From Roseibium porphyridii (GTDB taxonomy: Bacteria; Pseudomonadota; Alphaproteobacteria; Rhizobiales; Stappiaceae): 64,000 nt of DNA. The position numbers were made by a program, and so were the translations under genes. Shown here piece by piece: positions 1 to 64,000 of this stretch (the stretch's first letter is position 1; each line of letters starts with the position of its first letter). Below the pieces are notes generated by a model, which saw nothing but the letters and a program-made list of their open reading frames with translations, had not been told where the DNA came from and made no database searches. The stretch spans positions 2,460,001 through 2,524,000 of the forward strand of contig NZ_CP120863.1 in the NCBI RefSeq assembly GCF_026191725.2, read 5' to 3'.

Positions 1-117
1 ATTGTTTTAGTGCCCAAAGGCGTTGAAGTCCAAGGGCAGAGTTTTTTCAGTAAAGCCGCCGATCACGCAATAAGCTGTTGGGAACATGCTGACGCCAGCG
101 AACTAGGGCTCCCATAG
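1..117 (+). CDS. C-terminal fragment of a protein cut by the window edge
   Basis: Frame 1 is open from the first base to a TAG at 115-117, giving 38 codons that end in ...ELGLP. The codon choice looks coding, and a strong hairpin terminator follows 60 bases later, as expected at the end of a gene. Too little protein is present to name a family. It could also be a chance open frame. Confidence 0.4.
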   Translation: MVLVPKGVEVQGQSFFSKAADHAISCWEHADASELGLP

Positions 118-176
118 AGGTGGTTTGCCAGGTTCCTCCATCAGGAAATCAACGGCTAGCCACTATCGTCAATAGC

Positions 177-212
177 AAAGGCCACCCGCTGATGCGGGTG
201 GCCCTTCTCTTT
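177..212. terminator. Intrinsic terminator between the edge gene and dctM
   Basis: A perfect 10-bp stem (180-189 with 194-203) closes a TGAT loop. It is flanked by AAAG on the left and a CTTCTCTTT run on the right, so it could work for the plus-strand gene at the edge and for the minus-strand TRAP operon ending at 237. Confidence 0.75.
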
Positions 213-236
213 AGCCAGCACTTGGCGCAATCGGGA

Positions 237-1547
237 TCAGCCAGGCCCCTGACGGATGTTTGCTGGAAGCCAGGTGGCAATTTCCGGGAAGGCGATCAAA
301 ACGAAGACCATCAGGACCATGATCAGGAACATCGGGATACTGGCCCGGGCGATGAAACCCATCTCGTGATGTGTCATGCCCTGAAGGACGAACAGATTGA
401 ACCCGATCGGCGGTGTGATCTGAGCCATTTCGACCACCACGACAATGAAAATACCGAACCAGATCAGATCAATTCCGGCCTGGCGGACCATGGTCTCGAC
501 GACAGCCATGGTCAGCACCACTGAGGAAATGCCATCGAGGAACATTCCCAGGATGATGTAGAAGACCAGAAGCGCCATCAAAAGTTCGAACCGTGACAGT
601 TCCATTTGTGCGATCAGGTCGGCCAGACCACGCGGCAAGCCCGTGAAACCCATGGACAGTGACAGGAAGGCGGCACCGGCCAGGATCAGGGCGATCATCG
701 CCGATGTTCTGGTCGCCCCCATCAGGCTTTCGGCAAAGGTCTTCCAGCTCAGCGACCCCTGGCTGGCGGCCAGGAGCAGGCTGCCGATAACGCCGAAGGC
801 CGCTGCCTCTGTCGCTGTGGCAAAGCCCAGGTACATGGACCCGATCACCAGAAGTATGAGCAGAATGACCGGGATCAGAAAGCGGGAATTCTGAATTCTT
901 TTCGCAAAACTCATCTTGGGTTCCGGTGCCGGATCCCAGTTTTTCGACACTTTCGACATGATCGCCACGTAAGCCATGAACATGGAGGCGAGCACGAGAC
1001 CCGGCAAAATGCCTGCAAAGAAGAGTTTTGAGATGGATTCGTTGATTGTTACGCCATAGACGATCAGTGTCAGCGAGGGCGGGATCATCAGCCCTAGCGT
1101 AGCTGCACCGGCAAGCGTGCCAATCACCATGTTTTCGGGATAATTGCGTTTTCTGAGTTCGGGGATCGACATCTTGCCGACAGTCGTCAATGTGGCTGCG
1201 CTGGACCCTGATACCGCGGCAAAGACGGTGCAACCGACAATGTTGGTGTGCACAAGGCCACCGGGCAATCCTGCCATCCAGGGGCTCAAGCCACGGAACA
1301 TGTCTTCAGATAGCCGCGTTCGGTAAAGGATTTCACCCATCCAGATAAAGAGCGGCAAGGCGGTCAGCGTCCAGCTTGAGGACGAAGACCAGATCGTGGT
1401 CAGCATCACGTCACCCACGGGGCGGGTGGTGAAGAGCTCCATGCCGACCCAGGCAACGCCCATAAGCGCCAGACCGATCCAGACACCGCTGCCCAGAAGC
1501 AGGAGAAGGACGAAGATAAACAGGATGATGATCGAGAAGTCTTCCAT
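237..1547 (-). CDS. dctM: TRAP transporter large permease (DctM family)
   Basis: This 436-residue integral membrane protein is the ion-coupled permease of a tripartite ATP-independent periplasmic transporter. It has the expected run of hydrophobic segments and family signatures such as the loop near MIPPSLTLIVYG and the C-terminal QITPPIGFN. The start is placed at ATG 1545-1547 (MEDFSII...), because it has a GGGGAG ribosome site and lies 4 bases after the dctQ stop; the frame stays open further upstream, but that would overlap dctQ. It is the last gene of the dctP-dctQ-dctM operon and should import the organic or amino-acid-like solute used by the enzymes next to it. The substrate cannot be read from sequence. 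Confidence 0.93.
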   Translation of the reverse strand: MEDFSIIILFIFVLLLLLGSGVWIGLALMGVAWVGMELFTTRPVGDVMLTTIWSSSSSWTLTALPLFIWMGEILYRTRLSEDMFRGLSPWMAGLPGGLVHTNIVGCTVFAAVSGSSAATLTTVGKMSIPELRKRNYPENMVIGTLAGAATLGLMIPPSLTLIVYGVTINESISKLFFAGILPGLVLASMFMAYVAIMSKVSKNWDPAPEPKMSFAKRIQNSRFLIPVILLILLVIGSMYLGFATATEAAAFGVIGSLLLAASQGSLSWKTFAESLMGATRTSAMIALILAGAAFLSLSMGFTGLPRGLADLIAQMELSRFELLMALLVFYIILGMFLDGISSVVLTMAVVETMVRQAGIDLIWFGIFIVVVVEMAQITPPIGFNLFVLQGMTHHEMGFIARASIPMFLIMVLMVFVLIAFPEIATWLPANIRQGPG

Positions 1548-1551
1548 GGCC

Positions 1552-2085
1552 TTACTCCCCGAAACTCTGGTCGACCAGATCGCGCTTGATCCGGTGTTTG
1601 CCGTCAAACAGCAGATGAACGAGATGATCGGTCAGGGCTATCGCCATGATAATCGCACCGGCCAGCATGAAGGATTGCGGGATCCATAGGGGAGTGCGGT
1701 CCTGACCCTGGCTGATGTCGTTGATCATGATGGAGAAATTGACGAACCGCCAACCGAACCAGACGAAATACCACATCACCAGCGCGCCGATTGCGAAGCA
1801 CCACACGTCGATCCATCGCGCAACAGTCGGCGGAACCGCGTTCAAGAGGATCGAGACGCGGATATGGCTGCCGCGGTTGAGAGCGTTTGCGAAAGCCAGG
1901 AAAGAGGCTGCCGCCATGAAGTAACCTGCATATTCCGGAATGCCCGGCGCCACTTCGCCAATCCAGCGGGCAAGCATCTGCAGGACGATCAGGACGAGGA
2001 TCGCAATAAGGCATAAGGCGGCGAGCACGCCGGATGCTAGATAGAGAAAGTCGAGACCGGTCCGAAGTTTCCTGAGCGCTGTCAT
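1552..2085 (-). CDS. dctQ: TRAP transporter small permease (DctQ family)
   Basis: A 177-residue protein with four predicted membrane helices. The pattern of the second half (GSHIRVSILLNAVP followed by a hydrophobic W-rich helix) is typical of DctQ, the small membrane subunit that pairs with DctM. It starts at ATG 2083-2085 after a GGGG-containing ribosome site, and its stop lies just before the dctM start, so the two are translated together. A strong hairpin separates it from dctP upstream. Confidence 0.92.
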   Translation of the reverse strand: MTALRKLRTGLDFLYLASGVLAALCLIAILVLIVLQMLARWIGEVAPGIPEYAGYFMAAASFLAFANALNRGSHIRVSILLNAVPPTVARWIDVWCFAIGALVMWYFVWFGWRFVNFSIMINDISQGQDRTPLWIPQSFMLAGAIIMAIALTDHLVHLLFDGKHRIKRDLVDQSFGE

Positions 2086-2189
2086 AACGTCCCCAATAGG
2101 TTCTTTTCATAACCTTCCACGAACACCCGCCAAGACCCCGGCAGGTGCCCGGGCTCTCAGAGGTCGTCCGAAGAGGCATTTTCAGGAAC

Positions 2190-2216
2190 AGCGGACGGCC
2201 AGACGGGCCGTCCGCT
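2190..2216 (-). promoter_or_regulatory. Hairpin between dctP and dctQ, likely mRNA-stabilising or attenuating
   Basis: A perfect 11-bp inverted repeat (2190-2200 with 2206-2216) with a 5-base loop lies directly after the dctP stop and before dctQ. There is no clear T-run after it on the minus strand. Its position suggests a 3' stabiliser or partial terminator that lets the binding protein be made in excess over the membrane subunits. Confidence 0.6.
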
Positions 2217-2224
2217 AGGTGGCG

Positions 2225-3205
2225 TTACTGCATCGATTTGAAGGATTCGACGATGGCTGCGCCGTCATCGCCGGCAGCTTCCAGCCATTCGTTGGTCATG
2301 GTGACACCGATGTCCTTCAATTCGCCAACCATCTGGTCGGAAGCCGGTCCAACCGTCATGCCGCCGTCGCGCAAGCCTTGCAACGTGAAACCGGTATATT
2401 CTTTCGAACGCCAGTTGCCCGCATATTCGGCCATTTGTGCACAAGCGCGGATGACATTCTTGTTCTGATCCGAAACACCGTCCCAAACCCCTGAATTGAC
2501 CATCACGTAGTTGCGTGGCAACCAGGCATCCACTTCATAGAAATAGTTCAGGGATTCCCATACCTTACGGTCATAACCTGTGGAACCGGATGAGACCATG
2601 GAATCCGCAACGCCAGTAGCGAATGCCTGACTGATTTCAGCTGCCTCGATCGTGACCGGCAACATGCCTGTCAATTCGGCAAGCCGTGATGTCGCGTTGT
2701 TGTAGCTGCGGAACTTGATGCCTTTCATATCTGCGACCGAGTTGACTTCGTTCTTGAAGTACAGGCCCTGCGGTGGCCACGGCACGGCATAGAGAAGCGT
2801 CAGGTTCTGGTCGGCCAGAACTTTTTCAATGGTTGGCTTTGCAGCTTTCCAGAGCTTTTCGCTGTCGTCGAACGAGGTGGCGAGGAACGGGATTGAATCA
2901 AAGCCGAATAGAGCGTTTTCGTTCTGGTGGCCGGAAAGCAGACGTTCGCCGATCGGAACCTGACCGGTCTGGATCGCGCGCTTGATCTGCGCACCGGGGA
3001 AAAGTGACCCGGACGGGTGCGTCACAATTTCGATTTCACCACCGGTGCCGGTGGTCACGCATTTGGCAAATTCAGCGCCGGTTGCGGAGTGGAAGTTGCT
3101 TGCCGAATATGCCATCGGCATATCCCATTTTTCTGCAGCCAGCGCCGGCAGTGTGCTTGCGGCGACCAATGCTGTCGTCGTGAGTACCTTGGTCAAGAAT
3201 TTCAT
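2225..3205 (-). CDS. dctP: TRAP transporter periplasmic solute-binding protein (DctP family)
   Basis: A 326-residue exported protein. It begins with a signal peptide (MKFLTKVLTTTALVAAS, then an ALA-A cleavage site) and continues with the DctP fold. The segment GIKFRSYNNATS carries the arginine that binds the substrate carboxylate in this family, and SGSTGYD and VMVNSGVWDG are also family-like. The start is ATG 3203-3205, with AGAAGGGAG upstream; the open frame extends further back but only through non-signal sequence. The protein captures a carboxylated solute in the periplasm and hands it to DctQM. The D-amino-acid-dehydrogenase-like gene lies just upstream in the same direction, so it probably shares the transcript. 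Confidence 0.94.
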   Translation of the reverse strand: MKFLTKVLTTTALVAASTLPALAAEKWDMPMAYSASNFHSATGAEFAKCVTTGTGGEIEIVTHPSGSLFPGAQIKRAIQTGQVPIGERLLSGHQNENALFGFDSIPFLATSFDDSEKLWKAAKPTIEKVLADQNLTLLYAVPWPPQGLYFKNEVNSVADMKGIKFRSYNNATSRLAELTGMLPVTIEAAEISQAFATGVADSMVSSGSTGYDRKVWESLNYFYEVDAWLPRNYVMVNSGVWDGVSDQNKNVIRACAQMAEYAGNWRSKEYTGFTLQGLRDGGMTVGPASDQMVGELKDIGVTMTNEWLEAAGDDGAAIVESFKSMQ

Positions 3206-3255
3206 TTTAGTGCTCCCTTCTGGTTGGGTTTGCAGCCGGTTCCTGCTTGCTGTGC

Positions 3256-4500
3256 TTATTGTTGGAACCGTGCAGCGGAAAATGGCGAAAGATCGAGATT
3301 TGTTTTTTTTGCCGAGATCATTTGCGCCAAAAGACGGCCGGTTTTTGGTCCTCCTGTCAAACCGATATGATGATGTCCGAAGCCGAGCCAGGCACCTTTG
3401 ACGCCTGGTACGGGGCCGATTGCCGGAATGGAATCCGAAGGGGCAGGGCGATGCCCCATCCATTCCACTTCCCTTTTCCATGTAAGACCAGGCATTGCCG
3501 CACGGATATTGCGTTTCAACAATTCGATGGGCGCTTTGGAAGGTGATGCTTCCAGGCCGCCGAATTCGACAACACCTGCCAATCTGATCCGCCCCTCCAT
3601 GGGCGTGATGACGAACTTGCCGCTGGCGACCATCACAGGTGAGCGCGGCATGAAATTAGGCTCCCAAAGTTCCAGATGGTATCCGCGTTCGCTTTCCAGG
3701 GGAACATTGAGACCAAGTTGATCTGCCAATGGTTTCGACCAGGCTCCGGTCGCAATCAGAATGTCGTCCGCTTCGATCTGCCCGCTGCTTGTCTCCAGCG
3801 AAGGCGGACCGTCTCCATTCCGGTTGATCCGGTGCACCTCCGCCTGAATGAATTCTGCGCCGTTGGCGACCGCGTGAGCTGCAAGAGCCTTGACGTATCT
3901 GCCGGGATCCGTGATGCGGCCATGATTTGTGAGCTTGGCAGCAAACCCTATGTCGGGCGAATAGCCACTGTCATAGTCAGCAACGGCGGGACCCTCCAGC
4001 TCTTCCCACTCAAAGCCACAGTCGGCCCTGATTGACCAGCCGAAAGCATCTTCTTCATAGTGCGCTCGGTCCCGGTAGAGAAAGAGGTAGTCCGCGGGCA
4101 CGATAAAGTGCTCCGCGCCGGTTCCGGCTGCGAGAGCCTGATGTTCGGCGAGGCTGTCGCCGACGATCTCGCCCACCGCCTTGGCGATCCGTTTCACATC
4201 CCGTTCGTTGGCATGGGACAGGTATTTGGTCAGCCATGGCAGGAGCTTTGGCAGATATGCCCATTTCAGGAACAGCGGCATATCGGGCGAAAACAGCATT
4301 CGCGGTGCTTTGCGCAGCAAGCCCGGGACTGTAACCGGCACCATTGAACAGGAGGCGAGTACACCCCCATTGCCGTGGCTGGCTCCTTCTCCGGGAGCTG
4401 CCTTGTCGATCAGGATGACTTTGTGTCCCTCACGCTGCATCCAGATCGCGGTTGAAACGCCAACAATTCCGGCACCTATAATGGCGACTGTTTTGGTCAT
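3256..4500 (-). CDS. FAD-dependent D-amino-acid dehydrogenase-like oxidoreductase (DadA family)
   Basis: A 414-residue flavoprotein with an N-terminal FAD-binding GxGxxG motif ([13 protein letters not shown], residues 6-18) followed by a conserved acidic residue, and a C-terminal [13 protein letters not shown] segment typical of DadA/D-hydroxyproline dehydrogenase relatives. Such enzymes oxidise D-amino acids or imino acids to keto acids or imines and pass electrons to the membrane. Its ATG overlaps the stop of the enolase-superfamily gene (ATGA), so the two are co-translated. A racemase or dehydratase working with a D-amino-acid dehydrogenase and a TRAP importer fits uptake and breakdown of an amino acid such as a hydroxyproline or betaine. 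The exact substrate is unknown. Confidence 0.85.
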
Positions 4501-5624
4501 GCAGCCACCTTGGTCACGGCAGCGTGGTTCAGGCGGTCGATGTCCGGTTTTATGCCAAGGCCCGGATCATTCGGTACGATGACCTGCCCATCCTTAACCG
4601 GGAATGGCGTTTCGAGGATGTCCTGCTTCAGAAAATACCGAGCCTGGTAGAATTCGCAGCCAAGCGTGATTTCCGGTGTCGCGGCAATCATGTGTGTACC
4701 GGCAAGGTGAGCCAGTCCGGCCTCGAACATGTCGCCGCCATAGGCTGACAGCCCATTGGCTGCCGCCATTTTTGCTACTTCCTGTGCCCGGGACAAACTT
4801 CCGGCCTTCATCGCCTTAATTGAGACGCCATCACAAATGCCTTCCTGGACGGCCCGCGTCATGTCTTCGGGGCCAAAGACGGATTCGTCCGCCAAAAGCG
4901 GCACTTTCAGCATCTCGCGCAGCCGCGCCATCATCGCAAATTGAGTGTGACGCACCGGCTGTTCGATGAAGTCCGGCTCAAATTCGGCAATATCTGCGAC
5001 ACGGGAGGGAGCTTCATCGATCGACAGGCCTTGATTGAAATCGACCCTGACACTCAGTGTCGGGTAGTCCTTGGCAAGAGCGTTGAGCCGCATGGTGTCA
5101 AAGGCATGATCCTTAAAGCCGGCCTTCAGCTTCACGATGCCGACACCGTCTTCCACCAATCGGTCCAACAGGCGCCGGTCGTTGTCGAAGTCCGGGTCTG
5201 CGATTGAAACCGACAAGGGAATCGTTTCGCGGCACTTGCCGCCCAATAATGCCCAGGCCGGGGTGTTGAGAATTTGTCCTGTCAGGTCAAGCAAGGCCGT
5301 ATCAACAGCCGTTTTTGCTTCTGTTGCGTGGGCGACGGCGCGTGCGGCATCGCCCATAATTGCGGCCCGGTCGCCAATTCTTCTTCCCACGACCAGCGGA
5401 CGTATATATCGGTCGAGTGCTGCAAAGCTTGCTTCGGGTGAGCCGGTGAAGACCGACCAGGGGGATGCTTCGCCCCAGCCAACGTGCCCCCCTTCGCTCG
5501 TGAGGGATACGACAATGATCTCACAGGCACCTTCCACCGTTCCGATCCCATGGTCGCGGCGCGACAGGACTGGAAGCGACAGATGCCAAAGCTTCATCGC
5601 CGTGATCTTCTGATCAAGATCCAT
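4497..5624 (-). CDS. Enolase-superfamily enzyme, muconate-lactonizing (MLE) subgroup
   Basis: A 375-residue protein with an N-terminal capping domain and a C-terminal TIM barrel. The MLE-subgroup acid/base and metal residues are all visible: KLK (K165, K167), metal ligands D195 (VRVDFN), E221 (IEQP) and D246 (ADES), and the second catalytic lysine K270 (VSIK). It should therefore be an active epimerase, racemase or dehydratase on a carboxylate. The family includes dipeptide epimerases, N-succinylamino-acid racemase, hydroxyproline-betaine epimerase and cis-3-hydroxyproline dehydratase, and I cannot choose between them. The start is ATG 5622-5624 behind GAAGGGGAAC. The next gene is a D-amino-acid-dehydrogenase-like enzyme, which favours an amino-acid substrate. 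Confidence 0.88.
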
Positions 5625-5733
5625 CAAGTTCCCCTTCGATAGCGACAGTGACGCCTGATAATCATCATTTCAAATACAAAGACTTTGATGTTCCATCATT
5701 TTTTGTGATACATGGGCTCAAAAGGACGCGCGT

Positions 5734-6648
5734 ATGGCTTTGAGATTTCGACAACTTCAGGCATTTCACGCCATCTTTGAAACCGGGACGGTGACAGGCG
5801 CTGCCGAGCAGTTGGGCATCTCCCAACCGGGTATTTCCAATCTGCTTGCCCAATTGGAGCGCCAAACCCGTTTGAAGCTCTTTGAACGGACCAAGGGCCG
5901 TCTCCAACCAACGCCGGTTGCCGACGTTCTGTTTCGCGAAGTCGACACGGTGGTTCGCGGCCTTGATCATGTCGGACAGGCGATCCACGACCTGCAAAAC
6001 AAGCAGGCGGGCCAGCTTCAGGTGGCGGCACCACACCTTTTGTCGTTTGGGTTCATGCCCGGTGAAATCGCCCGGTTCGCCGAGACGCGGCCTGATTTGC
6101 TCATTTCGTTCCAGTCTCAGTATTCGTCCAAGATCCAGGAATGGGTCATGGCCGGATTGTTCGAGATTGGCGTTTGTGAAATGCCTGTCTATCACGACAC
6201 GCTTGCGCGGGAGGTGTTTCACTTCGAAACCCTCGCCGTTTTGCCGAAGGACCACGAGCTTGCGCGGTACCCCCGGCTCACGCCGGAATTGCTGGACAGT
6301 CAGCCGTTTATCGTCATGGGGCCGGAGCACATGACCCATCGGCGCACGCGGGAAGCTTTTGAAAGCCGCAACGCCGGTTGGCGGCCGCAAATTCATACCC
6401 ACTTGTCGGAAAACCTCCTGAGTTTCGTCAAGCAGGGGATGGGAGTGGCCCTGATCGACCCCTTCACGGTGCATTTCGACAAGGAGCCTGGTTACGTCAC
6501 GCGGCCCTTTGAACCAGCAATCATGCTCGACCTGGCTCTCATCACCTCGCGCAATCGTCCACTGACACCGGTTGCGCAGACGTTTCTGGCGCAACTGCGG
6601 GACAGTCTGGCGGCCTTTGCTGCCAAGACCCATCGGAATGGTGTCTAG
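5734..6648 (+). CDS. LysR-family transcriptional regulator
   Basis: A 304-residue LysR protein. The winged helix-turn-helix occupies residues 1-60 (FRQLQAFHAIFETG...ISQPGISNLLAQLE) and is followed by the periplasmic-binding-like effector domain. It starts at ATG 5734 after AAAGGAC and is divergent from the enolase-superfamily gene across about 110 bp, the usual arrangement for a LysR regulator controlling its neighbour. It probably governs the minus-strand operon of enzyme, DadA-like protein and TRAP transporter. Its TAG stop shares the palindrome CTAG with the stop of the opposing thiamine-diphosphate enzyme. Confidence 0.93.
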   Translation: MALRFRQLQAFHAIFETGTVTGAAEQLGISQPGISNLLAQLERQTRLKLFERTKGRLQPTPVADVLFREVDTVVRGLDHVGQAIHDLQNKQAGQLQVAAPHLLSFGFMPGEIARFAETRPDLLISFQSQYSSKIQEWVMAGLFEIGVCEMPVYHDTLAREVFHFETLAVLPKDHELARYPRLTPELLDSQPFIVMGPEHMTHRRTREAFESRNAGWRPQIHTHLSENLLSFVKQGMGVALIDPFTVHFDKEPGYVTRPFEPAIMLDLALITSRNRPLTPVAQTFLAQLRDSLAAFAAKTHRNGV

Positions 6649-8333
6649 GCCACCCATTCGGAAACCGGAGCGGCAGCTTCGTGAAGGGGCTGGGAAATCA
6701 CATCGACCAGCGTCGGGCCGTCATGGTTGACAGCTTCCGTGAGGATTTTCTTCAAGTCAGCCGGATCCTCAACGCGCCAGCTTTTGACCCCAAAGGCACT
6801 TGCGACAGCCGCATGGTCCGTTCGATTGAAATCGACGTTATAGAACCTGCGACCGAAACCTGCGTTCTGCCCCGCCTTGATCCAGCCATAGGTTGAATTT
6901 GAAAAGACAATGGACGTGATCGGCATCCGGTAGCGGACCATGGTTTCGAACTCGCCGCAGGAGAAACCGAAACTGCCGTCACCCATTGCCGCAATGGTTT
7001 TTACGCCCGGTCGGCCCACATGTGCACCCATGGAAGCTGCGAGTGCATAACCAAGGGCTCCATGCGCCCTGTTGGTGATGAAATGACGGCCAGGTTTGCG
7101 CCATCGGTAGTGAGCACTGAAATAGGGACAAGGCGTGCCGGGATCGGCCACGATTGTTGCATCGTCTTCCAGAATGTCCATCAGCGCGGCGATGACGGCT
7201 TCGGGGCGGATCGGTCGATCCGTTGATGCTGCGAGCAAATCGAATTCGGAAGTTTTTGCACTCCAGGCAGCTGCAGCGCGGGCCGCACCGTTCTGCGTTG
7301 CAACGCCTGGCAAAGCGGCAAGTTCTGCAGCCAGCGCGTTGAGCGCCGATCGGGCATCGGCATTGATGGCAACGGCCGTTTGATAGTTTGCGCCGATCAC
7401 CATCGGATCGCTATCAATGTGAAGGATGGTCTTGTCCCGGCCCGGCGAGCGCCAGCGCTCGGTTGTCACCGACCCGGCTCGGCAACCTACGAACAAGATC
7501 ACATCGGCTGCGTCGACGGCAGCCCGAGTGGCCGGATTGCCCCCATTGGAACCGACAACACCAAGCGCAAGAGGATCGGTCTCGGCGATGCTGCCCTGGC
7601 CCGACACCGTCGTGGCTACCGGTGCTTGAAGCATTCGGGCAACATTTGCCAAGGCATCTTCAGCTCCCGACAGAACCGGGCCACCGCCGCAAATGACGAT
7701 GGCGTTTTGTGCGCCGGCCAGCAAACGCGCAGCCTCTTCAATTGCCTCCGGGTCAGGAGCGGCGCGCTCGGCTGGAAACGTTCGGTGGCGTGGATCGGCC
7801 CAAATCTCGGTTTCGTCCACCGGCGCTTTTTGCGTGTCGAATGGAAGAGCCAGATGAGTTGCCCCTGGTGTGCCCGTGGTCATCGCGCGGAAGGCTGCAC
7901 GCACTTGCGCGGGTAAGCGTGTTGCGTCGTCCAGCGACGTGTTCCATTTGGCGAGTGGCCCGAAGAGGGCCACCTGGTCAAGTTCGGTCAATGGATAACG
8001 GCCGCGGCTTGTGGTGGCCACGTCGGTTGTAATCGCAAGGATCGGGACAGAGCTTTCGTTCGCTTCGACGACGCCGGGCAGAATATAGGTTGCGCCGCCG
8101 CCAGATGGGCCTTCGCAGACACCAGGTTTTCCTGTGACGCGTGCATAGCCGTCGGCCATGTAGGCAGCGTGACGCTCGTCGCGGGTCAAAAGGTGGTTGA
8201 TACCATGATTGAGCCGGGCCAACGCATCATAGAAGGGCAGTGTGGTGTCGCCGCACAGACCGAAAATCTCGGTTACACCGTGGGCTTCAAGCATGCGCAC
8301 CATGGCCTCTGCGCCGGTCAGTTGATTGCTCAT
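6645..8333 (-). CDS. Thiamine-diphosphate-dependent enzyme, acetolactate synthase/decarboxylase-like
   Basis: A 562-residue protein with the three-domain layout of the POX/acetolactate synthase family. An N-terminal pyrimidine-binding domain holds the conserved glutamate (TRDERHAAYMADGYAR), a central Rossmann-like domain follows, and a C-terminal diphosphate-binding domain has the GDGS...N motif (GDGSFGFSC, then FSNSTYGW). Start ATG 8331-8333 has GGAG 8 bases upstream. Family members decarboxylate or join 2-keto acids (acetolactate synthase, benzoylformate decarboxylase, sulfoacetaldehyde acetyltransferase, glyoxylate carboligase). No small regulatory subunit is nearby, which argues against biosynthetic acetolactate synthase. 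It may process the keto acid made by this catabolic cluster. Confidence 0.85.
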   Translation of the reverse strand: MSNQLTGAEAMVRMLEAHGVTEIFGLCGDTTLPFYDALARLNHGINHLLTRDERHAAYMADGYARVTGKPGVCEGPSGGGATYILPGVVEANESSVPILAITTDVATTSRGRYPLTELDQVALFGPLAKWNTSLDDATRLPAQVRAAFRAMTTGTPGATHLALPFDTQKAPVDETEIWADPRHRTFPAERAAPDPEAIEEAARLLAGAQNAIVICGGGPVLSGAEDALANVARMLQAPVATTVSGQGSIAETDPLALGVVGSNGGNPATRAAVDAADVILFVGCRAGSVTTERWRSPGRDKTILHIDSDPMVIGANYQTAVAINADARSALNALAAELAALPGVATQNGAARAAAAWSAKTSEFDLLAASTDRPIRPEAVIAALMDILEDDATIVADPGTPCPYFSAHYRWRKPGRHFITNRAHGALGYALAASMGAHVGRPGVKTIAAMGDGSFGFSCGEFETMVRYRMPITSIVFSNSTYGWIKAGQNAGFGRRFYNVDFNRTDHAAVASAFGVKSWRVEDPADLKKILTEAVNHDGPTLVDVISQPLHEAAAPVSEWVA

Positions 8334-8361
8334 CAGGTTTGCTCCAAGTATGAATACATAT

Positions 8362-8371
8362 CTGTATACAG
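8362..8371. promoter_or_regulatory. Palindromic GTATAC site, candidate FCD-GntR operator
   Basis: CTGTATACAG is a perfect 10-bp palindrome matching the known FCD-GntR operator style (TNGTNNNACNA, often GTATAC-centred). It sits in the divergent gap 29 bp upstream of the thiamine-diphosphate enzyme and about 115 bp before the GntR gene, where a regulator of both would bind. Confidence 0.5.
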
Positions 8372-8485
8372 GCTTGAATATTGCAATCAAGCCCCGAATG
8401 TGTCACCACCCAAAACAAGCCTCGGATTTTGTCGAGCTGAACTGCGCTGACCGAAGACTAAGCCGAACCCAAGACAAAGGATGCC

Positions 8486-9178
8486 ATGTCGGAGACCTAT
8501 GATCAGATTAAGTCGATGGTTGTGGGCTTCGCCCTGCGCCCCGGCGACAGGTTGAACGAAAGTGCCTTGTCCAAGGATCTAGGCGTATCGAGGACCCCAC
8601 TGCGTGAAGCTCTTAACCGGCTTGTCGCCGAAGGCCTGATCGATGCACGACCGGGGGAAGGGTTTTTCTGCCGGAGGCTCGATGCTGAAGGTGTGCATGA
8701 CTTGTACGATCTGCGCGAAGTACTGGAAGTGGCTGCGGTAAAACGGGCCTGCGAGCGCGCAAGCGACGCCGACCTCAAGGAGCTGGCAGACTGGCTGAGC
8801 GCCAAAGGCCTCAAGGTGGCCGGACTGACTGTTGCCGAAGCGTGTGAGCGCGACGAAGCGTTTCATGTGAAGATTGCGGAACTTTCAGGAAATCCTCTGT
8901 TGGTTGCTCAGTTAAGGGCGCTGAATGAGAAGATCCGCTACCTGCGATGGGTCCAACTTGATGAAGACAGGCTCAAGACGACAAAGGCTGGGCACCGCAA
9001 TGTCATGAGTGCGCTGCTTGCCCGCGATGGCACGGGGGCGACGACAGCGATGCGCGAGCATATTTCCTTGCGAATGGATCAGATCAACGATGCGGTCAGT
9101 AAGGGGATTTCAAACATCTATCTGGACCGCACGGATGCGCTAACCGGACATATCCTGAGTTCGGAGGACGCAGCATGA
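8486..9178 (+). CDS. GntR-family regulator with FCD domain
   Basis: A 230-residue protein. The N-terminal winged helix (LNESALSKDLGVSRTPLREALNRLVAEGLI) is followed by an all-helical FCD effector domain beginning around YDLREVLEVAAVKRAC; residues such as FHVKIAELSGNP are typical of its metal and ligand pocket. The start at ATG 8486 follows AAGG; the ATG at 8481 is in another frame. It is divergent from the thiamine-diphosphate enzyme and overlaps the following racemase-family gene by four bases (ATGA), so it probably controls both in response to a small carboxylic acid. Confidence 0.92.
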   Translation: MSETYDQIKSMVVGFALRPGDRLNESALSKDLGVSRTPLREALNRLVAEGLIDARPGEGFFCRRLDAEGVHDLYDLREVLEVAAVKRACERASDADLKELADWLSAKGLKVAGLTVAEACERDEAFHVKIAELSGNPLLVAQLRALNEKIRYLRWVQLDEDRLKTTKAGHRNVMSALLARDGTGATTAMREHISLRMDQINDAVSKGISNIYLDRTDALTGHILSSEDAA

Positions 9179-9891
9179 TCGCAACAGGCGGCAAGACTGT
9201 TTATGGAGCATCCGTGGGCATCTTGATGCTCGAGGCGCGCTTTCCGCGTATCCCGGGAGATATGGGCAACGCGCAAAGCTGGCCGTTTCCTGTCCTTTAC
9301 AAGGTGGTGCGCGGCGCTTCGCCTGAGCGCGTGGTCCGTCAGCAGGCAGGTGGGCTCATCGATGCCTTTATCGATGCGGCGCGGGAGCTTGTGGCTGACG
9401 GTGTGGACGGCATCACCACGAATTGCGGGTTTCTGTCTCTTGTTCAAGATGAGCTTTCCAAAGCCGTTCCGGTTCCTGTTGTCACCTCTTCCTTGCAGCA
9501 GGTATCCATGGTCAATCGACTTATGCCAGCCGGCAAGCGTGCCGGTGTCCTGACCATTTCCGGTTCGACACTTACAAAAGCCCATCTGGACGCTGCTGGA
9601 GTGCCTTCCGAGACACCGATCGGTACGACTGAAGGATTGAGCGAATTCACGCGTGCGATCCTGGACAATGAACTCACCTTGAATGTCGACGCGGCGCGCA
9701 ATGACAATGTTCAGGCTGCATTGGCTTTGAAGGACACTCATCCCGACCTTGGGGGCATCGTCCTTGAATGTACAAATATGTGCCCCTACGCGGACGATAT
9801 TGCAAAGGCAACCGGCTTGCCTGTCTGGTCGATGATCAGCTTTGTCGAATGGTTTCAATCGGGGCTGTCTCCGCGACGTTTTCCGATTTAG
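9175..9891 (+). CDS. Asp/Glu/hydantoin racemase-superfamily enzyme
   Basis: A 238-residue protein of the two-cysteine Asp/Glu racemase fold. The paired catalytic cysteines appear in GITTNCGF and LECTNMCPY. Relatives include aspartate/glutamate racemases, hydantoin racemases, maleate isomerase and arylmalonate decarboxylase, so the reaction is a stereo-inversion, isomerisation or decarboxylation next to a carboxylate. It is translationally coupled to the FCD-GntR regulator upstream. It is unlike the murI gene at 36.1 kb, so it is probably catabolic, not for cell-wall synthesis. Confidence 0.8.
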   Translation: MIATGGKTVYGASVGILMLEARFPRIPGDMGNAQSWPFPVLYKVVRGASPERVVRQQAGGLIDAFIDAARELVADGVDGITTNCGFLSLVQDELSKAVPVPVVTSSLQQVSMVNRLMPAGKRAGVLTISGSTLTKAHLDAAGVPSETPIGTTEGLSEFTRAILDNELTLNVDAARNDNVQAALALKDTHPDLGGIVLECTNMCPYADDIAKATGLPVWSMISFVEWFQSGLSPRRFPI

Positions 9892-10442
9892 GCGGCGCGG
9901 GTTCTGCGATGCGGTTGAAGGTGTGTGATTGCATGAACAGCCAGATCAAAAAGTTTGTTCTTTGGCATTGCGAAGATGATTGATCATGCGCTCCGATTGC
10001 GGCTTGGCTGACTGTCATTGACCCGTTGAGTAATTTGCCAAATAGGGTGTTCTTAAAGTCAAATTCCTTGGCAGAGCCAGTCCAGATGCGCTTTTTTTGA
10101 TCAAATAGTTTCAGTCTTTACGGAGATCATTTTTTGGTTTTTTAAATTTTTCGATTGAATTGGTTGTGCGTTTGTTAATAATATCGCTCTGGGCATAAAT
10201 AATTTTTCATTTTCATTAAAAATTTATCTGAATATTTTTCACCAATGCGTGTATTTGCGTTGTGTATCAATCGTATAATATTTAAATAAGATCTACACAG
10301 CTAGAAGTTTTGCTTCTAGCGAAATACTTTTATTCGTTATCTCAAGTATATTTGTCTGTTATTGTTATTAGTTGTTCCTCCTGTGCCGTCGCGTTCAGGT
10401 GGTATTTTTAATGTAAATAATGACCGTTTTATGGAGTTTATT
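9892..10442. other. AT-rich intergenic leader before the S8 protease gene
   Basis: A gap of about 550 bases. From about 10,085 onward it is visibly AT-rich, with long T and A runs, in sharp contrast to both neighbours. It holds a TATAAT-like box at 10274-10279 and a perfect hairpin at 10300-10320, but no convincing gene. It is probably a promoter and untranslated leader, and possibly DNA acquired together with the protease genes. Confidence 0.6.
10300..10320 (+). promoter_or_regulatory. Perfect 8-bp hairpin in the protease leader
   Basis: Arms 10300-10307 and 10313-10320 (GCTAGAAG / CTTCTAGC) pair perfectly around a 5-base loop. The element lies 20 bp after a TATAAT-like box and 122 bp before the protease start, so it should be in the 5' leader. 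It could act in mRNA stability, as an attenuator or as a dimeric operator. Confidence 0.45.
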
Positions 10443-11990
10443 ATGAGTAATAACGAATATGAAGTTGTCGCTACTGTGTCGCCGCGTTCACTTGGCCCAA
10501 CATCTTTATTTGACGCAGAGGAAGCTATTACCAGCGACAACGTGCAGCAGTTCAACTCCGACCCTTCGGATATCAGAGATTCAAAACGTGCCTTGAGCCG
10601 GGCCGGCTTTCACGTCTTTGAGGAAGCGTCGAGCGATACCACGATCTCGATCGGTGGAACGGCGAAACTCTTCAAGGAGTTTTTCGGCGCGAAACTGACC
10701 AAGCAGAAGACGGAGATCAGGCCGGATACGACGATCGAGTTCATGGCGACGAGCGAAGATCCGTCCGAAGCGCTCATGAATGCGCCAGACGAATTCAAGC
10801 AGCTGATCGAAGGAGCGGTCATTGCAAGGCCGCCAACCTATTTCGCCCCGCACCCAATTCCGCCGCTCGCCTCCGTTCATGCCAACGCCTATCCTTACAT
10901 GATGGTGCCCGATGGGGTTAGCGTCGTGCTTCGGGCCTCTCGCGTTCACCGTCTTGGCGTGACAGGCAAAAATGTCGTCGTCGGAATGCTGGACACCGGT
11001 CATTACCGGCATGCGTTTTTCAGCTCTCGCGGGTATCGTCTTCTGTCAACGCTGCTGGCACCTGGTGCGAGCGACCCGGCGGATGATGCAAATGGGCACG
11101 GCACGGGTGAAAGCGCAAATGTGTTTGCCTGTGCACCTGATTGCCGCTTGCGCATGATCAAGATGGGCAACGACACAGTCGGTGCCATCAACGCTGCGCT
11201 CAACTCCAATCCCAAACCCCAGATTCTGACCAACAGTTGGGGCTACAGCGCAGACACGCCGGGCTCTTCCATTCCCAATTGGCTGAAGCCTTTGGAGGCA
11301 GCTGTTGCCAATGCAGTTTCTCAGGGCGTTGTGGTCTGTTTCTCGGCCGGAAATGGTCACTACGGATTTCCAGGAAGCCACCCCGATGTGATTTCTGTCG
11401 GCGGTGTTCATGTAAACCTTCCTGACGAGAACGATCTGGAAGCTTCCAGCTATGCGTCCAGCTTCAATTCTTCCTGGTATCCAGGGCGCCAGGTGCCGGA
11501 TCTTTGTGGATTGACGGGCAAGAGCGTGAATATTGGCGGGGCGAAGGCACCGAGCCTGATGCTGCCGGTGCAGGCAAGTGCCTCACTGGATGGCATTGCA
11601 CCGTCGACAGGTTCAAATTCTGACGGTTGGGGCCTTTTCTCGGGAACTTCGGCTGCCTGTCCTCAAATCGCGGGCATCTGCGCGCTTATGCTGGAGAAGG
11701 ATCCGACCCTGACCCCGGCTGAGGTCAAAGACAAGCTGAAGAAAAGCGCAAGGGACGTGAAGAAGGGCACAACCCAAATGGGACATACGGCGACCAACGG
11801 CCCGGACCTTGCTACAGGGTCCGGACTTGCGGATGCCAAATGGGCCTACATCAACACAATGGGGGACGTTGCGGCAACCTTCTTCAGCGGTACCAAAGAG
11901 CAGCAGCTGGCGATGGTATCTTCCGGCGCGATGCCGGAGTTCTCAAAGGAATTCATCAGTGACATGATTGATACCTTGCGTTCACGCTAA
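10443..11990 (+). CDS. S8 (subtilisin-like) serine protease with sedolisin-type N-terminal prodomain
   Basis: A 515-residue protein. Residues 1-135 resemble a pro-kumamolisin-type activation domain (SKRALSRAGFHVF..TTISIGGTAKLFKEFFG). Residues 170-470 form a subtilase domain with Asp184 (GMLDTG), His219 (NGHGT), oxyanion Asn304 (SAGNG) and Ser403 (GTSAACP). That is an S8 Asp-His-Ser triad, not the Ser-Glu-Asp of S53. No signal peptide is seen, so it may act in the cytoplasm or leave by another route. Start ATG 10443 has GGAG six bases upstream. A separate gene 88 bases downstream encodes only the prodomain-like part. The target is unknown. Confidence 0.88.
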   Translation: MSNNEYEVVATVSPRSLGPTSLFDAEEAITSDNVQQFNSDPSDIRDSKRALSRAGFHVFEEASSDTTISIGGTAKLFKEFFGAKLTKQKTEIRPDTTIEFMATSEDPSEALMNAPDEFKQLIEGAVIARPPTYFAPHPIPPLASVHANAYPYMMVPDGVSVVLRASRVHRLGVTGKNVVVGMLDTGHYRHAFFSSRGYRLLSTLLAPGASDPADDANGHGTGESANVFACAPDCRLRMIKMGNDTVGAINAALNSNPKPQILTNSWGYSADTPGSSIPNWLKPLEAAVANAVSQGVVVCFSAGNGHYGFPGSHPDVISVGGVHVNLPDENDLEASSYASSFNSSWYPGRQVPDLCGLTGKSVNIGGAKAPSLMLPVQASASLDGIAPSTGSNSDGWGLFSGTSAACPQIAGICALMLEKDPTLTPAEVKDKLKKSARDVKKGTTQMGHTATNGPDLATGSGLADAKWAYINTMGDVAATFFSGTKEQQLAMVSSGAMPEFSKEFISDMIDTLRSR

Positions 11991-12015
11991 AGCTGGCGAC
12001 AATTCGATAAGGAAT

Positions 12016-12041
12016 GGACATGCGCTGACAGGCGCATGTCC
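12016..12041 (+). terminator. Hairpin between protease and prodomain-like gene, possible attenuator
   Basis: A perfect 10-bp stem (12016-12025 with 12032-12041) is followed by TGTTGTTCT. The T-run is weak, so it may end only part of the transcripts and set the ratio of protease to its small partner. Confidence 0.55.
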
Positions 12042-12078
12042 TGTTGTTCTCGCGGTAGAAACTTAAAGGGCATGGCCG

Positions 12079-12435
12079 ATGGCGGATGAGACCGAGATAT
12101 TCGGTGCGCAAGTCGTTTTGAAACAAAGCGACGGCTCATCGATCCTCGATGCGACGGAATCGCTGACCGCGGCGACAATCGAGCGGTATAGACTGCCGGC
12201 GGAAACAGTAGGAGAGGCACGCAAAGCTTTGGAGGCGCTCGGATTTCGAGTGGTCGGCGACGACGGTACCACGTTGTCGGTTGAAGGATCGCGCGCACAT
12301 TTTGCTGACGTGTTCGGCCTTGAAGTCGGCGCAACGCAAGCCGGTGTGGCAGCTCATGCGACCAGAATTCCCGACGATGCTCAATCGTTTGTTGCCGATG
12401 TCATCGTGCCGCCGAAACCGAGCCTCTTTCCCTGA
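12079..12435 (+). CDS. Free-standing prodomain-like protein, possible protease inhibitor or chaperone
   Basis: A 118-residue protein without a catalytic domain. It aligns along its length with the N-terminal region of the upstream S8 protease: ARKALEALGFRVV..GTTLSVEGSRAHFADVFG here against SKRALSRAGFHVF..TTISIGGTAKLFKEFFG there. Both end in a V-(I/A)-x-PP segment. In sedolisins and subtilisins such domains fold and inhibit the protease, so a detached copy could work in trans as inhibitor, chaperone or immunity factor. The start at ATG 12079 is chosen over ATG 12072 (a six-codon dead end) because AAAGGG lies 8 bases upstream. The link to the protease is an inference from similarity and adjacency. 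Confidence 0.75.
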   Translation: MADETEIFGAQVVLKQSDGSSILDATESLTAATIERYRLPAETVGEARKALEALGFRVVGDDGTTLSVEGSRAHFADVFGLEVGATQAGVAAHATRIPDDAQSFVADVIVPPKPSLFP

Positions 12436-12526
12436 TCTGCCAGTCACCGGTGGGGCTCCGGCCTCCGTCCTGCAGCCTTGAATGGCGGGGCGGGGGCCGG
12501 TTCGCGTTGGGTAAGCGTTTGCCAGG

Positions 12527-13744
12527 TCAGCGCTCGCTCATCGCTCGGGCAAGGTTCTCATCAATTTTATCGAGGAAACCCGTGGTGGTCATCCAGCCCT
12601 GATCGGGGCCGACCAGAAGTGCCAGGTCCTTGGTCATATAGCCAGACTCCACCGTTTTGATGCAGACGCCTTCCAGTGTCTTGGCAAATCGGGCAAGCTT
12701 GTCATTGCCGTCCAATTTGGCTCGATGAGCAAGACCTCGCGTCCAGGCAAAGATCGACGCGATTGAATTCGTCGATGTGCTTTCGCCCTGCTGGTGCTGT
12801 CGGTAGTGACGGGTGACTGTGCCGTGGGCAGCTTCTGCTTCCACCGTTTTGCCGTCCGGGCTCATCAGAACCGAAGTCATCAGGCCGAGCGAACCGAACC
12901 CTTGAGCAACAGTGTCGGATTGCACGTCGCCGTCATAGTTTTTACAGGCCCAGACATACCCGCCCGACCACTTGAGTGCACTGGCAACCATATCGTCGAT
13001 CAGACGATGCTCGTACCAGATACCTGCATCGGCGAATTTGTCCTTGAATTCAGCTTCATAGATCTCCTGGAAGAGATCCTTGAATTGGCCGTCATACGCT
13101 TTGAGGATGGTGTTTTTGGTGGAGAGGTAACAAGGTACCTTGCGCTGAAGCGCATAGTTCAAGGATGCTCGGGCAAAATCCCGGATGCTGTCGTCAAGAT
13201 TGTACATGGCCATGGCGACGCCGGAGGAGGGAGCATCGTAGACCTCGTGCTCGATGACCTCGCCATCTTCGCCCGTGAAGGTAATGGTCAGTTTGCCCTT
13301 ACCGGGGAAGCGAAAATCTGTTGCGCGATACTGGTCTCCAAATGCGTGGCGACCGACGATGATGGGCTGCGTCCAGCCGGGAACGAGGCGCGGCACGTTC
13401 TGCATGATGATCGGCTCACGGAAAATCACCCCACCCAGGATGTTGCGGATGGTGCCGTTGGGTGAACGATACATGCGCTTAAGGTCAAATTCCTCCACCC
13501 GTGCCTCGTCCGGTGTGATGGTGGCACATTTGACACCGACGCCGTGCTCCTTGATGGCATTGGCGGCATCGACAGTGATCTGGTCATCGGTCTCATCGCG
13601 TTTCTGAATCGAGAGGTCGTAATAGAGAAGATCAATGTCCAGATAGGGATGGATCAGCTTGTCTTTGATGAAGGCCCAAATGATGCGGGTCATTTCATCG
13701 CCATCGAGTTCAACAACAGGATTGTCGACTTTGATCTTTGCCAT
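12527..13744 (-). CDS. icd: NADP-dependent isocitrate dehydrogenase, homodimeric eukaryote-like type
   Basis: A 405-residue enzyme that converts isocitrate to 2-oxoglutarate, CO2 and NADPH in the citric acid cycle. Family hallmarks are all present: [12 protein letters not shown] at residues 13-24, [10 protein letters not shown] with the substrate-binding serine, the metal-binding segment around [15 protein letters not shown], and [12 protein letters not shown] with the NADP-binding histidine and arginine. The length and motifs match the human-IDH1-like class used by alphaproteobacteria, not the E. coli class. It stands alone. A second, unrelated NADP isocitrate dehydrogenase lies 14 kb away. 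Confidence 0.97.
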
Positions 13745-13822
13745 GGGTGTTCGGCCTCGCTGTTCCGTGAAATCTGAGTGTCAGAAGCAGGCATTCTCAA
13801 TGTTATGAGTTGTACCGGAATT

Positions 13823-13848
13823 CTATTGTGTGCGCTTGTATACAATAG
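13823..13848. promoter_or_regulatory. Inverted repeat upstream of icd containing TTGTATACAA
   Basis: Outer arms CTATTGT (13823-13829) and ACAATAG (13842-13848) form an imperfect dyad, and a perfect palindrome TTGTATACAA sits at 13836-13845. It lies about 90 bp before the icd start. The 9-mer GTATACAAT recurs upstream of the monomeric isocitrate dehydrogenase at 30118-30126. Confidence 0.4.
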
Positions 13849-13943
13849 TTGCGACTGCAGCAAGACAGCATTTCGAAAAAGGCCGTGAATTCAGTTCCTT
13901 TGCCGTCACCAGATGGAATCCGGTCTGTTCAAGTACCAGAGAA

Positions 13944-14396
13944 TTAATCGATCAATTTGGCTTGCTTTTGGTGCTTGCGGATTTTTTCCGCGTGTGGGCG
14001 AACGAGATCGGCCACAGCGACACTGCCAAGTTGCTGTTGAAAGGCTTCTTTCGCTGCATGAAGCGCCTTTGACGTCGCCTCGTTTGCTGAACGTTCCAAA
14101 AGACAGGTAGGGGCATCATTTGATTGGCCAACAGCAAAGAGTTGGGGTGAGCCCAGGGCTGCGTATACGTCTGCCAAGGTGATTTTCTCCAAACTCTTTG
14201 TCAGCTCCCAGCCACCACCATGGCCTTTGGTGGAGTTCACGAAACCTGCTTCACGCAATCCGGCCATGGTGCGCCGGACGAGCGACGGATTGGTGTTGAG
14301 CATCCGGCTGATCGCTTCCGATGTTACCGGTTCCTCGGTTTGTTCAAGATGCAAAAGTACGTGCAAGACGCGGGGCAGGCGGCTGTCGGTTCGCAT
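13944..14396 (-). CDS. Rrf2-family transcriptional regulator
   Basis: A 150-residue winged-helix protein. The recognition region (SRMLNTNPSLVRRTMAGLREAGFVNSTKGHGGGWELTK) is the standard Rrf2 pattern, including the GGxxL wing. It has one cysteine (PTCLLE), not the three-cysteine cluster of iron-sulfur Rrf2 proteins, so it is closer to the YwnA/NsrR-like redox or thiol sensors without an obvious cluster. Start ATG has AGGGAGTG upstream. It is divergent from the MFS exporter at 14525 and probably represses it. Confidence 0.9.
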   Translation of the reverse strand: MRTDSRLPRVLHVLLHLEQTEEPVTSEAISRMLNTNPSLVRRTMAGLREAGFVNSTKGHGGGWELTKSLEKITLADVYAALGSPQLFAVGQSNDAPTCLLERSANEATSKALHAAKEAFQQQLGSVAVADLVRPHAEKIRKHQKQAKLID

Positions 14397-14524
14397 GACA
14401 CTCCCTTTTTTGAAAGCCTAACGCGCGAAAGATCATGTGACAATAAAAAGCACATGAGATTGACGAGCGATTTCATGCAACTTATTAAGTAACGAATTAG
14501 ATCTCTATCTCGGAGTTTCAAATC

Positions 14525-15952
14525 ATGTCGCTTGCAGGCACCAATATGCGGCGAAATCACCGCTGGATGGCGGTTTACGCGTTGTATCTGGCAATGTTCA
14601 TGAACATTCTCGACATGACGATCGTCAATCTGGCGCTCCCTGCAATTCGTTCAGAGCTCAATGCGACCGACACCCAACTTGAATGGGTCGTCGTAGTCTA
14701 CATTCTGACCTTTGCCGCCGGGCTGTTGCCATTTGGCCGGTTTGGAGATGTTGTCGGTCGTGACAAGGTCTTTCTTTGGGGCGTTGCAGGGTTTACTGGC
14801 AGTTCGCTGGCCTGTGGATTGGCTCCAGACATACATTTCCTGATCATAAGCCGGGCTGTTCAAGGGCTTTGTGCAGCCGCGATGGTGCCGCAGGTCCTTG
14901 CGATCGTACATGTCATGTTCAACGACGCGGAAAAGGGAAAGGCAATTGGGCTATTGGGGTCGGTTTCCGCACTCGGAGCCGTTGCCGGACCGCTTGTTGG
15001 CGGTCTCATCGTCACTTTGGACATGTTTGATCTAAGCTGGCGACCGATATTCCTGATGAACCTTCCAGTTGGCCTGGTTTCGATTCTTGGAGCTCTCCGG
15101 TTTCTTCCACCTCTCCAGGCCGGCAGGCGTGTTGATCCGGATTGGGCTGGAACCGCGCTTTTTCTCCTGGCGGTTACGCTGGTGCTCTTTCCGCTTGTCG
15201 AGGGCCGGCAGTTCGGATGGCCCCTTTGGTGTTTTGCCTTGATGGCGCTGGGTCTGTGCGGCGGTGTCTTCTTTTACCGGCTGCAAGTGAGAAATTGCGA
15301 AAGCGGCCTGCCGGAGTTGTTGCCGGTTTCCATTTGCCGGGACCGGCTTTTTGTTTTGGGCGTGGCGTATGTCTCGATTTGTTTCTCCGCGCTCGCCGGA
15401 ATGTTTTTCGTGATGTCGATCTATCTCCAGACCGGTCTCGGACTAACGCCGCTTTTCGCCGGCCTGATACTGGCACCGCATCCCATGGGTGTCATGCTGG
15501 CTTCAACACTCACAGGGCGTTTGGGCGCAAGAGCACAGGAGTTGCGTGTCCTGACCGGTTCGAGTGTCGTTCTGGCGGGCGTCACCCTGCTTTGGCTGGT
15601 CACCAGCTACGGCTTGGCCGCCACAGCTGGCTTTTGGCTGGGGCTCCCGCTTCTTGTTATCGGGTTGGGCACGGGTGTGCTGATACCGGCGCTTTTTCAA
15701 AGGGTTCTCTCACGCGTGTCGGGCGTGGATGCGGGCGCGGGTTCAGGTGTGCTTCAGGCGTTTCAGCAATTGGGAATGGCTGTCGGCATTGCGCTTCAGG
15801 GACAGATATTCTTTCAGGCACTTGAAAAGTCGCCTGCTGGTTATTCGAGCGCAGCCAGTCTCACCCTGCTGTATCCGATGATATTTTTCGGAGTGCTCGT
15901 AGCGCTTTCATTTTTCTTCTATCTAGGAAGGCAGAGTGATCGGACACCCTGA
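14525..15952 (+). CDS. MFS drug/metabolite exporter, DHA2 (14-helix) family
   Basis: A 475-residue membrane transporter. Near the N-terminus MTIVNLALPAI is the DHA2-family signature, motif A is seen as FGRFGDVVGRDKVF, and the antiporter motif C as GAVAGPLVGG. These proteins export drugs or small metabolites in exchange for protons. It is divergent from an Rrf2 regulator about 130 bp away, a common exporter/repressor arrangement. A 13-bp hairpin follows its stop. The substrate is unknown. Confidence 0.9.
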   Translation: MSLAGTNMRRNHRWMAVYALYLAMFMNILDMTIVNLALPAIRSELNATDTQLEWVVVVYILTFAAGLLPFGRFGDVVGRDKVFLWGVAGFTGSSLACGLAPDIHFLIISRAVQGLCAAAMVPQVLAIVHVMFNDAEKGKAIGLLGSVSALGAVAGPLVGGLIVTLDMFDLSWRPIFLMNLPVGLVSILGALRFLPPLQAGRRVDPDWAGTALFLLAVTLVLFPLVEGRQFGWPLWCFALMALGLCGGVFFYRLQVRNCESGLPELLPVSICRDRLFVLGVAYVSICFSALAGMFFVMSIYLQTGLGLTPLFAGLILAPHPMGVMLASTLTGRLGARAQELRVLTGSSVVLAGVTLLWLVTSYGLAATAGFWLGLPLLVIGLGTGVLIPALFQRVLSRVSGVDAGAGSGVLQAFQQLGMAVGIALQGQIFFQALEKSPAGYSSAASLTLLYPMIFFGVLVALSFFFYLGRQSDRTP

Positions 15953-15970
15953 AGGCTGGAAATGAAAAAT

Positions 15971-16010
15971 GTGCACGGCCTGCCGGGTGGGAGGGGAGCA
16001 GGCCGTGCAC
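15971..16010. terminator. Long perfect hairpin between two converging genes
   Basis: A perfect 13-bp inverted repeat (15971-15983 with 15998-16010) with a 14-base purine-rich loop lies between the converging MFS and transglutaminase-like genes. It has no T-run on either side, so it may be a transcript barrier or 3' stabiliser, not a classic intrinsic terminator. Confidence 0.5.
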
Positions 16011-16041
16011 GTTGGCCAGAAGCTGTCAGGCCTCGGGCGTA

Positions 16042-17271
16042 TCAGCGGTTCTTTTCAAGTGTAACGGTCACTTCAACAATTGACTTGGGGTCATGACGGC
16101 GGGCTTCCGGGTCATGATAGTCGATGATGATCGTCGCTCCCGGAACTCGGACCCGAGAAGGCGGGTTCTCCAGACCAGAGCCGATGTGTTGGTGCACGTT
16201 GCCCAAGGCAAAGCCGAAGAGACTTGAGCATTCTTCCAGCGTTGTCCGCGGGTTTTCGAAGATGCTTGCCGCCAGTGAGCGGTAACCGTTTGCCTGCAGC
16301 GTTGCCACTGTCGGCGCTGATCCACTTGGCGGTGTGCTGCTTCTTTCAGGTATGGCAACAGCCTTTTCAAAACTTGAGGGGATTTGCAAAAGGCGCCGGA
16401 TCGTGAACCGGACCTCTTCGTTGGGGCAAGCGATCGTGTGCGGATAGCAATCGTGATAGTAGGCGTTTACCAGGGAGCTGCGCAGGTTCTGCTCGCTCAG
16501 CCAACTGGCACCCATGCCGGAATAGTGCCGTGTGCCAAGACTGTCCTTGCCCATATACATGGCGTTCAGGCCCTGCCAGAAACCATTGGGCGCCCATTTC
16601 AGATAGTCGTCCTTGTTCTTGAAATACATATAGTCGCCTGGGATCGGCGGATCCTGCAGGGACGCGTTCTGAGCCATGAAATCGGTCGCCGGGTTATCGG
16701 TCCACGGGCCCACCAGCATAGTTCCGAACTGATCGGCAAGTTTGGTGAAGGTTCGGGTGCCGAGACCGTCCAGAAGGCCCCAGAAAACGGTCAACTGGAA
16801 TGCACCGGCGCACTCGCCACGAAAGGGCAGGGAATGGCCGTCAACCGGTTTGACCACCTCAGCAGGGTTGAAGCCGGTCGTCTGCTGCCAGTCCGCTTCG
16901 TTTTTGCCGGGATCCAGGAATTGCCAGTACTGAGAAACTCTGGTCGCCCCACTCGTTCCAAGTCTTGGCTCCGGGCCGAGCGTCGGATCGTAATAGTCGC
17001 CATCAAAAACACCAGCCGTCAAAGACGTCATTGCGGAGATTGCACCCAGGCGAAACAGGATATTTTCCCAGAAGTGTTGCAGATCGTCGAAGGCGACAGG
17101 TTGGGATGACGCAAGTGTCGCTGCGAGGATTTCGCTCGTCAGGTTGCTCTTAAGAAGGTGTTTGTCTGCGTTTTGCGCCAGGTTGGTCAGGTCGCTCTGA
17201 AGCTGACCGATATCAGCAATTGGTTCGCCACCAATATGCAGACCGCTTTGTGTGCCAATCTCTTTCAGCAT
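16042..17271 (-). CDS. Transglutaminase-like protein (resembling Bacillus Tgl), putative
   Basis: A 409-residue soluble protein with no signal peptide. A cysteine in RGECAGAFQ (C154), a FWQGLNAMYMGKDSLG stretch (residues 231-245) and a histidine in TRHYSGMGA (H249) resemble the Cys/WQGEN/His layout of the small spore-coat protein-glutamine gamma-glutamyltransferase of Bacillus, a papain-like fold. Here the domain is embedded in a longer protein with extra N- and C-terminal parts. If active it would cross-link proteins or transfer acyl groups. The gene lies 131 bp downstream of the large cyclase-like/AAA/TPR protein in the same direction. The assignment is by motif only; another NlpC/P60-type role is possible. 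Confidence 0.55.
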   Translation of the reverse strand: MLKEIGTQSGLHIGGEPIADIGQLQSDLTNLAQNADKHLLKSNLTSEILAATLASSQPVAFDDLQHFWENILFRLGAISAMTSLTAGVFDGDYYDPTLGPEPRLGTSGATRVSQYWQFLDPGKNEADWQQTTGFNPAEVVKPVDGHSLPFRGECAGAFQLTVFWGLLDGLGTRTFTKLADQFGTMLVGPWTDNPATDFMAQNASLQDPPIPGDYMYFKNKDDYLKWAPNGFWQGLNAMYMGKDSLGTRHYSGMGASWLSEQNLRSSLVNAYYHDCYPHTIACPNEEVRFTIRRLLQIPSSFEKAVAIPERSSTPPSGSAPTVATLQANGYRSLAASIFENPRTTLEECSSLFGFALGNVHQHIGSGLENPPSRVRVPGATIIIDYHDPEARRHDPKSIVEVTVTLEKNR

Positions 17272-17402
17272 TTGCTTGCCCCGTCAGAATTCCTGGCGCC
17301 TTCCGGGCCCCTTTCATGGGTGGGGAAAGACGCGCTCCCTCATAGAATGCATGATGGCATACTTGCACTTATTGGTTTAAAAACCGTGACTGGGTTGCAA
17401 TC

Positions 17403-20400
17403 TCAGATTTTATCGGGTTTTTTGAGAGCAGGCTGGGCTCGCAACAGGGCGATTGACGTGTTCAAATGCAGCTCGGCGCCAGTCTGCTGTGCAATGGCAA
17501 CCGACTCCTCAAGTAGTTTTCGGACCTGGGGATGTTCTGCGGAATGCAATTGTGTGGTCGCGACGGCTGACAGACGCATCAGTTCCGCATCGAAATAGGC
17601 TTCCCCGGTCGTCTCGGTAAACCGTCTGACATCATTGAGTTTGACCAATGCCCCCTTGGCATCATTTTTTTCAAGAAGAGCTTCTGCGATCCAGGCTTCC
17701 GCATAGGGTCGTGCAAGGATTGCACCTGTCGAGAGATAATCTTCCAGCCCCTTTTCCATGAGCGGCAACGCGCTGGTGTCGCCGGAATTGAACCGGGCAC
17801 GGCCAAGGTTGATTGCCGCCTGAGCCGCCTGTTGAGCGAAATCCTGGTTCCCGCACAGTTCCATCGCTTTAAGGGCATGCCGCTGGGCATCTGCACTCTT
17901 GCCGCAAAAGTTGTTGGCGGTGGCCAGAAAACAACTTGAGAAAGCCTGACAGAAAGCATGATCAGAGTCCGACGCCATCTGTTCAAGTTCTTCAGAAACT
18001 GCCTGCAACTTTCTGGGCTGATCGGTGAGGGCATAGCACCAGCAAAGGTAGGACCTGGCCAAAATGCCAAGGTCCAGGCTGTAGTTGGTGACCATGTCTT
18101 CAAAGTCGGCACGCTCGGCATCTGATACGGCTGCCAGAAAGGCCTTCTCGGCACCTTGAAGATCTCCCACATAAAACGCGCCGACACCGGTCATGTAGTG
18201 ACCTGCGGCAAGCTCGAGCGCTGTCTGAAGCTGTAATGCGATTTCCAGGAAATCAGCGCTAAGCTCCTGCGCAAATGTGATGTCGGCCTTGACCATATGG
18301 GCACCCCAAAGGCCCCAGATCATCTGAAGGTTTTCAGATGACCTGTCTTGAGGTTTCTTGAGTGTGCGGGCTTTGGAATAAACTTCCTGGACCTCTTCAG
18401 ATGCAAACCCGTGATTGGTGATCATCTGCGGCCCCAGCAGCAGCAGAAAGCGGCTGATGGTGCTGTCGCGTTTCTGATGACTTTCGATCCCGCGTGCAAG
18501 TTCGAGCGCTTTTCTGAAGTGTTTTCCAGCGTCTTTATGCGCTGCAAGGCGCACGGCCTGCAGGCCTGCGATCTCAAGATAGTCCAAAGACGCAGCAACG
18601 TTTCCTGCTTGTTCAAAGTGATGTGCGATGACTTCGGCGGCCGCCTCGGGCTGGTTCTCCGGGTCGCGCGTTAGGGCCGAGGCGATCCTGGCATGAAACT
18701 CTTTTCTGACTTTCGGTCCAATTGACTGGTAAGCCAGATCCTGAACAAGGCCGTGCTTGAATTCGTATTGGTTCTTTTCTTCGTCTTCTCTGGGAAAAAT
18801 CAGGCCGGATTTTTGGAAGGCGGCAAGATGCTTCTTGACTGCTTTGCCGGGGAGGCCGGCGATATCTGTCAAAAGCTTCTGGTCGAACTTTCCGCCAATG
18901 GCCGATGCCATCAAAAGCAGGTCTTTGTCGTTGCCCAAGTGCGAAATCCGCGCTGCCAGGGTTTCTCGCAAGGAAGCGGGAATAAGCGTTTCCCTGCGCT
19001 CTTCGAAGAAGTCGCCTCCACGATCAATTGCAATGTTCATCAGCTCTTCCAGAAACAGCGGAATCCCGTCTGATTTCCGTACAACATGCTCATAGTGAGC
19101 GTCAGTCATGTCGCGTGGCCGCAATTGACTGGCCAGGAAGCGGGTCTGCTCCCGGGTCAGCTGCTGCATTCGGCACGTGCTGTCTGCAAGGTCTGCGAGT
19201 TCAGTCGCACCCGGACCTGGCCGTGTGCTGACAAGAGTGAGAACACGGCTCTTTGTCAGTGTTTCTGCCAGATATGCGATCAACTCAAGCGAGCTGCTGT
19301 CCATCCAGTGCGCATCTTCAAAAACCAAAACGACCGGATGAATCTGGGACAGCTGGTGAAAGCAGTCTTTCAGGGTCTGCAGCGGCGCTTCGGCGGAGAT
19401 CTTTTCTTGCGGTGGGTGGCTGTCGAGCCCGCCGCTTTTCAGGATCGCTCGCAGGTTTGCGTTGTTGCGTGGTGTGTCAAGCTTCAGGTCCACAAGAAGT
19501 GTTTGGACAACGCTGCCGATCAGGCTCGGGCTCTGCAGCCCCTTAAGGCCCAGGAAACTGTAGAGGCCTTGAGCGACAGGAAAAAACGGTGTTCGCCTGT
19601 GATGCACTGAACCGCTGAAATTCAGAACCAACGCCTGGTCGGATCCCGCTTTTTGCAGAAAAGTGTGTATCAGGCGGGACTTGCCTATGCCTGGGTCGCC
19701 TTCAATCAGGATCAGTTGGGGCTTGTCATCTTTCACCGCGCTCCAGTTGAGGCGCAGTGTTTTCAACTCGTTCGTTCTGCCTGCAAAGGCAGAAAGCGAT
19801 TTATCACGCGCATTTGGCAAGGTGGTGGAAGGCGGTGCAATGCTTTGCAGGACCTCAAAGGCAATACCCGCACCGTCTGACAATTGCACTTGCCTGTATT
19901 CGAAATTGCTTCGGAACAGCGAGCGGGTGTTGCCGGACACAAGCAGGGTGTTGCCGCACGCGTTTTTTTCCAGAAGCGAGGCCTCATCAAAGACTTTGCC
20001 TGAGACATCCTGCGGCGACAGGCTAGGTCCTTCGCTAGGGACGACAAAACCGACACCACTGGCAATTCCACAGCGCAGTTGCGCCTGAAAGGTGCTGTCG
20101 TCGTTTTTGAAAATTCTGAGAATCTTTTGTGCCGCGAGCACTGCGCGTTCAGCATCCAGTTCCTTCAAAACCGGCACACCGAACACCAGTAGCTTTTGTC
20201 CGTTTGGCAAATTGACCAGTTTGCCGCCAAACTCGGAAGCGGTGACCGCACAGATGGTTCCCAGCTTCGCGAAAAGCATGTCATATGTTGCATCGGGCAG
20301 GGGCGCGTGTGTTGACCCGGCTGTATTGATCCCGAAAACAACCACACTCAACTCTGACCGCAAGGGTATTGTGCCTGATGTGGGGGAGGGCTTTTCGTCA

Positions 20401-20471
20401 GGCGTGGGGCTGGATTGAGCCTTGCCTTTGTTTTTTCCGGACTTTCTTGACGCAGGCAATTTGGCTTCCAC
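17403..20471 (-). CDS. Large signalling ATPase: degenerate class III cyclase domain, AAA ATPase, TPR-like repeats
   Basis: A 1022-residue protein. Residues 40-210 align with class III nucleotide cyclase folds but lack both metal-binding aspartates: the first strand reads SVVVFGINT and the usual GDG is replaced by LPNGQKLLVFG. It is therefore probably not a cyclase and may be a ligand or pseudo-enzyme domain. An AAA/STAND-type ATPase follows, with Walker A GDPGIGKSR (about 258-266) and Walker B LVFEDAHWMD. The C-terminal 450 residues are helical TPR-like repeats. The start is read as GTG 20469-20471 with a weak ribosome site. It likely senses a signal and acts with or controls the transglutaminase-like gene downstream. 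Confidence 0.85.
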   Translation of the reverse strand: MEAKLPASRKSGKNKGKAQSSPTPDEKPSPTSGTIPLRSELSVVVFGINTAGSTHAPLPDATYDMLFAKLGTICAVTASEFGGKLVNLPNGQKLLVFGVPVLKELDAERAVLAAQKILRIFKNDDSTFQAQLRCGIASGVGFVVPSEGPSLSPQDVSGKVFDEASLLEKNACGNTLLVSGNTRSLFRSNFEYRQVQLSDGAGIAFEVLQSIAPPSTTLPNARDKSLSAFAGRTNELKTLRLNWSAVKDDKPQLILIEGDPGIGKSRLIHTFLQKAGSDQALVLNFSGSVHHRRTPFFPVAQGLYSFLGLKGLQSPSLIGSVVQTLLVDLKLDTPRNNANLRAILKSGGLDSHPPQEKISAEAPLQTLKDCFHQLSQIHPVVLVFEDAHWMDSSSLELIAYLAETLTKSRVLTLVSTRPGPGATELADLADSTCRMQQLTREQTRFLASQLRPRDMTDAHYEHVVRKSDGIPLFLEELMNIAIDRGGDFFEERRETLIPASLRETLAARISHLGNDKDLLLMASAIGGKFDQKLLTDIAGLPGKAVKKHLAAFQKSGLIFPREDEEKNQYEFKHGLVQDLAYQSIGPKVRKEFHARIASALTRDPENQPEAAAEVIAHHFEQAGNVAASLDYLEIAGLQAVRLAAHKDAGKHFRKALELARGIESHQKRDSTISRFLLLLGPQMITNHGFASEEVQEVYSKARTLKKPQDRSSENLQMIWGLWGAHMVKADITFAQELSADFLEIALQLQTALELAAGHYMTGVGAFYVGDLQGAEKAFLAAVSDAERADFEDMVTNYSLDLGILARSYLCWCYALTDQPRKLQAVSEELEQMASDSDHAFCQAFSSCFLATANNFCGKSADAQRHALKAMELCGNQDFAQQAAQAAINLGRARFNSGDTSALPLMEKGLEDYLSTGAILARPYAEAWIAEALLEKNDAKGALVKLNDVRRFTETTGEAYFDAELMRLSAVATTQLHSAEHPQVRKLLEESVAIAQQTGAELHLNTSIALLRAQPALKKPDKI

Positions 20472-20760
20472 CTGGGATTGTCGATACCGCGATCTTCAGC
20501 AATATCGGGCATTGTCTCGACATTAGCAATTTAGAGTTGTTGCGCCCAGATTTATTCACAAGGATTACCAGGAAACTAACAGTGTTATTTTTTGCGTTGA
20601 AAGGTATTTCCCGCACGAACATTAAATCCTTGCAGGGTAATGCGTAATTTTTACAATACGGATAAGTTCATAAATGCTGAAGGCGACAGGCTCAGTCAGT
20701 CTTTCAGCCATTCAAATGGGCACAACCCAGATTTAAGACTGTCTCGTTGTTCGAAGCATA
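20472..20760. other. Intergenic region upstream of the large ATPase
   Basis: About 290 bases between two minus-strand genes, AT-rich near 20,560-20,680. It should hold the promoter of the ATPase gene. I see no gene and no strong hairpin. Confidence 0.5.
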
Positions 20761-21555
20761 TCACTGCTGTAGCGAGGCCAAGAACAGGTCGATTTTGCTG
20801 TTCAAAGATGGAAGGTTCTGGCGCAAACGATCCCACATCGCTTCTTTTGAGCTCTCTTTGGAAAACGCGAGATAAATGTCGGCCACCCCGATCGGATCTT
20901 CGAATGGAGCGACTGTCTTCATGCCAATTCGGTCGGCTGTCCAAAGTGTCATTATGCGCGGCGCGACAAAAGCATCGATGCGGCCGTGATGCGTGGCCAT
21001 CAACAGCTGTACGACGGTGTCTCGCTGTTCAATCTTCGCCTTTCCGCTTTCCTCAAGAGCGCGGAAATTGGGATGCATTCGACCCTTTGCGATCTTTCCG
21101 ATTGTCAGACCGTGAAGCTCTGCGGCTTTTCCGGTGAATGCGAGGCCAGAATCCTTGCGTGCAAAGATTGCCATTTCGAACTGGACAATGGGTTCTTGCG
21201 GATAGGCGAGCCACTCCTCACGCTCGGGCGTGTGAACGACAGGGAAAATCAGGTCCGCCCGTCCTTGCTGTGTGGCAAGCTGGGCGCGGGGCCAATTGGT
21301 CACCACGAATTCAACACCGACACTGGAAGTCTTGGACGCATTTTGAAGCAGGTCGACCAGAAGCCCTGCAGCCTGACCATCCTCGCCAGAATAGAGGTAA
21401 GGCGGTGCTTGAAATCCTGTGACTACCAGATCGTTGGTCTCAGCGTTCGCCGGTTGGTTGGACCCTGGGAGCATGAGGCCTACGAAGATGGCAGCGAAAG
21501 CTGCAATTCTGGAAATCTGCAATTGAATTTTACCGCGTTTCAAAAGAAACAGCAT
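20761..21555 (-). CDS. Periplasmic substrate-binding protein, family 3 (transporter-like)
   Basis: A 264-residue exported protein. A signal peptide (hydrophobic core AAFAAIFVGLML, cleavage near ANA-E) precedes a type II periplasmic-binding fold with segments typical of SBP family 3 (ADLIFPVVHTPEREEWLAY; a later hinge near RIDAFVAPR). No ABC permease or ATPase is adjacent, so it may be an orphan binding protein or a sensory ligand-binding domain, as is common for this subfamily. Start ATG 21553-21555 follows AAGGGA. Confidence 0.8.
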   Translation of the reverse strand: MLFLLKRGKIQLQISRIAAFAAIFVGLMLPGSNQPANAETNDLVVTGFQAPPYLYSGEDGQAAGLLVDLLQNASKTSSVGVEFVVTNWPRAQLATQQGRADLIFPVVHTPEREEWLAYPQEPIVQFEMAIFARKDSGLAFTGKAAELHGLTIGKIAKGRMHPNFRALEESGKAKIEQRDTVVQLLMATHHGRIDAFVAPRIMTLWTADRIGMKTVAPFEDPIGVADIYLAFSKESSKEAMWDRLRQNLPSLNSKIDLFLASLQQ

Positions 21556-22022
21556 TTCCCTTGGACCTCTTGTCGAATGCCGCGCTGCACGAAGACTTCA
21601 TTAGCTCTGCAAGCAAGTTAAAGTCGTGCCAATTAACAAATCAATTTGTATTTTACCTTGGGTAAATTCTTAGTAAAAAGGTATATTGTTAATTGTTTAG
21701 CGAATTTCGCTCGGAATTTATTTAATTTATTAGGAAAAGTGTCAATTTTAGTATGTTGAAAATGCGTTCTCAGTTTCACGGTCACTTCATGCTTTGCTCA
21801 GGAAACAAGTGCATTATTTGATCGTGCGGCTTCTCAAACCTTTGGATTGTCAGTCTCTAAAGCGCCAAACACATGCAATTTTGTCTGCTGGAAGCAGCCT
21901 TTTCGATTGTCGGCAGACAAGCGAGATCGGACGGGCGCTTCAACGCGTTGCCTCCAACCGCAGGTTTTGGTCATAGAGGCCAAGTGCACGATATCTCGCA
22001 GTCAACGCTGTCCGTTGCGATG
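21556..22022. other. AT-rich intergenic region
   Basis: Roughly 470 bases. The first part (21,620-21,760) is strongly AT-rich and likely contains the promoter for the binding-protein gene. The rest has no open frame with a ribosome site that I would defend. Confidence 0.5.
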
Positions 22023-22256
22023 TTATTTTTTTTCCACCGACCGACTGATCTCGGTGATGACACCGAAAGCGACGGCGGCCAGGATTTTCATGATACCGCT
22101 ATCGATTGCCTGTTCCGTGGTGGCCTGTCCGAGAAACAGACCGGGACGCGGTTCAACAATAGCTCCCATTGCAACCCCGGCAGCAACTGCTATTTGAATG
22201 CATCCAAGGAAAAATACAACTCCAGCGATTAACGTACCCAACTTAGTAAAAGGCAT
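22023..22256 (-). CDS. Small hypothetical membrane protein
   Basis: A 77-residue protein with two hydrophobic segments, one near residues 9-32 (AGVVFFLGCIQIAVAAGVA) and one near 53-66, and a charged C-terminus ending VEKK. ATG 22254-22256 has a GAGAGA stretch upstream. Composition and the absence of stops support a real gene, but it matches no family I recognise. Confidence 0.5.
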   Translation of the reverse strand: MPFTKLGTLIAGVVFFLGCIQIAVAAGVAMGAIVEPRPGLFLGQATTEQAIDSGIMKILAAVAFGVITEISRSVEKK

Positions 22257-22438
22257 TGGAATGTCTCTCGATGTATTTGGTAGTTGCTGAAGATTACCTT
22301 GCGCTATGCTTCCTTCAAGTCATTGTTCAAAATACCCTAAATATCGAAAGTTTTAATAAAAGAAGCTCGAAATCAGCCAAACAAAGAGGCCATGTTTCGA
22401 AGTGAGAGTTCGCCCGTTCAAACAAAGACCGACTTGAA

Positions 22439-22489
22439 CGAGCCATGCGCCGCATGGCGCTCGATTGCTTGGTTGGCATTCTGCCAACC
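22439..22489. terminator. Two successive hairpins after prfH
   Basis: An imperfect dyad at 22439-22463 (CGAGC.CATGCG against CGCATGG.GCTCG) is followed by a perfect 8-bp stem, GGTTGGCA/TGCCAACC (22471-22478 with 22482-22489). There is no T-run, but the position just past the prfH stop suggests a transcript end or a 3' stabiliser. Confidence 0.45.
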
Positions 22490-22537
22490 GATTACCAACA
22501 AAGCATCAGGGATCGCATGACTGTTCTCCTTTGTTTT

Positions 22538-23179
22538 TCAACGGCGTTCGGTAAACCGTTCACCTTTGAATATTCTGCAAGGATTGCCCCGTTCCAATTG
22601 TTTATGGAGTTGGTTTTGGGCAGACTTTTCCCGCGCGATACCTTCTTCGCGTTTCAGAAACAGCTTTGACTTCAGCCTCTCCAGAGCAACTTGCCGGTTT
22701 CTGTGCTGTGAGCGTTCATCTGTCGATGTGGCGGTTAGTCCGGTCGGCAAGTGGGTGACCCGGACCCCGCTGTCAGTTGTGTTCTGGTGCTGACCACCGG
22801 GACCGCCCGAGCGAAACGTTTCGGTTTTCAGCGCTGAGGCCTCAAGGTCCGGAACAGGCCGTGTTGCGGTTCCAACCGCAAAAACACCGACAAACCAGTT
22901 CTGCCGTTTATGATGAGGACGAAACGGGCTTTTGCAGGTCCATTGCACAGTACCCGTCCAACTCAAGGAGAGTGTCCCAGAGGCTGCTCCCGTCAAGGTG
23001 ACAAGAGCTGAACTTGGATCCTCGTTGTCTGCTTCACTCGCAATTTCGGCTTGGAACTGAATGCCGGCCTTTTTTGCTTCCCTTTCGATCTGGCGAAGAA
23101 TGTGAGACACAGCTCTTCTGCATTCGCGCGGACCGTCCCCGCTTGTGACCAGCAATCTGCTTTGTGGGTGTGTGGTCAT
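22538..23179 (-). CDS. prfH: Peptide chain release factor homologue PrfH
   Basis: A 213-residue class I release-factor homologue that keeps the catalytic GGQ (residues 128-130 in RSGGPGGQHQNTTDSGVR) but lacks the long N-terminal and stop-codon-reading domains of RF1/RF2. PrfH family members act on stalled or damaged ribosomes, releasing the nascent chain. The gene overlaps the end of rtcB by four bases (ATGA), giving the known RtcB2-PrfH module, in which PrfH helps repair ribosomes cleaved in the 16S decoding centre together with the RNA ligase. Confidence 0.93.
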   Translation of the reverse strand: MTTHPQSRLLVTSGDGPRECRRAVSHILRQIEREAKKAGIQFQAEIASEADNEDPSSALVTLTGAASGTLSLSWTGTVQWTCKSPFRPHHKRQNWFVGVFAVGTATRPVPDLEASALKTETFRSGGPGGQHQNTTDSGVRVTHLPTGLTATSTDERSQHRNRQVALERLKSKLFLKREEGIAREKSAQNQLHKQLERGNPCRIFKGERFTERR

Positions 23180-24372
23180 CGTCTGCTCCTTCGATCCAGC
23201 AAACGGCGTTTCTTGTCCTGGCGGGCTATTGATTGCGCCTGTCTAGCCGCTTTCTTGAAAGTCAGAAGCGGTTTGAGGGAAGCAACGTTCGTAGCAAGCC
23301 CCGCGTTGACAAGCTCCTCTAGAACACGCTTCGGATCCTTGTAGGCATTCGGTGCTTCCTCGATCAGGAGCTGTCTGTCTTCACAAACAACAAGTCCGCC
23401 AAAGGAGGTCCGAGCAAGCTCGTTTCGTTCGGAACGTGTTGCGCCCGCACGGCCTATCATGGACCGGCGATCATATTTCCGCCCGGCTCCGTGAGCCAGA
23501 GAAGCTAGTGCATCCGGTTTATCGCTCTTGGTGACAAGCAGATAGCTCAATGCGTCCCTGGAACCAGCCAAGGGAACCAAAGGGATATCGGCCTTTGCAG
23601 CCCCCTTGCGATGCAGAAAAGCGCCGTCCCAAATTTCAATCATGTTGTGGGGCGCGTCGGTGACCAATGTCAGCTCGCAGCGCAGAGCCTCGGCAGCTCG
23701 TTCTGCGATAAGGGTTCGGTTCAGGCTGGCCCAACGAATGGCCTGACAATGGTCCTGCCAATAGACATGGCCTTCAGTACTATCAGGATCCAGTCCGGCA
23801 AATCGGTCGAGCACGGTGCTGAACACAGCCGTACCCAGGGAGCGTGACCCTGAATGAACCAGAAGCGCGAGATCTCCTTTCTTGAGCCCGAACGTTTCAA
23901 GTGCGGTACTATCAGCGTTGGCGTCAACGACCTGCAATTCACAGAAGTGGTTTCCGCCGCCGATTGTTCCAAGGGCTTGAGCATGCAAGTTTTCCCGCAG
24001 GTCCAAGGCCTTCAGGCGTGCCGCGCTTGCGCCTTGCCAGCTGCCTTCCAGCATGCGGAGTTTTTGCGCTGCCTTGTCCAGACGAAGCTTGCGAGCCGGC
24101 AAATCGAGCGCAAACAGGCTCATCCCGCAGCCAATGTCGTTGCCGATCAGCTGCGGATAGATCCGGTCAGCCAGTATTGCGCTGCCGACAGGGCCATATT
24201 TGCCCGGATGAAGATCCGGGAAGGCTGCAATGCTGAGAACGCCTCGCATTGCAGCCACTTGCTCGAGCTGGTCTTCAGCTGTGCCTTCAATCCAGCAACG
24301 GTCGGAATAGAAACGATGAATAAACGCCGTGCGATCAGGTCGCACGGAGCGTTCTTTTGTAGAAGTGCCCAT
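23176..24372 (-). CDS. rtcB: RNA ligase RtcB (RtcB2 subtype, paired with PrfH)
   Basis: A 398-residue RNA-splicing ligase that joins 2',3'-cyclic phosphate or 3'-phosphate ends to 5'-OH ends using GTP and Mn2+. The metal and nucleotide residues are visible: D79/C82 (GNDIGCGM), N141/H142 (GGGNHFCE), H173 (VHSGSRSLG), H242 (PHNMIE), and the guanylylated histidine H294 (AHGAGRKYDR). Start ATG 24370-24372 has AAAGG upstream. Coupling to prfH marks it as the RtcB2 type, which reseals cleaved 16S rRNA, unlike the stand-alone housekeeping-type RtcB. No RtcR regulator is next to it. Confidence 0.95.
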   Translation of the reverse strand: MGTSTKERSVRPDRTAFIHRFYSDRCWIEGTAEDQLEQVAAMRGVLSIAAFPDLHPGKYGPVGSAILADRIYPQLIGNDIGCGMSLFALDLPARKLRLDKAAQKLRMLEGSWQGASAARLKALDLRENLHAQALGTIGGGNHFCELQVVDANADSTALETFGLKKGDLALLVHSGSRSLGTAVFSTVLDRFAGLDPDSTEGHVYWQDHCQAIRWASLNRTLIAERAAEALRCELTLVTDAPHNMIEIWDGAFLHRKGAAKADIPLVPLAGSRDALSYLLVTKSDKPDALASLAHGAGRKYDRRSMIGRAGATRSERNELARTSFGGLVVCEDRQLLIEEAPNAYKDPKRVLEELVNAGLATNVASLKPLLTFKKAARQAQSIARQDKKRRLLDRRSRR

Positions 24373-24733
24373 TTGGGAACCTTTTTGAAAACAGGATAAA
24401 CGTCAGGTGCAAGGATTGCTTGCCCTGGTTTCCTCCGACGCACCGCTATCGCGGTTTAGCGAAGGATTGCCGCCCTTTTGGGCGTGCGGTGCATGGTCAT
24501 CATGTCCGGCGTCCCGTTTTCAAAAAAACAATTAGTGCCGCTTGTTGCGGTGGCAGAGACATAGGCATTGGTCCGGAACATTGCAACCAAAGACGTTTGT
24601 GGACTGACAATTGTCCAAATGGTGTGGCGAGTGAGCAACGAAGACAAGGCTGGCTGATAGCTCCGGTAAAACGAAGATCAGGCGCGCTTGCGGCGCACCT
24701 GATCTGCTTGATTGGAGGGCTTTTTAACGAGGC
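24373..24733. other. Intergenic region upstream of rtcB with a terminator at its far end
   Basis: About 360 bases. It should contain the rtcB promoter; I could not pick out a clear -35/-10 or sigma-54 site. The stretch around 24,440-24,495 has several short dyads but no gene. A terminator for the next gene lies at 24675-24705. Confidence 0.5.
24675..24705 (-). terminator. Intrinsic terminator of the YHS-protein gene
   Basis: A 13-bp stem with one mismatch (AGATCAGG 24675-24682 pairs with CCTGATCT 24698-24705, extended inward by GCGC pairs) is followed on the minus strand by TCGTTTT. It lies 29 bases past the stop of the gene at 24734. Confidence 0.65.
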
Positions 24734-25219
24734 TTACAGCTCGTTGGCAGCGGTTGAGCGGATCTTTTCCCAGTTCTGAGCGGCCTTGGCGATGGTACCT
24801 GCTTCATCCTTCTGGAATTCGCGAAAGATCTCCTCATTCAGGAAGAGATACAGCTTGTCGTCAACAACCGCGGCAAACTGAGGGTCGCCGTCGAATTTCT
24901 TGCCGACCGAAACGCCAAAAGTACAGAAACCACCGTTTTGCGGAAGATACGCGGCCGGGTCGGCTGTGAATTTGTCCATGGTTTCCTTTGAAGAGAAGTA
25001 ATAGGCAACGTCATCATGAACGGCTGTATGACGGGCCGCGCCATCGATCCGGTTGCCAAGACTGACGAATGCGACAGGATCGACACCATGCATTCCAAGG
25101 GCGGCTCCGGCGGCTGTCAGACCACTGGATGTGTTGTACTCGTCTGCCGAAAACGCGGGGCTGGACAGATTGGCAATGCTCAGAAGCGCTGCTGCAACAA
25201 GTGTCTTGGACAAGGACAT
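24734..25219 (-). CDS. Exported YHS-domain protein
   Basis: A 161-residue protein with a clear signal peptide (MSLSKTLVAAALLSIANL, cleavage after FSA). The mature part is a YHS-type domain (GVDPVAFVSLG..., AYYFSSKETMDKFTADPAAYLPQNGGFCTFGV), a small fold often linked to metal handling and here holding one conserved cysteine in the GGFC motif. ATG 25217-25219 follows AGGAGAATATAA on the minus strand. A 45-bp element shared with the SPW gene lies about 80 bp upstream, so both are probably in the regulon of the nearby AraC protein. Confidence 0.85.
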   Translation of the reverse strand: MSLSKTLVAAALLSIANLSSPAFSADEYNTSSGLTAAGAALGMHGVDPVAFVSLGNRIDGAARHTAVHDDVAYYFSSKETMDKFTADPAAYLPQNGGFCTFGVSVGKKFDGDPQFAAVVDDKLYLFLNEEIFREFQKDEAGTIAKAAQNWEKIRSTAANEL

Positions 25220-25300
25220 TTTATATTCTCCTGACTATGGGTTTGAGAGTTGGTGGCCGATTTGCGTTGTGACCAAGAGCACTTTGCGTTCGGGCCGCTG

Positions 25301-25345
25301 ATTGATCCATGCGCAAAGATCCCTTAAAATTTGCAGATCGTCCGG
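25301..25345. repeat. Copy A of a 45-bp repeated element, candidate AraC operator
   Basis: This block matches 25882-25926 at 35 of 45 positions without gaps, including an identical 14-mer ATTGATCCATGCGC and the blocks ATCC, AAAATT and CGTCCGG. It lies about 80-125 bp upstream of the YHS gene. The paired blocks spaced by about two helical turns fit an AraC-family binding site. Confidence 0.6.
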
Positions 25346-25361
25346 CGGGTCGCTTAAATAG

Positions 25362-25389
25362 AAAACACCGGCTGTAAACCGGTGTCTTT
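25362..25389 (-). terminator. Hairpin terminator after the SPW gene
   Basis: A 7-bp stem ACACCGG/CCGGTGT (25365-25371 with 25379-25385) is followed by TTTTC on the minus strand. It would end transcripts of the gene finishing at 25440 just before the YHS control region. Confidence 0.55.
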
Positions 25390-25439
25390 CGCTCAAAGAT
25401 GTGGGCAGGATTGCAAGCAGGTCGCTGCGTCGAGCGCAT

Positions 25440-25811
25440 TCACGCAGCCTGAGGTTCGGCAACATCCGGTTTGTGAAGAGAAACCACGGTCAGAACCGCA
25501 ATGGCGTTGACGATGTAATAGGCAAGATCGATGCCCTTGAAGCCAAGGACGAGCGGCGCCGCCAGGAAGACGACACCTACCGCAAAATCAACGATCAAAT
25601 GGAACGAATAGGGCAGGACCCGGATCAGACCTGTCTCGTGATCGGTCAACAGGGTGAGGATCAACGCCGCGACACCGGTGACGACTGAAAGCCAGAAGGC
25701 AAGGGGATTGGACTGGCCCAGATTGAGTGCCATTGGCAACGCAATGAGGCCAAGTGCGACCGGATAGTCCAAATAGGCATGGATGGATTTGGTGACAAAG
25801 CGAATGTTCAT
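25440..25811 (-). CDS. SPW-repeat-type integral membrane protein
   Basis: A 123-residue protein with about four hydrophobic helices, in the pattern of the SPW family (HAYLDYPVALGLIALPMAL, LAFWLSVVTGVAALILTLLTDHETG, VGVVFLAAPLVLGF). The function of this family is unknown. ATG 25809-25811 follows AGGAGCTTG on the minus strand. The second copy of the 45-bp element lies 71-115 bp upstream, and the AraC gene is divergent from it across 180 bp, so it is probably an AraC target, perhaps linked to stress at the envelope. Confidence 0.82.
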   Translation of the reverse strand: MNIRFVTKSIHAYLDYPVALGLIALPMALNLGQSNPLAFWLSVVTGVAALILTLLTDHETGLIRVLPYSFHLIVDFAVGVVFLAAPLVLGFKGIDLAYYIVNAIAVLTVVSLHKPDVAEPQAA

Positions 25812-25881
25812 ATCAAGCTCCTAATTAAAGACTGGATGGAGGCGGATACCTCTCGAGACTTAAGATGATCCGGGTGGGCCG

Positions 25882-25926
25882 ATTGATCCATGCGCGAAAA
25901 TCCTCGAAAATTGATCGAGCGTCCGG
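25882..25926. repeat. Copy B of the 45-bp repeated element, candidate AraC operator
   Basis: It matches copy A at 25301-25345 in 35 of 45 positions and in the same orientation. It lies in the 180-bp gap between the SPW gene and the divergent AraC gene, so it could control both. No further copies were seen in the window. Confidence 0.6.
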
Positions 25927-25991
25927 GAGGCTTGCGACTTTTGCCTGAAAGCTGCAATACAAGATTTGAACAAGCCTGATGACGGAAAGCC

Positions 25992-26948
25992 ATGAGACAC
26001 GATGCACTTAGCCAGATCCTGGACGCGCTGAAGCTGCGCGGGTCGATCTATTTTCACACCAACTTTTCACCGCCCTGGGCAGTTCAGGTGCCAGCCTTTG
26101 GCAACGTTGCTCGGTTCCATATGGCGATGCGTGGCGCCTGCTGGCTCCAGGTCGAAGGGCATTCTAGTCCCATCTATCTTGCTACCGGGGACCTCGTCGT
26201 CATTCCGCATGGTGCAGCACATGTCCTTTGCGATGAAGTTGGAAGGGAGGCAACGACCGTAGACCAGGTTCTTCAGGAAACCGGGTATTCAGGCGAAGGA
26301 GCGCTCTATTTCGGCGGGCCCGAAGAAGAACAAAGCTGCAAGCTGTTTTGCGGTCATTTTGAGTTTGAGGACGGATCCGTGCACCCGATCCTGGAGGCTT
26401 TGCCTGAGGTTATCCATGTCCCCAATACCGAGACAATGAACGCATTCTGGCTGGAAACGGTGATGCGTTTCGTTGCCAGTGAAGTCCGCGCGACCCTGCC
26501 AGGTTCAGATGCCATCGTGCACAGGCTGACGGAGATCATCTTCATTCAGGTGGTGCGCACATTCGTCGATCAACAGGGGGACAGGGCAGGGTGCCTCGCA
26601 GCCGTCCTCAATCCAAGGCTCGGACGCTCTATGTCCCAGATCCATCTGGCACCCGAGCAACCCTGGACGGTTGAAACGCTCGCTCGCGAGGCCGGCATGT
26701 CGCGCACTGTGTTTGCCGAGCGTTTTACCGATCTCGTCGGGATGACACCGCTCGCCTATGTCACGCATTGGCGTATGGAAAAGGCGCGTCGGGATATTCG
26801 GGAAACGGACCTGCCACTTATCGATATTGCGGAGAATATCGGCTACAGCTCAGAAGCCGCCTTCAACCGCGCCTTCAAACGTCAGTTCAACCAGACGCCA
26901 GGTCAAATGCGGCGTGTTGGCGACGCGACTTCCCTAGGTCAGGCATGA
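25992..26948 (+). CDS. AraC-family regulator with N-terminal cupin domain
   Basis: A 318-residue protein. Residues 1-190 form a cupin-type sensor domain (PAFGNVARFHMAMRGACWLQVEG...DLVVIPHGAAHVLCD) and residues 205-310 hold the two AraC helix-turn-helix motifs (LAREAGMSRTVFAERFTDLVG; IDIAENIGYSSEAAFNRAFKR). This cupin-AraC type is widespread in proteobacteria near small stress or redox genes. It is divergent from the SPW gene, and the two repeated 45-bp elements are the likely binding sites. Confidence 0.93.
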   Translation: MRHDALSQILDALKLRGSIYFHTNFSPPWAVQVPAFGNVARFHMAMRGACWLQVEGHSSPIYLATGDLVVIPHGAAHVLCDEVGREATTVDQVLQETGYSGEGALYFGGPEEEQSCKLFCGHFEFEDGSVHPILEALPEVIHVPNTETMNAFWLETVMRFVASEVRATLPGSDAIVHRLTEIIFIQVVRTFVDQQGDRAGCLAAVLNPRLGRSMSQIHLAPEQPWTVETLAREAGMSRTVFAERFTDLVGMTPLAYVTHWRMEKARRDIRETDLPLIDIAENIGYSSEAAFNRAFKRQFNQTPGQMRRVGDATSLGQA

Positions 26949-27045
26949 CAGAGGCACACCTTGGCCGGTGATCAAAGCCTGCTCTTGCTGCAACCGAGAG
27001 CACCAAATGCGCTTATCTCATACGATCGAAACTCGTTTGCCGTGC

Positions 27046-27741
27046 CTAGTGAGTTCGTGTTCCACCCTTCTGGAAAAGCAGAATATCCAACAGAAACGGA
27101 ACGTTGACTGCGCCCAGGAATGTTGGGGTCACCAGCGTTCCCTTTTCCACGAACTCTATGACACCCAATTGCGAATACAGTTCGAACAACCGCCCAGAAC
27201 CTTCCGTGAAATTGCTTTCAAGCGCATGTTTGGGATCTGAGAAGAAGTGGCGCAGCATCATGAGCGTTTCGATAGAAAACGTTTCGTGGTGGTCCCAAAG
27301 GGGAGAAAACGTCACGGTGAAATCGCGGATCGGTTCGATATCGCCACCGAGATGGTCCATCTGAGCGGATTGTGCATCATAGAAATCGGGCAGAAACTTG
27401 ATGCCATAGTCGGTGAGCGTATGGGCTTTCAGGATCTCTTTCAGGTTCTCAGGGACACCATCCGGATCCTCTTCGGTGTAGCCCAGATAGGACAGACGCG
27501 TATAAAGTTCGTTTGTCACGGATGTCACACCCGTCATGAACACAGGGGTTTTGTCCTCTGCCAGAAGGTTGATGCAACCTTGCAGATTTGATCTGTCACC
27601 CTTGCTCAAAGCATGAAACATGAAACAGGTCTCGGCCCACCAGTGCAAATGCTTCGGGTCGTCCGATACTGTATGCAGGACGAATTCCTCGTCAGCACCG
27701 TTGGTCACGGTTTTCGAAAACGCACCCTGCTTATCATTCAT
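27046..27741 (-). CDS. Hypothetical protein, family not recognised
   Basis: A 231-residue soluble protein, acidic, with many aromatic and histidine residues (HLHWWAETCFMFHALSKGD; FSPLWDHHETFS). It has no signal peptide or membrane helix and no catalytic motif I can name. The ATG at 27739-27741 is preferred over a TTG 33 bases upstream, because the upstream start would lie inside the terminator of the isocitrate dehydrogenase gene. It lies on the same strand as that gene but after its terminator, so it probably has its own promoter. Confidence 0.65.
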   Translation of the reverse strand: MNDKQGAFSKTVTNGADEEFVLHTVSDDPKHLHWWAETCFMFHALSKGDRSNLQGCINLLAEDKTPVFMTGVTSVTNELYTRLSYLGYTEEDPDGVPENLKEILKAHTLTDYGIKFLPDFYDAQSAQMDHLGGDIEPIRDFTVTFSPLWDHHETFSIETLMMLRHFFSDPKHALESNFTEGSGRLFELYSQLGVIEFVEKGTLVTPTFLGAVNVPFLLDILLFQKGGTRTH

Positions 27742-27772
27742 TGGTTGATCCGGAAGTGTTTGAGTTTGAAAC

Positions 27773-27799
27773 AAAAAAGGGCGGCCCAGGCCGCCCTTT
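27773..27799 (-). terminator. Intrinsic terminator of the monomeric isocitrate dehydrogenase gene
   Basis: A perfect 11-bp stem (27776-27786 with 27789-27799) around a two-base loop is followed on the minus strand by a run of six T. It starts 24 bases past the stop at 27823. Confidence 0.85.
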
Positions 27800-27822
27800 C
27801 AAACACAGGTTTAAGTATGCGG

Positions 27823-30135
<2,313 letters not shown>

Positions 30136-30234
30136 TCAATTGCCAGCCCTACGGAGGGAGAAGGCAGGGGATGTTCGGGGGAGTTCTAACAAACGGCTGC
30201 GAAAAGGCAATCGGGGCAAAAACGGAGCAGGGAG

Positions 30235-30777
30235 TCAGTCCTCCATTGCCGGAGAATGATGCGCAGTTGCGTATTCGGCTATGATGTTGCTGAAATCGCT
30301 GAAACTGACTTTGTATCCGACAGGATTGAGGCAGTGACCTTTCGCCCCGACGAGGCGATTTGCGAACTTGTAGGCCCTGTAAAACTTCGACTGGTTCAGG
30401 CTCTTCGCGAATTCCGGCTCCAGTTCCAGCATGATCATCGATGAGCCGCGGCTGCTCCAGGTCGTGATCTCGATGATCTTGGACCACGGGATGGTCCTAT
30501 CGGAAATCCTGGTGTCGGTGATGCCCTCCGGCCCGATTTCGATCGCCTGCCGTGGGTTCTTGATCAGACGGATGGTGCCGTAGATCCCTAGAAACCCGAA
30601 AAAGGCTACGCACAGGAGGCCAACAATCAATCCGTCGCCTTGACTGCCAGGTGCATCGAAGGCCCCGGTTGCCACAAACAGGCCGATCATGACGAAGGGC
30701 AGACATAAGGACAGGATGAGCAAGGATTTTCCAACAGACCTTTGAAAGGAAATGTGCTGGCTCGGGTCAATCTGCAC
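30235..30777 (-). CDS. STM3941-like membrane protein
   Basis: A 180-residue protein with two membrane helices near the N-terminus (LLILSLCLPFVMIGLFVATG and GLIVGLLCVAFFGFLGIYG), followed by a PH-like soluble part (AIEIGPEGITDTRISDRTIPWSKIIEI). This layout matches the STM3941 family of unknown function. The start is GTG 30775-30777 with CAAGG eight bases before it. It stands alone. Confidence 0.7.
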   Translation of the reverse strand: MQIDPSQHISFQRSVGKSLLILSLCLPFVMIGLFVATGAFDAPGSQGDGLIVGLLCVAFFGFLGIYGTIRLIKNPRQAIEIGPEGITDTRISDRTIPWSKIIEITTWSSRGSSMIMLELEPEFAKSLNQSKFYRAYKFANRLVGAKGHCLNPVGYKVSFSDFSNIIAEYATAHHSPAMED

Positions 30778-30899
30778 GTGCGTTTGCCTTGAAGTTCAAG
30801 AAAGAGCGTCAGAATTTAACAGCCGACCTGCTGGTGCTTCAAGCGCGTGTGCGAGCCCTTCCTAACCGCATTCTTTTGGGTCAGAAGACCTGGCGCGTG

Positions 30900-31322
30900 T
30901 CACGACTTCCAGAACTCCGTCGCACCTTCGGGCAAGATAGCCAGAACACGTTCAAGGTCCTTTGTGTCAATGGAAGACCTTCTAAGTGCTGCAGCAACGT
31001 CTTCTATGGCGCTGTCAGGCGCAAGATTGTGATCCTGCCGTACGGACTTCATTTCCATGATCAATACCGGACGGTCCGGAAATGGCGCGGGTGGTTCCAA
31101 TGGTTCCCAGTTTTCAAGGAAGATTGCACGCGTCACGGCTGGCAGAATGTCAGAAAATCGGAGCGCATCGCGGACGGTCAGATGCGAGCGAAATGTGTGC
31201 AACACTGCCCTTAGCGTATGATAGGCCTGATGGTGTGTCTGCAGCATGCAGGTGTCACGAACATCTTTGATAAAGGCATCGAAATCACGTGATGCATGAA
31301 AATAGGTTTGCGGCATGGGCAT
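30900..31322 (-). CDS. DUF2267-like protein
   Basis: A 140-residue helical protein. The central segment AYHTLRAVLHTFRSHLTVRDALRFSDILPAVTRAIFLENWEP and the later LERVLAILPEGATEFW follow the DUF2267 pattern, a family of unknown function common in stress-related loci. The ATG at 31320-31322 is taken as start, although the frame is open upstream; the upstream residues do not look conserved. It is divergent from the class III cyclase gene. Confidence 0.65.
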   Translation of the reverse strand: MPMPQTYFHASRDFDAFIKDVRDTCMLQTHHQAYHTLRAVLHTFRSHLTVRDALRFSDILPAVTRAIFLENWEPLEPPAPFPDRPVLIMEMKSVRQDHNLAPDSAIEDVAAALRRSSIDTKDLERVLAILPEGATEFWKS

Positions 31323-31456
31323 GGCTGAACCTGAGCGAAGATTGAGACGGGATCGTTCTGGTCTCAATGGGGCCTTTCTACCGACAGAGGCAAGGTCAGA
31401 ACGTTTCGATTGATGAGTTATGATATTCGCGAGACGGTGGAGCATGAAGGCGCAAT

Positions 31457-32629
31457 ATGATCGATAGCGGCAAGCTTGATGACCTGTTTTTGTGGATGCT
31501 GGATGGTGCCCGGCCAAGCGCGGATGCAAGAGCGATTGTCGGCGGTATTTGCGACGGCCTTCTTGAAGCCGGTCTGCCTTTGGAACGTTTTGCTCTGTTC
31601 ATCTATACACTTCACCCCAATCTTCAGGGCCGCCGGTTTCGATGGTTGAAGGGTGAGGGCGTCGACCAATCTGATGCCGACATGACGGCATTCGATGGTG
31701 CTGAATATTTAAACAATCCTCTGCCAACAGTTTTGAAGACAGGCAAGATGCTGCGTCGGAAACTATGTGATCCTGTGTGTCCGGACGACTTTCTGATCCT
31801 CAAGGAATTCCGAGGGGAGGGAATAACGGATTATGTGGTCCAACCGCTCTTTTTCACGACGGGCGAAACACACCTGGTAAGCTGGGCGACAAAAGCCGAC
31901 GGTGGATTTGACGACGACATGATAGCGGCGCTTGAGAAGATCCGCCTGCCGTTGGCGCGTCTCACGGAAACCTACATGCTGCGGCTCAATGCAGCCAATC
32001 TTCTGTCCGCCTATGTCGGCCGCGACAGCGGGTACAAGATCCTCTCCGGCCGGGTGCACCGGGGCGACCTTGAAGAGATTACAGCCTGTGTGGTGTTTGC
32101 AGACCTTGTCGCCTTCACGAAGTTCTCAAATTCCGCCTCAGCGGCCGAAGTGCTTGCCCGGCTTAACCGCTTCTATGATTGTCTGGTGCCACCAATCGTT
32201 GCGCGTGGGGGCGAAGTCTTGAAGTTCATGGGAGACGGTCTGCTTGCAATCTTTCCAATCTCCGAGAAACTCGACGACCGTTCAGCTTGCGAGGCTGCGC
32301 TTGAGGCACTCAGGGAGGCCTCGGGAGGCGGCGAGAAACCGGTGTTTTCTGATGCCGTGCCGCCCTTCCGGGCAGCTGTGCATCTGGGGCCGCTGCAATA
32401 TGGCAATATCGGTGCTTCGGACAGGCTTGATTTCACGGCAATTGGCCCGACGGTCAACCTTGCTGCGCGGATCCTTTCCTCCGCCATTCTGGTCAATGGC
32501 CAGACGGTCGTGTCTGAAAAAGTCGCCGAGCTGAGCGGGATCTCGACCATCGGCGCACCGACCTTCGAGCTGAAAGGATTTGAACGAACACAAGTTATTG
32601 TTCCCGTTCGTCATATGCCCGCGCATTAG
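31457..32629 (+). CDS. Class III adenylate/guanylate cyclase with N-terminal sensor domain
   Basis: A 390-residue soluble protein. The N-terminal 185 residues form a GAF-like region with no catalytic motif. The C-terminal catalytic domain has both metal-binding aspartates, D216 (VFADLVAFT) and D260 (KFMGDGLLAIFP), plus DFTAIGPTVNLAARI, so it should make a cyclic nucleotide, most likely cAMP. ATG 31457 follows GAAGG. The whole protein, not just the catalytic part, is paralogous to the DUF427-cyclase fusion at 51310: both share a TLHP/SLHP segment, a G(I/V)TDYV motif and the YLG/YVG linker before the cyclase. Confidence 0.92.
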   Translation: MIDSGKLDDLFLWMLDGARPSADARAIVGGICDGLLEAGLPLERFALFIYTLHPNLQGRRFRWLKGEGVDQSDADMTAFDGAEYLNNPLPTVLKTGKMLRRKLCDPVCPDDFLILKEFRGEGITDYVVQPLFFTTGETHLVSWATKADGGFDDDMIAALEKIRLPLARLTETYMLRLNAANLLSAYVGRDSGYKILSGRVHRGDLEEITACVVFADLVAFTKFSNSASAAEVLARLNRFYDCLVPPIVARGGEVLKFMGDGLLAIFPISEKLDDRSACEAALEALREASGGGEKPVFSDAVPPFRAAVHLGPLQYGNIGASDRLDFTAIGPTVNLAARILSSAILVNGQTVVSEKVAELSGISTIGAPTFELKGFERTQVIVPVRHMPAH

Positions 32630-32650
32630 CAACTCATAGCGTTGAGCTGC

Positions 32651-33046
32651 CTACTGAAATCGTCCGCCGCTTTCAATCACCTCAATTTTGTAGCCATCCG
32701 GATCCGTTGCAAAGAAGAAGCGCGCAACACGTTCACCTGCCGGCGCAAAGTCGACGATATCGCCGACTTCGATGCCAAGCATTTTTAGTCGGGAATGGTC
32801 ATGGTCTAGATCTGCAACCGTAACGGCAAGATGCCCATAGCCGTCGCCGAGGTCGTAGGGAGTTTTGCGGTCCTTGTTCAAGGTGAGTTCCAGTTCGAAC
32901 CCGGTCGTCTCGTTTTTCAGGTAGGTCAAGCGAAACGCATCGAAATCCAGTTGGTCTGTGATTTCGAGGTCGAATGCTCTTTTATACCAGTCTGCTGACC
33001 TGGCGTCGTCCAGAACCCTGATGCAGGTATGAACCATCTTTGCCAT
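32651..33046 (-). CDS. gloA: Lactoylglutathione lyase (glyoxalase I)
   Basis: A 131-residue VOC-fold protein that converts the methylglyoxal-glutathione adduct to S-lactoylglutathione. The family pattern MVHTCIRVLDDARSADWYKRAFDLE..., HLAVTV and the closing ATDPDGYKIEVIE is present, giving the metal ligands His, Glu, His and Glu. Start ATG has GGAGATT upstream. It converges with the cyclase gene and appears to be a single-gene unit. Confidence 0.9.
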   Translation of the reverse strand: MAKMVHTCIRVLDDARSADWYKRAFDLEITDQLDFDAFRLTYLKNETTGFELELTLNKDRKTPYDLGDGYGHLAVTVADLDHDHSRLKMLGIEVGDIVDFAPAGERVARFFFATDPDGYKIEVIESGGRFQ

Positions 33047-33125
33047 TGATAATCTCCATGAGGCGCGCGCTCTCCGAAGAGCGCACGCCGGTTTCTTTGA
33101 TGGGAAAACAGAATACCGAACTAAA

Positions 33126-34205
33126 CTATCGTCCGCTTACGGCAGTGCTCAGCGCTGGAAACCTGACGATCCTGTAGGTGCCGAGCGAGGCATCTTGACC
33201 ACCGTTCAAGACTGGAGAGCGGTGCAATTCGTTAATGGTTGCATAGACATATCCGTCAGCGCCGATTGAAAACCCGTCGGGCCAGGGCAGGTCCTCATCG
33301 GACTGAAAAAGCTCTTCGTAACTGCCGTCCGGCTTGGTGACGCCGATCGCATTGTCGGTCATTGCGGTGATATAGACATTGCCGCCTGTGTCGACGGTCG
33401 AGCCGTCGGAGATCGGCTTATCGCCATAGCGCTCCACGCGCGCGACCAGTTCGTCTTCACTCAGACTTTCGTCAAGAAGATCCTTCGTTTGGACACGGTA
33501 CATTGCACTGGCTGTCATCGGTGCGAAATAGACCCAGGTGTTGGTCGGATCGATCGTGATTGGATTGACCCCGATCTTTGCTGGATTGCCGCCCAGAAGA
33601 ATTTCGCGGCCATCAATGATCATAGGTGTGTCTTCGGGAGTGGTGAATTTCGATCCTTCCAGGACACGGCGTGCGCGCCCTGTTTCAAGATCTACAACGA
33701 TCAATGCCGAGTTCGCCCCATCACCGGTGTCGGAGATGTAGATCGCCTCGTGGTCACGGTCGACCGCAAGATCGTTCAGGAATGACGAGGGTCGAGATAC
33801 CGGCGCTCCGATATAGTGAATGGCGTGCAGCGTTTCAGTATTTGTGTCCCACCCGACGATACGTCCGGTCCGGTTTTCCCCCTGTCCGTCCAGCATCCAC
33901 AAAATACCGTCGCGGTCGGCTCGAAGACCCAGAACGCCGTTCAGCCCGTTGCCGTCTTCTTTCGGGGCTCGTGCCCAATCCTCAGTCGGATAAGGTTTGG
34001 TGCTGCCGTCGCTGAAGACTTCTACCACGCGCAACTCCGGTCCATAAAATTCATGCACTGACATGAACATGCGGCCGTCGGGGCCAATGGCCAGGTTTCC
34101 CGGCGGCATTGACTTTTCAAAGCTCAAATAGGTCTCAAGACCTTCCGCACTTGCTGGAACGGCGAGGCTGGCAACAATGCCTGCGGCGGCGAGTAGCTTT
34201 TTCAT
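33126..34205 (-). CDS. Exported major-royal-jelly/SMP-30-like beta-propeller protein
   Basis: A 359-residue protein with signal peptide (MKKLLAAAGIVASLAV, cleavage ASA-E) and a six-bladed beta-propeller pattern, including GLNGVLGLRADRDGILWMLD and FLNDLAVDRDHEAIYISDTG. This is the pattern of bacterial relatives of yellow/major-royal-jelly proteins and gluconolactonases. It probably acts in the periplasm on a lactone or similar compound. Start ATG 34203-34205 has AGGAGG six bases upstream. The LysR gene at 34298 is divergent and likely controls it. Confidence 0.8.
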   Translation of the reverse strand: MKKLLAAAGIVASLAVPASAEGLETYLSFEKSMPPGNLAIGPDGRMFMSVHEFYGPELRVVEVFSDGSTKPYPTEDWARAPKEDGNGLNGVLGLRADRDGILWMLDGQGENRTGRIVGWDTNTETLHAIHYIGAPVSRPSSFLNDLAVDRDHEAIYISDTGDGANSALIVVDLETGRARRVLEGSKFTTPEDTPMIIDGREILLGGNPAKIGVNPITIDPTNTWVYFAPMTASAMYRVQTKDLLDESLSEDELVARVERYGDKPISDGSTVDTGGNVYITAMTDNAIGVTKPDGSYEELFQSDEDLPWPDGFSIGADGYVYATINELHRSPVLNGGQDASLGTYRIVRFPALSTAVSGR

Positions 34206-34297
34206 AATGTCCTCCTCATGTGGATGCAGAGGGTTTAAATGTTTTATTTTTTCTGAAAAACTGTCCAAAAAGCGAAACCAGAATTCGAAAAAATCAA

Positions 34298-35212
34298 ATG
34301 TATAGTGTGCCCGATCTTCAGACGTTCGTGACCGTTGCCAAGTGTGGCGGGATAACCTCCGCAGCTGCGGAGCAGGGGCTGTCGGCCGCCACGGTCAGTC
34401 ATCGGATTGTCAAGTTGGAGAGCGCCCTGAACGTCACACTCTTTCACCGCAACAGCCGTAATTTCCGACTGACAGACGAGGGCCAGGTTTTTCTTGAACG
34501 GGTCGAGGCCATCTTGGAAGACCTGCAGCAGGCAGAGATCGAAGTCGGTAGCAGAACGCCTCACCTGCGTGGCCATTTGAGGGTGACATTGTCGCCATGG
34601 ATCCTGTCTCGATTCGTCTTGCCTCAATTGGCGGTGTTTCGAAAACAACATCCAGACCTCACGCTGGAATTCCTGGCCGTCGACCGCTTTGTTTCTCTGG
34701 TTGAAGAAGGGCAGGACTGCGCGATCAGGGTTGGAAAGCTGTCCGACAGCGCTCTTATCGCGCGAAAGCTGAGCGACAATGACCGGATCGTCTGTGCCTC
34801 TCCCGGATTTCTCGCTGATCATGGCGAACCAACGTCGATTGAAGAGCTTCGCGACAAGCCTTGGGTTTGCCTTCCCTGGCAGACCCAGCATGACGTCAAG
34901 GACATCAGGGGCCGAAAACGGCGCATGTCTGTATCGCGCAGCATTTTTGTGTCCAACTCCGACATGCTGACAAGCGGCGCGCTTGAAGGTCTCGGACTTG
35001 CTGTCAAATCGCGCCTTGCTGTCAAGGAAGAGCTTGAGAGCGGCCGTCTTGTGGAAGTGATGCCAGGGTGTCTAGATGCACCCGATGCGCCAATATCGTT
35101 CGTCTATGCAGCTGAAGGGCGGGCTGGACGGAAGATCAAGTCGTTCTACGAGTTCACGAAGGAGGCATTCCGTCTTGGCGCAGGAGACTTCTGTGCGAGG
35201 ACGAATGAATAG
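34298..35212 (+). CDS. LysR-family transcriptional regulator
   Basis: A 304-residue LysR protein. The DNA-binding domain is residues 1-60 (VPDLQTFVTVAKCGGITSAAAEQGLSAATVSHRIVKLE) and the effector domain follows (GHLRVTLSPWILSRFVLPQLAVF). The start is ATG 34298, since the frame upstream runs into sequence outside the family. It is divergent from the exported propeller protein with a 92-bp gap. It belongs to the group resembling DmlR-type regulators of carbon metabolism. Confidence 0.92.
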   Translation: MYSVPDLQTFVTVAKCGGITSAAAEQGLSAATVSHRIVKLESALNVTLFHRNSRNFRLTDEGQVFLERVEAILEDLQQAEIEVGSRTPHLRGHLRVTLSPWILSRFVLPQLAVFRKQHPDLTLEFLAVDRFVSLVEEGQDCAIRVGKLSDSALIARKLSDNDRIVCASPGFLADHGEPTSIEELRDKPWVCLPWQTQHDVKDIRGRKRRMSVSRSIFVSNSDMLTSGALEGLGLAVKSRLAVKEELESGRLVEVMPGCLDAPDAPISFVYAAEGRAGRKIKSFYEFTKEAFRLGAGDFCARTNE

Positions 35213-35280
35213 TCTCCAAACCTGAGGAAGCGAGTGGCCAGTCTTTCCAAGTCGATCCGGTTCGGTTACATCCCCGCAGT

Positions 35281-36093
35281 ATGAGCAAGAACGCAAATAT
35301 CAGAGAAGAAGCCAGGGCGGTGACCGCAAAACCGCCCGCGGTAATCCTTTGTGAGCCGCAGCTTGGTGAGAACATCGGAACGGCTGCAAGGGCCATGGCG
35401 AATTTCGGTCTTGTGGATCTGCGGATCGTAAATCCACGTGACGGATGGCCGAGCGAAAAGGCACGGGCTGCCGCGAGCCGAGCTGACCATGTCATCGAAA
35501 AGGTTCAGGTGTTCGAGAGTGTCGAAGCCGCGATCGCAGACCTGCGATTTGTCTATGCGACAACGGCGCGATCGCGCGAAGTGCCCAAGCCAGTGCGCGG
35601 ACCGGACGAAGCGGCGCAAAAGTCCGTGTCACTTGGGGACCAGGGGCACGCTACCGGCTATCTTTTCGGACGCGAACGATGGGGCTTGAACAACGAGGAA
35701 ATAGCCCTGGCGGACGAAATTGTCACTTTGCCGGTCGACCCCGACTTTGCATCCTTGAATATCGCACAGGCTGTGCTGGTCTGCGCCTATGAATGGCGCA
35801 AGACGGCAACATCGGGTGCGCTGCCGTTTCTCCTGTCCGAAGAGGAACATCCGCCGGCAACGAAAGACAACATTCTCAGGTTCTTTGAGCATCTTGAAGG
35901 TGCATTGGACACGGCCACTTTCTTTCGTCCACCCGAGCGTCGTCCTCACATGGTGCGAACTTTGCGGAACATATTTCAGAAAGCAGAACTGACTGAACAG
36001 GAAGTTCGTGCATTGCGCGGGGTGATTGCCTCGCTCGAAGGACGTCAGACCCGACCGCGCAAGGAGCGCGGAGACACTGGCAACGAGGAGTAG
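35281..36093 (+). CDS. trmJ: tRNA (cytidine/uridine-2'-O)-methyltransferase TrmJ
   Basis: A 270-residue SPOUT methyltransferase. The N-terminal half has the family motifs [22 protein letters not shown] (motif 1), [15 protein letters not shown] (motif 2) and [18 protein letters not shown] (motif 3, knot). It methylates the 2'-O of nucleotide 32 in tRNA using AdoMet. The C-terminal extension after residue 180 is helical as in TrmJ. It is followed within 20 bp by murI on the same strand. Confidence 0.92.
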
Positions 36094-36107
36094 GGGGCTT
36101 TGCGGGC

Positions 36108-36917
36108 GTGACGAGGCCGGTTCTGATATTCGATTCAGGTCTTGGTGGGCTCACGGTCCTGCGCGAGGCGCGGTATCTGTTGCCAGATGAGCCCTTGCTC
36201 TACGTCGCAGACGATGCCGCGTTTCCCATTGGCCGTTGGCCCGAACCAGAGCTCAAAGCCCGCCTCCTTGCTCTTTTTGAAAGGCTGATTGAGGCGCATC
36301 AGCCAAAAGCGGTGGTCATTGCCTGCAACACGGCTTTCACGCTTGCCGGCAGCGATCTTCGCAGCGCCCATCCGGACGTGCCCTTCGTCGGCACGGTTCC
36401 GGCGATCAAACCAGCGGCGGAGCAGACGTCTTCAGGTCTCATTTCCGTTCTGGCGACACCCGGCACGGTCCGCCGGACCTATACAAGAAGCCTCATCGAC
36501 AGTTTTGCCAGCCAGTGCCACGTACGCCTGGTTGGTTCCGATCTTCTTGCCGAGTTCGCTGAAAGGCATCTGCGTGGTGACACCGTCGGCGATGGTGACC
36601 TTCTGACAGAAATTGAAGACTGCTTTCTTGAACGCGATGGCAAGCGCACAGACATCATTGTGCTGGCCTGTACGCATTATCCATTTCTTGCGAACAGATT
36701 TCGCAAGATTGCCCCCTGGCCCGTGGACTGGCTTGACCCGGCAGAAGCCATTGCGCGGCAACTGATGCGGGTCGTGGGTGATGCACACCCGCGTTCAGCT
36801 GGCCGCATTCAAGACCGAGCGATCTTCACGTCGCAGCCTGATAATCCAGCCTTGGAACGGCTTCTTGCCGGGTTTGGACTGACCTTGCTGAAAGGCGGGT
36901 CTCCTGCTTTTGACTGA
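36108..36917 (+). CDS. murI: Glutamate racemase
   Basis: A 269-residue enzyme that makes D-glutamate for peptidoglycan. The family signatures are [12 protein letters not shown] near the N-terminus and the two catalytic cysteines in VIACNTAF and VLACTHYPF. The start codon is GTG 36108-36110, 14 bases after the trmJ stop, with a TAGGGGGC ribosome site. The conserved neighbourhood trmJ-murI-(c-di-GMP protein)-rpsD supports the call. Confidence 0.94.
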
Positions 36918-36988
36918 GCTGGTAAAGTCAAATTTTGGGCATGTCTTCGGCAATGAGTTGAAAGATGGCAGGTGGGTCGCCTTGAGAT

Positions 36989-38785
36989 TCAGGCCGCCAG
37001 AAACTTGACTGCCAGACCGTCGTCGGACCGCTTGGCCGCACGTTTCAGAGCGATAATCTCGGTATTCAGCTTGTTGGGCGGGATCCTTAAACCCTTTGGA
37101 AGGGTCAGGATTGAAATCGAACATTGCAACAAGGGGAATTGGCGAGTGGTGCCGAAGCGGTCCTGCGCCACCATAAAACCTTGCGCGCGGTGTTCAGCGT
37201 CATAAAAGCTTTCAACATCTACCTGGAAGGCTCGTTTGAGCGCCAGCATACGTGCCGCGACATCGGTCTGATCCGCGTTCATGAAGCCTGCGAAGAAATC
37301 GTCGCCGCCGAGATGGCCATGAAACGTGTCTGTTCCGGATACGTGGCGCTGCACCAACTCTCCGAAAAGGATAATTGCCCTGTCGCCCTGACGATAGCCG
37401 TAAGTATCGTTGAAGGGTTTGAAATTGTCGAAATCCATGTAGCACAAGTGCCGATCGTGTGTGCTCTTGCGCGCGCAATCCGAGATGAACTTGGTGATTG
37501 CACCATTACCCGGCAGCCGCGTCAGCGGGTTTTGATCCTGAGCTTCCTGCAAACGCTTGGCATGTATGATTTTCAGAAGAGATGTCGCCGAAAGGAAACC
37601 GCAATAGCGGAAATTTTCAGTGATGATGATCCCATCTGAATTGATCGACGAGGCAAAGGTCACCAGAAGCATGTCGGCGTTGCTGTCAATATCGGCAATG
37701 GGGCAGGCGCGCACAAATGAGCGCAAGGGAAAGTCGAGCGCTGCCTTGGCGTCGTCATCATCCGGTCCACCTGAATACAGATAGGCTTTCAGATCCCGCT
37801 CATGGATAAGACCCCGCGGTTCGTTGTTGGCATCAAGAACAGGGATGACGCTGGAGTCCTGATTGTGCACGACCATGTCGAGCAGTTCATTCATCGAAGC
37901 GTTGAACTGTATGGTCGGCAAGTTCAAGAGCTCATTACGGATCCTGTCTTGTTCCTCCCGCCGTTTGCGTCCGATGCCAGGGGCCCGGACATGTTCATAG
38001 AACAATTTCGCGTGCGCAGCCTTTTGAAAAGGTTTGGCGACGAACTGGCCCTGGATGAGATCGCAGCCCGCTTCCCGGCAAGCCTTGAATTCCTGTTCAG
38101 TTTCCACGCCTTCCGCGATCACTCGAGAGCCCAGAACATGCGCAAGATTTGCCACGGTTGTAACAAACAGCTTCCTGCGGGCGTCACTGTCGATGTCGTT
38201 TAGGAAAAAGCGATCGATCTTTACATAGTCAGGCGACATGTCGTGCAGCAGGCGCAACTCGGAAGAGCCCCGGCCGAAATCGTCGAGTGTGATGAGGAAC
38301 CCGAGCTGGCGCAGATCATTCAATGCGTGATGTGCAAGGTCGGTAAAAGCTTCCTGATGGCGTTCGGAAAACTCCAGGCAGATCTGATTGGTGCTGAGAC
38401 CGAGCTCGGACACGATCTCACCCAGGCCAAGACGAGGGTCGCCTTCCTCACCAAGATTGCGGCCGTCCAGTTTGAAGTAAAGCTTGGTTCCCTGCGCTAT
38501 TCTAAGGTCTTGAAATCGCAGGAGCGCCTTGCGGAAGAGTTCGGTTTCCAACTGGGCCAGAAACCCGAGCGCATGGGCTTGCCTGATCAGGTCTCCAGGT
38601 GAGGGAGCATGGCCGAATTCGGCGTTTCGAACTTGAGCCTCATAGCCGTAAACGACGCCGGTTCCGATATCCGCGATCGGTTGCAAAGCGAAGTCCAGAA
38701 CACTCAGCATTTCATCACGCGTCCGGAAAAGCACGTCTGTGCTTTCCAAATCAGCCTGTTGAACTGAATGGCGATTCGCTGACAT
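36989..38785 (-). CDS. EAL-CBS-GGDEF cyclic-di-GMP protein
   Basis: A 598-residue cytoplasmic protein in the order EAL (about residues 30-270), a CBS-type pair (about 290-420), GGDEF (about 430-590). The EAL part has YGYEAQVR in place of EAL, but keeps catalytic-type segments DDFGRGSSEL, VKIDRFF, EGVETEQE and QGQFVAKPF. The GGDEF motif reads LGGDDFF, a near-consensus form, and DFDNFKPFNDTYGYRQGD precedes it. It may make, break or only sense c-di-GMP; the CBS pair suggests control by adenine nucleotides. The start is ATG 38783-38785. It is convergent with murI. Confidence 0.9.
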   Translation of the reverse strand: MSANRHSVQQADLESTDVLFRTRDEMLSVLDFALQPIADIGTGVVYGYEAQVRNAEFGHAPSPGDLIRQAHALGFLAQLETELFRKALLRFQDLRIAQGTKLYFKLDGRNLGEEGDPRLGLGEIVSELGLSTNQICLEFSERHQEAFTDLAHHALNDLRQLGFLITLDDFGRGSSELRLLHDMSPDYVKIDRFFLNDIDSDARRKLFVTTVANLAHVLGSRVIAEGVETEQEFKACREAGCDLIQGQFVAKPFQKAAHAKLFYEHVRAPGIGRKRREEQDRIRNELLNLPTIQFNASMNELLDMVVHNQDSSVIPVLDANNEPRGLIHERDLKAYLYSGGPDDDDAKAALDFPLRSFVRACPIADIDSNADMLLVTFASSINSDGIIITENFRYCGFLSATSLLKIIHAKRLQEAQDQNPLTRLPGNGAITKFISDCARKSTHDRHLCYMDFDNFKPFNDTYGYRQGDRAIILFGELVQRHVSGTDTFHGHLGGDDFFAGFMNADQTDVAARMLALKRAFQVDVESFYDAEHRAQGFMVAQDRFGTTRQFPLLQCSISILTLPKGLRIPPNKLNTEIIALKRAAKRSDDGLAVKFLAA

Positions 38786-39263
38786 CCGAGATCCTATACT
38801 CAAGGTCCAACTTCCCAAAGGTACGTTAAGTTTCGAGGAAGTTAGGACCGTGCGTTACTGATATTATTCCCAAGGGTTGTAACGTTGATTGTATAGTGAA
38901 AAACTGCAATTAAGATTTTCTAAATGTATGCATTAATTTGCCTGTTTTATGGGCGGCCGGTCGAAAATCGCAGTTTGTCGTCAATTGCCGGTTCGATATA
39001 CGCCTGATTGTCCCACAAATTCTTGGGTTTAGGGTCTTTTTGAACGAGTTTGACCCGTCGCACATTGACATTCCAGGGACCTGCCTGTACATCCGCGCGG
39101 TCCGGCGGGTTTTGCCTTCCGGCACTACGCACCCGTGGGTATTCCGGCCGGCGCCGTCTAGCCGGGTCCCTGTCGATCGGAGCAGAGCGCTTTGCGTTGT
39201 GTGAAGATAAAGGAGGGCGCGTTTCCTTTTTAGAACAACAACGCGAATTCAAAGGAAACCGCG
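38786..39263. other. Leader region upstream of rpsD
   Basis: About 480 bases between divergent genes. The part from 38,830 to 38,940 is AT-rich and likely holds promoters. Just before rpsD there is a GGAGGG and a long leader (39,205-39,263) with AAGGAAA as ribosome site. I see no gene of its own. Ribosomal protein S4 is often autoregulated at its leader, but no S4-binding fold can be demonstrated by eye. Confidence 0.5.
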
Positions 39264-39881
39264 ATGTCAAAGCGCCACAGCGTTAAGTACAAAATCGACC
39301 GCCGGATGGGCGAAAACATCTGGGGTCGTCCGAAGAGCCCGGCAAACAAACGTGAATACGGCCCGGGTCAACACGGACAGCGCCGCAAAGGCAAACTGTC
39401 TGACTTCGGTGTTCAGCTCCGCGCAAAGCAGAAGCTGAAAGGCTATTACGGCAACATTTCCGAGAAGCAGTTCCGCAAGGTCTACAGCGAAGCATCACGT
39501 CTCAAGGGCGATACTTCCGAAAACCTGATCGGCCTTCTGGAGCGCCGTCTTGATGCAATCATCTACCGCGCCAAATTCGTCCCGACTGTTTTTGCTGCTC
39601 GTCAGTTCATCAACCACGGTCATATCAAGGTCAATGGCAAGCGCGTCAATATCCCGAGCTACCAGCTGCGCCCGGGTGATGTGATCGAAGTTCGCGAAAA
39701 ATCCAAGCAACTCGCACTGGTTCTGGAAGCTATCCAGTCCGCAGAACGCGATGTGCCGGATTACGTTGATGCAGACCACAACAAGATGACTGCTACCTAC
39801 AACCGGATCCCCGGTTTTTCCGATGTGCCTTACCCGGTACAGATGGAACCGAACCTGGTCGTCGAATTCTATTCGCGCTAA
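39264..39881 (+). CDS. rpsD: 30S ribosomal protein S4
   Basis: A 205-residue primary 16S rRNA-binding protein that starts assembly of the 30S body. It begins [22 protein letters not shown] and has the S4 RNA-binding domain with [15 protein letters not shown] and [20 protein letters not shown], typical for alphaproteobacteria, where rpsD stands apart from the main ribosomal operons. A strong intrinsic terminator follows at 39915. ATG 39264 has AAAGGAAA upstream. Confidence 0.98.
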
Positions 39882-39914
39882 CAGTCGTCGAATATTCGAT
39901 TTCGGAAAATTTGA

Positions 39915-39943
39915 AAGGCCCGCCAAACCGGCGGGCCTTTTTG
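39915..39943 (+). terminator. Intrinsic terminator of rpsD
   Basis: A perfect 10-bp stem (39915-39924 with 39930-39939) with an AAACC loop is followed by TTT. It lies 34 bases past the rpsD stop. Confidence 0.9.
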
Positions 39944-40001
39944 TGTTTGGAGATCGTCAATACTTCGCGTCTGAATACGAAGTGTACCAACTGATATCGG
40001 C

Positions 40002-40490
40002 TTAGATGTCGTTTCGTGGAATGCGTAACAGCTGACCCGGAAAAATCAGGTTGGGATCGCTCAAGATGTGCTGGTTGGCCTCGAAAATCGGCTGAAAATT
40101 GGAGTTGCCATATTGATCCTGGGCAATTTTTGTCAGCGTATCACCGGGCTTTACAGTATAGGGCTGCCATCCTCCGTAACCCGGCATTATCTTCGGCCCG
40201 AAAAGGACCGGAATAACGACTGAGGGGCCGTTTTCGTTCCCGGTGTCGTCGGCAAGTGTCAGGAACAAACGGTTCAGCTGGAAACTGTTGGTGTCCGGGA
40301 TATCTATGGATCCCTGAAATTGCCTCAGACCAAGCGCGCCAACCGTTGTGAAGGATGAATACTCATCGTGTCCTTCAGAGACACGGATACTCAAGGTGCC
40401 CTCAAACGCTGCAGCGTTTCCGGCGATCATGATTTTGGAGCCTACAAGATCAAATGGTTGAGGCTGCTGAATGTCGAGCGTAACAGTCAA
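40002..40490 (-). CDS. Gmad2-type immunoglobulin-like and LysM domain protein
   Basis: A 162-residue protein. Residues 5-105 read as a Gmad2-like beta-sandwich (FDLVGSKIMIAGNAAAFEGTLSIRV...GSIDIPDTNSFQLNRLFLTL) and residues 112-160 as a LysM peptidoglycan-binding domain (YTVKPGDTLTKIAQDQYGN...NLIFPGQLLRIP). No signal peptide is evident. The start is TTG 40488-40490, favoured because an AGGAGGAGGG ribosome site lies seven bases upstream and no ATG is available. It may bind cell-wall glycans, though its route out of the cell is unclear. Confidence 0.78.
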   Translation of the reverse strand: MTVTLDIQQPQPFDLVGSKIMIAGNAAAFEGTLSIRVSEGHDEYSSFTTVGALGLRQFQGSIDIPDTNSFQLNRLFLTLADDTGNENGPSVVIPVLFGPKIMPGYGGWQPYTVKPGDTLTKIAQDQYGNSNFQPIFEANQHILSDPNLIFPGQLLRIPRNDI

Positions 40491-40764
40491 AACAATACCC
40501 TCCTCCTGAGTAACCTCAGGACCTATGTGTCACCCCCCAGCAAGCACTCATCACACTACAATGCTTTCGCGGGTAAATGAAAGTTACAACCTTTGGTTCT
40601 ATCCTGCATTGCAGCGCCGGTCGGCACATTCCGTTGTCTGCTTCAGATTGAAAGGAAACCAGAGATTGAAATTTTCGAAAGTTAGCCAAATTCTTGTGTT
40701 TGGGTTAAAACCATAGGCGCAACTCAGCCGTGCATCTTTTGACGGTTTATGGAGGGGGAAAATC

Positions 40765-41229
40765 ATGAGTGAAAAATTGGAGGTTGTTAAGTCCTGGTTT
40801 GAACGCGTCTGGGCGCAGGAAGATGAGGGAGCTATCGAAGAGCTCTTTGTATCTGACGGACCTGCGAGAGGGCTTGGCACATATGTTCGAGATGATGATG
40901 CGCGTTTCGCTGATCACGCGAGAATTGGCCCAGAGGGCTTCAAGGAATTCCACCGTTCCTTGCTCAAGCTGGTTGGCAATGTCGATATTTCAGTCACCAT
41001 GGATATGGAACAAGGTGACTGGCTCGCGTTGCTCTGTGTTTTGAAAGCAACAAAGCGGGGCACGGACATGAAGGTGCAGACGACTGGAACCATTTTCATC
41101 AAAGTCGCAAACGGGCAAATCATTGAGGCCTACAATCACTTTGATTTCATGAGCCTTTTTGGACAGCTGGGCCTGCTGCCTGAAAACACATTCGGTGAAT
41201 GCCTTTGTGGAGAGCGCATCGGCGTTTAA
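40765..41229 (+). CDS. SnoaL-like ester cyclase/NTF2-fold protein
   Basis: A 154-residue NTF2-fold protein. The pattern KSWFERVWAQEDEGAIEELF...FKEFHRSLLKL...GTIFIKVANGQIIEAYNHFDFMSLFGQLGLLP is the SnoaL-like/ester cyclase family signature. Members bind small hydrophobic compounds and include polyketide cyclases, but most bacterial copies have no known substrate. It has GGAGGGGG before its ATG and stands alone upstream of ttcA. Confidence 0.85.
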   Translation: MSEKLEVVKSWFERVWAQEDEGAIEELFVSDGPARGLGTYVRDDDARFADHARIGPEGFKEFHRSLLKLVGNVDISVTMDMEQGDWLALLCVLKATKRGTDMKVQTTGTIFIKVANGQIIEAYNHFDFMSLFGQLGLLPENTFGECLCGERIGV

Positions 41230-41363
41230 ACAGCACGCGCGCGAAGGCAAAAGACAGTTGAGAACCTTCTCTTGATGGCAAGAGCCTTCGGGCGCTTTTT
41301 CTTGGCCTTGCCGTAACAATCCGCTATGTCAGCCGAAACAACGATGTTTTCCAGGCTGCTCGC

Positions 41364-42305
41364 ATGAATGATATTGCAAACGACACGGATACAGGCGTTC
41401 CGGCGCTCCTGCGCAACGTGCCTTCCAGTGTTGACTTTAAAAAACTGCGCAAGCGCCTGCTTCGTCAAGCGCGCGAAGCGATCAGCGATTTTGGAATGCT
41501 GCCCGCTGAGGCCTCGCAGGAAAAGCGCCCGAAATGGCTTGTCTGCTTGTCCGGCGGCAAAGACAGTTACACACTTCTGGCGGTCCTGATTGAGTTGAAA
41601 TGGCGCGGCCTTTTGCCCGTGGATCTTCTGGCCTGCAATCTGGATCAGGCCCAGCCGGGCTTTCCTGCCGATGTTCTGCCAAGGTTCTTTGAGGAAAACG
41701 GCATCGAACATCTCATCATTCGCGAAGACACTTATTCCATCGTCACTGACAAGATCCCTGAAAACCGAACCTACTGCTCGCTGTGCTCCCGCCTTAGGCG
41801 GGGGATCTTGTATCGGGTTGCGAGAGAGCAAGGATGCGAGGCGATTGTTCTGGGGCATCACAGGGAAGACATCCTTGAAACGTTTTTCATGAACCTCTTT
41901 CACGGTGGCCGGCTTGCATCGATGCCGCCGAAGCTGATCAATGATGAGGGCGATCTACTTGTGCTGCGCCCGCTGGCATATGCGGCAGAAAGCGACATCG
42001 CCAAGTTCTCTGCACGGATGGAGTTCCCGATCATACCCTGCAATCTCTGTGGCTCTCAGGACGGGTTGCAACGTGAAGAAGTGAAACGCATGCTTCAGGG
42101 ATGGGAAAAGCAGACACCCGGGCGCTTGGGAGTGATGGCAAGGGCACTTGCGCACACACGCCCGTCGCATCTTATGGACAGGTCGATCTATGACTTCGTC
42201 AATCTTCGCCCTGCCGATGGAGCAGGGGACGCGCAAGGCGGCGAGGCCGAAGAACCCTGTGGGGCCAGCCTTGCAATGACGGCAAAGCTGTTTGCGGCAG
42301 AATGA
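41364..42305 (+). CDS. ttcA: tRNA 2-thiocytidine(32) biosynthesis protein TtcA
   Basis: A 313-residue PP-loop ATPase that installs 2-thiocytidine at position 32 of some tRNAs. The PP-loop is [12 protein letters not shown], and the [4Fe-4S]-binding cysteines lie in [12 protein letters not shown] and later PCNLCGSQ. The DNA-level layout is that of a single gene. TrmJ, encoded at 35.3 kb, modifies the same tRNA nucleotide position, but the two genes are not co-transcribed. Confidence 0.95.
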
Positions 42306-42315
42306 CTTGATCGCA

Positions 42316-43188
42316 CTATTGGAACAGCTCTCTGAGCCATGTTTCAACTCTTTGTGCTGAAGGTTTTCGCATTGAAGATCCTTCCCGGTGAAGCAGATAG
42401 TGGGTCTGCAGCGCGGGAATGGTTGTCTCAAAGGGAATGGCAAGGCGTCCGCTTGAGGCCAGCTGCCTCGCAACGCGCCCCAAGAGCAGTGCGACACCTC
42501 CCTTTGCTGCGGCCCATTCTACGGCAGCAAGCGAGGTGTCGACGGTGATGCCTCGATCTTCAGGCATAGATATTCCCTGTGCTTCAAAAAATCTGACCCA
42601 ATGGTTTTCAAATCCAAGAATGTGGATCAACGGGTATTCTGACAGGTCTGCGGCCGAATGCAGGTTTACTGCAAGGTCCGGGTGACAGACAGGAACCATG
42701 ACCTCCAGGCCAAGCGCCTCCGCGTGAGCGCCTGGCCAGTTTCCTGTCCCCAAGCGGATTTCGATATCAATACCGGTTTCAAGAACGGTGTCCGCCCAGA
42801 TTGCAGACAGCAACCTGATCTCAATCTCGGGGTACTCGTTTTGAAACGAGGCGAGAGCCGGCGCAATGATGAGAACGGCCTCGGAAATAGGTGCTCGAAT
42901 GGTAACCGAGCCCGGAGCGGTTGTTCCAAAGAGCCCTGTTGTTGAAACGGCGAGGTCTGTCAATGCCTTGCGGACAGAAGGCAGATAAGCCTTGCCGCTG
43001 GCCGTCAGGTCCACATTCCGTGTGCTGCGAATAAGGAGCTGATGTCCAAGCTGCTGTTCCAGGGCCCTGATGTGAGTGCTGATGGCAGCCTGGGTCAGGC
43101 CAAGTTCTTCTCCGGCAGCCGTGAAGCTGCCGTTGCGGCTTGCGGCTTCAAAACTTCTAAGCCATTGGAGGTTCGGGACTGACAGCAT
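42316..43188 (-). CDS. LysR-family transcriptional regulator, GcvA-like
   Basis: A 290-residue LysR regulator. The helix-turn-helix (LRSFEAASRNGSFTAAGEELGLTQAAISTHIRALEQQLG) and the GcvA-like effector domain (PLIHILGFENHWVRFFEAQG) are clear. It is divergent from the dehydrogenase pair at 43304-45720 with a 115-bp gap, and most likely controls them. Confidence 0.92.
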   Translation of the reverse strand: MLSVPNLQWLRSFEAASRNGSFTAAGEELGLTQAAISTHIRALEQQLGHQLLIRSTRNVDLTASGKAYLPSVRKALTDLAVSTTGLFGTTAPGSVTIRAPISEAVLIIAPALASFQNEYPEIEIRLLSAIWADTVLETGIDIEIRLGTGNWPGAHAEALGLEVMVPVCHPDLAVNLHSAADLSEYPLIHILGFENHWVRFFEAQGISMPEDRGITVDTSLAAVEWAAAKGGVALLLGRVARQLASSGRLAIPFETTIPALQTHYLLHREGSSMRKPSAQRVETWLRELFQ

Positions 43189-43303
43189 TTTTCCAACTCA
43201 TAAAAAAATCGATGCAATCAACCTAAATTATATCGTTTCTCTTTTCCAGACTCGAGCGACAAACTGAAGGCATGTTCAAACGATTGCCGAAAGGGCACCT
43301 TTC

Positions 43304-44296
43304 ATGCGTGTCGGTTTTATTGGTCTAGGAAATGTCGGCGGAAAACTGGCCGGAAGCATCTTGCGCAATGGTTATCAGCTGGATGTTCATGATCTCAATC
43401 CGCTCCCTGTCGAAAAGTTCGTATCTCTGGGAGCGAACCGGGCCGCCACGCCCAAGGAAATGGCCGGTAGATGCGACGTTGTCATCACCTGTCTGCCGAC
43501 GCCATCGGCCTGTGCATCGGTTGTCGAAGGGCCAGAAGGCCTTCTGGAAGGCATGGGGCCAGGCAAGATCTGGGCGGAAATGTCCACCACTGATGCCGAT
43601 GAGACAAGACGCCTGGCAGGACGTGTCATCGCCGCAGGCGGCGAAGCGATCGAATGTCCGGTCTCCGGTGGCTGTCATCGTGCTGCCACCGGCAACATTT
43701 CAATCTTTGCAGGATGTAGCCGCGAGACGTTTGAAAGGGCCTTGCCTTTTCTGACTGTGCTCGGTCGGCGGGTTCTTCATACAGGTGATATCGGCTCGGC
43801 TTCCGTCTTGAAGGTGGTCACAAACTACCTGGCGACGGCGAACCTCGTCTCATTGGCGGAAGCGCTGGTGACCTGCAAAGCTGCCGGATTGGACTTGAAC
43901 ACGTCATACGAGGCCATTCGGATCTCGTCCGGTAACTCCTTCGTTCACGAGACGGAAAGCCAGGTGATCCTCAATGGCTCTCGAGACATTTCCTTCACGA
44001 TGGACCTGGTTGCCAAGGACATTGGACTGTTCCAGAATTTGGCTCAAAGTCACGACGTGCCCTTGGAAGTGTCACCCTTGCTGAACCGCATCTTCGCCGA
44101 TGCGATTGACAGATACGGAGAGCGTGAGCTTTCACCCAATATTATCAAAAGGCTGGAAGAGGCGACCGGACTTGAGGTCCTTGCTAACGGATTTCCACCC
44201 GAGATGATTGACGACGAACCGGAAGAGCCTGGATACGAGGTAAAGCCTACGCAAGATGTCTGCATTTACGATGAACGGGAAGGTGCGGACGGATGA
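43304..44296 (+). CDS. NAD(P)-dependent beta-hydroxyacid dehydrogenase (3-hydroxyisobutyrate dehydrogenase family)
   Basis: A 330-residue enzyme with N-terminal Rossmann motif FIGLGNVGGKLAGS, the substrate-binding signature CPVSGGCHRAATGNI, and the catalytic lysine in SVLKVVTNYLATAN. It oxidises a beta-hydroxy acid to a semialdehyde or keto acid. A 30-residue acidic C-terminal tail goes beyond the family core. It overlaps the aldehyde dehydrogenase gene by four bases (ATGA), so its product is likely passed to that enzyme. Confidence 0.88.
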   Translation: MRVGFIGLGNVGGKLAGSILRNGYQLDVHDLNPLPVEKFVSLGANRAATPKEMAGRCDVVITCLPTPSACASVVEGPEGLLEGMGPGKIWAEMSTTDADETRRLAGRVIAAGGEAIECPVSGGCHRAATGNISIFAGCSRETFERALPFLTVLGRRVLHTGDIGSASVLKVVTNYLATANLVSLAEALVTCKAAGLDLNTSYEAIRISSGNSFVHETESQVILNGSRDISFTMDLVAKDIGLFQNLAQSHDVPLEVSPLLNRIFADAIDRYGERELSPNIIKRLEEATGLEVLANGFPPEMIDDEPEEPGYEVKPTQDVCIYDEREGADG

Positions 44297-45720
44297 TTGA
44301 AAAGCGCCAATTCTATATCGGTGGAAGGTGGGTTGAGCCGCTTGGTCCTGATCAAATGGACGTGGTCAATCCTGCAAACGAAGAAGCGGTTGGCATAATC
44401 TCGATGGGCACGGCAGCCGACGTCGACAAGGCTGTCTCGGCGGCAAAAGATGCGTTTCCTGGCTGGGCTGAAACGTCTATTGACGAACGGGCGGCGCTCA
44501 TCGAACGGATCATCGAGGTCTACAAGCGGCGAACACCTGAAATGGACGCAGCGATCCGGCTGGAAATGGGGGCTCCCCAAACCTTCGCACGCGAACAGCA
44601 GACGCCAGCCGGTATTGGCCATTTGATGGCAACGCTGGAAGCATTGAAATCTCACCGTTTCGAGAGATCGTCGCCGCGTGGAGGAAGCTTGATTGTGCAC
44701 GAGCCTGTCGGGGTTTGCGGTCTGATCACACCCTGGAACTGGCCAATCAATCAGATCGCCGCAAAAGTTGCTCCAGCGCTTGCCGCGGGATGCACCATGG
44801 TTCTGAAGCCAAGTGAAATAGCGCCTCTTTCCGCGCTGCTTTTTGCTGAAATGCTTGATGAAGCAGGCTGTCCTGCCGGTGTTTTCAACCTGATCAACGG
44901 CGATGGCCCAACTGTCGGTGCGGCGATGTCGGCCCATCCGGACATTGATATGATGTCCTTCACCGGTTCGACGCGGGCAGGGGTTTCTGTCGCGCAGAAT
45001 GCAGCTCCCACTGTCAAACGTGTTGCGCTCGAACTTGGCGGCAAATCGGCAAATCTGCTTTTTGCCGATGCGGATCTGGAATCCGCTATCCGATACTCAC
45101 TGGAGAGCTGCTTCCTGAATTCGGGCCAATCCTGTGATGCGCCGACCAGGTTGCTGGTAGAGGCAAAGGTCTACGATCTGGCCGTAGACCTCGCAGCGAA
45201 GTTTGCCGGTCAGACCAGGGTGGGTGACCCGGCACGGGAAGGAGCGCATATCGGGCCCGTCATCAGCGGTCTGCAGTATGAAAAAATCCAGGGTCATATT
45301 GAACGTGCCATTGCCGACGGAGCCAGACTTGTTGCTGGAGGTCCCGGCAAACCGGACGGGTTCGACAGGGGCTTTTTTGTCAAGCCAACCGTTTTCGCTG
45401 ACGTAACCAATTTAATGGCCATTGCCCGGACCGAAGTCTTCGGCCCGGTTCTGGTCATGATCCCCTTTCAAACCGAGGAAGAGGGGATCGCCATGGCAAA
45501 CGACACGCCATACGGTCTTGCCGCCTATCTGCAAACCGGTGATCAGGAGCGCGCGAACCGGGTTGCGCGAAAGTTGAGGGCGGGAAGCGTTTACATCAAC
45601 GGCGGCAGTCCGGATTGGGATGTGCCTTTCGGTGGCTATAAACAGTCGGGGAATGGTCGCGAATATGGCGAGTTTGGCCTTGAGGATTTTCTGGAGGTGA
45701 AGGCCATCACGACTGCTTAG
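44293..45720 (+). CDS. NAD(P)-dependent aldehyde dehydrogenase
   Basis: A 475-residue ALDH-superfamily enzyme. The NAD-binding and catalytic motifs are present: TPWNWPINQI, FTGSTRAG, the general base Glu in LELGGKSANLLF, and the nucleophile Cys in NSGQSCDAPTR. The C-terminal FGGYKQSGNGRE is also typical. It oxidises an aldehyde to a carboxylic acid. Its pairing with a beta-hydroxyacid dehydrogenase under a LysR regulator suggests breakdown of a hydroxy acid through a semialdehyde. Confidence 0.93.
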   Translation: MIEKRQFYIGGRWVEPLGPDQMDVVNPANEEAVGIISMGTAADVDKAVSAAKDAFPGWAETSIDERAALIERIIEVYKRRTPEMDAAIRLEMGAPQTFAREQQTPAGIGHLMATLEALKSHRFERSSPRGGSLIVHEPVGVCGLITPWNWPINQIAAKVAPALAAGCTMVLKPSEIAPLSALLFAEMLDEAGCPAGVFNLINGDGPTVGAAMSAHPDIDMMSFTGSTRAGVSVAQNAAPTVKRVALELGGKSANLLFADADLESAIRYSLESCFLNSGQSCDAPTRLLVEAKVYDLAVDLAAKFAGQTRVGDPAREGAHIGPVISGLQYEKIQGHIERAIADGARLVAGGPGKPDGFDRGFFVKPTVFADVTNLMAIARTEVFGPVLVMIPFQTEEEGIAMANDTPYGLAAYLQTGDQERANRVARKLRAGSVYINGGSPDWDVPFGGYKQSGNGREYGEFGLEDFLEVKAITTA

Positions 45721-46124
45721 GTGCGCTCATTTGATCAGGCGAACACATCCAGTTTTTCGCGAATTGGACCAATGCAAGAATGCGGGCGCGGCATTTTGAA
45801 CGCTTAATACGATGCGTCGACAAGTCTTGGACGAAATGAAACGTCATTCAGTCGCGAAGAGTTGGCAGTGCGCTCTTCAGTGCTGTGCCAATTCCCGACC
45901 CATATCCACAGGCCAAAGCTCAACTTCGGTGCTTGGCTGGAGGCACGGTATCACTGTCTGCAAGGCCGGGTTCAGTCAATGAACCCAAAATGGATGATGA
46001 TGATTAGATAGCTATCTTTTGCTCTAAATGAGTATATTGTGTAGAATTCAGTTAACAGCCTACAAGCCCGTGAACGGGTCTTGAGTTTTCAGACTGGTGA
46101 AACTCCCTACGGTGAGGCAGCGAC
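45721..46124. other. Intergenic region with no recognised gene
   Basis: About 400 bases. Neither strand shows a convincing gene, although the composition of 45,760-45,990 is gene-like and could be a decayed coding sequence. The AT-rich stretch 46,000-46,060 probably holds the promoter of the RidA gene. Confidence 0.4.
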
Positions 46125-46559
46125 ATGGCAAAAAGTTTTGATCCTTCAGATCTCTGGAGCCCTTTTGGTGCCTTTTCTCAGAGTGTGATCGCTGGAGAAG
46201 GAAAAACGATCTACTTAAAGGGGCAAGTTTCGCTCGGACCAGATGGTGAGGTTGTCGGTGAGGGGGACATGGCGGCTCAAGTTGCTCAAGTCTTGAAAAA
46301 CATCTCCTGTGTTCTGGGCGCTATGGGTGGACGAATGAGCGACATTGTTTCACTCCAGCAATTTACGACAGATATTCAAGCCTTCATGCGCTGTGCTGAA
46401 ATAAGGTCACGTTTCTTTGACGCGCCTTATCCTGTCACAACAACTTTGGAAATCTCATCGCTTTATGACGCAAGATTGCTTGTTGAGATAACCGCCATTG
46501 CTGAAATCCCTGTAAGCCGCTTTGTCATGCCAGATGCCGCGTTGGAAAAGCACCAATAA
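46125..46559 (+). CDS. RidA-family (YjgF/YER057c) protein
   Basis: A 144-residue protein of the RidA superfamily. The pattern FSQSVIAGEGKTIYLKGQVSLGPDGEVVGEGDMAAQVAQVLKNI and a C-terminal VEITAIAEIPVSRF support this. True RidA proteins hydrolyse reactive enamines and imines and carry a conserved arginine; here the equivalent region (SSLYDARLLVEITAIA) has one arginine nearby, so deaminase activity is possible but not shown. It has GTGAGGCAG upstream of its ATG. Confidence 0.82.
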   Translation: MAKSFDPSDLWSPFGAFSQSVIAGEGKTIYLKGQVSLGPDGEVVGEGDMAAQVAQVLKNISCVLGAMGGRMSDIVSLQQFTTDIQAFMRCAEIRSRFFDAPYPVTTTLEISSLYDARLLVEITAIAEIPVSRFVMPDAALEKHQ

Positions 46560-46701
46560 CTCAATTGTACAGCGCACTGTTCGACCGCCAGGTAGAGCTG
46601 AAGGATGAACACTCTTTAGAACAGTGTTACGCCTGAGCGAAATGCGTCTTTAAGATGCCGACGGTAACGGTTTCAATCCAAATCGAAGGAAGCCCAAAAA
46701 G

Positions 46702-47289
46702 TCACAGCGGGGTAAGATCACGCGGGAGCCTGGCGGGATCGTATCTTCGTCCATATGTGGCCTGTCCAATGCTTGCCGCGGCTGCGAGACCAAGCAGCCC
46801 AAAGATGATGAGACCGGGACGCACGAACCATTGCGCGTCGGCGCGCATGTTCGTCCAGAGGAAATCAAAGAGTGCTAAATCGACGGCAGCGCAGACAGCG
46901 AATACCGTCCATCCTTTGACTGGAGACCCCTTTGCAAACCCTCGCAAAAACCGGATTTCTGTTTTTTGCGTGGTATCCAGACAGCGATGCAGGTGACGCA
47001 GGAATTCGAGATATGTCCGTGCCCGGACCCTATCTGGAGCACCGGTCACAGAGGCTCCGCTGACTTTTATTGTCTTGCCGTCAGCAAACCTGATCAAAGC
47101 CCGTCCCGCGGGGTCAGCGATCTTCGGCTTTTCCGCCCAGAGCCTGATTTCTGTAATATCGGCAAGCGGTCGCGCTTCACGAACCGGGTCCTTGCCCCAC
47201 TCAAGTCGTAAATCACCTGTGATGCACAGTACCAGATCGCGAGACTGCAGTGCTCCATCAATTGATGTATTTAGCGAATAACCATCCAT
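46702..47289 (-). CDS. Hypothetical membrane protein
   Basis: A 195-residue protein with a soluble N-terminal part (LADITEIRLWAEKPKIADPAGRALIRFADGKTIKV, resembling a PH-like beta fold) and two membrane helices near residues 125-145 and 155-175. The start is ATG 47287-47289, with a GTG two codons upstream as alternative. I do not recognise the family. Confidence 0.65.
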   Translation of the reverse strand: MDGYSLNTSIDGALQSRDLVLCITGDLRLEWGKDPVREARPLADITEIRLWAEKPKIADPAGRALIRFADGKTIKVSGASVTGAPDRVRARTYLEFLRHLHRCLDTTQKTEIRFLRGFAKGSPVKGWTVFAVCAAVDLALFDFLWTNMRADAQWFVRPGLIIFGLLGLAAAASIGQATYGRRYDPARLPRDLTPL

Positions 47290-47387
47290 GGACACGATAC
47301 CAAGCGGTGCGCTCCTTAATGTGCGATTGATAACTCCACCAATTAAGCTCTGCTAAAGCTCATCTTTGGGAAGAACGCAGGAGTTCC

Positions 47388-47837
47388 TCATTGTTCGTGC
47401 TGGAACGGTTGCCCTTCACCTTTTTCAAGATAGGGTTTCAAGCTTTCCAGAAGGAAAAAATTCCATCCTGCTTCGCAGATATCCCAGCATTCCATGCTTT
47501 CAATGAGCCCTTCATGAGTAAACTCAAGTCGCGTTCTGTTTTCGTCCAGTTCTATCAAATTCCACAATATCCTTGTTCCGGTCCATTCGTCGTCCCGCTT
47601 CAAGGTATCGTTTGCATGATAGTGTTCTAAAATGTCCCACTCGATGCGTTCATTGGGTACCAACTTGGCGACCTTGATGTGGTTGTATGTTTCTCCGAAG
47701 CGAGTGGAAAAAACCATCCCCACTTCCGAAGCATCGCCAGAGCCAGTCGTCCACCAGTTTACTACGCCGCTGGTTATCGCTGCATAGATGGCACTGGCAG
47801 GCACATCGACTTCGACAATTCTTTTGTATCCAGCCAT
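47388..47837 (-). CDS. SRPBCC (AHSA1-like) protein, downstream copy
   Basis: A 149-residue START-type small-molecule-binding fold. The pattern VDVPASAIYAAITSGVVNWW...RFGETYNHIKVAKLVPNERIEWDIL and EFTHEGLIESMECWDICEAGWNFFLLESLKPYLEKGEG is typical of AHSA1-like proteins of ArsR operons. It is the last gene of the ArsR-SRPBCC-SRPBCC group, 15 bp after the first SRPBCC gene. Confidence 0.85.
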   Translation of the reverse strand: MAGYKRIVEVDVPASAIYAAITSGVVNWWTTGSGDASEVGMVFSTRFGETYNHIKVAKLVPNERIEWDILEHYHANDTLKRDDEWTGTRILWNLIELDENRTRLEFTHEGLIESMECWDICEAGWNFFLLESLKPYLEKGEGQPFQHEQ

Positions 47838-47852
47838 GGTTTCTGATGCCTC

Positions 47853-48269
47853 CTAGCATTCAAGATTGAAAAGTAACTCTTTGAGCTGGCGAAGTTTTTG
47901 AGGCCATCCCGAGGACAGGCTTTCGATGTCTTTGCGAGTGGTCGTTCCGGTATGACGCAGCGAGAGTTTGGTGCCGCCTTGGAAAGACTGAAGTTCGAAT
48001 GAAACACGCGTAGGTTCTTCAACGTCAGTGCTTTCCCATAGCCACTCCATCAACGTGGGTGCTTCGAGTGTAAGTACTTCACAATGAGTGAAGCCGCGCC
48101 AGTTCTCAGTGGCGTTGCCGCGAATAGTAAACTTATGACCAACAACAGGCTGAAAATCACATGGCATCAGCCATTCGGAAATTGCAGCAGGATCAGTCAG
48201 TGCCTGCCACACACGTTCCAGGGGGTGTGGGTAGAATTCTTCAAGATTCAGATTGAGGATCTGGCTCAT
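47853..48269 (-). CDS. SRPBCC (AHSA1-like) protein, upstream copy
   Basis: A 138-residue SRPBCC-fold protein (EFYPHPLERVWQALTDPAAISEWLMPCDFQPVVGHKFTI...ESTDVEEPTRVSFEL). It overlaps the ArsR gene by four bases, so the two are co-translated. It differs in sequence from the downstream SRPBCC protein, so the two probably bind different ligands or form a pair. Confidence 0.87.
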   Translation of the reverse strand: MSQILNLNLEEFYPHPLERVWQALTDPAAISEWLMPCDFQPVVGHKFTIRGNATENWRGFTHCEVLTLEAPTLMEWLWESTDVEEPTRVSFELQSFQGGTKLSLRHTGTTTRKDIESLSSGWPQKLRQLKELLFNLEC

Positions 48270-48613
48270 TCCTGTCCGTCACCCTCTTGTCGGTTTAAAT
48301 ACTCGCCAAGGCCCTTGAGGCGATTTTGCCAATACGGCCGGTAGAGGGCCGTCCAGTCGTGAACTGTTTGCAATGGCTCAAATCGTGAGCGGTAGAGCCG
48401 TTTTCTGCCATGAGTTTTGCTCTCAACCAGTCCGACTTCACGCAGTACACTTAGATGTTGCGAAACTGCCGAGTACGTAATCCCGAGTTCCTCAACACAA
48501 TCTCCGACAGGTCTCGATTCATGAGCGAGAAATCCAAGCAGGGCCCTGCGATTGGGATCCGCTATGGCATGAAAAACGTCTGATGTTGCTTTTTGTGGAG
48601 GCATGTCATTCAT
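48266..48613 (-). CDS. ArsR-family transcriptional regulator
   Basis: A 115-residue winged-helix repressor (AIADPNRRALLGFLAHESRPVGDCVEELGITYSAVSQHLSVLREVGLVESKTHGRKRLYRSR). It lacks the metal-binding cysteine motif of classical ArsR and matches the group that sits before SRPBCC proteins. A perfect 20-bp palindrome starts two bases upstream of its start codon, so it is very likely autorepressed. There is little room for a ribosome site. Confidence 0.92.
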   Translation of the reverse strand: MNDMPPQKATSDVFHAIADPNRRALLGFLAHESRPVGDCVEELGITYSAVSQHLSVLREVGLVESKTHGRKRLYRSRFEPLQTVHDWTALYRPYWQNRLKGLGEYLNRQEGDGQE

Positions 48614-48614
48614 T

Positions 48615-48634
48615 ATTTAAGTATATACTTAAAT
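48615..48634. promoter_or_regulatory. Perfect 20-bp palindrome, candidate ArsR operator
   Basis: ATTTAAGTATATACTTAAAT is perfectly symmetric and lies directly before the arsR start codon at 48613. Position, symmetry and AT content match known operators of ArsR-SRPBCC units. Confidence 0.8.
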
Positions 48635-48693
48635 GTCAAGAATGATTTTCACGCCGGGTCAATCAAACCGGGATGAGTATTCCTGAAAGTGAG

Positions 48694-48850
48694 ATGCAGC
48701 TCTCTGACTTTGAATGGCACTTGATCCAACCAAATGGTCCTTGAAAACTCTTGGCGCACCTCGAGTTCACGAATGTTGTATCCTGAAAGGCGTTTTGCGG
48801 GCCTTGCGCTCAGGAGTGCCGAAACGAGACTTGCCAGAGTGGGGCTTCAT
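48694..48850 (+). pseudogene. Remnant of an IS5-type transposase
   Basis: From ATG 48694 the reading QLSDFEWHLIQPNGP matches the start of IS5-family transposases. After a frameshift the text continues as RVHECCILKGVLRALRSGVPKRDLPEWG, matching the same family's conserved segment (LNGIFWVLRSGAPWRDLPE-like). The rest is missing and stops interrupt both frames. It is a short, decayed trace, not an active element. No flanking inverted repeats were found. Confidence 0.7.
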
Positions 48851-48999
48851 CCGGATCGGGTATTGGCCACCGCATCGTCACGCGGTCCAAGAGATCAGCT
48901 TCCTGGTATTCGCAAACACCAACAGTGACACGGCTGCGGCGCGGTGCCAGTGGGTTAACCGTCTAGCTTCCGGTGAGTAATTGCTGTCGATACAACTTA

Positions 49000-49391
49000 A
49001 AGGCTTACTGTAAAGAACTCTAAGTTTAATTCCTGGTTGTGTATTCGCGGCAAATCTAAGTGCATTCACTTATGCACGTTTGCATTGAAATACATTTTGG
49101 ATCATTATCTCTGGTGGTTTTACTTGGCATTTTGCGGAAAATATGTCGTGAAATGCCAAAACTCGGTGCTCATTTAATATCTCAGCAAGATTTTTGCCTC
49201 TAGGTCATATCTCTAGATTTCCTGGGGGTGGGAAAATTTTGGGAAGTTTTGGTAAGTTATTCTGTCTCTTTGTGGGCCGGATAACGTTGCCAAAATTTCA
49301 TTTCGTTTCCCTGTCGTTTTTCAAAAAGCAACTCATCAGGTGATCTTTGGAGGAAGTCTTTAGGACTATTGCCTGCAAGGGAGATTGATGT
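49000..49391. other. AT-rich leader before the PAS gene
   Basis: About 390 bases with lower GC than the neighbours and no convincing gene. It likely holds the promoter of the PAS-chemoreceptor pair. The ribosome site AAGGGAG at 49378-49384 precedes the ATG at 49392. Confidence 0.5.
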
Positions 49392-49916
49392 ATGGCCAAG
49401 GATGTAATTGTTACCGGTGTCGAGCAGTTTTTCGGTGATGATGAAATCATCGTCAGTAAAACGGATCTCAAAGGCCGGATCACCTATTGCAATGATGTGT
49501 TTCTCAGAATTGCCGGATACACCGAGAAAGAATGCCTCGGCGAACCGCACAACATCATTCGTCATCCGGACATGCCGCGTTGCGTTTTTGATCTCTTGTG
49601 GGGACATATCCAGGATCGACGCGAGATTTTTGCTTACGTGGTCAACCGCTGCAAGAACGGCGACCACTACTGGGTTCTCGCCCATGTGACGCCGAGCGTC
49701 GACAACAACGGAGACGTTGTCGGATATCACTCGAACAGGCGGGTCCCGGACAGAAATATTCTGGAGGGAGTTGTCGCTCCTCTTTATGCCGATTTGGTTG
49801 CCGAAGAGCGCCGTCACGCCAACAGAAAAGACGGTCTCCATTCCTCCAGGGAAATGGTTGCCGGCATCCTGCAGGAACGAGGCGTTCCCTATGACGAGTT
49901 CATTGCCGGTCTTTGA
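49392..49916 (+). CDS. Aer-type PAS domain protein
   Basis: A 174-residue soluble protein made of one PAS domain with a C-terminal tail. The pattern IIVSKTDLKGRITYCNDVFLRIAGYTEKECLGEPHNIIRHPDMP, with its NIIRHPDMP motif, is the signature of FAD-binding Aer-type PAS domains that sense redox or oxygen. It has no membrane segment and no output domain of its own. A chemoreceptor signalling protein without a sensor begins 49 bases downstream, so the pair looks like a split Aer receptor. Confidence 0.88.
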   Translation: MAKDVIVTGVEQFFGDDEIIVSKTDLKGRITYCNDVFLRIAGYTEKECLGEPHNIIRHPDMPRCVFDLLWGHIQDRREIFAYVVNRCKNGDHYWVLAHVTPSVDNNGDVVGYHSNRRVPDRNILEGVVAPLYADLVAEERRHANRKDGLHSSREMVAGILQERGVPYDEFIAGL

Positions 49917-49964
49917 ATTGGCCAATTCTCGAATGTCATTTGTCAGTTTTGAAGGTTGGAAAAA

Positions 49965-51113
49965 ATGATTGGCGACAACAGATCAGCGGTAAAGAAAGCG
50001 CTTGAAGTCGTGGAAGCCGTTGCAGACGGTGATTTCGAGCGCCGCATCCTGAATATTTCCGAAAAAGGCGATGCCGGCAGGCTGCTTCATGCGATCAATC
50101 GGTTGATCGACAGGTCTGACGCTTATGTGCGTGAAACCAAGGCTTCTCTGGAATATGTTTCCGAAAACAAATACTTCCGGCGAATTTCGACCAAAGGCAT
50201 GACAGGTGCATTCGGTGTTGCCAGCGAGTCGATCAATATTGCCATGCAGGCCATGGAGGAACGCGTCGGTTCTTTTACCGGGGTGGTGGAGAACTTCGAA
50301 ACAAAAATGGCAACAGTGGTTGAATCGGTCACGACGGCTTCGGGCGAGCTTGAAGATAGCGCCAGGTCAATGGATCAGTCCTCTACTTCGATGGACGAGC
50401 AAGCAACGGCAGTGGCATCGTCTGCCGCCAATGCGTCGTCCAATGTCAGTTCCGTTGCGGCAGCTACCGAGCAGATGACGCAGTCGGTAAGCGAGATCAA
50501 CCAACAGGTCAGCTATTCGGCGCAAATCGCCGGCGAAGCCGTAAATGAGGTGGAGAAAGCCAACCACGATATCAAAATGCTGGCTGAATCTTCCGACAAG
50601 ATCGGCGAAGTTGTTTCGCTTATCACCGACATCGCAAATCAGACCAATCTCTTGGCGCTCAATGCGACGATCGAAGCAGCTCGGGCCGGCGAAATGGGCA
50701 AAGGCTTTGCCGTTGTTGCATCCGAAGTCAAGGAACTGGCCAGCGAAACGGCCAAGGCAACGGACGAGATCGGTGCGCAGATCAAGTCCATTCAATCGGC
50801 AAGTTCGCAGGCAGTTGAGTTTATTGGGTCGATCGGTACAACCATTTCCAAAGTCAGCGAAATTGCATCTGCAATCTCTGCGGCAGTTGAAGAGCAGGGC
50901 GCTGCGACGGCGGAGATCGCTCGTAACATCGAGCAGGCTTCGGCTGGTACGAACGAAGTAAGTTCCAACATCGGCATGATCACCAACATGGCCGGGTCGA
51001 CGAAAACCGAGGCCAATCATGTCTTGCATGCTGCCTCAGGATTGTCGGAGCAGGGTGAGATGCTTCGCCATGAAGTGGACGGTTTTTTGAGCGAGGTGCG
51101 TCAGGTCATCTGA
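49965..51113 (+). CDS. Soluble methyl-accepting chemotaxis-type signalling protein
   Basis: A 382-residue protein with no membrane helix. An N-terminal part ([21 protein letters not shown]) resembles a cytoplasmic HAMP-like region, followed by the coiled-coil MCP domain with the hairpin tip [36 protein letters not shown], the CheA/CheW contact site. The ATG at 49965 is preferred over an upstream TTG. It likely forms a cytoplasmic array and takes its signal from the PAS protein encoded just upstream. Confidence 0.9.
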
Positions 51114-51309
51114 CGCGGTCCAGTCCTATCAAGGTATTCAGAACCGCAGATCGGATAAGCAACCGGTTTGCGGTTCTTGCATTTAAGGTGCCTTGTGTGA
51201 TCGGGCAAGCTCTTTCGGCAGATGATTTGCCTGGAAACCTTGTTGGTGTGGGCTGGAGCACCCGTGGAACGTTCTGGACAGTTCCCGCCGGGATGCCTAT
51301 TTCTTTGAG

Positions 51310-52881
51310 ATGACAGTGCGCGCGCAACGAACGGCAAACGATTATGGTGTCTTGGTGGAGCCGCTCACCGGCGAGGTGACTGCCTGGCGGAACAACGTCG
51401 TTCTGGCAAGATCCACCAGGGCCCGTGTCATGTATGAAACCCGGCTTCCTCCCGTGGTTTATTTTCCTAAGGACGACATTCGCGCAGATCTGAAACCGGC
51501 ACCTGATTACCGGACATTCTGTCCGCTCAAAGGCACGGCCTCATACAGCGATGTTCAAGTGTCAGGTGAGACGATTGAAAATGGCGCCTGGCATTACCCG
51601 ACCGCCTTGCCTGAAGGGCAGGCCGTTGACGGGTTTCATGCGTTCATGCCCGGTGTTGCCTCTCGCATTGAATATGACGGCAAGCAACTGGACACGCCCT
51701 TTGGCGGCAATATTTCCGGGCCGATTGTCGATTGGCTGCTGCGCGAGGCATGGACGGCACGGACGGCTGAGGAGCTCATTTCAGCTTTGGGCAAAAAGCT
51801 TGTCGAGGACGGTGTCGCCGTTTGCCGGATGACCGTGTTGATCTGGTCCCTTCATCCGATGATCGCTGGCCAGAATTCGATCTGGCAGCGGGACACAGAC
51901 GAGGTTACCAGCCGCTATCCTTCGTACGAGCTTCTGGAAAGTCCGATTTTCAAGAACAGTCCGCTGCAGCATGTGGCAGACGGGTTGGGCGGCGTGAGGC
52001 AGAAACTCGATACCAACCCAGACGAATTCAACTTTCCGATTATGGATGATTTGAGAGAGCAGGGTGTTACCGACTATGTCGCGATGCCGTTGCCCTTCTC
52101 CGATGGTCGGATCAACGTGTTGACGTTGGCCTCTGACCATCCGAATGGTTTTACGACAGCCAATCTGGGATTGATTTTCGAGTGCTCTGCGCTCATCAGC
52201 CGCTTGTTTGAGGTCTTTGCCCTCACGTCGAATGCGACAACGATCCTGGAAACCTATCTTGGCAAGAGAACCGGCGCACGTGTTCTGGGCGGGGAAATTC
52301 GCCGTGGCGATGGCGAAGTTATCGACGCATCGATCCTGTTCTGCGACCTGCGTCATTCGACGCGGCTGGAAACCGAACTCGGGCGCGATGCTTACTTGTC
52401 CGAGTTGAACAGGTTCTTCGAAGTGACGACCGAAATTGTCAACGAGCATGAGGGCGAAGTTCTGAAGTTCATTGGCGATGCGGTTCTTGCTATTTTTCCC
52501 GCAGGTGGGGATCGCGACAAGGCCTGTCGACAGGCCGTGGCCAGTGCAGATCAGATCGTGCAACGTTTGGCGGTCCCCGAAGAAGACGGCAACGGCATTC
52601 CCCTGACATGTGCCATCGGCATTGCCTTTGGTGAAGTCACCTATGGAAATGTAGGCTCAAAAGAACGCCTGGATTTCACCGTGATTGGAAGCGCGGCCAA
52701 CATTGCCGCCCGGCTTGGCGATCATGGCAAGGTTGTCGGTCATCCAATCGTTGCGTCAAAAGATGTTGCCGACGAGGCCGATTGCGGAGCAACGCCACTG
52801 GGCGCTGTTGAATTGCACAATGTTGCAGACCCCGTCGAAGCCTTCGCCGTTAGTGTCTGCCCGGCCGAGACTGCTTCGTAG
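51310..52881 (+). CDS. DUF427 domain fused to a sensor and class III cyclase
   Basis: A 523-residue protein. Residues 10-125 are a DUF427 (NTP_transf_9-type) domain: VMYETRLPPVVYFPKDDI, TFCPLKGTASY and GAWHYP match its consensus. Residues 140-310 are a GAF-like sensor region, and residues 330-510 a class III cyclase with both metal-binding aspartates, D346 (LFCDLRHST) and D390 (FIGDAVLAIFP), and DFTVIGSAANIAARL. It should make a cyclic nucleotide. Without the DUF427 part it is a full-length paralogue of the cyclase at 31457. The two overlap in the sensor region as well as the catalytic domain. Confidence 0.9.
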   Translation: MTVRAQRTANDYGVLVEPLTGEVTAWRNNVVLARSTRARVMYETRLPPVVYFPKDDIRADLKPAPDYRTFCPLKGTASYSDVQVSGETIENGAWHYPTALPEGQAVDGFHAFMPGVASRIEYDGKQLDTPFGGNISGPIVDWLLREAWTARTAEELISALGKKLVEDGVAVCRMTVLIWSLHPMIAGQNSIWQRDTDEVTSRYPSYELLESPIFKNSPLQHVADGLGGVRQKLDTNPDEFNFPIMDDLREQGVTDYVAMPLPFSDGRINVLTLASDHPNGFTTANLGLIFECSALISRLFEVFALTSNATTILETYLGKRTGARVLGGEIRRGDGEVIDASILFCDLRHSTRLETELGRDAYLSELNRFFEVTTEIVNEHEGEVLKFIGDAVLAIFPAGGDRDKACRQAVASADQIVQRLAVPEEDGNGIPLTCAIGIAFGEVTYGNVGSKERLDFTVIGSAANIAARLGDHGKVVGHPIVASKDVADEADCGATPLGAVELHNVADPVEAFAVSVCPAETAS

Positions 52882-52888
52882 CTTAAGT

Positions 52889-54052
52889 TTAGTCCAATTT
52901 TGGCGCACCGCGTTGGAGTGTGCGATCAATGCCTCTCCAATAGGCGAGCCAGAGCAATGGCAGAAAAGCGGCCAGGGCCGCAAGCAACATCGGCAAGGTG
53001 CCCTGATTGTTGTCAATCAGATGTCCGAATAGGGGCGGACCGATCAGCGTTCCGGACAAAGTGGCGATCAATAGCAACGCCTTTGCTTTGCTTGAAAACT
53101 TTTCCGACAAGGCAGCCATGAATGAGGCGGACAACAGGTTCAAAAACAATTCGAATGCAACAAAACTGAATACAATGAAGATGAAACTCTGTTGAGTTGC
53201 GATCAGGATCCCTGAAGACGCGAGCGCTGCCGAAAAGAGAATTTGAAACCAACTTCCGTGCCGGGTGCCGCGCATGGCAACCCAAAGGATCACGAGTGCA
53301 ATCGTAGTTTTTGAGAAGCCTATGGCCAACGACGTATTGTCCAAACTGAGATCGTTGCTCGCTGTGAAATGGGCGGTGTTGGATAAGAAGCCAATTTGCC
53401 CGCAAAAGAATAGAAACAGCAAAGCCAAGCCAAAGCCGTCCAGTCCTGACAGGTGTCCCTTTGCTGGCGGCGCATTGTTTGCACTATGCGTTGGAACTTT
53501 CCGCCAAAGCACCAGACCACTTAGAAACACTGCTATCAGGCCCAGCCCGAACAATGTGATCAGAAGTCGGTAGGTCTGATCCGTCTCAAACAGGGGAAAG
53601 CAAAGTGCGATCAGGCCGGAAATAAAAAGTGCGAAAGAAAGCCGCCACGCAAAGGCCTGGAGTTTCATATTGGATTGGGCAGCTGTCATGATGCCGAATT
53701 GCATCAGAAAGCCACATGCCAGTCCGATCGCGAACCAGCAAAGAGCAAACATGAGAGGCGCGCTCACCCATAGAGACAGGAAAAGCGCTGCAGCATATAC
53801 GCAAAAGACGAAAGCCAATGCAGGTCGCGCGAGCGTTTCATATCGAATTCTTGCGGCCAGGAACGCGGCTACGATCTGACCCGCCATGATACAACTCACA
53901 ACGCTTCCTGCTTCTGCATTCGAAATGGACCGCGTGGCAAGCAGAGTTGCGATGAGCAAAGGAGCAATATGGAGGGGGATGGATCCAGCCGCAGAAAACA
54001 GGGCTGCCCCGACTGTGCGCCTGGTTTCGCTGGAGTTCACTTTTGCCGACAT
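52889..54052 (-). CDS. MFS-type transporter of the repeat-peptide operon
   Basis: A 387-residue integral membrane protein with about 12 hydrophobic helices (for example IAPLLIATLLATRSI, GLACGFLMQFGIMTAAQ, GFGLALLFLFFCGQIGFL), resembling divergent MFS transporters. It is the third gene of the operon starting with the repeat peptide at 55195, with a 67-bp gap after the DUF6065-like gene. It could export the peptide or a product of it, or supply a substrate. The ATG at 54050-54052 is the preferred start; a TTG 21 bases upstream is possible. Confidence 0.75.
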   Translation of the reverse strand: MSAKVNSSETRRTVGAALFSAAGSIPLHIAPLLIATLLATRSISNAEAGSVVSCIMAGQIVAAFLAARIRYETLARPALAFVFCVYAAALFLSLWVSAPLMFALCWFAIGLACGFLMQFGIMTAAQSNMKLQAFAWRLSFALFISGLIALCFPLFETDQTYRLLITLFGLGLIAVFLSGLVLWRKVPTHSANNAPPAKGHLSGLDGFGLALLFLFFCGQIGFLSNTAHFTASNDLSLDNTSLAIGFSKTTIALVILWVAMRGTRHGSWFQILFSAALASSGILIATQQSFIFIVFSFVAFELFLNLLSASFMAALSEKFSSKAKALLLIATLSGTLIGPPLFGHLIDNNQGTLPMLLAALAAFLPLLWLAYWRGIDRTLQRGAPKLD

Positions 54053-54119
54053 CTGTCGAAGCGAGCTTTGCAAGAGAATGCGTGGCTTGAAGCGAAGCCA
54101 TTCGGCTCAAATTCGCGTT

Positions 54120-54929
54120 TCATTCCTCAGTGCCTGCCTTCTTGCGACGGCGCGTCGCAGCGCCATATCCACCAGGACGATGACTGTCACGCTGTGTCAT
54201 GTCGCGAACGGTTCCACGAAAACCATTCCAGTCGAAGGGTTGATCGGGTCTGCCGAGAGTTTCCTGAATTTCTGTCTTGAGCGCGGCGTCCTGGTAGCAG
54301 GCTCGCTCAATTGGCTGGACTTGAAACAACGGCTTGAAATGCGGAATGTAGATTTCTTGCCCCGTCGTCAGGAGCTTGATGTTGATGAAAAGCGGACAGG
54401 GTTGAAAGAGATCGGTCTCGACAAGGCCTTCATAGCAGACAAAAGCGCTGCGCGTGTCATAGTTGACCGGAGGTCTAATGAGCGTACTCCAGCCAGCTCG
54501 AGAACTGACAAAATAGCCAGACCAAATCTGAATCGAGCCGGGAACGAAGAGTTCAGATAAATAAGGCGGGTCCAGATCACGCAGGTCCTCAGGAGCATTC
54601 TCCTCCCAATGTTGCCTGAAATCCTCATCCTCGAAGTTGGTTGATTTAACCGGATACCATTGATCGTCTTCGTAAAAGAAGCTCTCTTTTCCATCGAAAA
54701 GAAGGTGGATGTCCTTTGGAGGATAAACATACCATCCAAAGGAGGAAGCTTCCCGCATGGCTTGGCAGTATTGAAAGGCCGCTGCAGGCATAGTGCCTGC
54801 TGCGCTCTTTTCCGCTCGCCGGATATCCGGCGCTGATGGGAAAGCCTTCGTAAAGCGGAGCACTGCCTCGCTTTCTGTTTCCGGTACAGATCCTCCGACA
54901 GTGGTGGAAACAGTCATGGTTTTGTCCAT
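54120..54929 (-). CDS. DUF6065-like protein of the repeat-peptide operon
   Basis: A 269-residue soluble protein, rich in W, Y and F. The segment WSTLIRPPVNYDTRSAFVCYEGLVETD, followed by PLFINIKLLTTGQEIYIPHFKPLFQVQPIER, resembles the DUF6065 pattern (a GxVETD motif after a pair of strands and a closing PV). The fold and reaction of that family are not established to my knowledge. It starts 20 bases after the stop of the repeat peptide. The C-terminal 45 residues are basic. It may bind or modify the peptide; that is inference from position. Confidence 0.7.
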   Translation of the reverse strand: MDKTMTVSTTVGGSVPETESEAVLRFTKAFPSAPDIRRAEKSAAGTMPAAAFQYCQAMREASSFGWYVYPPKDIHLLFDGKESFFYEDDQWYPVKSTNFEDEDFRQHWEENAPEDLRDLDPPYLSELFVPGSIQIWSGYFVSSRAGWSTLIRPPVNYDTRSAFVCYEGLVETDLFQPCPLFINIKLLTTGQEIYIPHFKPLFQVQPIERACYQDAALKTEIQETLGRPDQPFDWNGFRGTVRDMTQRDSHRPGGYGAATRRRKKAGTEE

Positions 54930-54949
54930 TCGCCGGAGGATCCGTTCAA

Positions 54950-55195
54950 TCAGATACGCACAGGCGCGACACCGCCACCCATTGAGCTTCGGGAACTCAT
55001 TTTGACTTTAACAGGTGCCAAGCCCCCTCCGATCGATGCCTTTGCAGATGGCTTCACTACAGGCGCGATACCGCCGCCCATGCTGCTGCGCGAAAGCGGT
55101 TTGAGAGTAACCGGCGCGACCCCACCACCCATGGAGGCAGGCGCTGCGGTTTTGACCTTTGTAAGTGGCTTCGTTGTTCTAATTGTCTTGTGCAT
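54950..55195 (-). CDS. Basic four-repeat peptide, SxGGG(V/I/L)APV family
   Basis: An 81-residue peptide with four near-identical cores: SMGGGVAPV (21-29), SMGGGIAPV (38-46), SIGGGLAPV (54-62) and SMGGGVAPV (71-79), spaced 17, 16 and 17 residues apart. The linkers hold only small, Lys and Arg residues. The protein has no acidic, aromatic or cysteine residue and is strongly basic. ATG 55193-55195 has an AGAAGGGGA ribosome site, which supports a real, well-translated gene. It resembles a multi-core precursor peptide, but a basic nucleic-acid-binding or structural role is possible. It opens the operon with a DUF6065-like protein and an MFS transporter. Confidence 0.85.
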   Translation of the reverse strand: MHKTIRTTKPLTKVKTAAPASMGGGVAPVTLKPLSRSSMGGGIAPVVKPSAKASIGGGLAPVKVKMSSRSSMGGGVAPVRI

Positions 55196-55473
55196 CAGAG
55201 AATTCCCCTTCTGGTAGCGTCAATTAAAATTTACACTTAACAAAATTAACTATGTTTCCAGCAGGAAGTGCTGTCAATGGTTGAATTGTTTTTCGAAAGT
55301 GCACGGCTGAATTGTAGAAGGCAATTCGTGGAGAGCGCTTGATCTGTCAAAGGCGATCGGCGTTGAGAACCGGTTTGAACAGCTCATCAAAGCACCGTTG
55401 GCCAACTATCCAGATTGTATGGAGAGTGATTTCCTGACTGAGACTACAGAATAAAAAAGATCTTTTTTCCGGT
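55196..55473. other. Promoter region of the repeat-peptide operon
   Basis: About 280 bases. The first 70 upstream of the peptide (55,215-55,265) are AT-rich with TTAATTTTGTTAAGTG on the minus strand, a possible promoter. No gene or strong hairpin is visible in the rest. Confidence 0.45.
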
Positions 55474-55755
55474 TCAGCGGACGGTTTTCTCGCCGTGGAA
55501 GCCGCCCATTGGTTGGTTGCGTACCAGAATTACCAAGCCTTGCTTGCTAGGCTCCGCGTCGTTCTGGGCAACACCACCGTAATTTGCGCAGAGTTCTTCG
55601 GCGCTTTTGTTTTGGGTGGGAGTGAACATGGTGATGGCCTGGCAGTCGACACGCCGCAGCTCGCTGTCGGTGATCGACCCACCCGACAAGCTAAAGCCAA
55701 GCCCGGCCAGAGCCAGCGCGAAAGTGGTGGTGGTTGCAAAGGCAAACTTGTTCAT
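55474..55755 (-). CDS. Small exported hypothetical protein
   Basis: A 93-residue protein with a signal peptide (MNKFAFATTTTFALALAGLGFSL) and a mature part with two cysteines (VDCQAI and ELCANYGG), likely forming a disulfide in the periplasm. The start is ATG 55753-55755, with GGGG upstream. I do not recognise the family. Confidence 0.55.
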   Translation of the reverse strand: MNKFAFATTTTFALALAGLGFSLSGGSITDSELRRVDCQAITMFTPTQNKSAEELCANYGGVAQNDAEPSKQGLVILVRNQPMGGFHGEKTVR

Positions 55756-56020
55756 AATCCCCGGTCCCATTTCCCGGCCCACCGTTTCGGCAGGCCCTGC
55801 GATATGGTCGGAAAATGGCGGAACACACCTGTACTCTCACTGAAATCCCCATTCACCTGACGTTCAGCTTAGGTGATTCGCTAACATTTGCCGAACAATC
55901 GGCCAAATTTGGCCAAATTCGATTCGGGTTTGCGTTGGATAACGTGTGATTTTTCGCGGTTTATCGCCAAACGCGAAGTCGAGCCGACTTAGGTCGGTGG
56001 CCCGGGAAATCTTCATTTCC

Positions 56021-56467
56021 CTAGAGCGGAGATTGGATTTTCTTCAAGAGTGCGCGTAGCTGCTCCTGCTCGCTCTTGGAGAGCGGCTCCAGAATGTCTG
56101 CAAGCGTGTCGGCAACCGCCTGCTGCAGTTCGGCAACCGCTTCCTGGCCCTGGGACGTCAAAGAAAGGACGCTTGCGCGGGCGTCGCTCTGGTCCGGAAC
56201 TCGGTCGATTAGTCCCTTGGCTTCCAGAACCTTGACCGCGCGCGTCATTTGCGACTTGTCCCGGTTCATTCGGGCAACCAGTTCATGCAGCCGCACAGGT
56301 TCCATCTCGGCCAGTGTGAGAAGCAGAACACCTCCCGCAGGGCCCAGCTGATGACGATCAAACTCAGATGAGCGTGCATTCAGTGACAGGTGAATGCGGC
56401 GCATGAACCGGTCCGTGAGATTTGCAATTTCGATATCAGGCATACGTAATTTGTTGACTAAGTCCAC
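56021..56467 (-). CDS. MarR-family transcriptional regulator
   Basis: A 148-residue winged-helix protein (LAEMEPVRLHELVARMNRDKSQMTRAVKVLEAKGLIDRVPDQSDARASVLSLTSQGQEAV, with the DxR wing). The start may be GTG 56467 or ATG 56443; neither has a clear ribosome site. It is divergent from the membrane protein gene at 56563, with a dyad operator in between, and likely represses it. Confidence 0.92.
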   Translation of the reverse strand: MDLVNKLRMPDIEIANLTDRFMRRIHLSLNARSSEFDRHQLGPAGGVLLLTLAEMEPVRLHELVARMNRDKSQMTRAVKVLEAKGLIDRVPDQSDARASVLSLTSQGQEAVAELQQAVADTLADILEPLSKSEQEQLRALLKKIQSPL

Positions 56468-56474
56468 TAATTAT

Positions 56475-56491
56475 AGTTGATAATGACAACT
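56475..56491. promoter_or_regulatory. Inverted repeat between marR and its divergent neighbour
   Basis: AGTTG (56475-56479) and CAACT (56487-56491) form a dyad with a 7-base AT spacer, at the upstream edge of the marR gene. The AT-rich dyad in the divergent gap is a typical MarR operator. Confidence 0.5.
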
Positions 56492-56562
56492 TAATTGAGA
56501 GGTTGCCCACTGATGCCAAGGCGACACATTTGGCTCGGGCTGTTGTTGCAAGGCGTAGGATC

Positions 56563-57012
56563 ATGACTGAGACACAACGAATTTTACTGAAGTTGGCTGC
56601 GGTCCTTTGGATCGTCTGGGGTCTTGTACACGCATTTGCAGGTGTTGTCGTGCTCACCACGGATGCATCTCAAGGATTTGCCGCGATCGCCGATGCGGTT
56701 CAATCGGGCCTGTTACGTTCCAGTTATCACCCGGCTGTTGAGGGGATACTCAACCAGCATGGCTGGAACCTGCTTTGGTTCGGGTTGGTCACAATTCTTG
56801 GATCATGGTTCATATGGCGTGGCAACCTCACGGCCATCTGGGTCACTGCGCTGGTCGGTGGTATGGCCGACATAGGTTACTTGCTGTTCGTGGACATTCC
56901 CGGCTTTGTTCGGTTTTTCCCCGGCACGCTCATGACGATTGTTTCAGGGTCGGCGGTCCTGTTGAGCTTTTGGGTTTGGATACCGCTGCGGCGAACCGTC
57001 AAAGGTGTTTGA
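56563..57012 (+). CDS. Small integral membrane protein next to marR
   Basis: A 149-residue protein with four predicted helices (ILLKLAAVLWIVWGLVHAFAGVVVL, GWNLLWFGLVTILGSWFIW, LTAIWVTALVGGMADIGYLL, GTLMTIVSGSAVLLSFWVW). The pattern resembles DoxX-like or related small membrane families but is not diagnostic. The start ATG 56563 has GTAGGAT upstream. It is probably the target of the divergent MarR regulator. Confidence 0.75.
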   Translation: MTETQRILLKLAAVLWIVWGLVHAFAGVVVLTTDASQGFAAIADAVQSGLLRSSYHPAVEGILNQHGWNLLWFGLVTILGSWFIWRGNLTAIWVTALVGGMADIGYLLFVDIPGFVRFFPGTLMTIVSGSAVLLSFWVWIPLRRTVKGV

Positions 57013-57030
57013 GTAAGTCAGGGGAAAAAC

Positions 57031-57055
57031 AAAAAAGGGACGGAAAATCCGCCCC
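57031..57055 (-). terminator. Intrinsic terminator of the grxD unit
   Basis: An 8-bp stem with one mismatch (57037-57044 with 57048-57055) is followed on the minus strand by six T and a further T-rich run. It lies about 32 bases past the grxD stop. Confidence 0.7.
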
Positions 57056-57086
57056 TTAAGGTCAGTTCATCAGAAACTGATTTAGC

Positions 57087-57422
57087 TTATGCCGTCTGCT
57101 GAGTGGTCTCAATACCCTTGTCGGTGAAGAGGCCTTGCAGTTCCTGGTTCTGGAACATTTCGCGAATGATGTCGCAACCACCAACAAACTCGCCTTTGAC
57201 GTAGAGCTGCGGAATGGTCGGCCAATTGGTGAAGTCCTTCACACCCTGACGCAGTTCGTCGTCTTCAAGAACATTGATGCCTTTGTACGGGGCACCGACA
57301 TAGTCAAGGATCTGAACAACCTGGCCGGAAAAACCACATTGCGGAAAATTCGGTGTACCCTTCATGAAGACAACAACATCGTTGGTGTCGACTTCGTTCT
57401 TGATCCAATCCTGGATGCTCAT
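57087..57422 (-). CDS. grxD: Monothiol glutaredoxin, Grx4/GrxD type
   Basis: A 111-residue CGFS glutaredoxin. The active-site motif is FPQCGFS with C29, followed by the conserved [20 protein letters not shown]. These proteins bind and transfer [2Fe-2S] clusters with BolA proteins and do not reduce disulfides well. Start ATG has AAAAGGACTG upstream. It is followed upstream on the same strand by a 43-residue membrane peptide gene and bolA, the usual iron-sulfur maturation neighbourhood. Confidence 0.95.
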
Positions 57423-57427
57423 ATTCG

Positions 57428-57559
57428 TCAGTCCTTTTGTTTCGCCGGCGCGACCAGTTGACGGCCGGTGCGATAAATCAATCCAGTCACGGCTCTCCAG
57501 ATACGAACTTCCATGATCAGCATCGCCAGAAGAGCGGTTGCGAGAAGAAGCCAGATCAT
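57428..57559 (-). CDS. Small single-helix membrane protein between grxD and bolA
   Basis: A 43-residue peptide ([19 protein letters not shown]..., with a charged C-terminal tail [14 protein letters not shown]). ATG 57557-57559 is preceded by an excellent GGAGAAAG ribosome site, and the gene ends 6 bases before the grxD start, so it is probably real. Its function is unknown. Confidence 0.6.
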
Positions 57560-57661
57560 TCTTTCTCCGTCCACTTTGCCGTCTATCTGTCGTCGACAGG
57601 CGGTAAATTCAAGGGGCAAACCAATTAAGCGGCAATCGTTCCGATCGGTTTGCCATCAAAC

Positions 57662-57895
57662 CTAGTCCGGGGCCTTTGTCTGCAGGGCAAGAGCGTGCAG
57701 CGCGCCGCCCATGTTGCCCTTTAGGGCCTCGTACACCAGTTGATGCTGTTGAACGCGGCTTTTGCCTCTAAACGATTCAGAGACAACATTTGCGGCGTAG
57801 TGATCGCCGTCGCCAGCCAAATCCCGGATCTCAATCTGAGCATCGGGCAATGCCTCTTTGATCAGTGTTTCGATCTCATTTGCGTTCATCGGCAT
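57662..57895 (-). CDS. bolA: BolA-family iron-sulfur cluster cofactor protein
   Basis: A 77-residue BolA-type protein with the pattern IETLIKEALPDAQIEIRDLAGDGDHYAANVVSESFRGKSRVQQHQLVYEALKG, typical of the short BolA2-like class with the metal-binding histidine near the C-terminal VQQHQLVY. It acts with CGFS glutaredoxins in iron-sulfur and iron handling, and grxD lies on the same strand. Confidence 0.93.
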   Translation of the reverse strand: MPMNANEIETLIKEALPDAQIEIRDLAGDGDHYAANVVSESFRGKSRVQQHQLVYEALKGNMGGALHALALQTKAPD

Positions 57896-57939
57896 CGTGC
57901 ATCAGTCCTTTTGTATTGGTTCCTGAAACTCAGGCAATA

Positions 57940-60138
57940 TTAAGCTGTCGCCATGTAATCGGGGAACCAATCTTCGTGTGCTTTTTTCAAGTTTGCAACG
58001 GATATGGTGAGAACACCCTCAACAGTCAAATCATCACCACCAGTTTTCCCGATTTGCTGAACCTCAATACCGGCATCGATAATGTCTTCAAGCACAGCTT
58101 CGACCTTGTCTGGTGCAACCGTCAGCACATAGCGTCCCTGATCTTCGCCGAAAAGGGCCGCATGGGCTGGGCCATCGATCCTGACATTTGCGCCAAGTCC
58201 ACCTGCAATTGCCATTTCTGCAAGGGCAACACCCAGGCCGCCGGAAGAAATATCATGAACTCCGGATAGCCGAGCTGCACCGATGAGTTGACGAACAATC
58301 GTTCCGCGCCGCTTTTCCGCAGCCAGGTCAACTGGAGGAGGTGCTCCTTCTTCGCGGCCCAGAACATCGGCAAGATATTGTGAGGCACCCAGATGAGTGC
58401 CAGGCCCACCTACGACAAGGATTGCATCACCTTCCTCGGCAAAGGCTGTACCGGCGCGCACGGTGACGTCCGGCAACAGTCCGACGCCGCCAATGGCAGG
58501 GGTCGGCAATATCGCTTCGCCGTGGGTTTCGTTATAGAGAGAGACGTTGCCGGAAACGATGGGAAAATCCAGTTCTCGGCATGCTTCGCCAATGCCTTTG
58601 ATGCAGCCGACGAACTGCCCCATGATTTCAGGCTTTTCAGGGTTGCCGAAATTGAGATTGTCGGTTGCGGCAAGCGGCTCGGACCCGACGGCAGTCAGAT
58701 TGCGCCAAACCTCCGCGACGGCCTGCTTACCACCTTCAAAGGGGTCGGCTTCGCAATAGCGTGGGGTAACATCGACCGAGAAAGTAAGACCCTTGCGTGA
58801 TCCCTCAACGCGAATGACACCGGCATCGCCACCAGGCGTTTCGGCCGTGTTGCCCTGGATCAGCGTATCGTATTGCTCATAGACCCAGCGACGTGAAGAC
58901 CCGTTGGCGTTGCCGACCAAAGTGGTCAGCGCTTTTGCATAGTCTTCCGGTTCTGCAATGTCGGACGCATTCAAAACGGGTCGTTTCTTCGGTTCGATCC
59001 AAGGGCGGTCGTATTCCGGCGCTTCATCGCCCAGTTTCTTGATGGGCAGGTCAGCCACCACGTCACCTTGATGTTTGACCACGAAGCGGAGCGTGTCGGT
59101 GGTGATGCCGACAATGGCAAAGTCCAATCCCCATTTCCTGAAAATGGCTTCGGCTTCATGCTCCTTTTCGGGCCTCAGTACCATGAGCATGCGCTCCTGG
59201 CTCTCAGACAGCATCATCTCGTAGGCGCTCATGCGCTCTTCGCGTACGGGAACCTTGTCGAGGTCAAGTTCGATGCCAAGGTCGCCACTAGCGCCCATTT
59301 CAACTGCGGAGCAGGTCAAGCCAGCAGCACCCATATCCTGAATGGCAATGACGGCACCTGTCTCCATCAGCTCCAGACAGGCTTCCAGCAGGCATTTTTC
59401 CGTGAAAGGATCACCGACCTGAACAGTTGGGCGCTTTTCATCAATGGTATCGTCGAATTCAGCAGATGCCATTGTTGCACCGCCAACGCCGTCCCGGCCG
59501 GTCTTGGCACCAAGATAAACGACGGGAAGACCGACACCTTCGGCCTTTGCGAGAAAAATCGCGTCAGATCTGGCAAGACCCGCAGCAAAAGCATTTACCA
59601 GGCAATTGCCGTTGTAACGGGCGTGGAATTCGACCTCGCCACCAACTGTTGGAACGCCGAACGAGTTGCCGTAGCCGCCGACGCCCGAGACAACACCTGA
59701 CACCAGGTGCTTTGTACGCGGATGATCCGGTTCACCGAAACGCAAGGCGTTCATGGCTGCAACAGGGCGCGCTCCCATGGTGAAAACGTCCCGCAAGATA
59801 CCACCGACGCCTGTCGCGGCCCCCTGATAAGGTTCGATGTAGGACGGGTGGTTGTGGCTTTCCATCTTGAAGACCACGGCCTGGCCGTCGCCAATATCGA
59901 CGACACCGGCATTTTCTCCCGGACCTTGAAGAACGCGCGGTCCATCCGTCGGCAGTGTCTTCAGCCATTTCTTGGAGGATTTGTAAGAGCAATGCTCGTT
60001 CCACATGGCGGAAAAGATGCCGAGTTCTGTGAAGCTCGGTTCCCGGCCAATCAATTCCAGGATGCGCTCATACTCATCCGGTTTCAAGCCGTGGGAAGCA
60101 ATCAGGTCGGGCGTGATCTTGATGTCGTTCGGGATCAT
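57940..60138 (-). CDS. purL: Phosphoribosylformylglycinamidine synthase, large subunit PurL
   Basis: A 732-residue enzyme converting FGAR to FGAM in purine synthesis, of the small-PurL class that works with PurS and PurQ. It begins [22 protein letters not shown] and carries [29 protein letters not shown] and the metal-binding and ATP segments of both PurM-like halves. The start is ATG 60136-60138 with GGAA upstream; the longer in-frame extension is not family-like. PurS and PurQ are not in this window. Confidence 0.97.
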
Positions 60139-60316
60139 GACGTTCCAGTATTTTGGGACCGCAGAATCTGGGCCGCAAGGACGCGGGCAGGCGTTGATGC
60201 CGCCGTTTAGCAGATTGTCCAGGAAATGGGGAGAGTGCGCGCAAAACTTTGTGGAGGATAGCCTGATTGATCCCCGGCAAGGCAATCTTTGGCACAAAAA
60301 TCGTGTCTCCAGACCG

Positions 60317-60763
60317 TCAGGCCATGCCAAGGCCGCTCTCGATCGCATTGGCGAGGTTTGAGCCGTAAAAGCTCAGCTTGCGGGTAGCACCTGTTTCGGG
60401 ATCCTTGATCTCAAGCCGGATGGCCTTGGTAATCAGCAGATCGCTGCGCCGTGCGCTGGCAATGGCGTGCCAGGGGATCAGGATCGGGGTATGGCCTATT
60501 CTGAAGAAGATGACCGGCCGCAGATAAATGCCCGCATTCGAGAGCGTGATGTCCAGACAGTTTCGGTAGCTTGCAAACAGTCCGAAACTTGCGCTGCCCC
60601 AGCGCCAGCTCTGCCCTGGCGGGGGCCGATTGCCCGGATAGAGCCGGGACAGGCGTGACCACCCACCAAGCCGGCTGATCAGAAAGACAATAAGCGACCA
60701 GAGCAGCCCGAAGCACAGGAAAAAACCCGGCACGATCAGAATGAGAAGAGCACTGTCGGTCAC
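60317..60763 (-). CDS. Hypothetical membrane protein
   Basis: A 148-residue protein with one N-terminal helix ([27 protein letters not shown]) followed by a PH-like soluble part ([37 protein letters not shown]). The start is GTG 60761-60763, with GGATAGGA upstream, and it begins just inside the end of the preceding gene. The long open frame further upstream lies in that gene. The function is unknown. Confidence 0.65.
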
Positions 60764-60770
60764 GCTTGTC

Positions 60771-61289
60771 CTATCCGTCTTGGAGTGAATTCGTGTCCGG
60801 GTTCCGGTGATATCCGGGCCCGATTGTGAGCGGTCTGGAAGGCATGGACCTTGGCGCAACGCTGCTTTTTAAAGACGTTTGGTGCCGCTCGATTTCCGCA
60901 CCTGTGGTTCCGTCAATCACCGTAAGGACAGCGAGATACTCGCGGTCCGCAGCCACGTCCGTAAGAGACGGTGTTTCGAACTTGTAGTTCCGCTTTGCAG
61001 CGGTAACCGTCTGTTCCAATTCGATCGTTCCGCCCGCAGGGTCCTCAAATTCAGCCAGAAGGCGTGTCCCGGGTGGGAGCGGTTTGACAAGCCCCACGGT
61101 GATCCCGCTGCGAATGTCGGCAATCCGGTAGTTGTAGATGAACCCGCCACCGGTGATTTCAGCGAAATCCGCCTTTGCCAGAACGGTCTGGTTATGACGA
61201 TAAACAGCAGCAAAAACGCTGGCGCAGTAAACTGCAGCAGCGACAAAGGCAAAAACCGCCCAACGGTGAGATGATCCTGACCGTGTCAC
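60771..61289 (-). CDS. Membrane-anchored hypothetical protein
   Basis: A 172-residue protein with one N-terminal helix (WAVFAFVAAAVYCASVFAAV) and a soluble part rich in beta-strands (ADIRSGITVGLVKPLPPGTRLLAEFEDPAGGTIELEQTV). The start is GTG 61287-61289, with an AGAAGGGAC ribosome site. It overlaps the next gene slightly and probably shares its transcript. I do not recognise the family. Confidence 0.6.
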   Translation of the reverse strand: MTRSGSSHRWAVFAFVAAAVYCASVFAAVYRHNQTVLAKADFAEITGGGFIYNYRIADIRSGITVGLVKPLPPGTRLLAEFEDPAGGTIELEQTVTAAKRNYKFETPSLTDVAADREYLAVLTVIDGTTGAEIERHQTSLKSSVAPRSMPSRPLTIGPGYHRNPDTNSLQDG

Positions 61290-61366
61290 TGCTGTCCCTT
61301 CTTGTCGAGCACCTGAGTGGATAGGGCTGCAACGGTCCCGGCCGCCTTCATCAACCCTGCCTGAAC

Positions 61367-62875
61367 CTACTCGAAGCTATCGTAGCATGCACCGTTGTCC
61401 TCAAGGAGGTTCTGCAGCGACGAGAGCCCGGCCTCCGTTTCCTTGCGCGTCAAAGGATTGGTGAAACCGACCCTGGCGCGGTGATAAACCTGACCTGAGC
61501 GACCGGACTTGAACTCGTCTTCATCGTCGATCAGCACACCAGCGGCCGCTGCCGCTGTCTTGAAGGTTCCGGAGAGCCAGGGTTCGGGCAGCTTGAGCCA
61601 GAAAAACGGCGCATCAGCGCCTCCTTGAAGGCCATATGATCCAAGATACTGATGCACCAGTGCGTGGCGGGCAGCAATCTCGGCCAAGACTTTCTTGCGG
61701 AAGTCATCGGCGGCTCCGGACAGGACGAGACGAGATGACAACTCTGCAAGCAGAAAGGAAATACCGCCAGTCAGCATCTTGTGGGCTGTGTAGATCCGCT
61801 GGGCATGAGAGAGTGGACTGGAGACCCAACCGCCTCGGACACCTGCAGTGACAGATTTCGACAAGGAGCCCACATGGAACGTGCGCTCCGGCGCAAGAGC
61901 GGCGAGGGGGCTTTGCGAGGCTTCCCGCAATGAGCCGTAGACTTCATCCTCAATGATCCAGAGATTGAACTGGCGGGCAATGGCGACAATTTCCTGCCGC
62001 CGGTCATCTCTCATCAGTGCAGTGGTTGGATTGTGCATCGTTGGCATCAAGAAGATGACTTTGGGATGCTTTTGAGCGCACACACGTGCGAGGTCATCCG
62101 GGATAGGGCCTTCGTCATCGCGTGCAACTTGAACAGACGGCCTACCGGACAGAGCGGAACCGCGCGCGATGGAACTGTAGGTCAGGTCCTCAAACACCAC
62201 CTGGTCACCGGGGGCGGTGGTTGCCGCGATGATAGCCATGATTGCAGCTTGTGCACCTGTCGTCGGGACAATGCTGCCTTCCGGGGGCTGCCAGCCGCCG
62301 CGGGCAAGCCAAAGGCAGCCTGCCTGACGCCAACTGTCCGGCACCGAGCGTGTATAGCTCGCAATTTCGTAAGGCTTGTCTTTGGCGATGCCGGTGGTCA
62401 GCCGCTGAATGGTGTCCGCCTGACCGACTTCCGGTGCTGACGTGCTGTCAAAGCGAATTGTTTCAGGTGCAGGAACCGTAATGCGCGTTCCTGCGAAGGC
62501 TGTATCGATTGGGGCTGCCATAGCAGATTGCACCCAGGATGCACCCTGCGACGACGGTGCGGGAGAACTTGGGCGCCCGTCGTCGGCAGACAGATCGGGT
62601 TTGGTGTTTTCCACGAGGATCTCTGAAGGACCACTGCCGAGCACAAAAGTGCCTCGACCGACTTCTCCGCTAACCAGTCCTCGCTGCCGTATTGTCGCGT
62701 ATGCGCGACCGATGGTGCCAACGGTCACGCCCAGATCATAGGCAAGGTTTCTTTGTGGCGGCAGTTTAGCGCCGGCACCCAGCACACCAGTCGCAATGTC
62801 GTCTGCAATCTTGTCTGCAAGGCGGATGTAGAGAGGGCCACGGCCATCTGGGATTTGAGGATGCCAATTTGTCAT
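61367..62875 (-). CDS. MocR-family regulator with aminotransferase-like domain
   Basis: A 502-residue protein: an N-terminal GntR winged helix (PLYIRLADKIADDIATGVLGAGAKLPPQRNLAYDLGVTVGTIGRAYATIRQRGLV) followed by a fold type I PLP domain with PLP lysine in HVGSLSKSVTAG and the conserved DEVYG segment. MocR proteins use PLP or substrate binding to regulate nearby genes. It is divergent from a DUF1127 gene about 100 bp away, which may be its target. Confidence 0.93.
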   Translation of the reverse strand: MTNWHPQIPDGRGPLYIRLADKIADDIATGVLGAGAKLPPQRNLAYDLGVTVGTIGRAYATIRQRGLVSGEVGRGTFVLGSGPSEILVENTKPDLSADDGRPSSPAPSSQGASWVQSAMAAPIDTAFAGTRITVPAPETIRFDSTSAPEVGQADTIQRLTTGIAKDKPYEIASYTRSVPDSWRQAGCLWLARGGWQPPEGSIVPTTGAQAAIMAIIAATTAPGDQVVFEDLTYSSIARGSALSGRPSVQVARDDEGPIPDDLARVCAQKHPKVIFLMPTMHNPTTALMRDDRRQEIVAIARQFNLWIIEDEVYGSLREASQSPLAALAPERTFHVGSLSKSVTAGVRGGWVSSPLSHAQRIYTAHKMLTGGISFLLAELSSRLVLSGAADDFRKKVLAEIAARHALVHQYLGSYGLQGGADAPFFWLKLPEPWLSGTFKTAAAAAGVLIDDEDEFKSGRSGQVYHRARVGFTNPLTRKETEAGLSSLQNLLEDNGACYDSFE

Positions 62876-62977
62876 GGTGACAATTTTCTATATTGCATCT
62901 CAAAAGGAGTCAATTCATATGATTGTAGCGCTACAATACAAGAATTAAGTGGAATTGTTACCCTTAAGAGGTGTCAA

Positions 62978-63208
62978 ATGAGTTCAATAGAGACAATTTA
63001 TGGACGACCAATCGTTTGGCAGTCGTTTGGAAGGGGAATTGCAAAGGCTGTGAAAACCAGATTGTCACTCTGGTTTGAAAGCTACCGGACGCGTCAGCAA
63101 CTTCAAGATCTTCCAGATTCGGCGTTGGTGGATCTGGGCCTCAGCCGGGAAGCGGTCCGCGCGGAGGCTGGCAGGCCCTTTTGGGATAGCGAGCGTTTTC
63201 CACGCTAG
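62978..63208 (+). CDS. DUF1127-family small protein
   Basis: A 76-residue protein whose C-terminal half has the DUF1127 signature (RTRQQLQDLPDSALVDLGLSREAVRAEAGRPFW). This family is small, often involved in RNA or metabolic regulation in alphaproteobacteria, and commonly found beside MocR regulators. ATG 62978 has AAGAGGTGT upstream; the longer frame upstream lacks support. Confidence 0.85.
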   Translation: MSSIETIYGRPIVWQSFGRGIAKAVKTRLSLWFESYRTRQQLQDLPDSALVDLGLSREAVRAEAGRPFWDSERFPR

Positions 63209-63289
63209 TTGCAGGTGCTGAGATCGAGACCCGATGGTCGCTGCCCCCGGCGGTCACGATATGGTCCCGAACCCAAGGTATCTGCAAAA

Positions 63290-63328
63290 ATGCCGGACAC
63301 GGTGCAGCCCACGTGTCCGGCATTTTTT
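63290..63328. terminator. Bidirectional intrinsic terminator
   Basis: A perfect 11-bp stem (63290-63300 with 63313-63323) is flanked by AAAAA on the left and TTTTTTT on the right. It ends the DUF1127 transcript on the plus strand and the peroxiredoxin transcript on the minus strand. Confidence 0.9.
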
Positions 63329-63345
63329 TGTCAAAGATCTGTGTG

Positions 63346-63882
63346 TCAGACTGCGCCGGTGTACTCACCGCGTGCCGGGTAGTCGTTCTTTTGTACGAAG
63401 TCGAGTGCGCCGACCATTTCCTGGAAATGCGGTCTGACGAACGGCATCGTCTGAACCGATGCGAAATAGAGAGTGTTGTCAGGCTTCACAAGAAATACGC
63501 CCGGCTCGGAGAAGAGTGCGGGCTCTTCAATGCCAATTGAGGTTTTGCCCCGGCTTGTGGAGATATAAAGTCCCCATTCATTGGCAACGGACAGCGACAG
63601 TCCGTAGCCGAACCGCAGATCTGGTGTGCCGACCTTGTCGGCCATCTGCTGCGCGCGCTCTTCGGTGTCAGAAGAAATGGCGATTGTTTTGACGCCCTTT
63701 TGTGCGAATTCAGGCGTCAGGCGGCCGAGCTCTTTCAAATAGGTGGCGCAGATCGGGCAGTGCAGGCCACGATAGAACACGACCAGTGTCGCGAATTCTG
63801 AACCGTCTGCCGCGAGATCGAAGTGGCCGGAAGTCAGTGTTTCTACTTTCAACTCCGGAACGGACTGGCGTGGAATGAGCAT
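63346..63882 (-). CDS. Peroxiredoxin-like protein (AhpC/TSA family)
   Basis: A 178-residue thioredoxin-fold protein. The motif FYRGLHCPICATYLKELGRL holds the peroxidatic-type cysteine and a second cysteine two residues later (CPIC), and TIAISSDTEERA fits a peroxiredoxin-like family. It probably reduces peroxides or disulfides in the cytoplasm. ATG 63880-63882 has AGAGAGGTAAGA upstream. The promoter region lies at the window edge. Confidence 0.85.
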   Translation of the reverse strand: MLIPRQSVPELKVETLTSGHFDLAADGSEFATLVVFYRGLHCPICATYLKELGRLTPEFAQKGVKTIAISSDTEERAQQMADKVGTPDLRFGYGLSLSVANEWGLYISTSRGKTSIGIEEPALFSEPGVFLVKPDNTLYFASVQTMPFVRPHFQEMVGALDFVQKNDYPARGEYTGAV

Positions 63883-64000
63883 TCTTACCTCTCTTAGGGT
63901 AGGGGCAAGACTTCACATCTGCCCTTGGATACCGTAAACATAGTGAACGATTGAAAAGAAAACATTCCGAAAAGTTGATCAAGAGTACGGAAATGGCTGT

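Follow-up and report, generated by a model that had tools for sequence, protein, structure and literature searches.

In the stretch of DNA that we analysed (the window; 64,000 nucleotides from Roseibium porphyridii), a gene for a short peptide of four repeated units stands directly upstream of a gene for a DUF6065-like protein, and a comparison of loci shows that this coupling of a repeat peptide to one clade of DUF6065-like proteins holds across lineages. Phages and distant bacteria alike pair such a peptide, with repeats of other sequence, with a partner predicted to have the dUTPase fold, and the pairing is probably a system for making or binding peptides that is as yet undescribed. The features of the window are collected in Table 1.

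Table 1. Features of the window, with the grounds for each.
Feature	Positions	Strand	Basis
Promoter-like TTGACA-N17-CATAGT, upstream of the peptide	55249..55277	-	consensus match only
Repeat peptide, 81 aa, four SxGGGxAPV units	54950..55195	-	ORF listing, ATG start; architecture and position recur in other lineages
DUF6065-like protein, 269 aa, predicted dUTPase fold	54120..54929	-	sub-cut-off Pfam PF19541, model and fold matches, tree clade
MFS transporter, 394 aa from TTG (ATG at 54052)	52889..54073	-	sub-cut-off PF07690, homology to G502/G565
Cassette, between the conserved DUF427-cyclase gene and a conserved small gene	52882..55473	.	empty site in relatives

The first-pass annotation had described four SxGGG(V/I/L)APV copies at a period of 16-17 residues in a basic peptide free of acidic, aromatic and cysteine residues, with a strong ribosome site and a DUF6065-like gene on the same strand after a gap of 20 bp, and all of this was borne out. 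Twenty residues precede the first unit, and the units (SMGGGVAPV, SMGGGIAPV, SIGGGLAPV and SMGGGVAPV in order) start at residues 21, 38, 54 and 71, a spacing of 17/16/17. Its composition includes 13 K+R, with D, E, C, F, W and Y all missing, and the ribosome site AGAAGGGG ends 9 bases 5' of the peptide's ATG. On the minus strand the cassette runs from the peptide through the DUF6065-like gene to the MFS gene; the gap of 67 bp given for the latter holds from its ATG and becomes 46 bp if the upstream TTG is the start. The exact spelling of the promoter-like site occurs once within the window, and the scan for such sites found 2 against a mean of 1.5 in shuffles, a total not above chance. No Rfam element was found near the peptide (54900-55800) at gathering thresholds.

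Compared with L003, a 98%-identical relative, the window shows 12 synonymous base changes in the peptide frame, one of them in the stop codon, and 3 non-synonymous ones, which fall in 2 codons outside the units. By this balance of 12 to 3, the frame is under protein-level selection. Pairs of units within the peptide differ by 5-8 synonymous and 0-3 non-synonymous changes per 27 bases. A direct homologue search with the peptide (E <= 0.1) matched 27 of the 87 genomes of the family, with only three real matches: the window genome, the same species and G069. The other 24 were rejected as chance (best E 0.00276, identity 22-47%, many with internal stops), and a Pfam match to SepZ (E 0.012, 16.3 bits, cut-off 27.3) was set aside as composition noise. 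The peptides of other lineages were reached through the partner gene, after the direct search had given these chance matches.

The gene on one flank (51310-52881) encodes DUF427 fused to a nucleotide-cyclase domain and is conserved in many Roseibium genomes; the small gene on the other lies at 55474-55755. We looked for the DUF427-cyclase gene in 45 genomes of the genus and took its 20 best loci. The cassette is present at 3 of these 20 (the window, the same species and G069), and the remaining 17, which lack it, have 11-175 bp between the cyclase gene and the small gene. This empty site implies that the peptide, the DUF6065-like gene and the MFS gene arrived or left together, and by this comparison the three genes are a discrete insertion. 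No target-site repeat was identified by eye at the cassette ends. The DUF6065-like protein of Labrenzia sp. THAF82 is 99.6% identical to that of the window, and that of a Roseibium assembly 98%.

To measure the coupling, a tandem repeat was defined as a pair of 9-residue stretches identical at 7 or more positions, and one script with one threshold was used for all loci. A tandem-repeat ORF stands upstream in 21 and downstream in none of 40 DUF6065-like loci, which are not independent: the genus of G127 supplies 9 of them, genus g6 supplies 8 and the window's species with its near relative 3, and there are near-duplicate pairs (L102/L103, L116/L117 and L233/L234). Beside canonical DUF6065 genes, by contrast, such an ORF was found upstream at 4 of 110 loci (all unrelated and none with the unit) and downstream at 2 of 115. 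Five loci with too little upstream DNA (L107, L108, L110, L111 and L113), one broken gene in two pieces (L016/L018) and repeat fetches of the same loci were left out of the 40. By our own grouping, the lineages with tandem repeats upstream number eight: Roseibium, G565/G644, G502, G272, the G127 genus, Rhizobium, the L104/L106 phage clade and L115. A looser unit pattern, composed after the units were seen and descriptive only, is present upstream at 37/40 and downstream at 5/40, compared with 6/110 and 13/115 at canonical loci. In a tree of 63 rows chosen by hand, the peptide association is a single change of state, although two rows labelled peptide-bearing (L007 and L012) have upstream ORFs without a clear unit and relabelling them would raise that count. 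The peptide-associated clade holds 33 rows (SH-aLRT 90), and the places of the long branches L134, L233 and L116 are unsure. Co-occurrence of the peptide with DUF6065 proteins across genomes, whose absence the first-pass annotation had said would refute it, was found. The outline that it gave of a multi-core peptide locus is supported in part, in that repeat peptides lie upstream of the clade and the order of peptide, DUF6065 gene and transporter recurs, with a partner that is not a known RiPP enzyme.

The repeats vary greatly from one lineage to another. The DUF6065-like gene is present in 14 of the 87 genomes of the window's family; eight of these, in genus g6, have before it a conserved 35-aa frame with a single NGG(L/M)AP, G039 has a 28-aa ORF without this motif, and the basic frame of G050 and G038, 46 residues long, shows no clear repeat. 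(In G038 the DUF6065-like gene, L223, is split into two frames, and its pieces were read separately.) A class-wide profile search of 385 genomes gave four further full-length relatives, all with a repeat peptide directly upstream that is built of 2-4 LGNMSPAFKV-type or 10 KVKLGMMAPAFGKS-type units, the matches in the other 18 genomes being partial ones to canonical DUF6065. Nine of 25 genomes in the family of G127 have the gene, and the six loci newly met there carry 2-7 units of GNMSPAF type. Order-wide it was found in 3 further genomes among 199 (G565, G644 and G502). The peptides of G565 and G644:C92 have 10 and 9 units of the type IEIAGGMNPPRV / KIEIAGGMNPPRVKPVS, that of G502 has 12 of the type VRMGSGELPPRV / VRMGSGELPPRVAKHVKAT, that of G644:C198 is 60 aa long with two half-similar units, and two Rhizobium plasmids encode a peptide of three VHIANKSPAFDV-type units. 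Across 398 genomes of the phylum, wider spread of the clade was not found: of the 6 genomes with a match, that of the window alone covered the whole profile, and the partial matches of the other 5 were canonical DUF6065. The units share an outline of a hydrophobic residue, Gly/Ala, a few small or polar residues and Pro. No common leader was seen among the peptides, whose N-terminal segments differ between lineages, and in L082 the first unit comes directly after the start codon (MTKVRIGMMAPVF), with GAGGAGG just upstream.

Other genes were noted around the pair. A DsbA-like protein gene (L217:3946-4599, G127) and a PNPOx-like protein gene (L221:5083-5631, g6) directly follow the DUF6065-like gene in their genomes, and large TPR proteins, possible regulators, are encoded near the pair in G272 (L219:6041-8068, with a BTAD activator domain) and G502 (L212:6281-7960, TPR only). 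A divergent DUF6065 gene is found on two Sinorhizobium medicae conjugative plasmids (L233 and L234) in the vicinity of amidohydrolase and S8 peptidase genes, and on one of the two plasmids a methyltransferase gene adjoins it.

A transporter lies directly beside the pair in five lineages, the window's included. In G565, G644:C92 and G502 its gene is directly downstream, and the window MFS protein, whose PF07690 match is below the cut-off (E 3.9e-6), is homologous to those of G502 (26%, E 2e-30) and G565 (27%, E 5e-18). The G565 protein, for which Pfam gave nothing at E <= 0.001, is classed as MFS on its homology to the window's; the G644 transporter matches it at 39%. BLASTP finds no real similarity between the Rhizobium MFS protein and the window's (best E 0.06), and at G644:C198 the neighbour of the pair is an EamA permease, so that unrelated transporters were recruited. 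That different transporters adjoin the same pair suggests that the cassette works in part by transport of a small product or substrate. Transporters of the MFS and EamA families are expected to carry small molecules, which fits a short product. As evidence to the contrary, among ORFs that were listed and partly annotated, no transporter stands directly beside the pair on its strand at five G127-genus loci with wider context, in G272, in g6 or in G050. In G039 an MFS match below threshold lies in the same direction but one gene further along, and at the two g6 loci tested an EamA gene lies on the opposite strand at a distance of about 2.3 kb. A family-5 solute-binding protein gene (L219:2596-4272; PF00496, E 6.5e-86) converges on the pair in G272, and the MFS gene beside the pair in Rhizobium WSM4643 (L102:5867-6885) is interrupted relative to SRDI969.

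The explanation that we favour, and whose chances we put at about even, is a transferable cassette for a small peptide product. The three genes would form one such cassette, in which the peptide serves as a precursor of several units, lacks a common leader and has in each unit both the recognition and the product sequence. The DUF6065-like protein, probably as a trimer, would bind the units and most likely modify them, proteases would release unit-sized products, and the MFS or EamA transporter would export them. The sequences themselves show the coupling, the insertion, the selection and the turnover of repeats, the fold is predicted, and binding, modification, cleavage and export of the units are steps that we infer. 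Pfam and NCBIfam gave no modifying enzyme, leader or protease of a known type in the cassette; for the DUF6065-like and MFS proteins, NCBIfam had nothing and Pfam only DUF6065 and MFS, with no known RiPP enzyme class. We count this against the explanation, together with the many loci that have no transporter directly beside the pair, the single-unit peptides of g6 and several phage loci, the short upstream ORFs of G039, G050 and G038 without a clear unit, the non-significant profile comparisons with dUTPases, the variable residue at the catalytic-Asp position and the head-gene surroundings of L115.

The label "DUF6065-like" calls for one correction: the match to PF19541 is weak (19.5 bits, under the gathering cut-off of 26.6), and the protein falls in a separate clade of the tree, some members of which (G127 with 38.2 bits, G254 with 30.1 bits) do pass the cut-off. 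Its predicted model matches the dUTPase (beta-clip) fold, and because of that fold it is probably trimeric. Unlike dUTPases, it has extra N- and C-terminal parts and no match to PF00692 at E <= 1. A sequence search for a known structure gave one match (E 1.4), and four hhalign profile comparisons of DUF6065 with dUTPases were not significant (P 0.042, 0.3, 0.32 and 0.35). The best alignment, a weak one (P 0.042), sets Glu171-Thr-Asp against the Asp-Ser-Asp of motif III in E. coli Dut, and the second (P 0.3) also sets Glu171 at the position of the catalytic Asp (motif III, G-x-I-D-x-D-Y). Across 41 sequences, position 171 is occupied by Glu 36 times, by Ala 4 times and by Asp once.

Canonical DUF6065 (PF19541) is a distant homologue with the same predicted fold, and has in common with the clade the invariant Cys55, Gly65, Asn156 and Asn183 (window numbering), but the repeat peptide is upstream at none of its 110 loci. 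PF19541 was found in 45 of 385 class genomes, in 41 over the cut-off, with a few members of the peptide clade, such as G127 and G254, among them. In IMG/VR 124 stretches encode canonical DUF6065, of which 80 were kept (L118-L197). Among nine long canonical ORFs tested (L059, L065, L069, L064 and L176 were noted), fusions to Cupin_8/JmjC occur in three and a fusion to SapC in one, and a fifth shows a SET match below threshold, which hints at protein modification by these proteins without a repeat peptide. No mention of DUF6065 as a whole word was found in the open literature searched.

The predicted fold of the partner also lends itself to a tentative alternative, rather improbable in our judgement, in which the repeat peptide is a multivalent ligand or regulator of the DUF6065-like trimer. 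One unit would sit on each subunit, assembling or switching a nucleotide-binding protein whose small molecule the transporter carries. dUTPases are known to be held by protein ligands, Stl complexes are among the fold matches, and some peptides have only one unit, with single- and multi-unit forms in one clade. Against this, units and linkers turn over fully between the window's protein and its closest relatives, G565 (57%), G644:C92 (48%) and G502 (47%), all of which have wholly different repeats; this is faster than expected of a docking motif, and the unit number rises to 10-12. The same fold underlies a more specific form of the cassette explanation, namely that the DUF6065-like proteins are a new class of peptide-modifying enzyme which, for example, transfers a nucleotide-derived group onto each unit, which would take the place that water has in a dUTPase. 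We regard it as unlikely, the variation at position 171 counting against it.

The phage relatives raise the alternative that the pair is a phage-borne accessory module (a moron or a head-associated pair) kept by some bacteria, with a peptide that acts in the cell or virion and is not exported. Fourteen IMG/VR contigs encode the clade or its nearest outgroup at 25-39% identity. Upstream of the partner, L106 has IRLGGALRLP twice, L104 an IRIGGAV-type unit twice and L115 a VKLGASCRTPA-type unit four times, while L105, L112 and L114 have a single IRxGAGxRxP unit; L109 has no tandem repeat upstream and L116/L117 no unit. Terminase genes follow in L104, L105, L106 and L109, portal genes in L104 and L109, and the L115 pair neighbours genes for a head maturation protease and a major head protein, a setting that does not readily suggest a secreted product. 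Bacterial loci with wider context, however, contain no phage genes that we could see, and transporters adjoin some of them. The two phage-type queries, the L115 and L106 proteins, found no named phage relatives in 50,697 annotated phage records, and PADLOC gave no anti-phage defence match in 5 proteins. We think this alternative quite unlikely, and a role in defence was dropped on the PADLOC result.

The cassette resembles two known kinds of peptide system in outline. Microcin C depends on a single main modifying enzyme, MccB, and its MccC is of the MFS class. Like microcin C, a very short ribosomal peptide with a transport protein encoded by mccC (PMC6795089), the cassette sets a transport protein beside a ribosomal peptide, but the window peptide is long and repetitive, and Pfam found no MccB-like nucleotidyl-transferase domain in the three genes. 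With multi-core RiPPs (microviridin AMdnA/AMdnC and the cyanobactins) it shares near-identical cores in one short precursor that is co-inherited with a partner gene. The microviridin paper terms multi-core processing rare (PMC5934393). AMdnC is a leader-guided ATP-grasp ligase, whereas no common leader is seen here and the cassette has no known RiPP enzyme. Having the known enzyme of neither system, it is filed under neither. Literature searches joining dUTPase with RiPP and precursor peptide gave nothing relevant, and broader searches of the open literature gave nothing on the cassette. A short ribosomal peptide beside a small-molecule transporter could also be a scaffold for a small molecule, as in pearlin-type pathways (PMC9303977, PMC9016710), with the small molecule as the exported cargo. 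We hold this to be very unlikely, as the three genes include no peptide aminoacyl-tRNA ligase or other known scaffold enzyme and repeats would be unusual for a scaffold modified at its C-terminus. The first-pass alternative of a basic nucleic-acid-binding peptide drew on the 13 K+R and missing acidic residues of the window peptide and is highly improbable, since the charge is not conserved (9 K+R against 14 D+E in Rhizobium, 7 against 6 in L202, 36 against 26 in G660).

If the favoured explanation is right, the cassette is a genetically tractable peptide system, and one that is expected to escape finders keyed to known RiPP enzymes or leaders. Part of a widespread and function-less protein family then gains a concrete substrate candidate, and one may ask what use a dUTPase-shaped protein has for a peptide. 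The replacement of units next to a conserved partner offers a ready-made series of substrate variants with which specificity could be tested. If DUF6065-like proteins do modify peptides on a dUTPase fold, the cassette would stand for a multi-core class of products that lacks a common leader and is shared by bacteria and phages, its units being rewritten from one lineage to the next.
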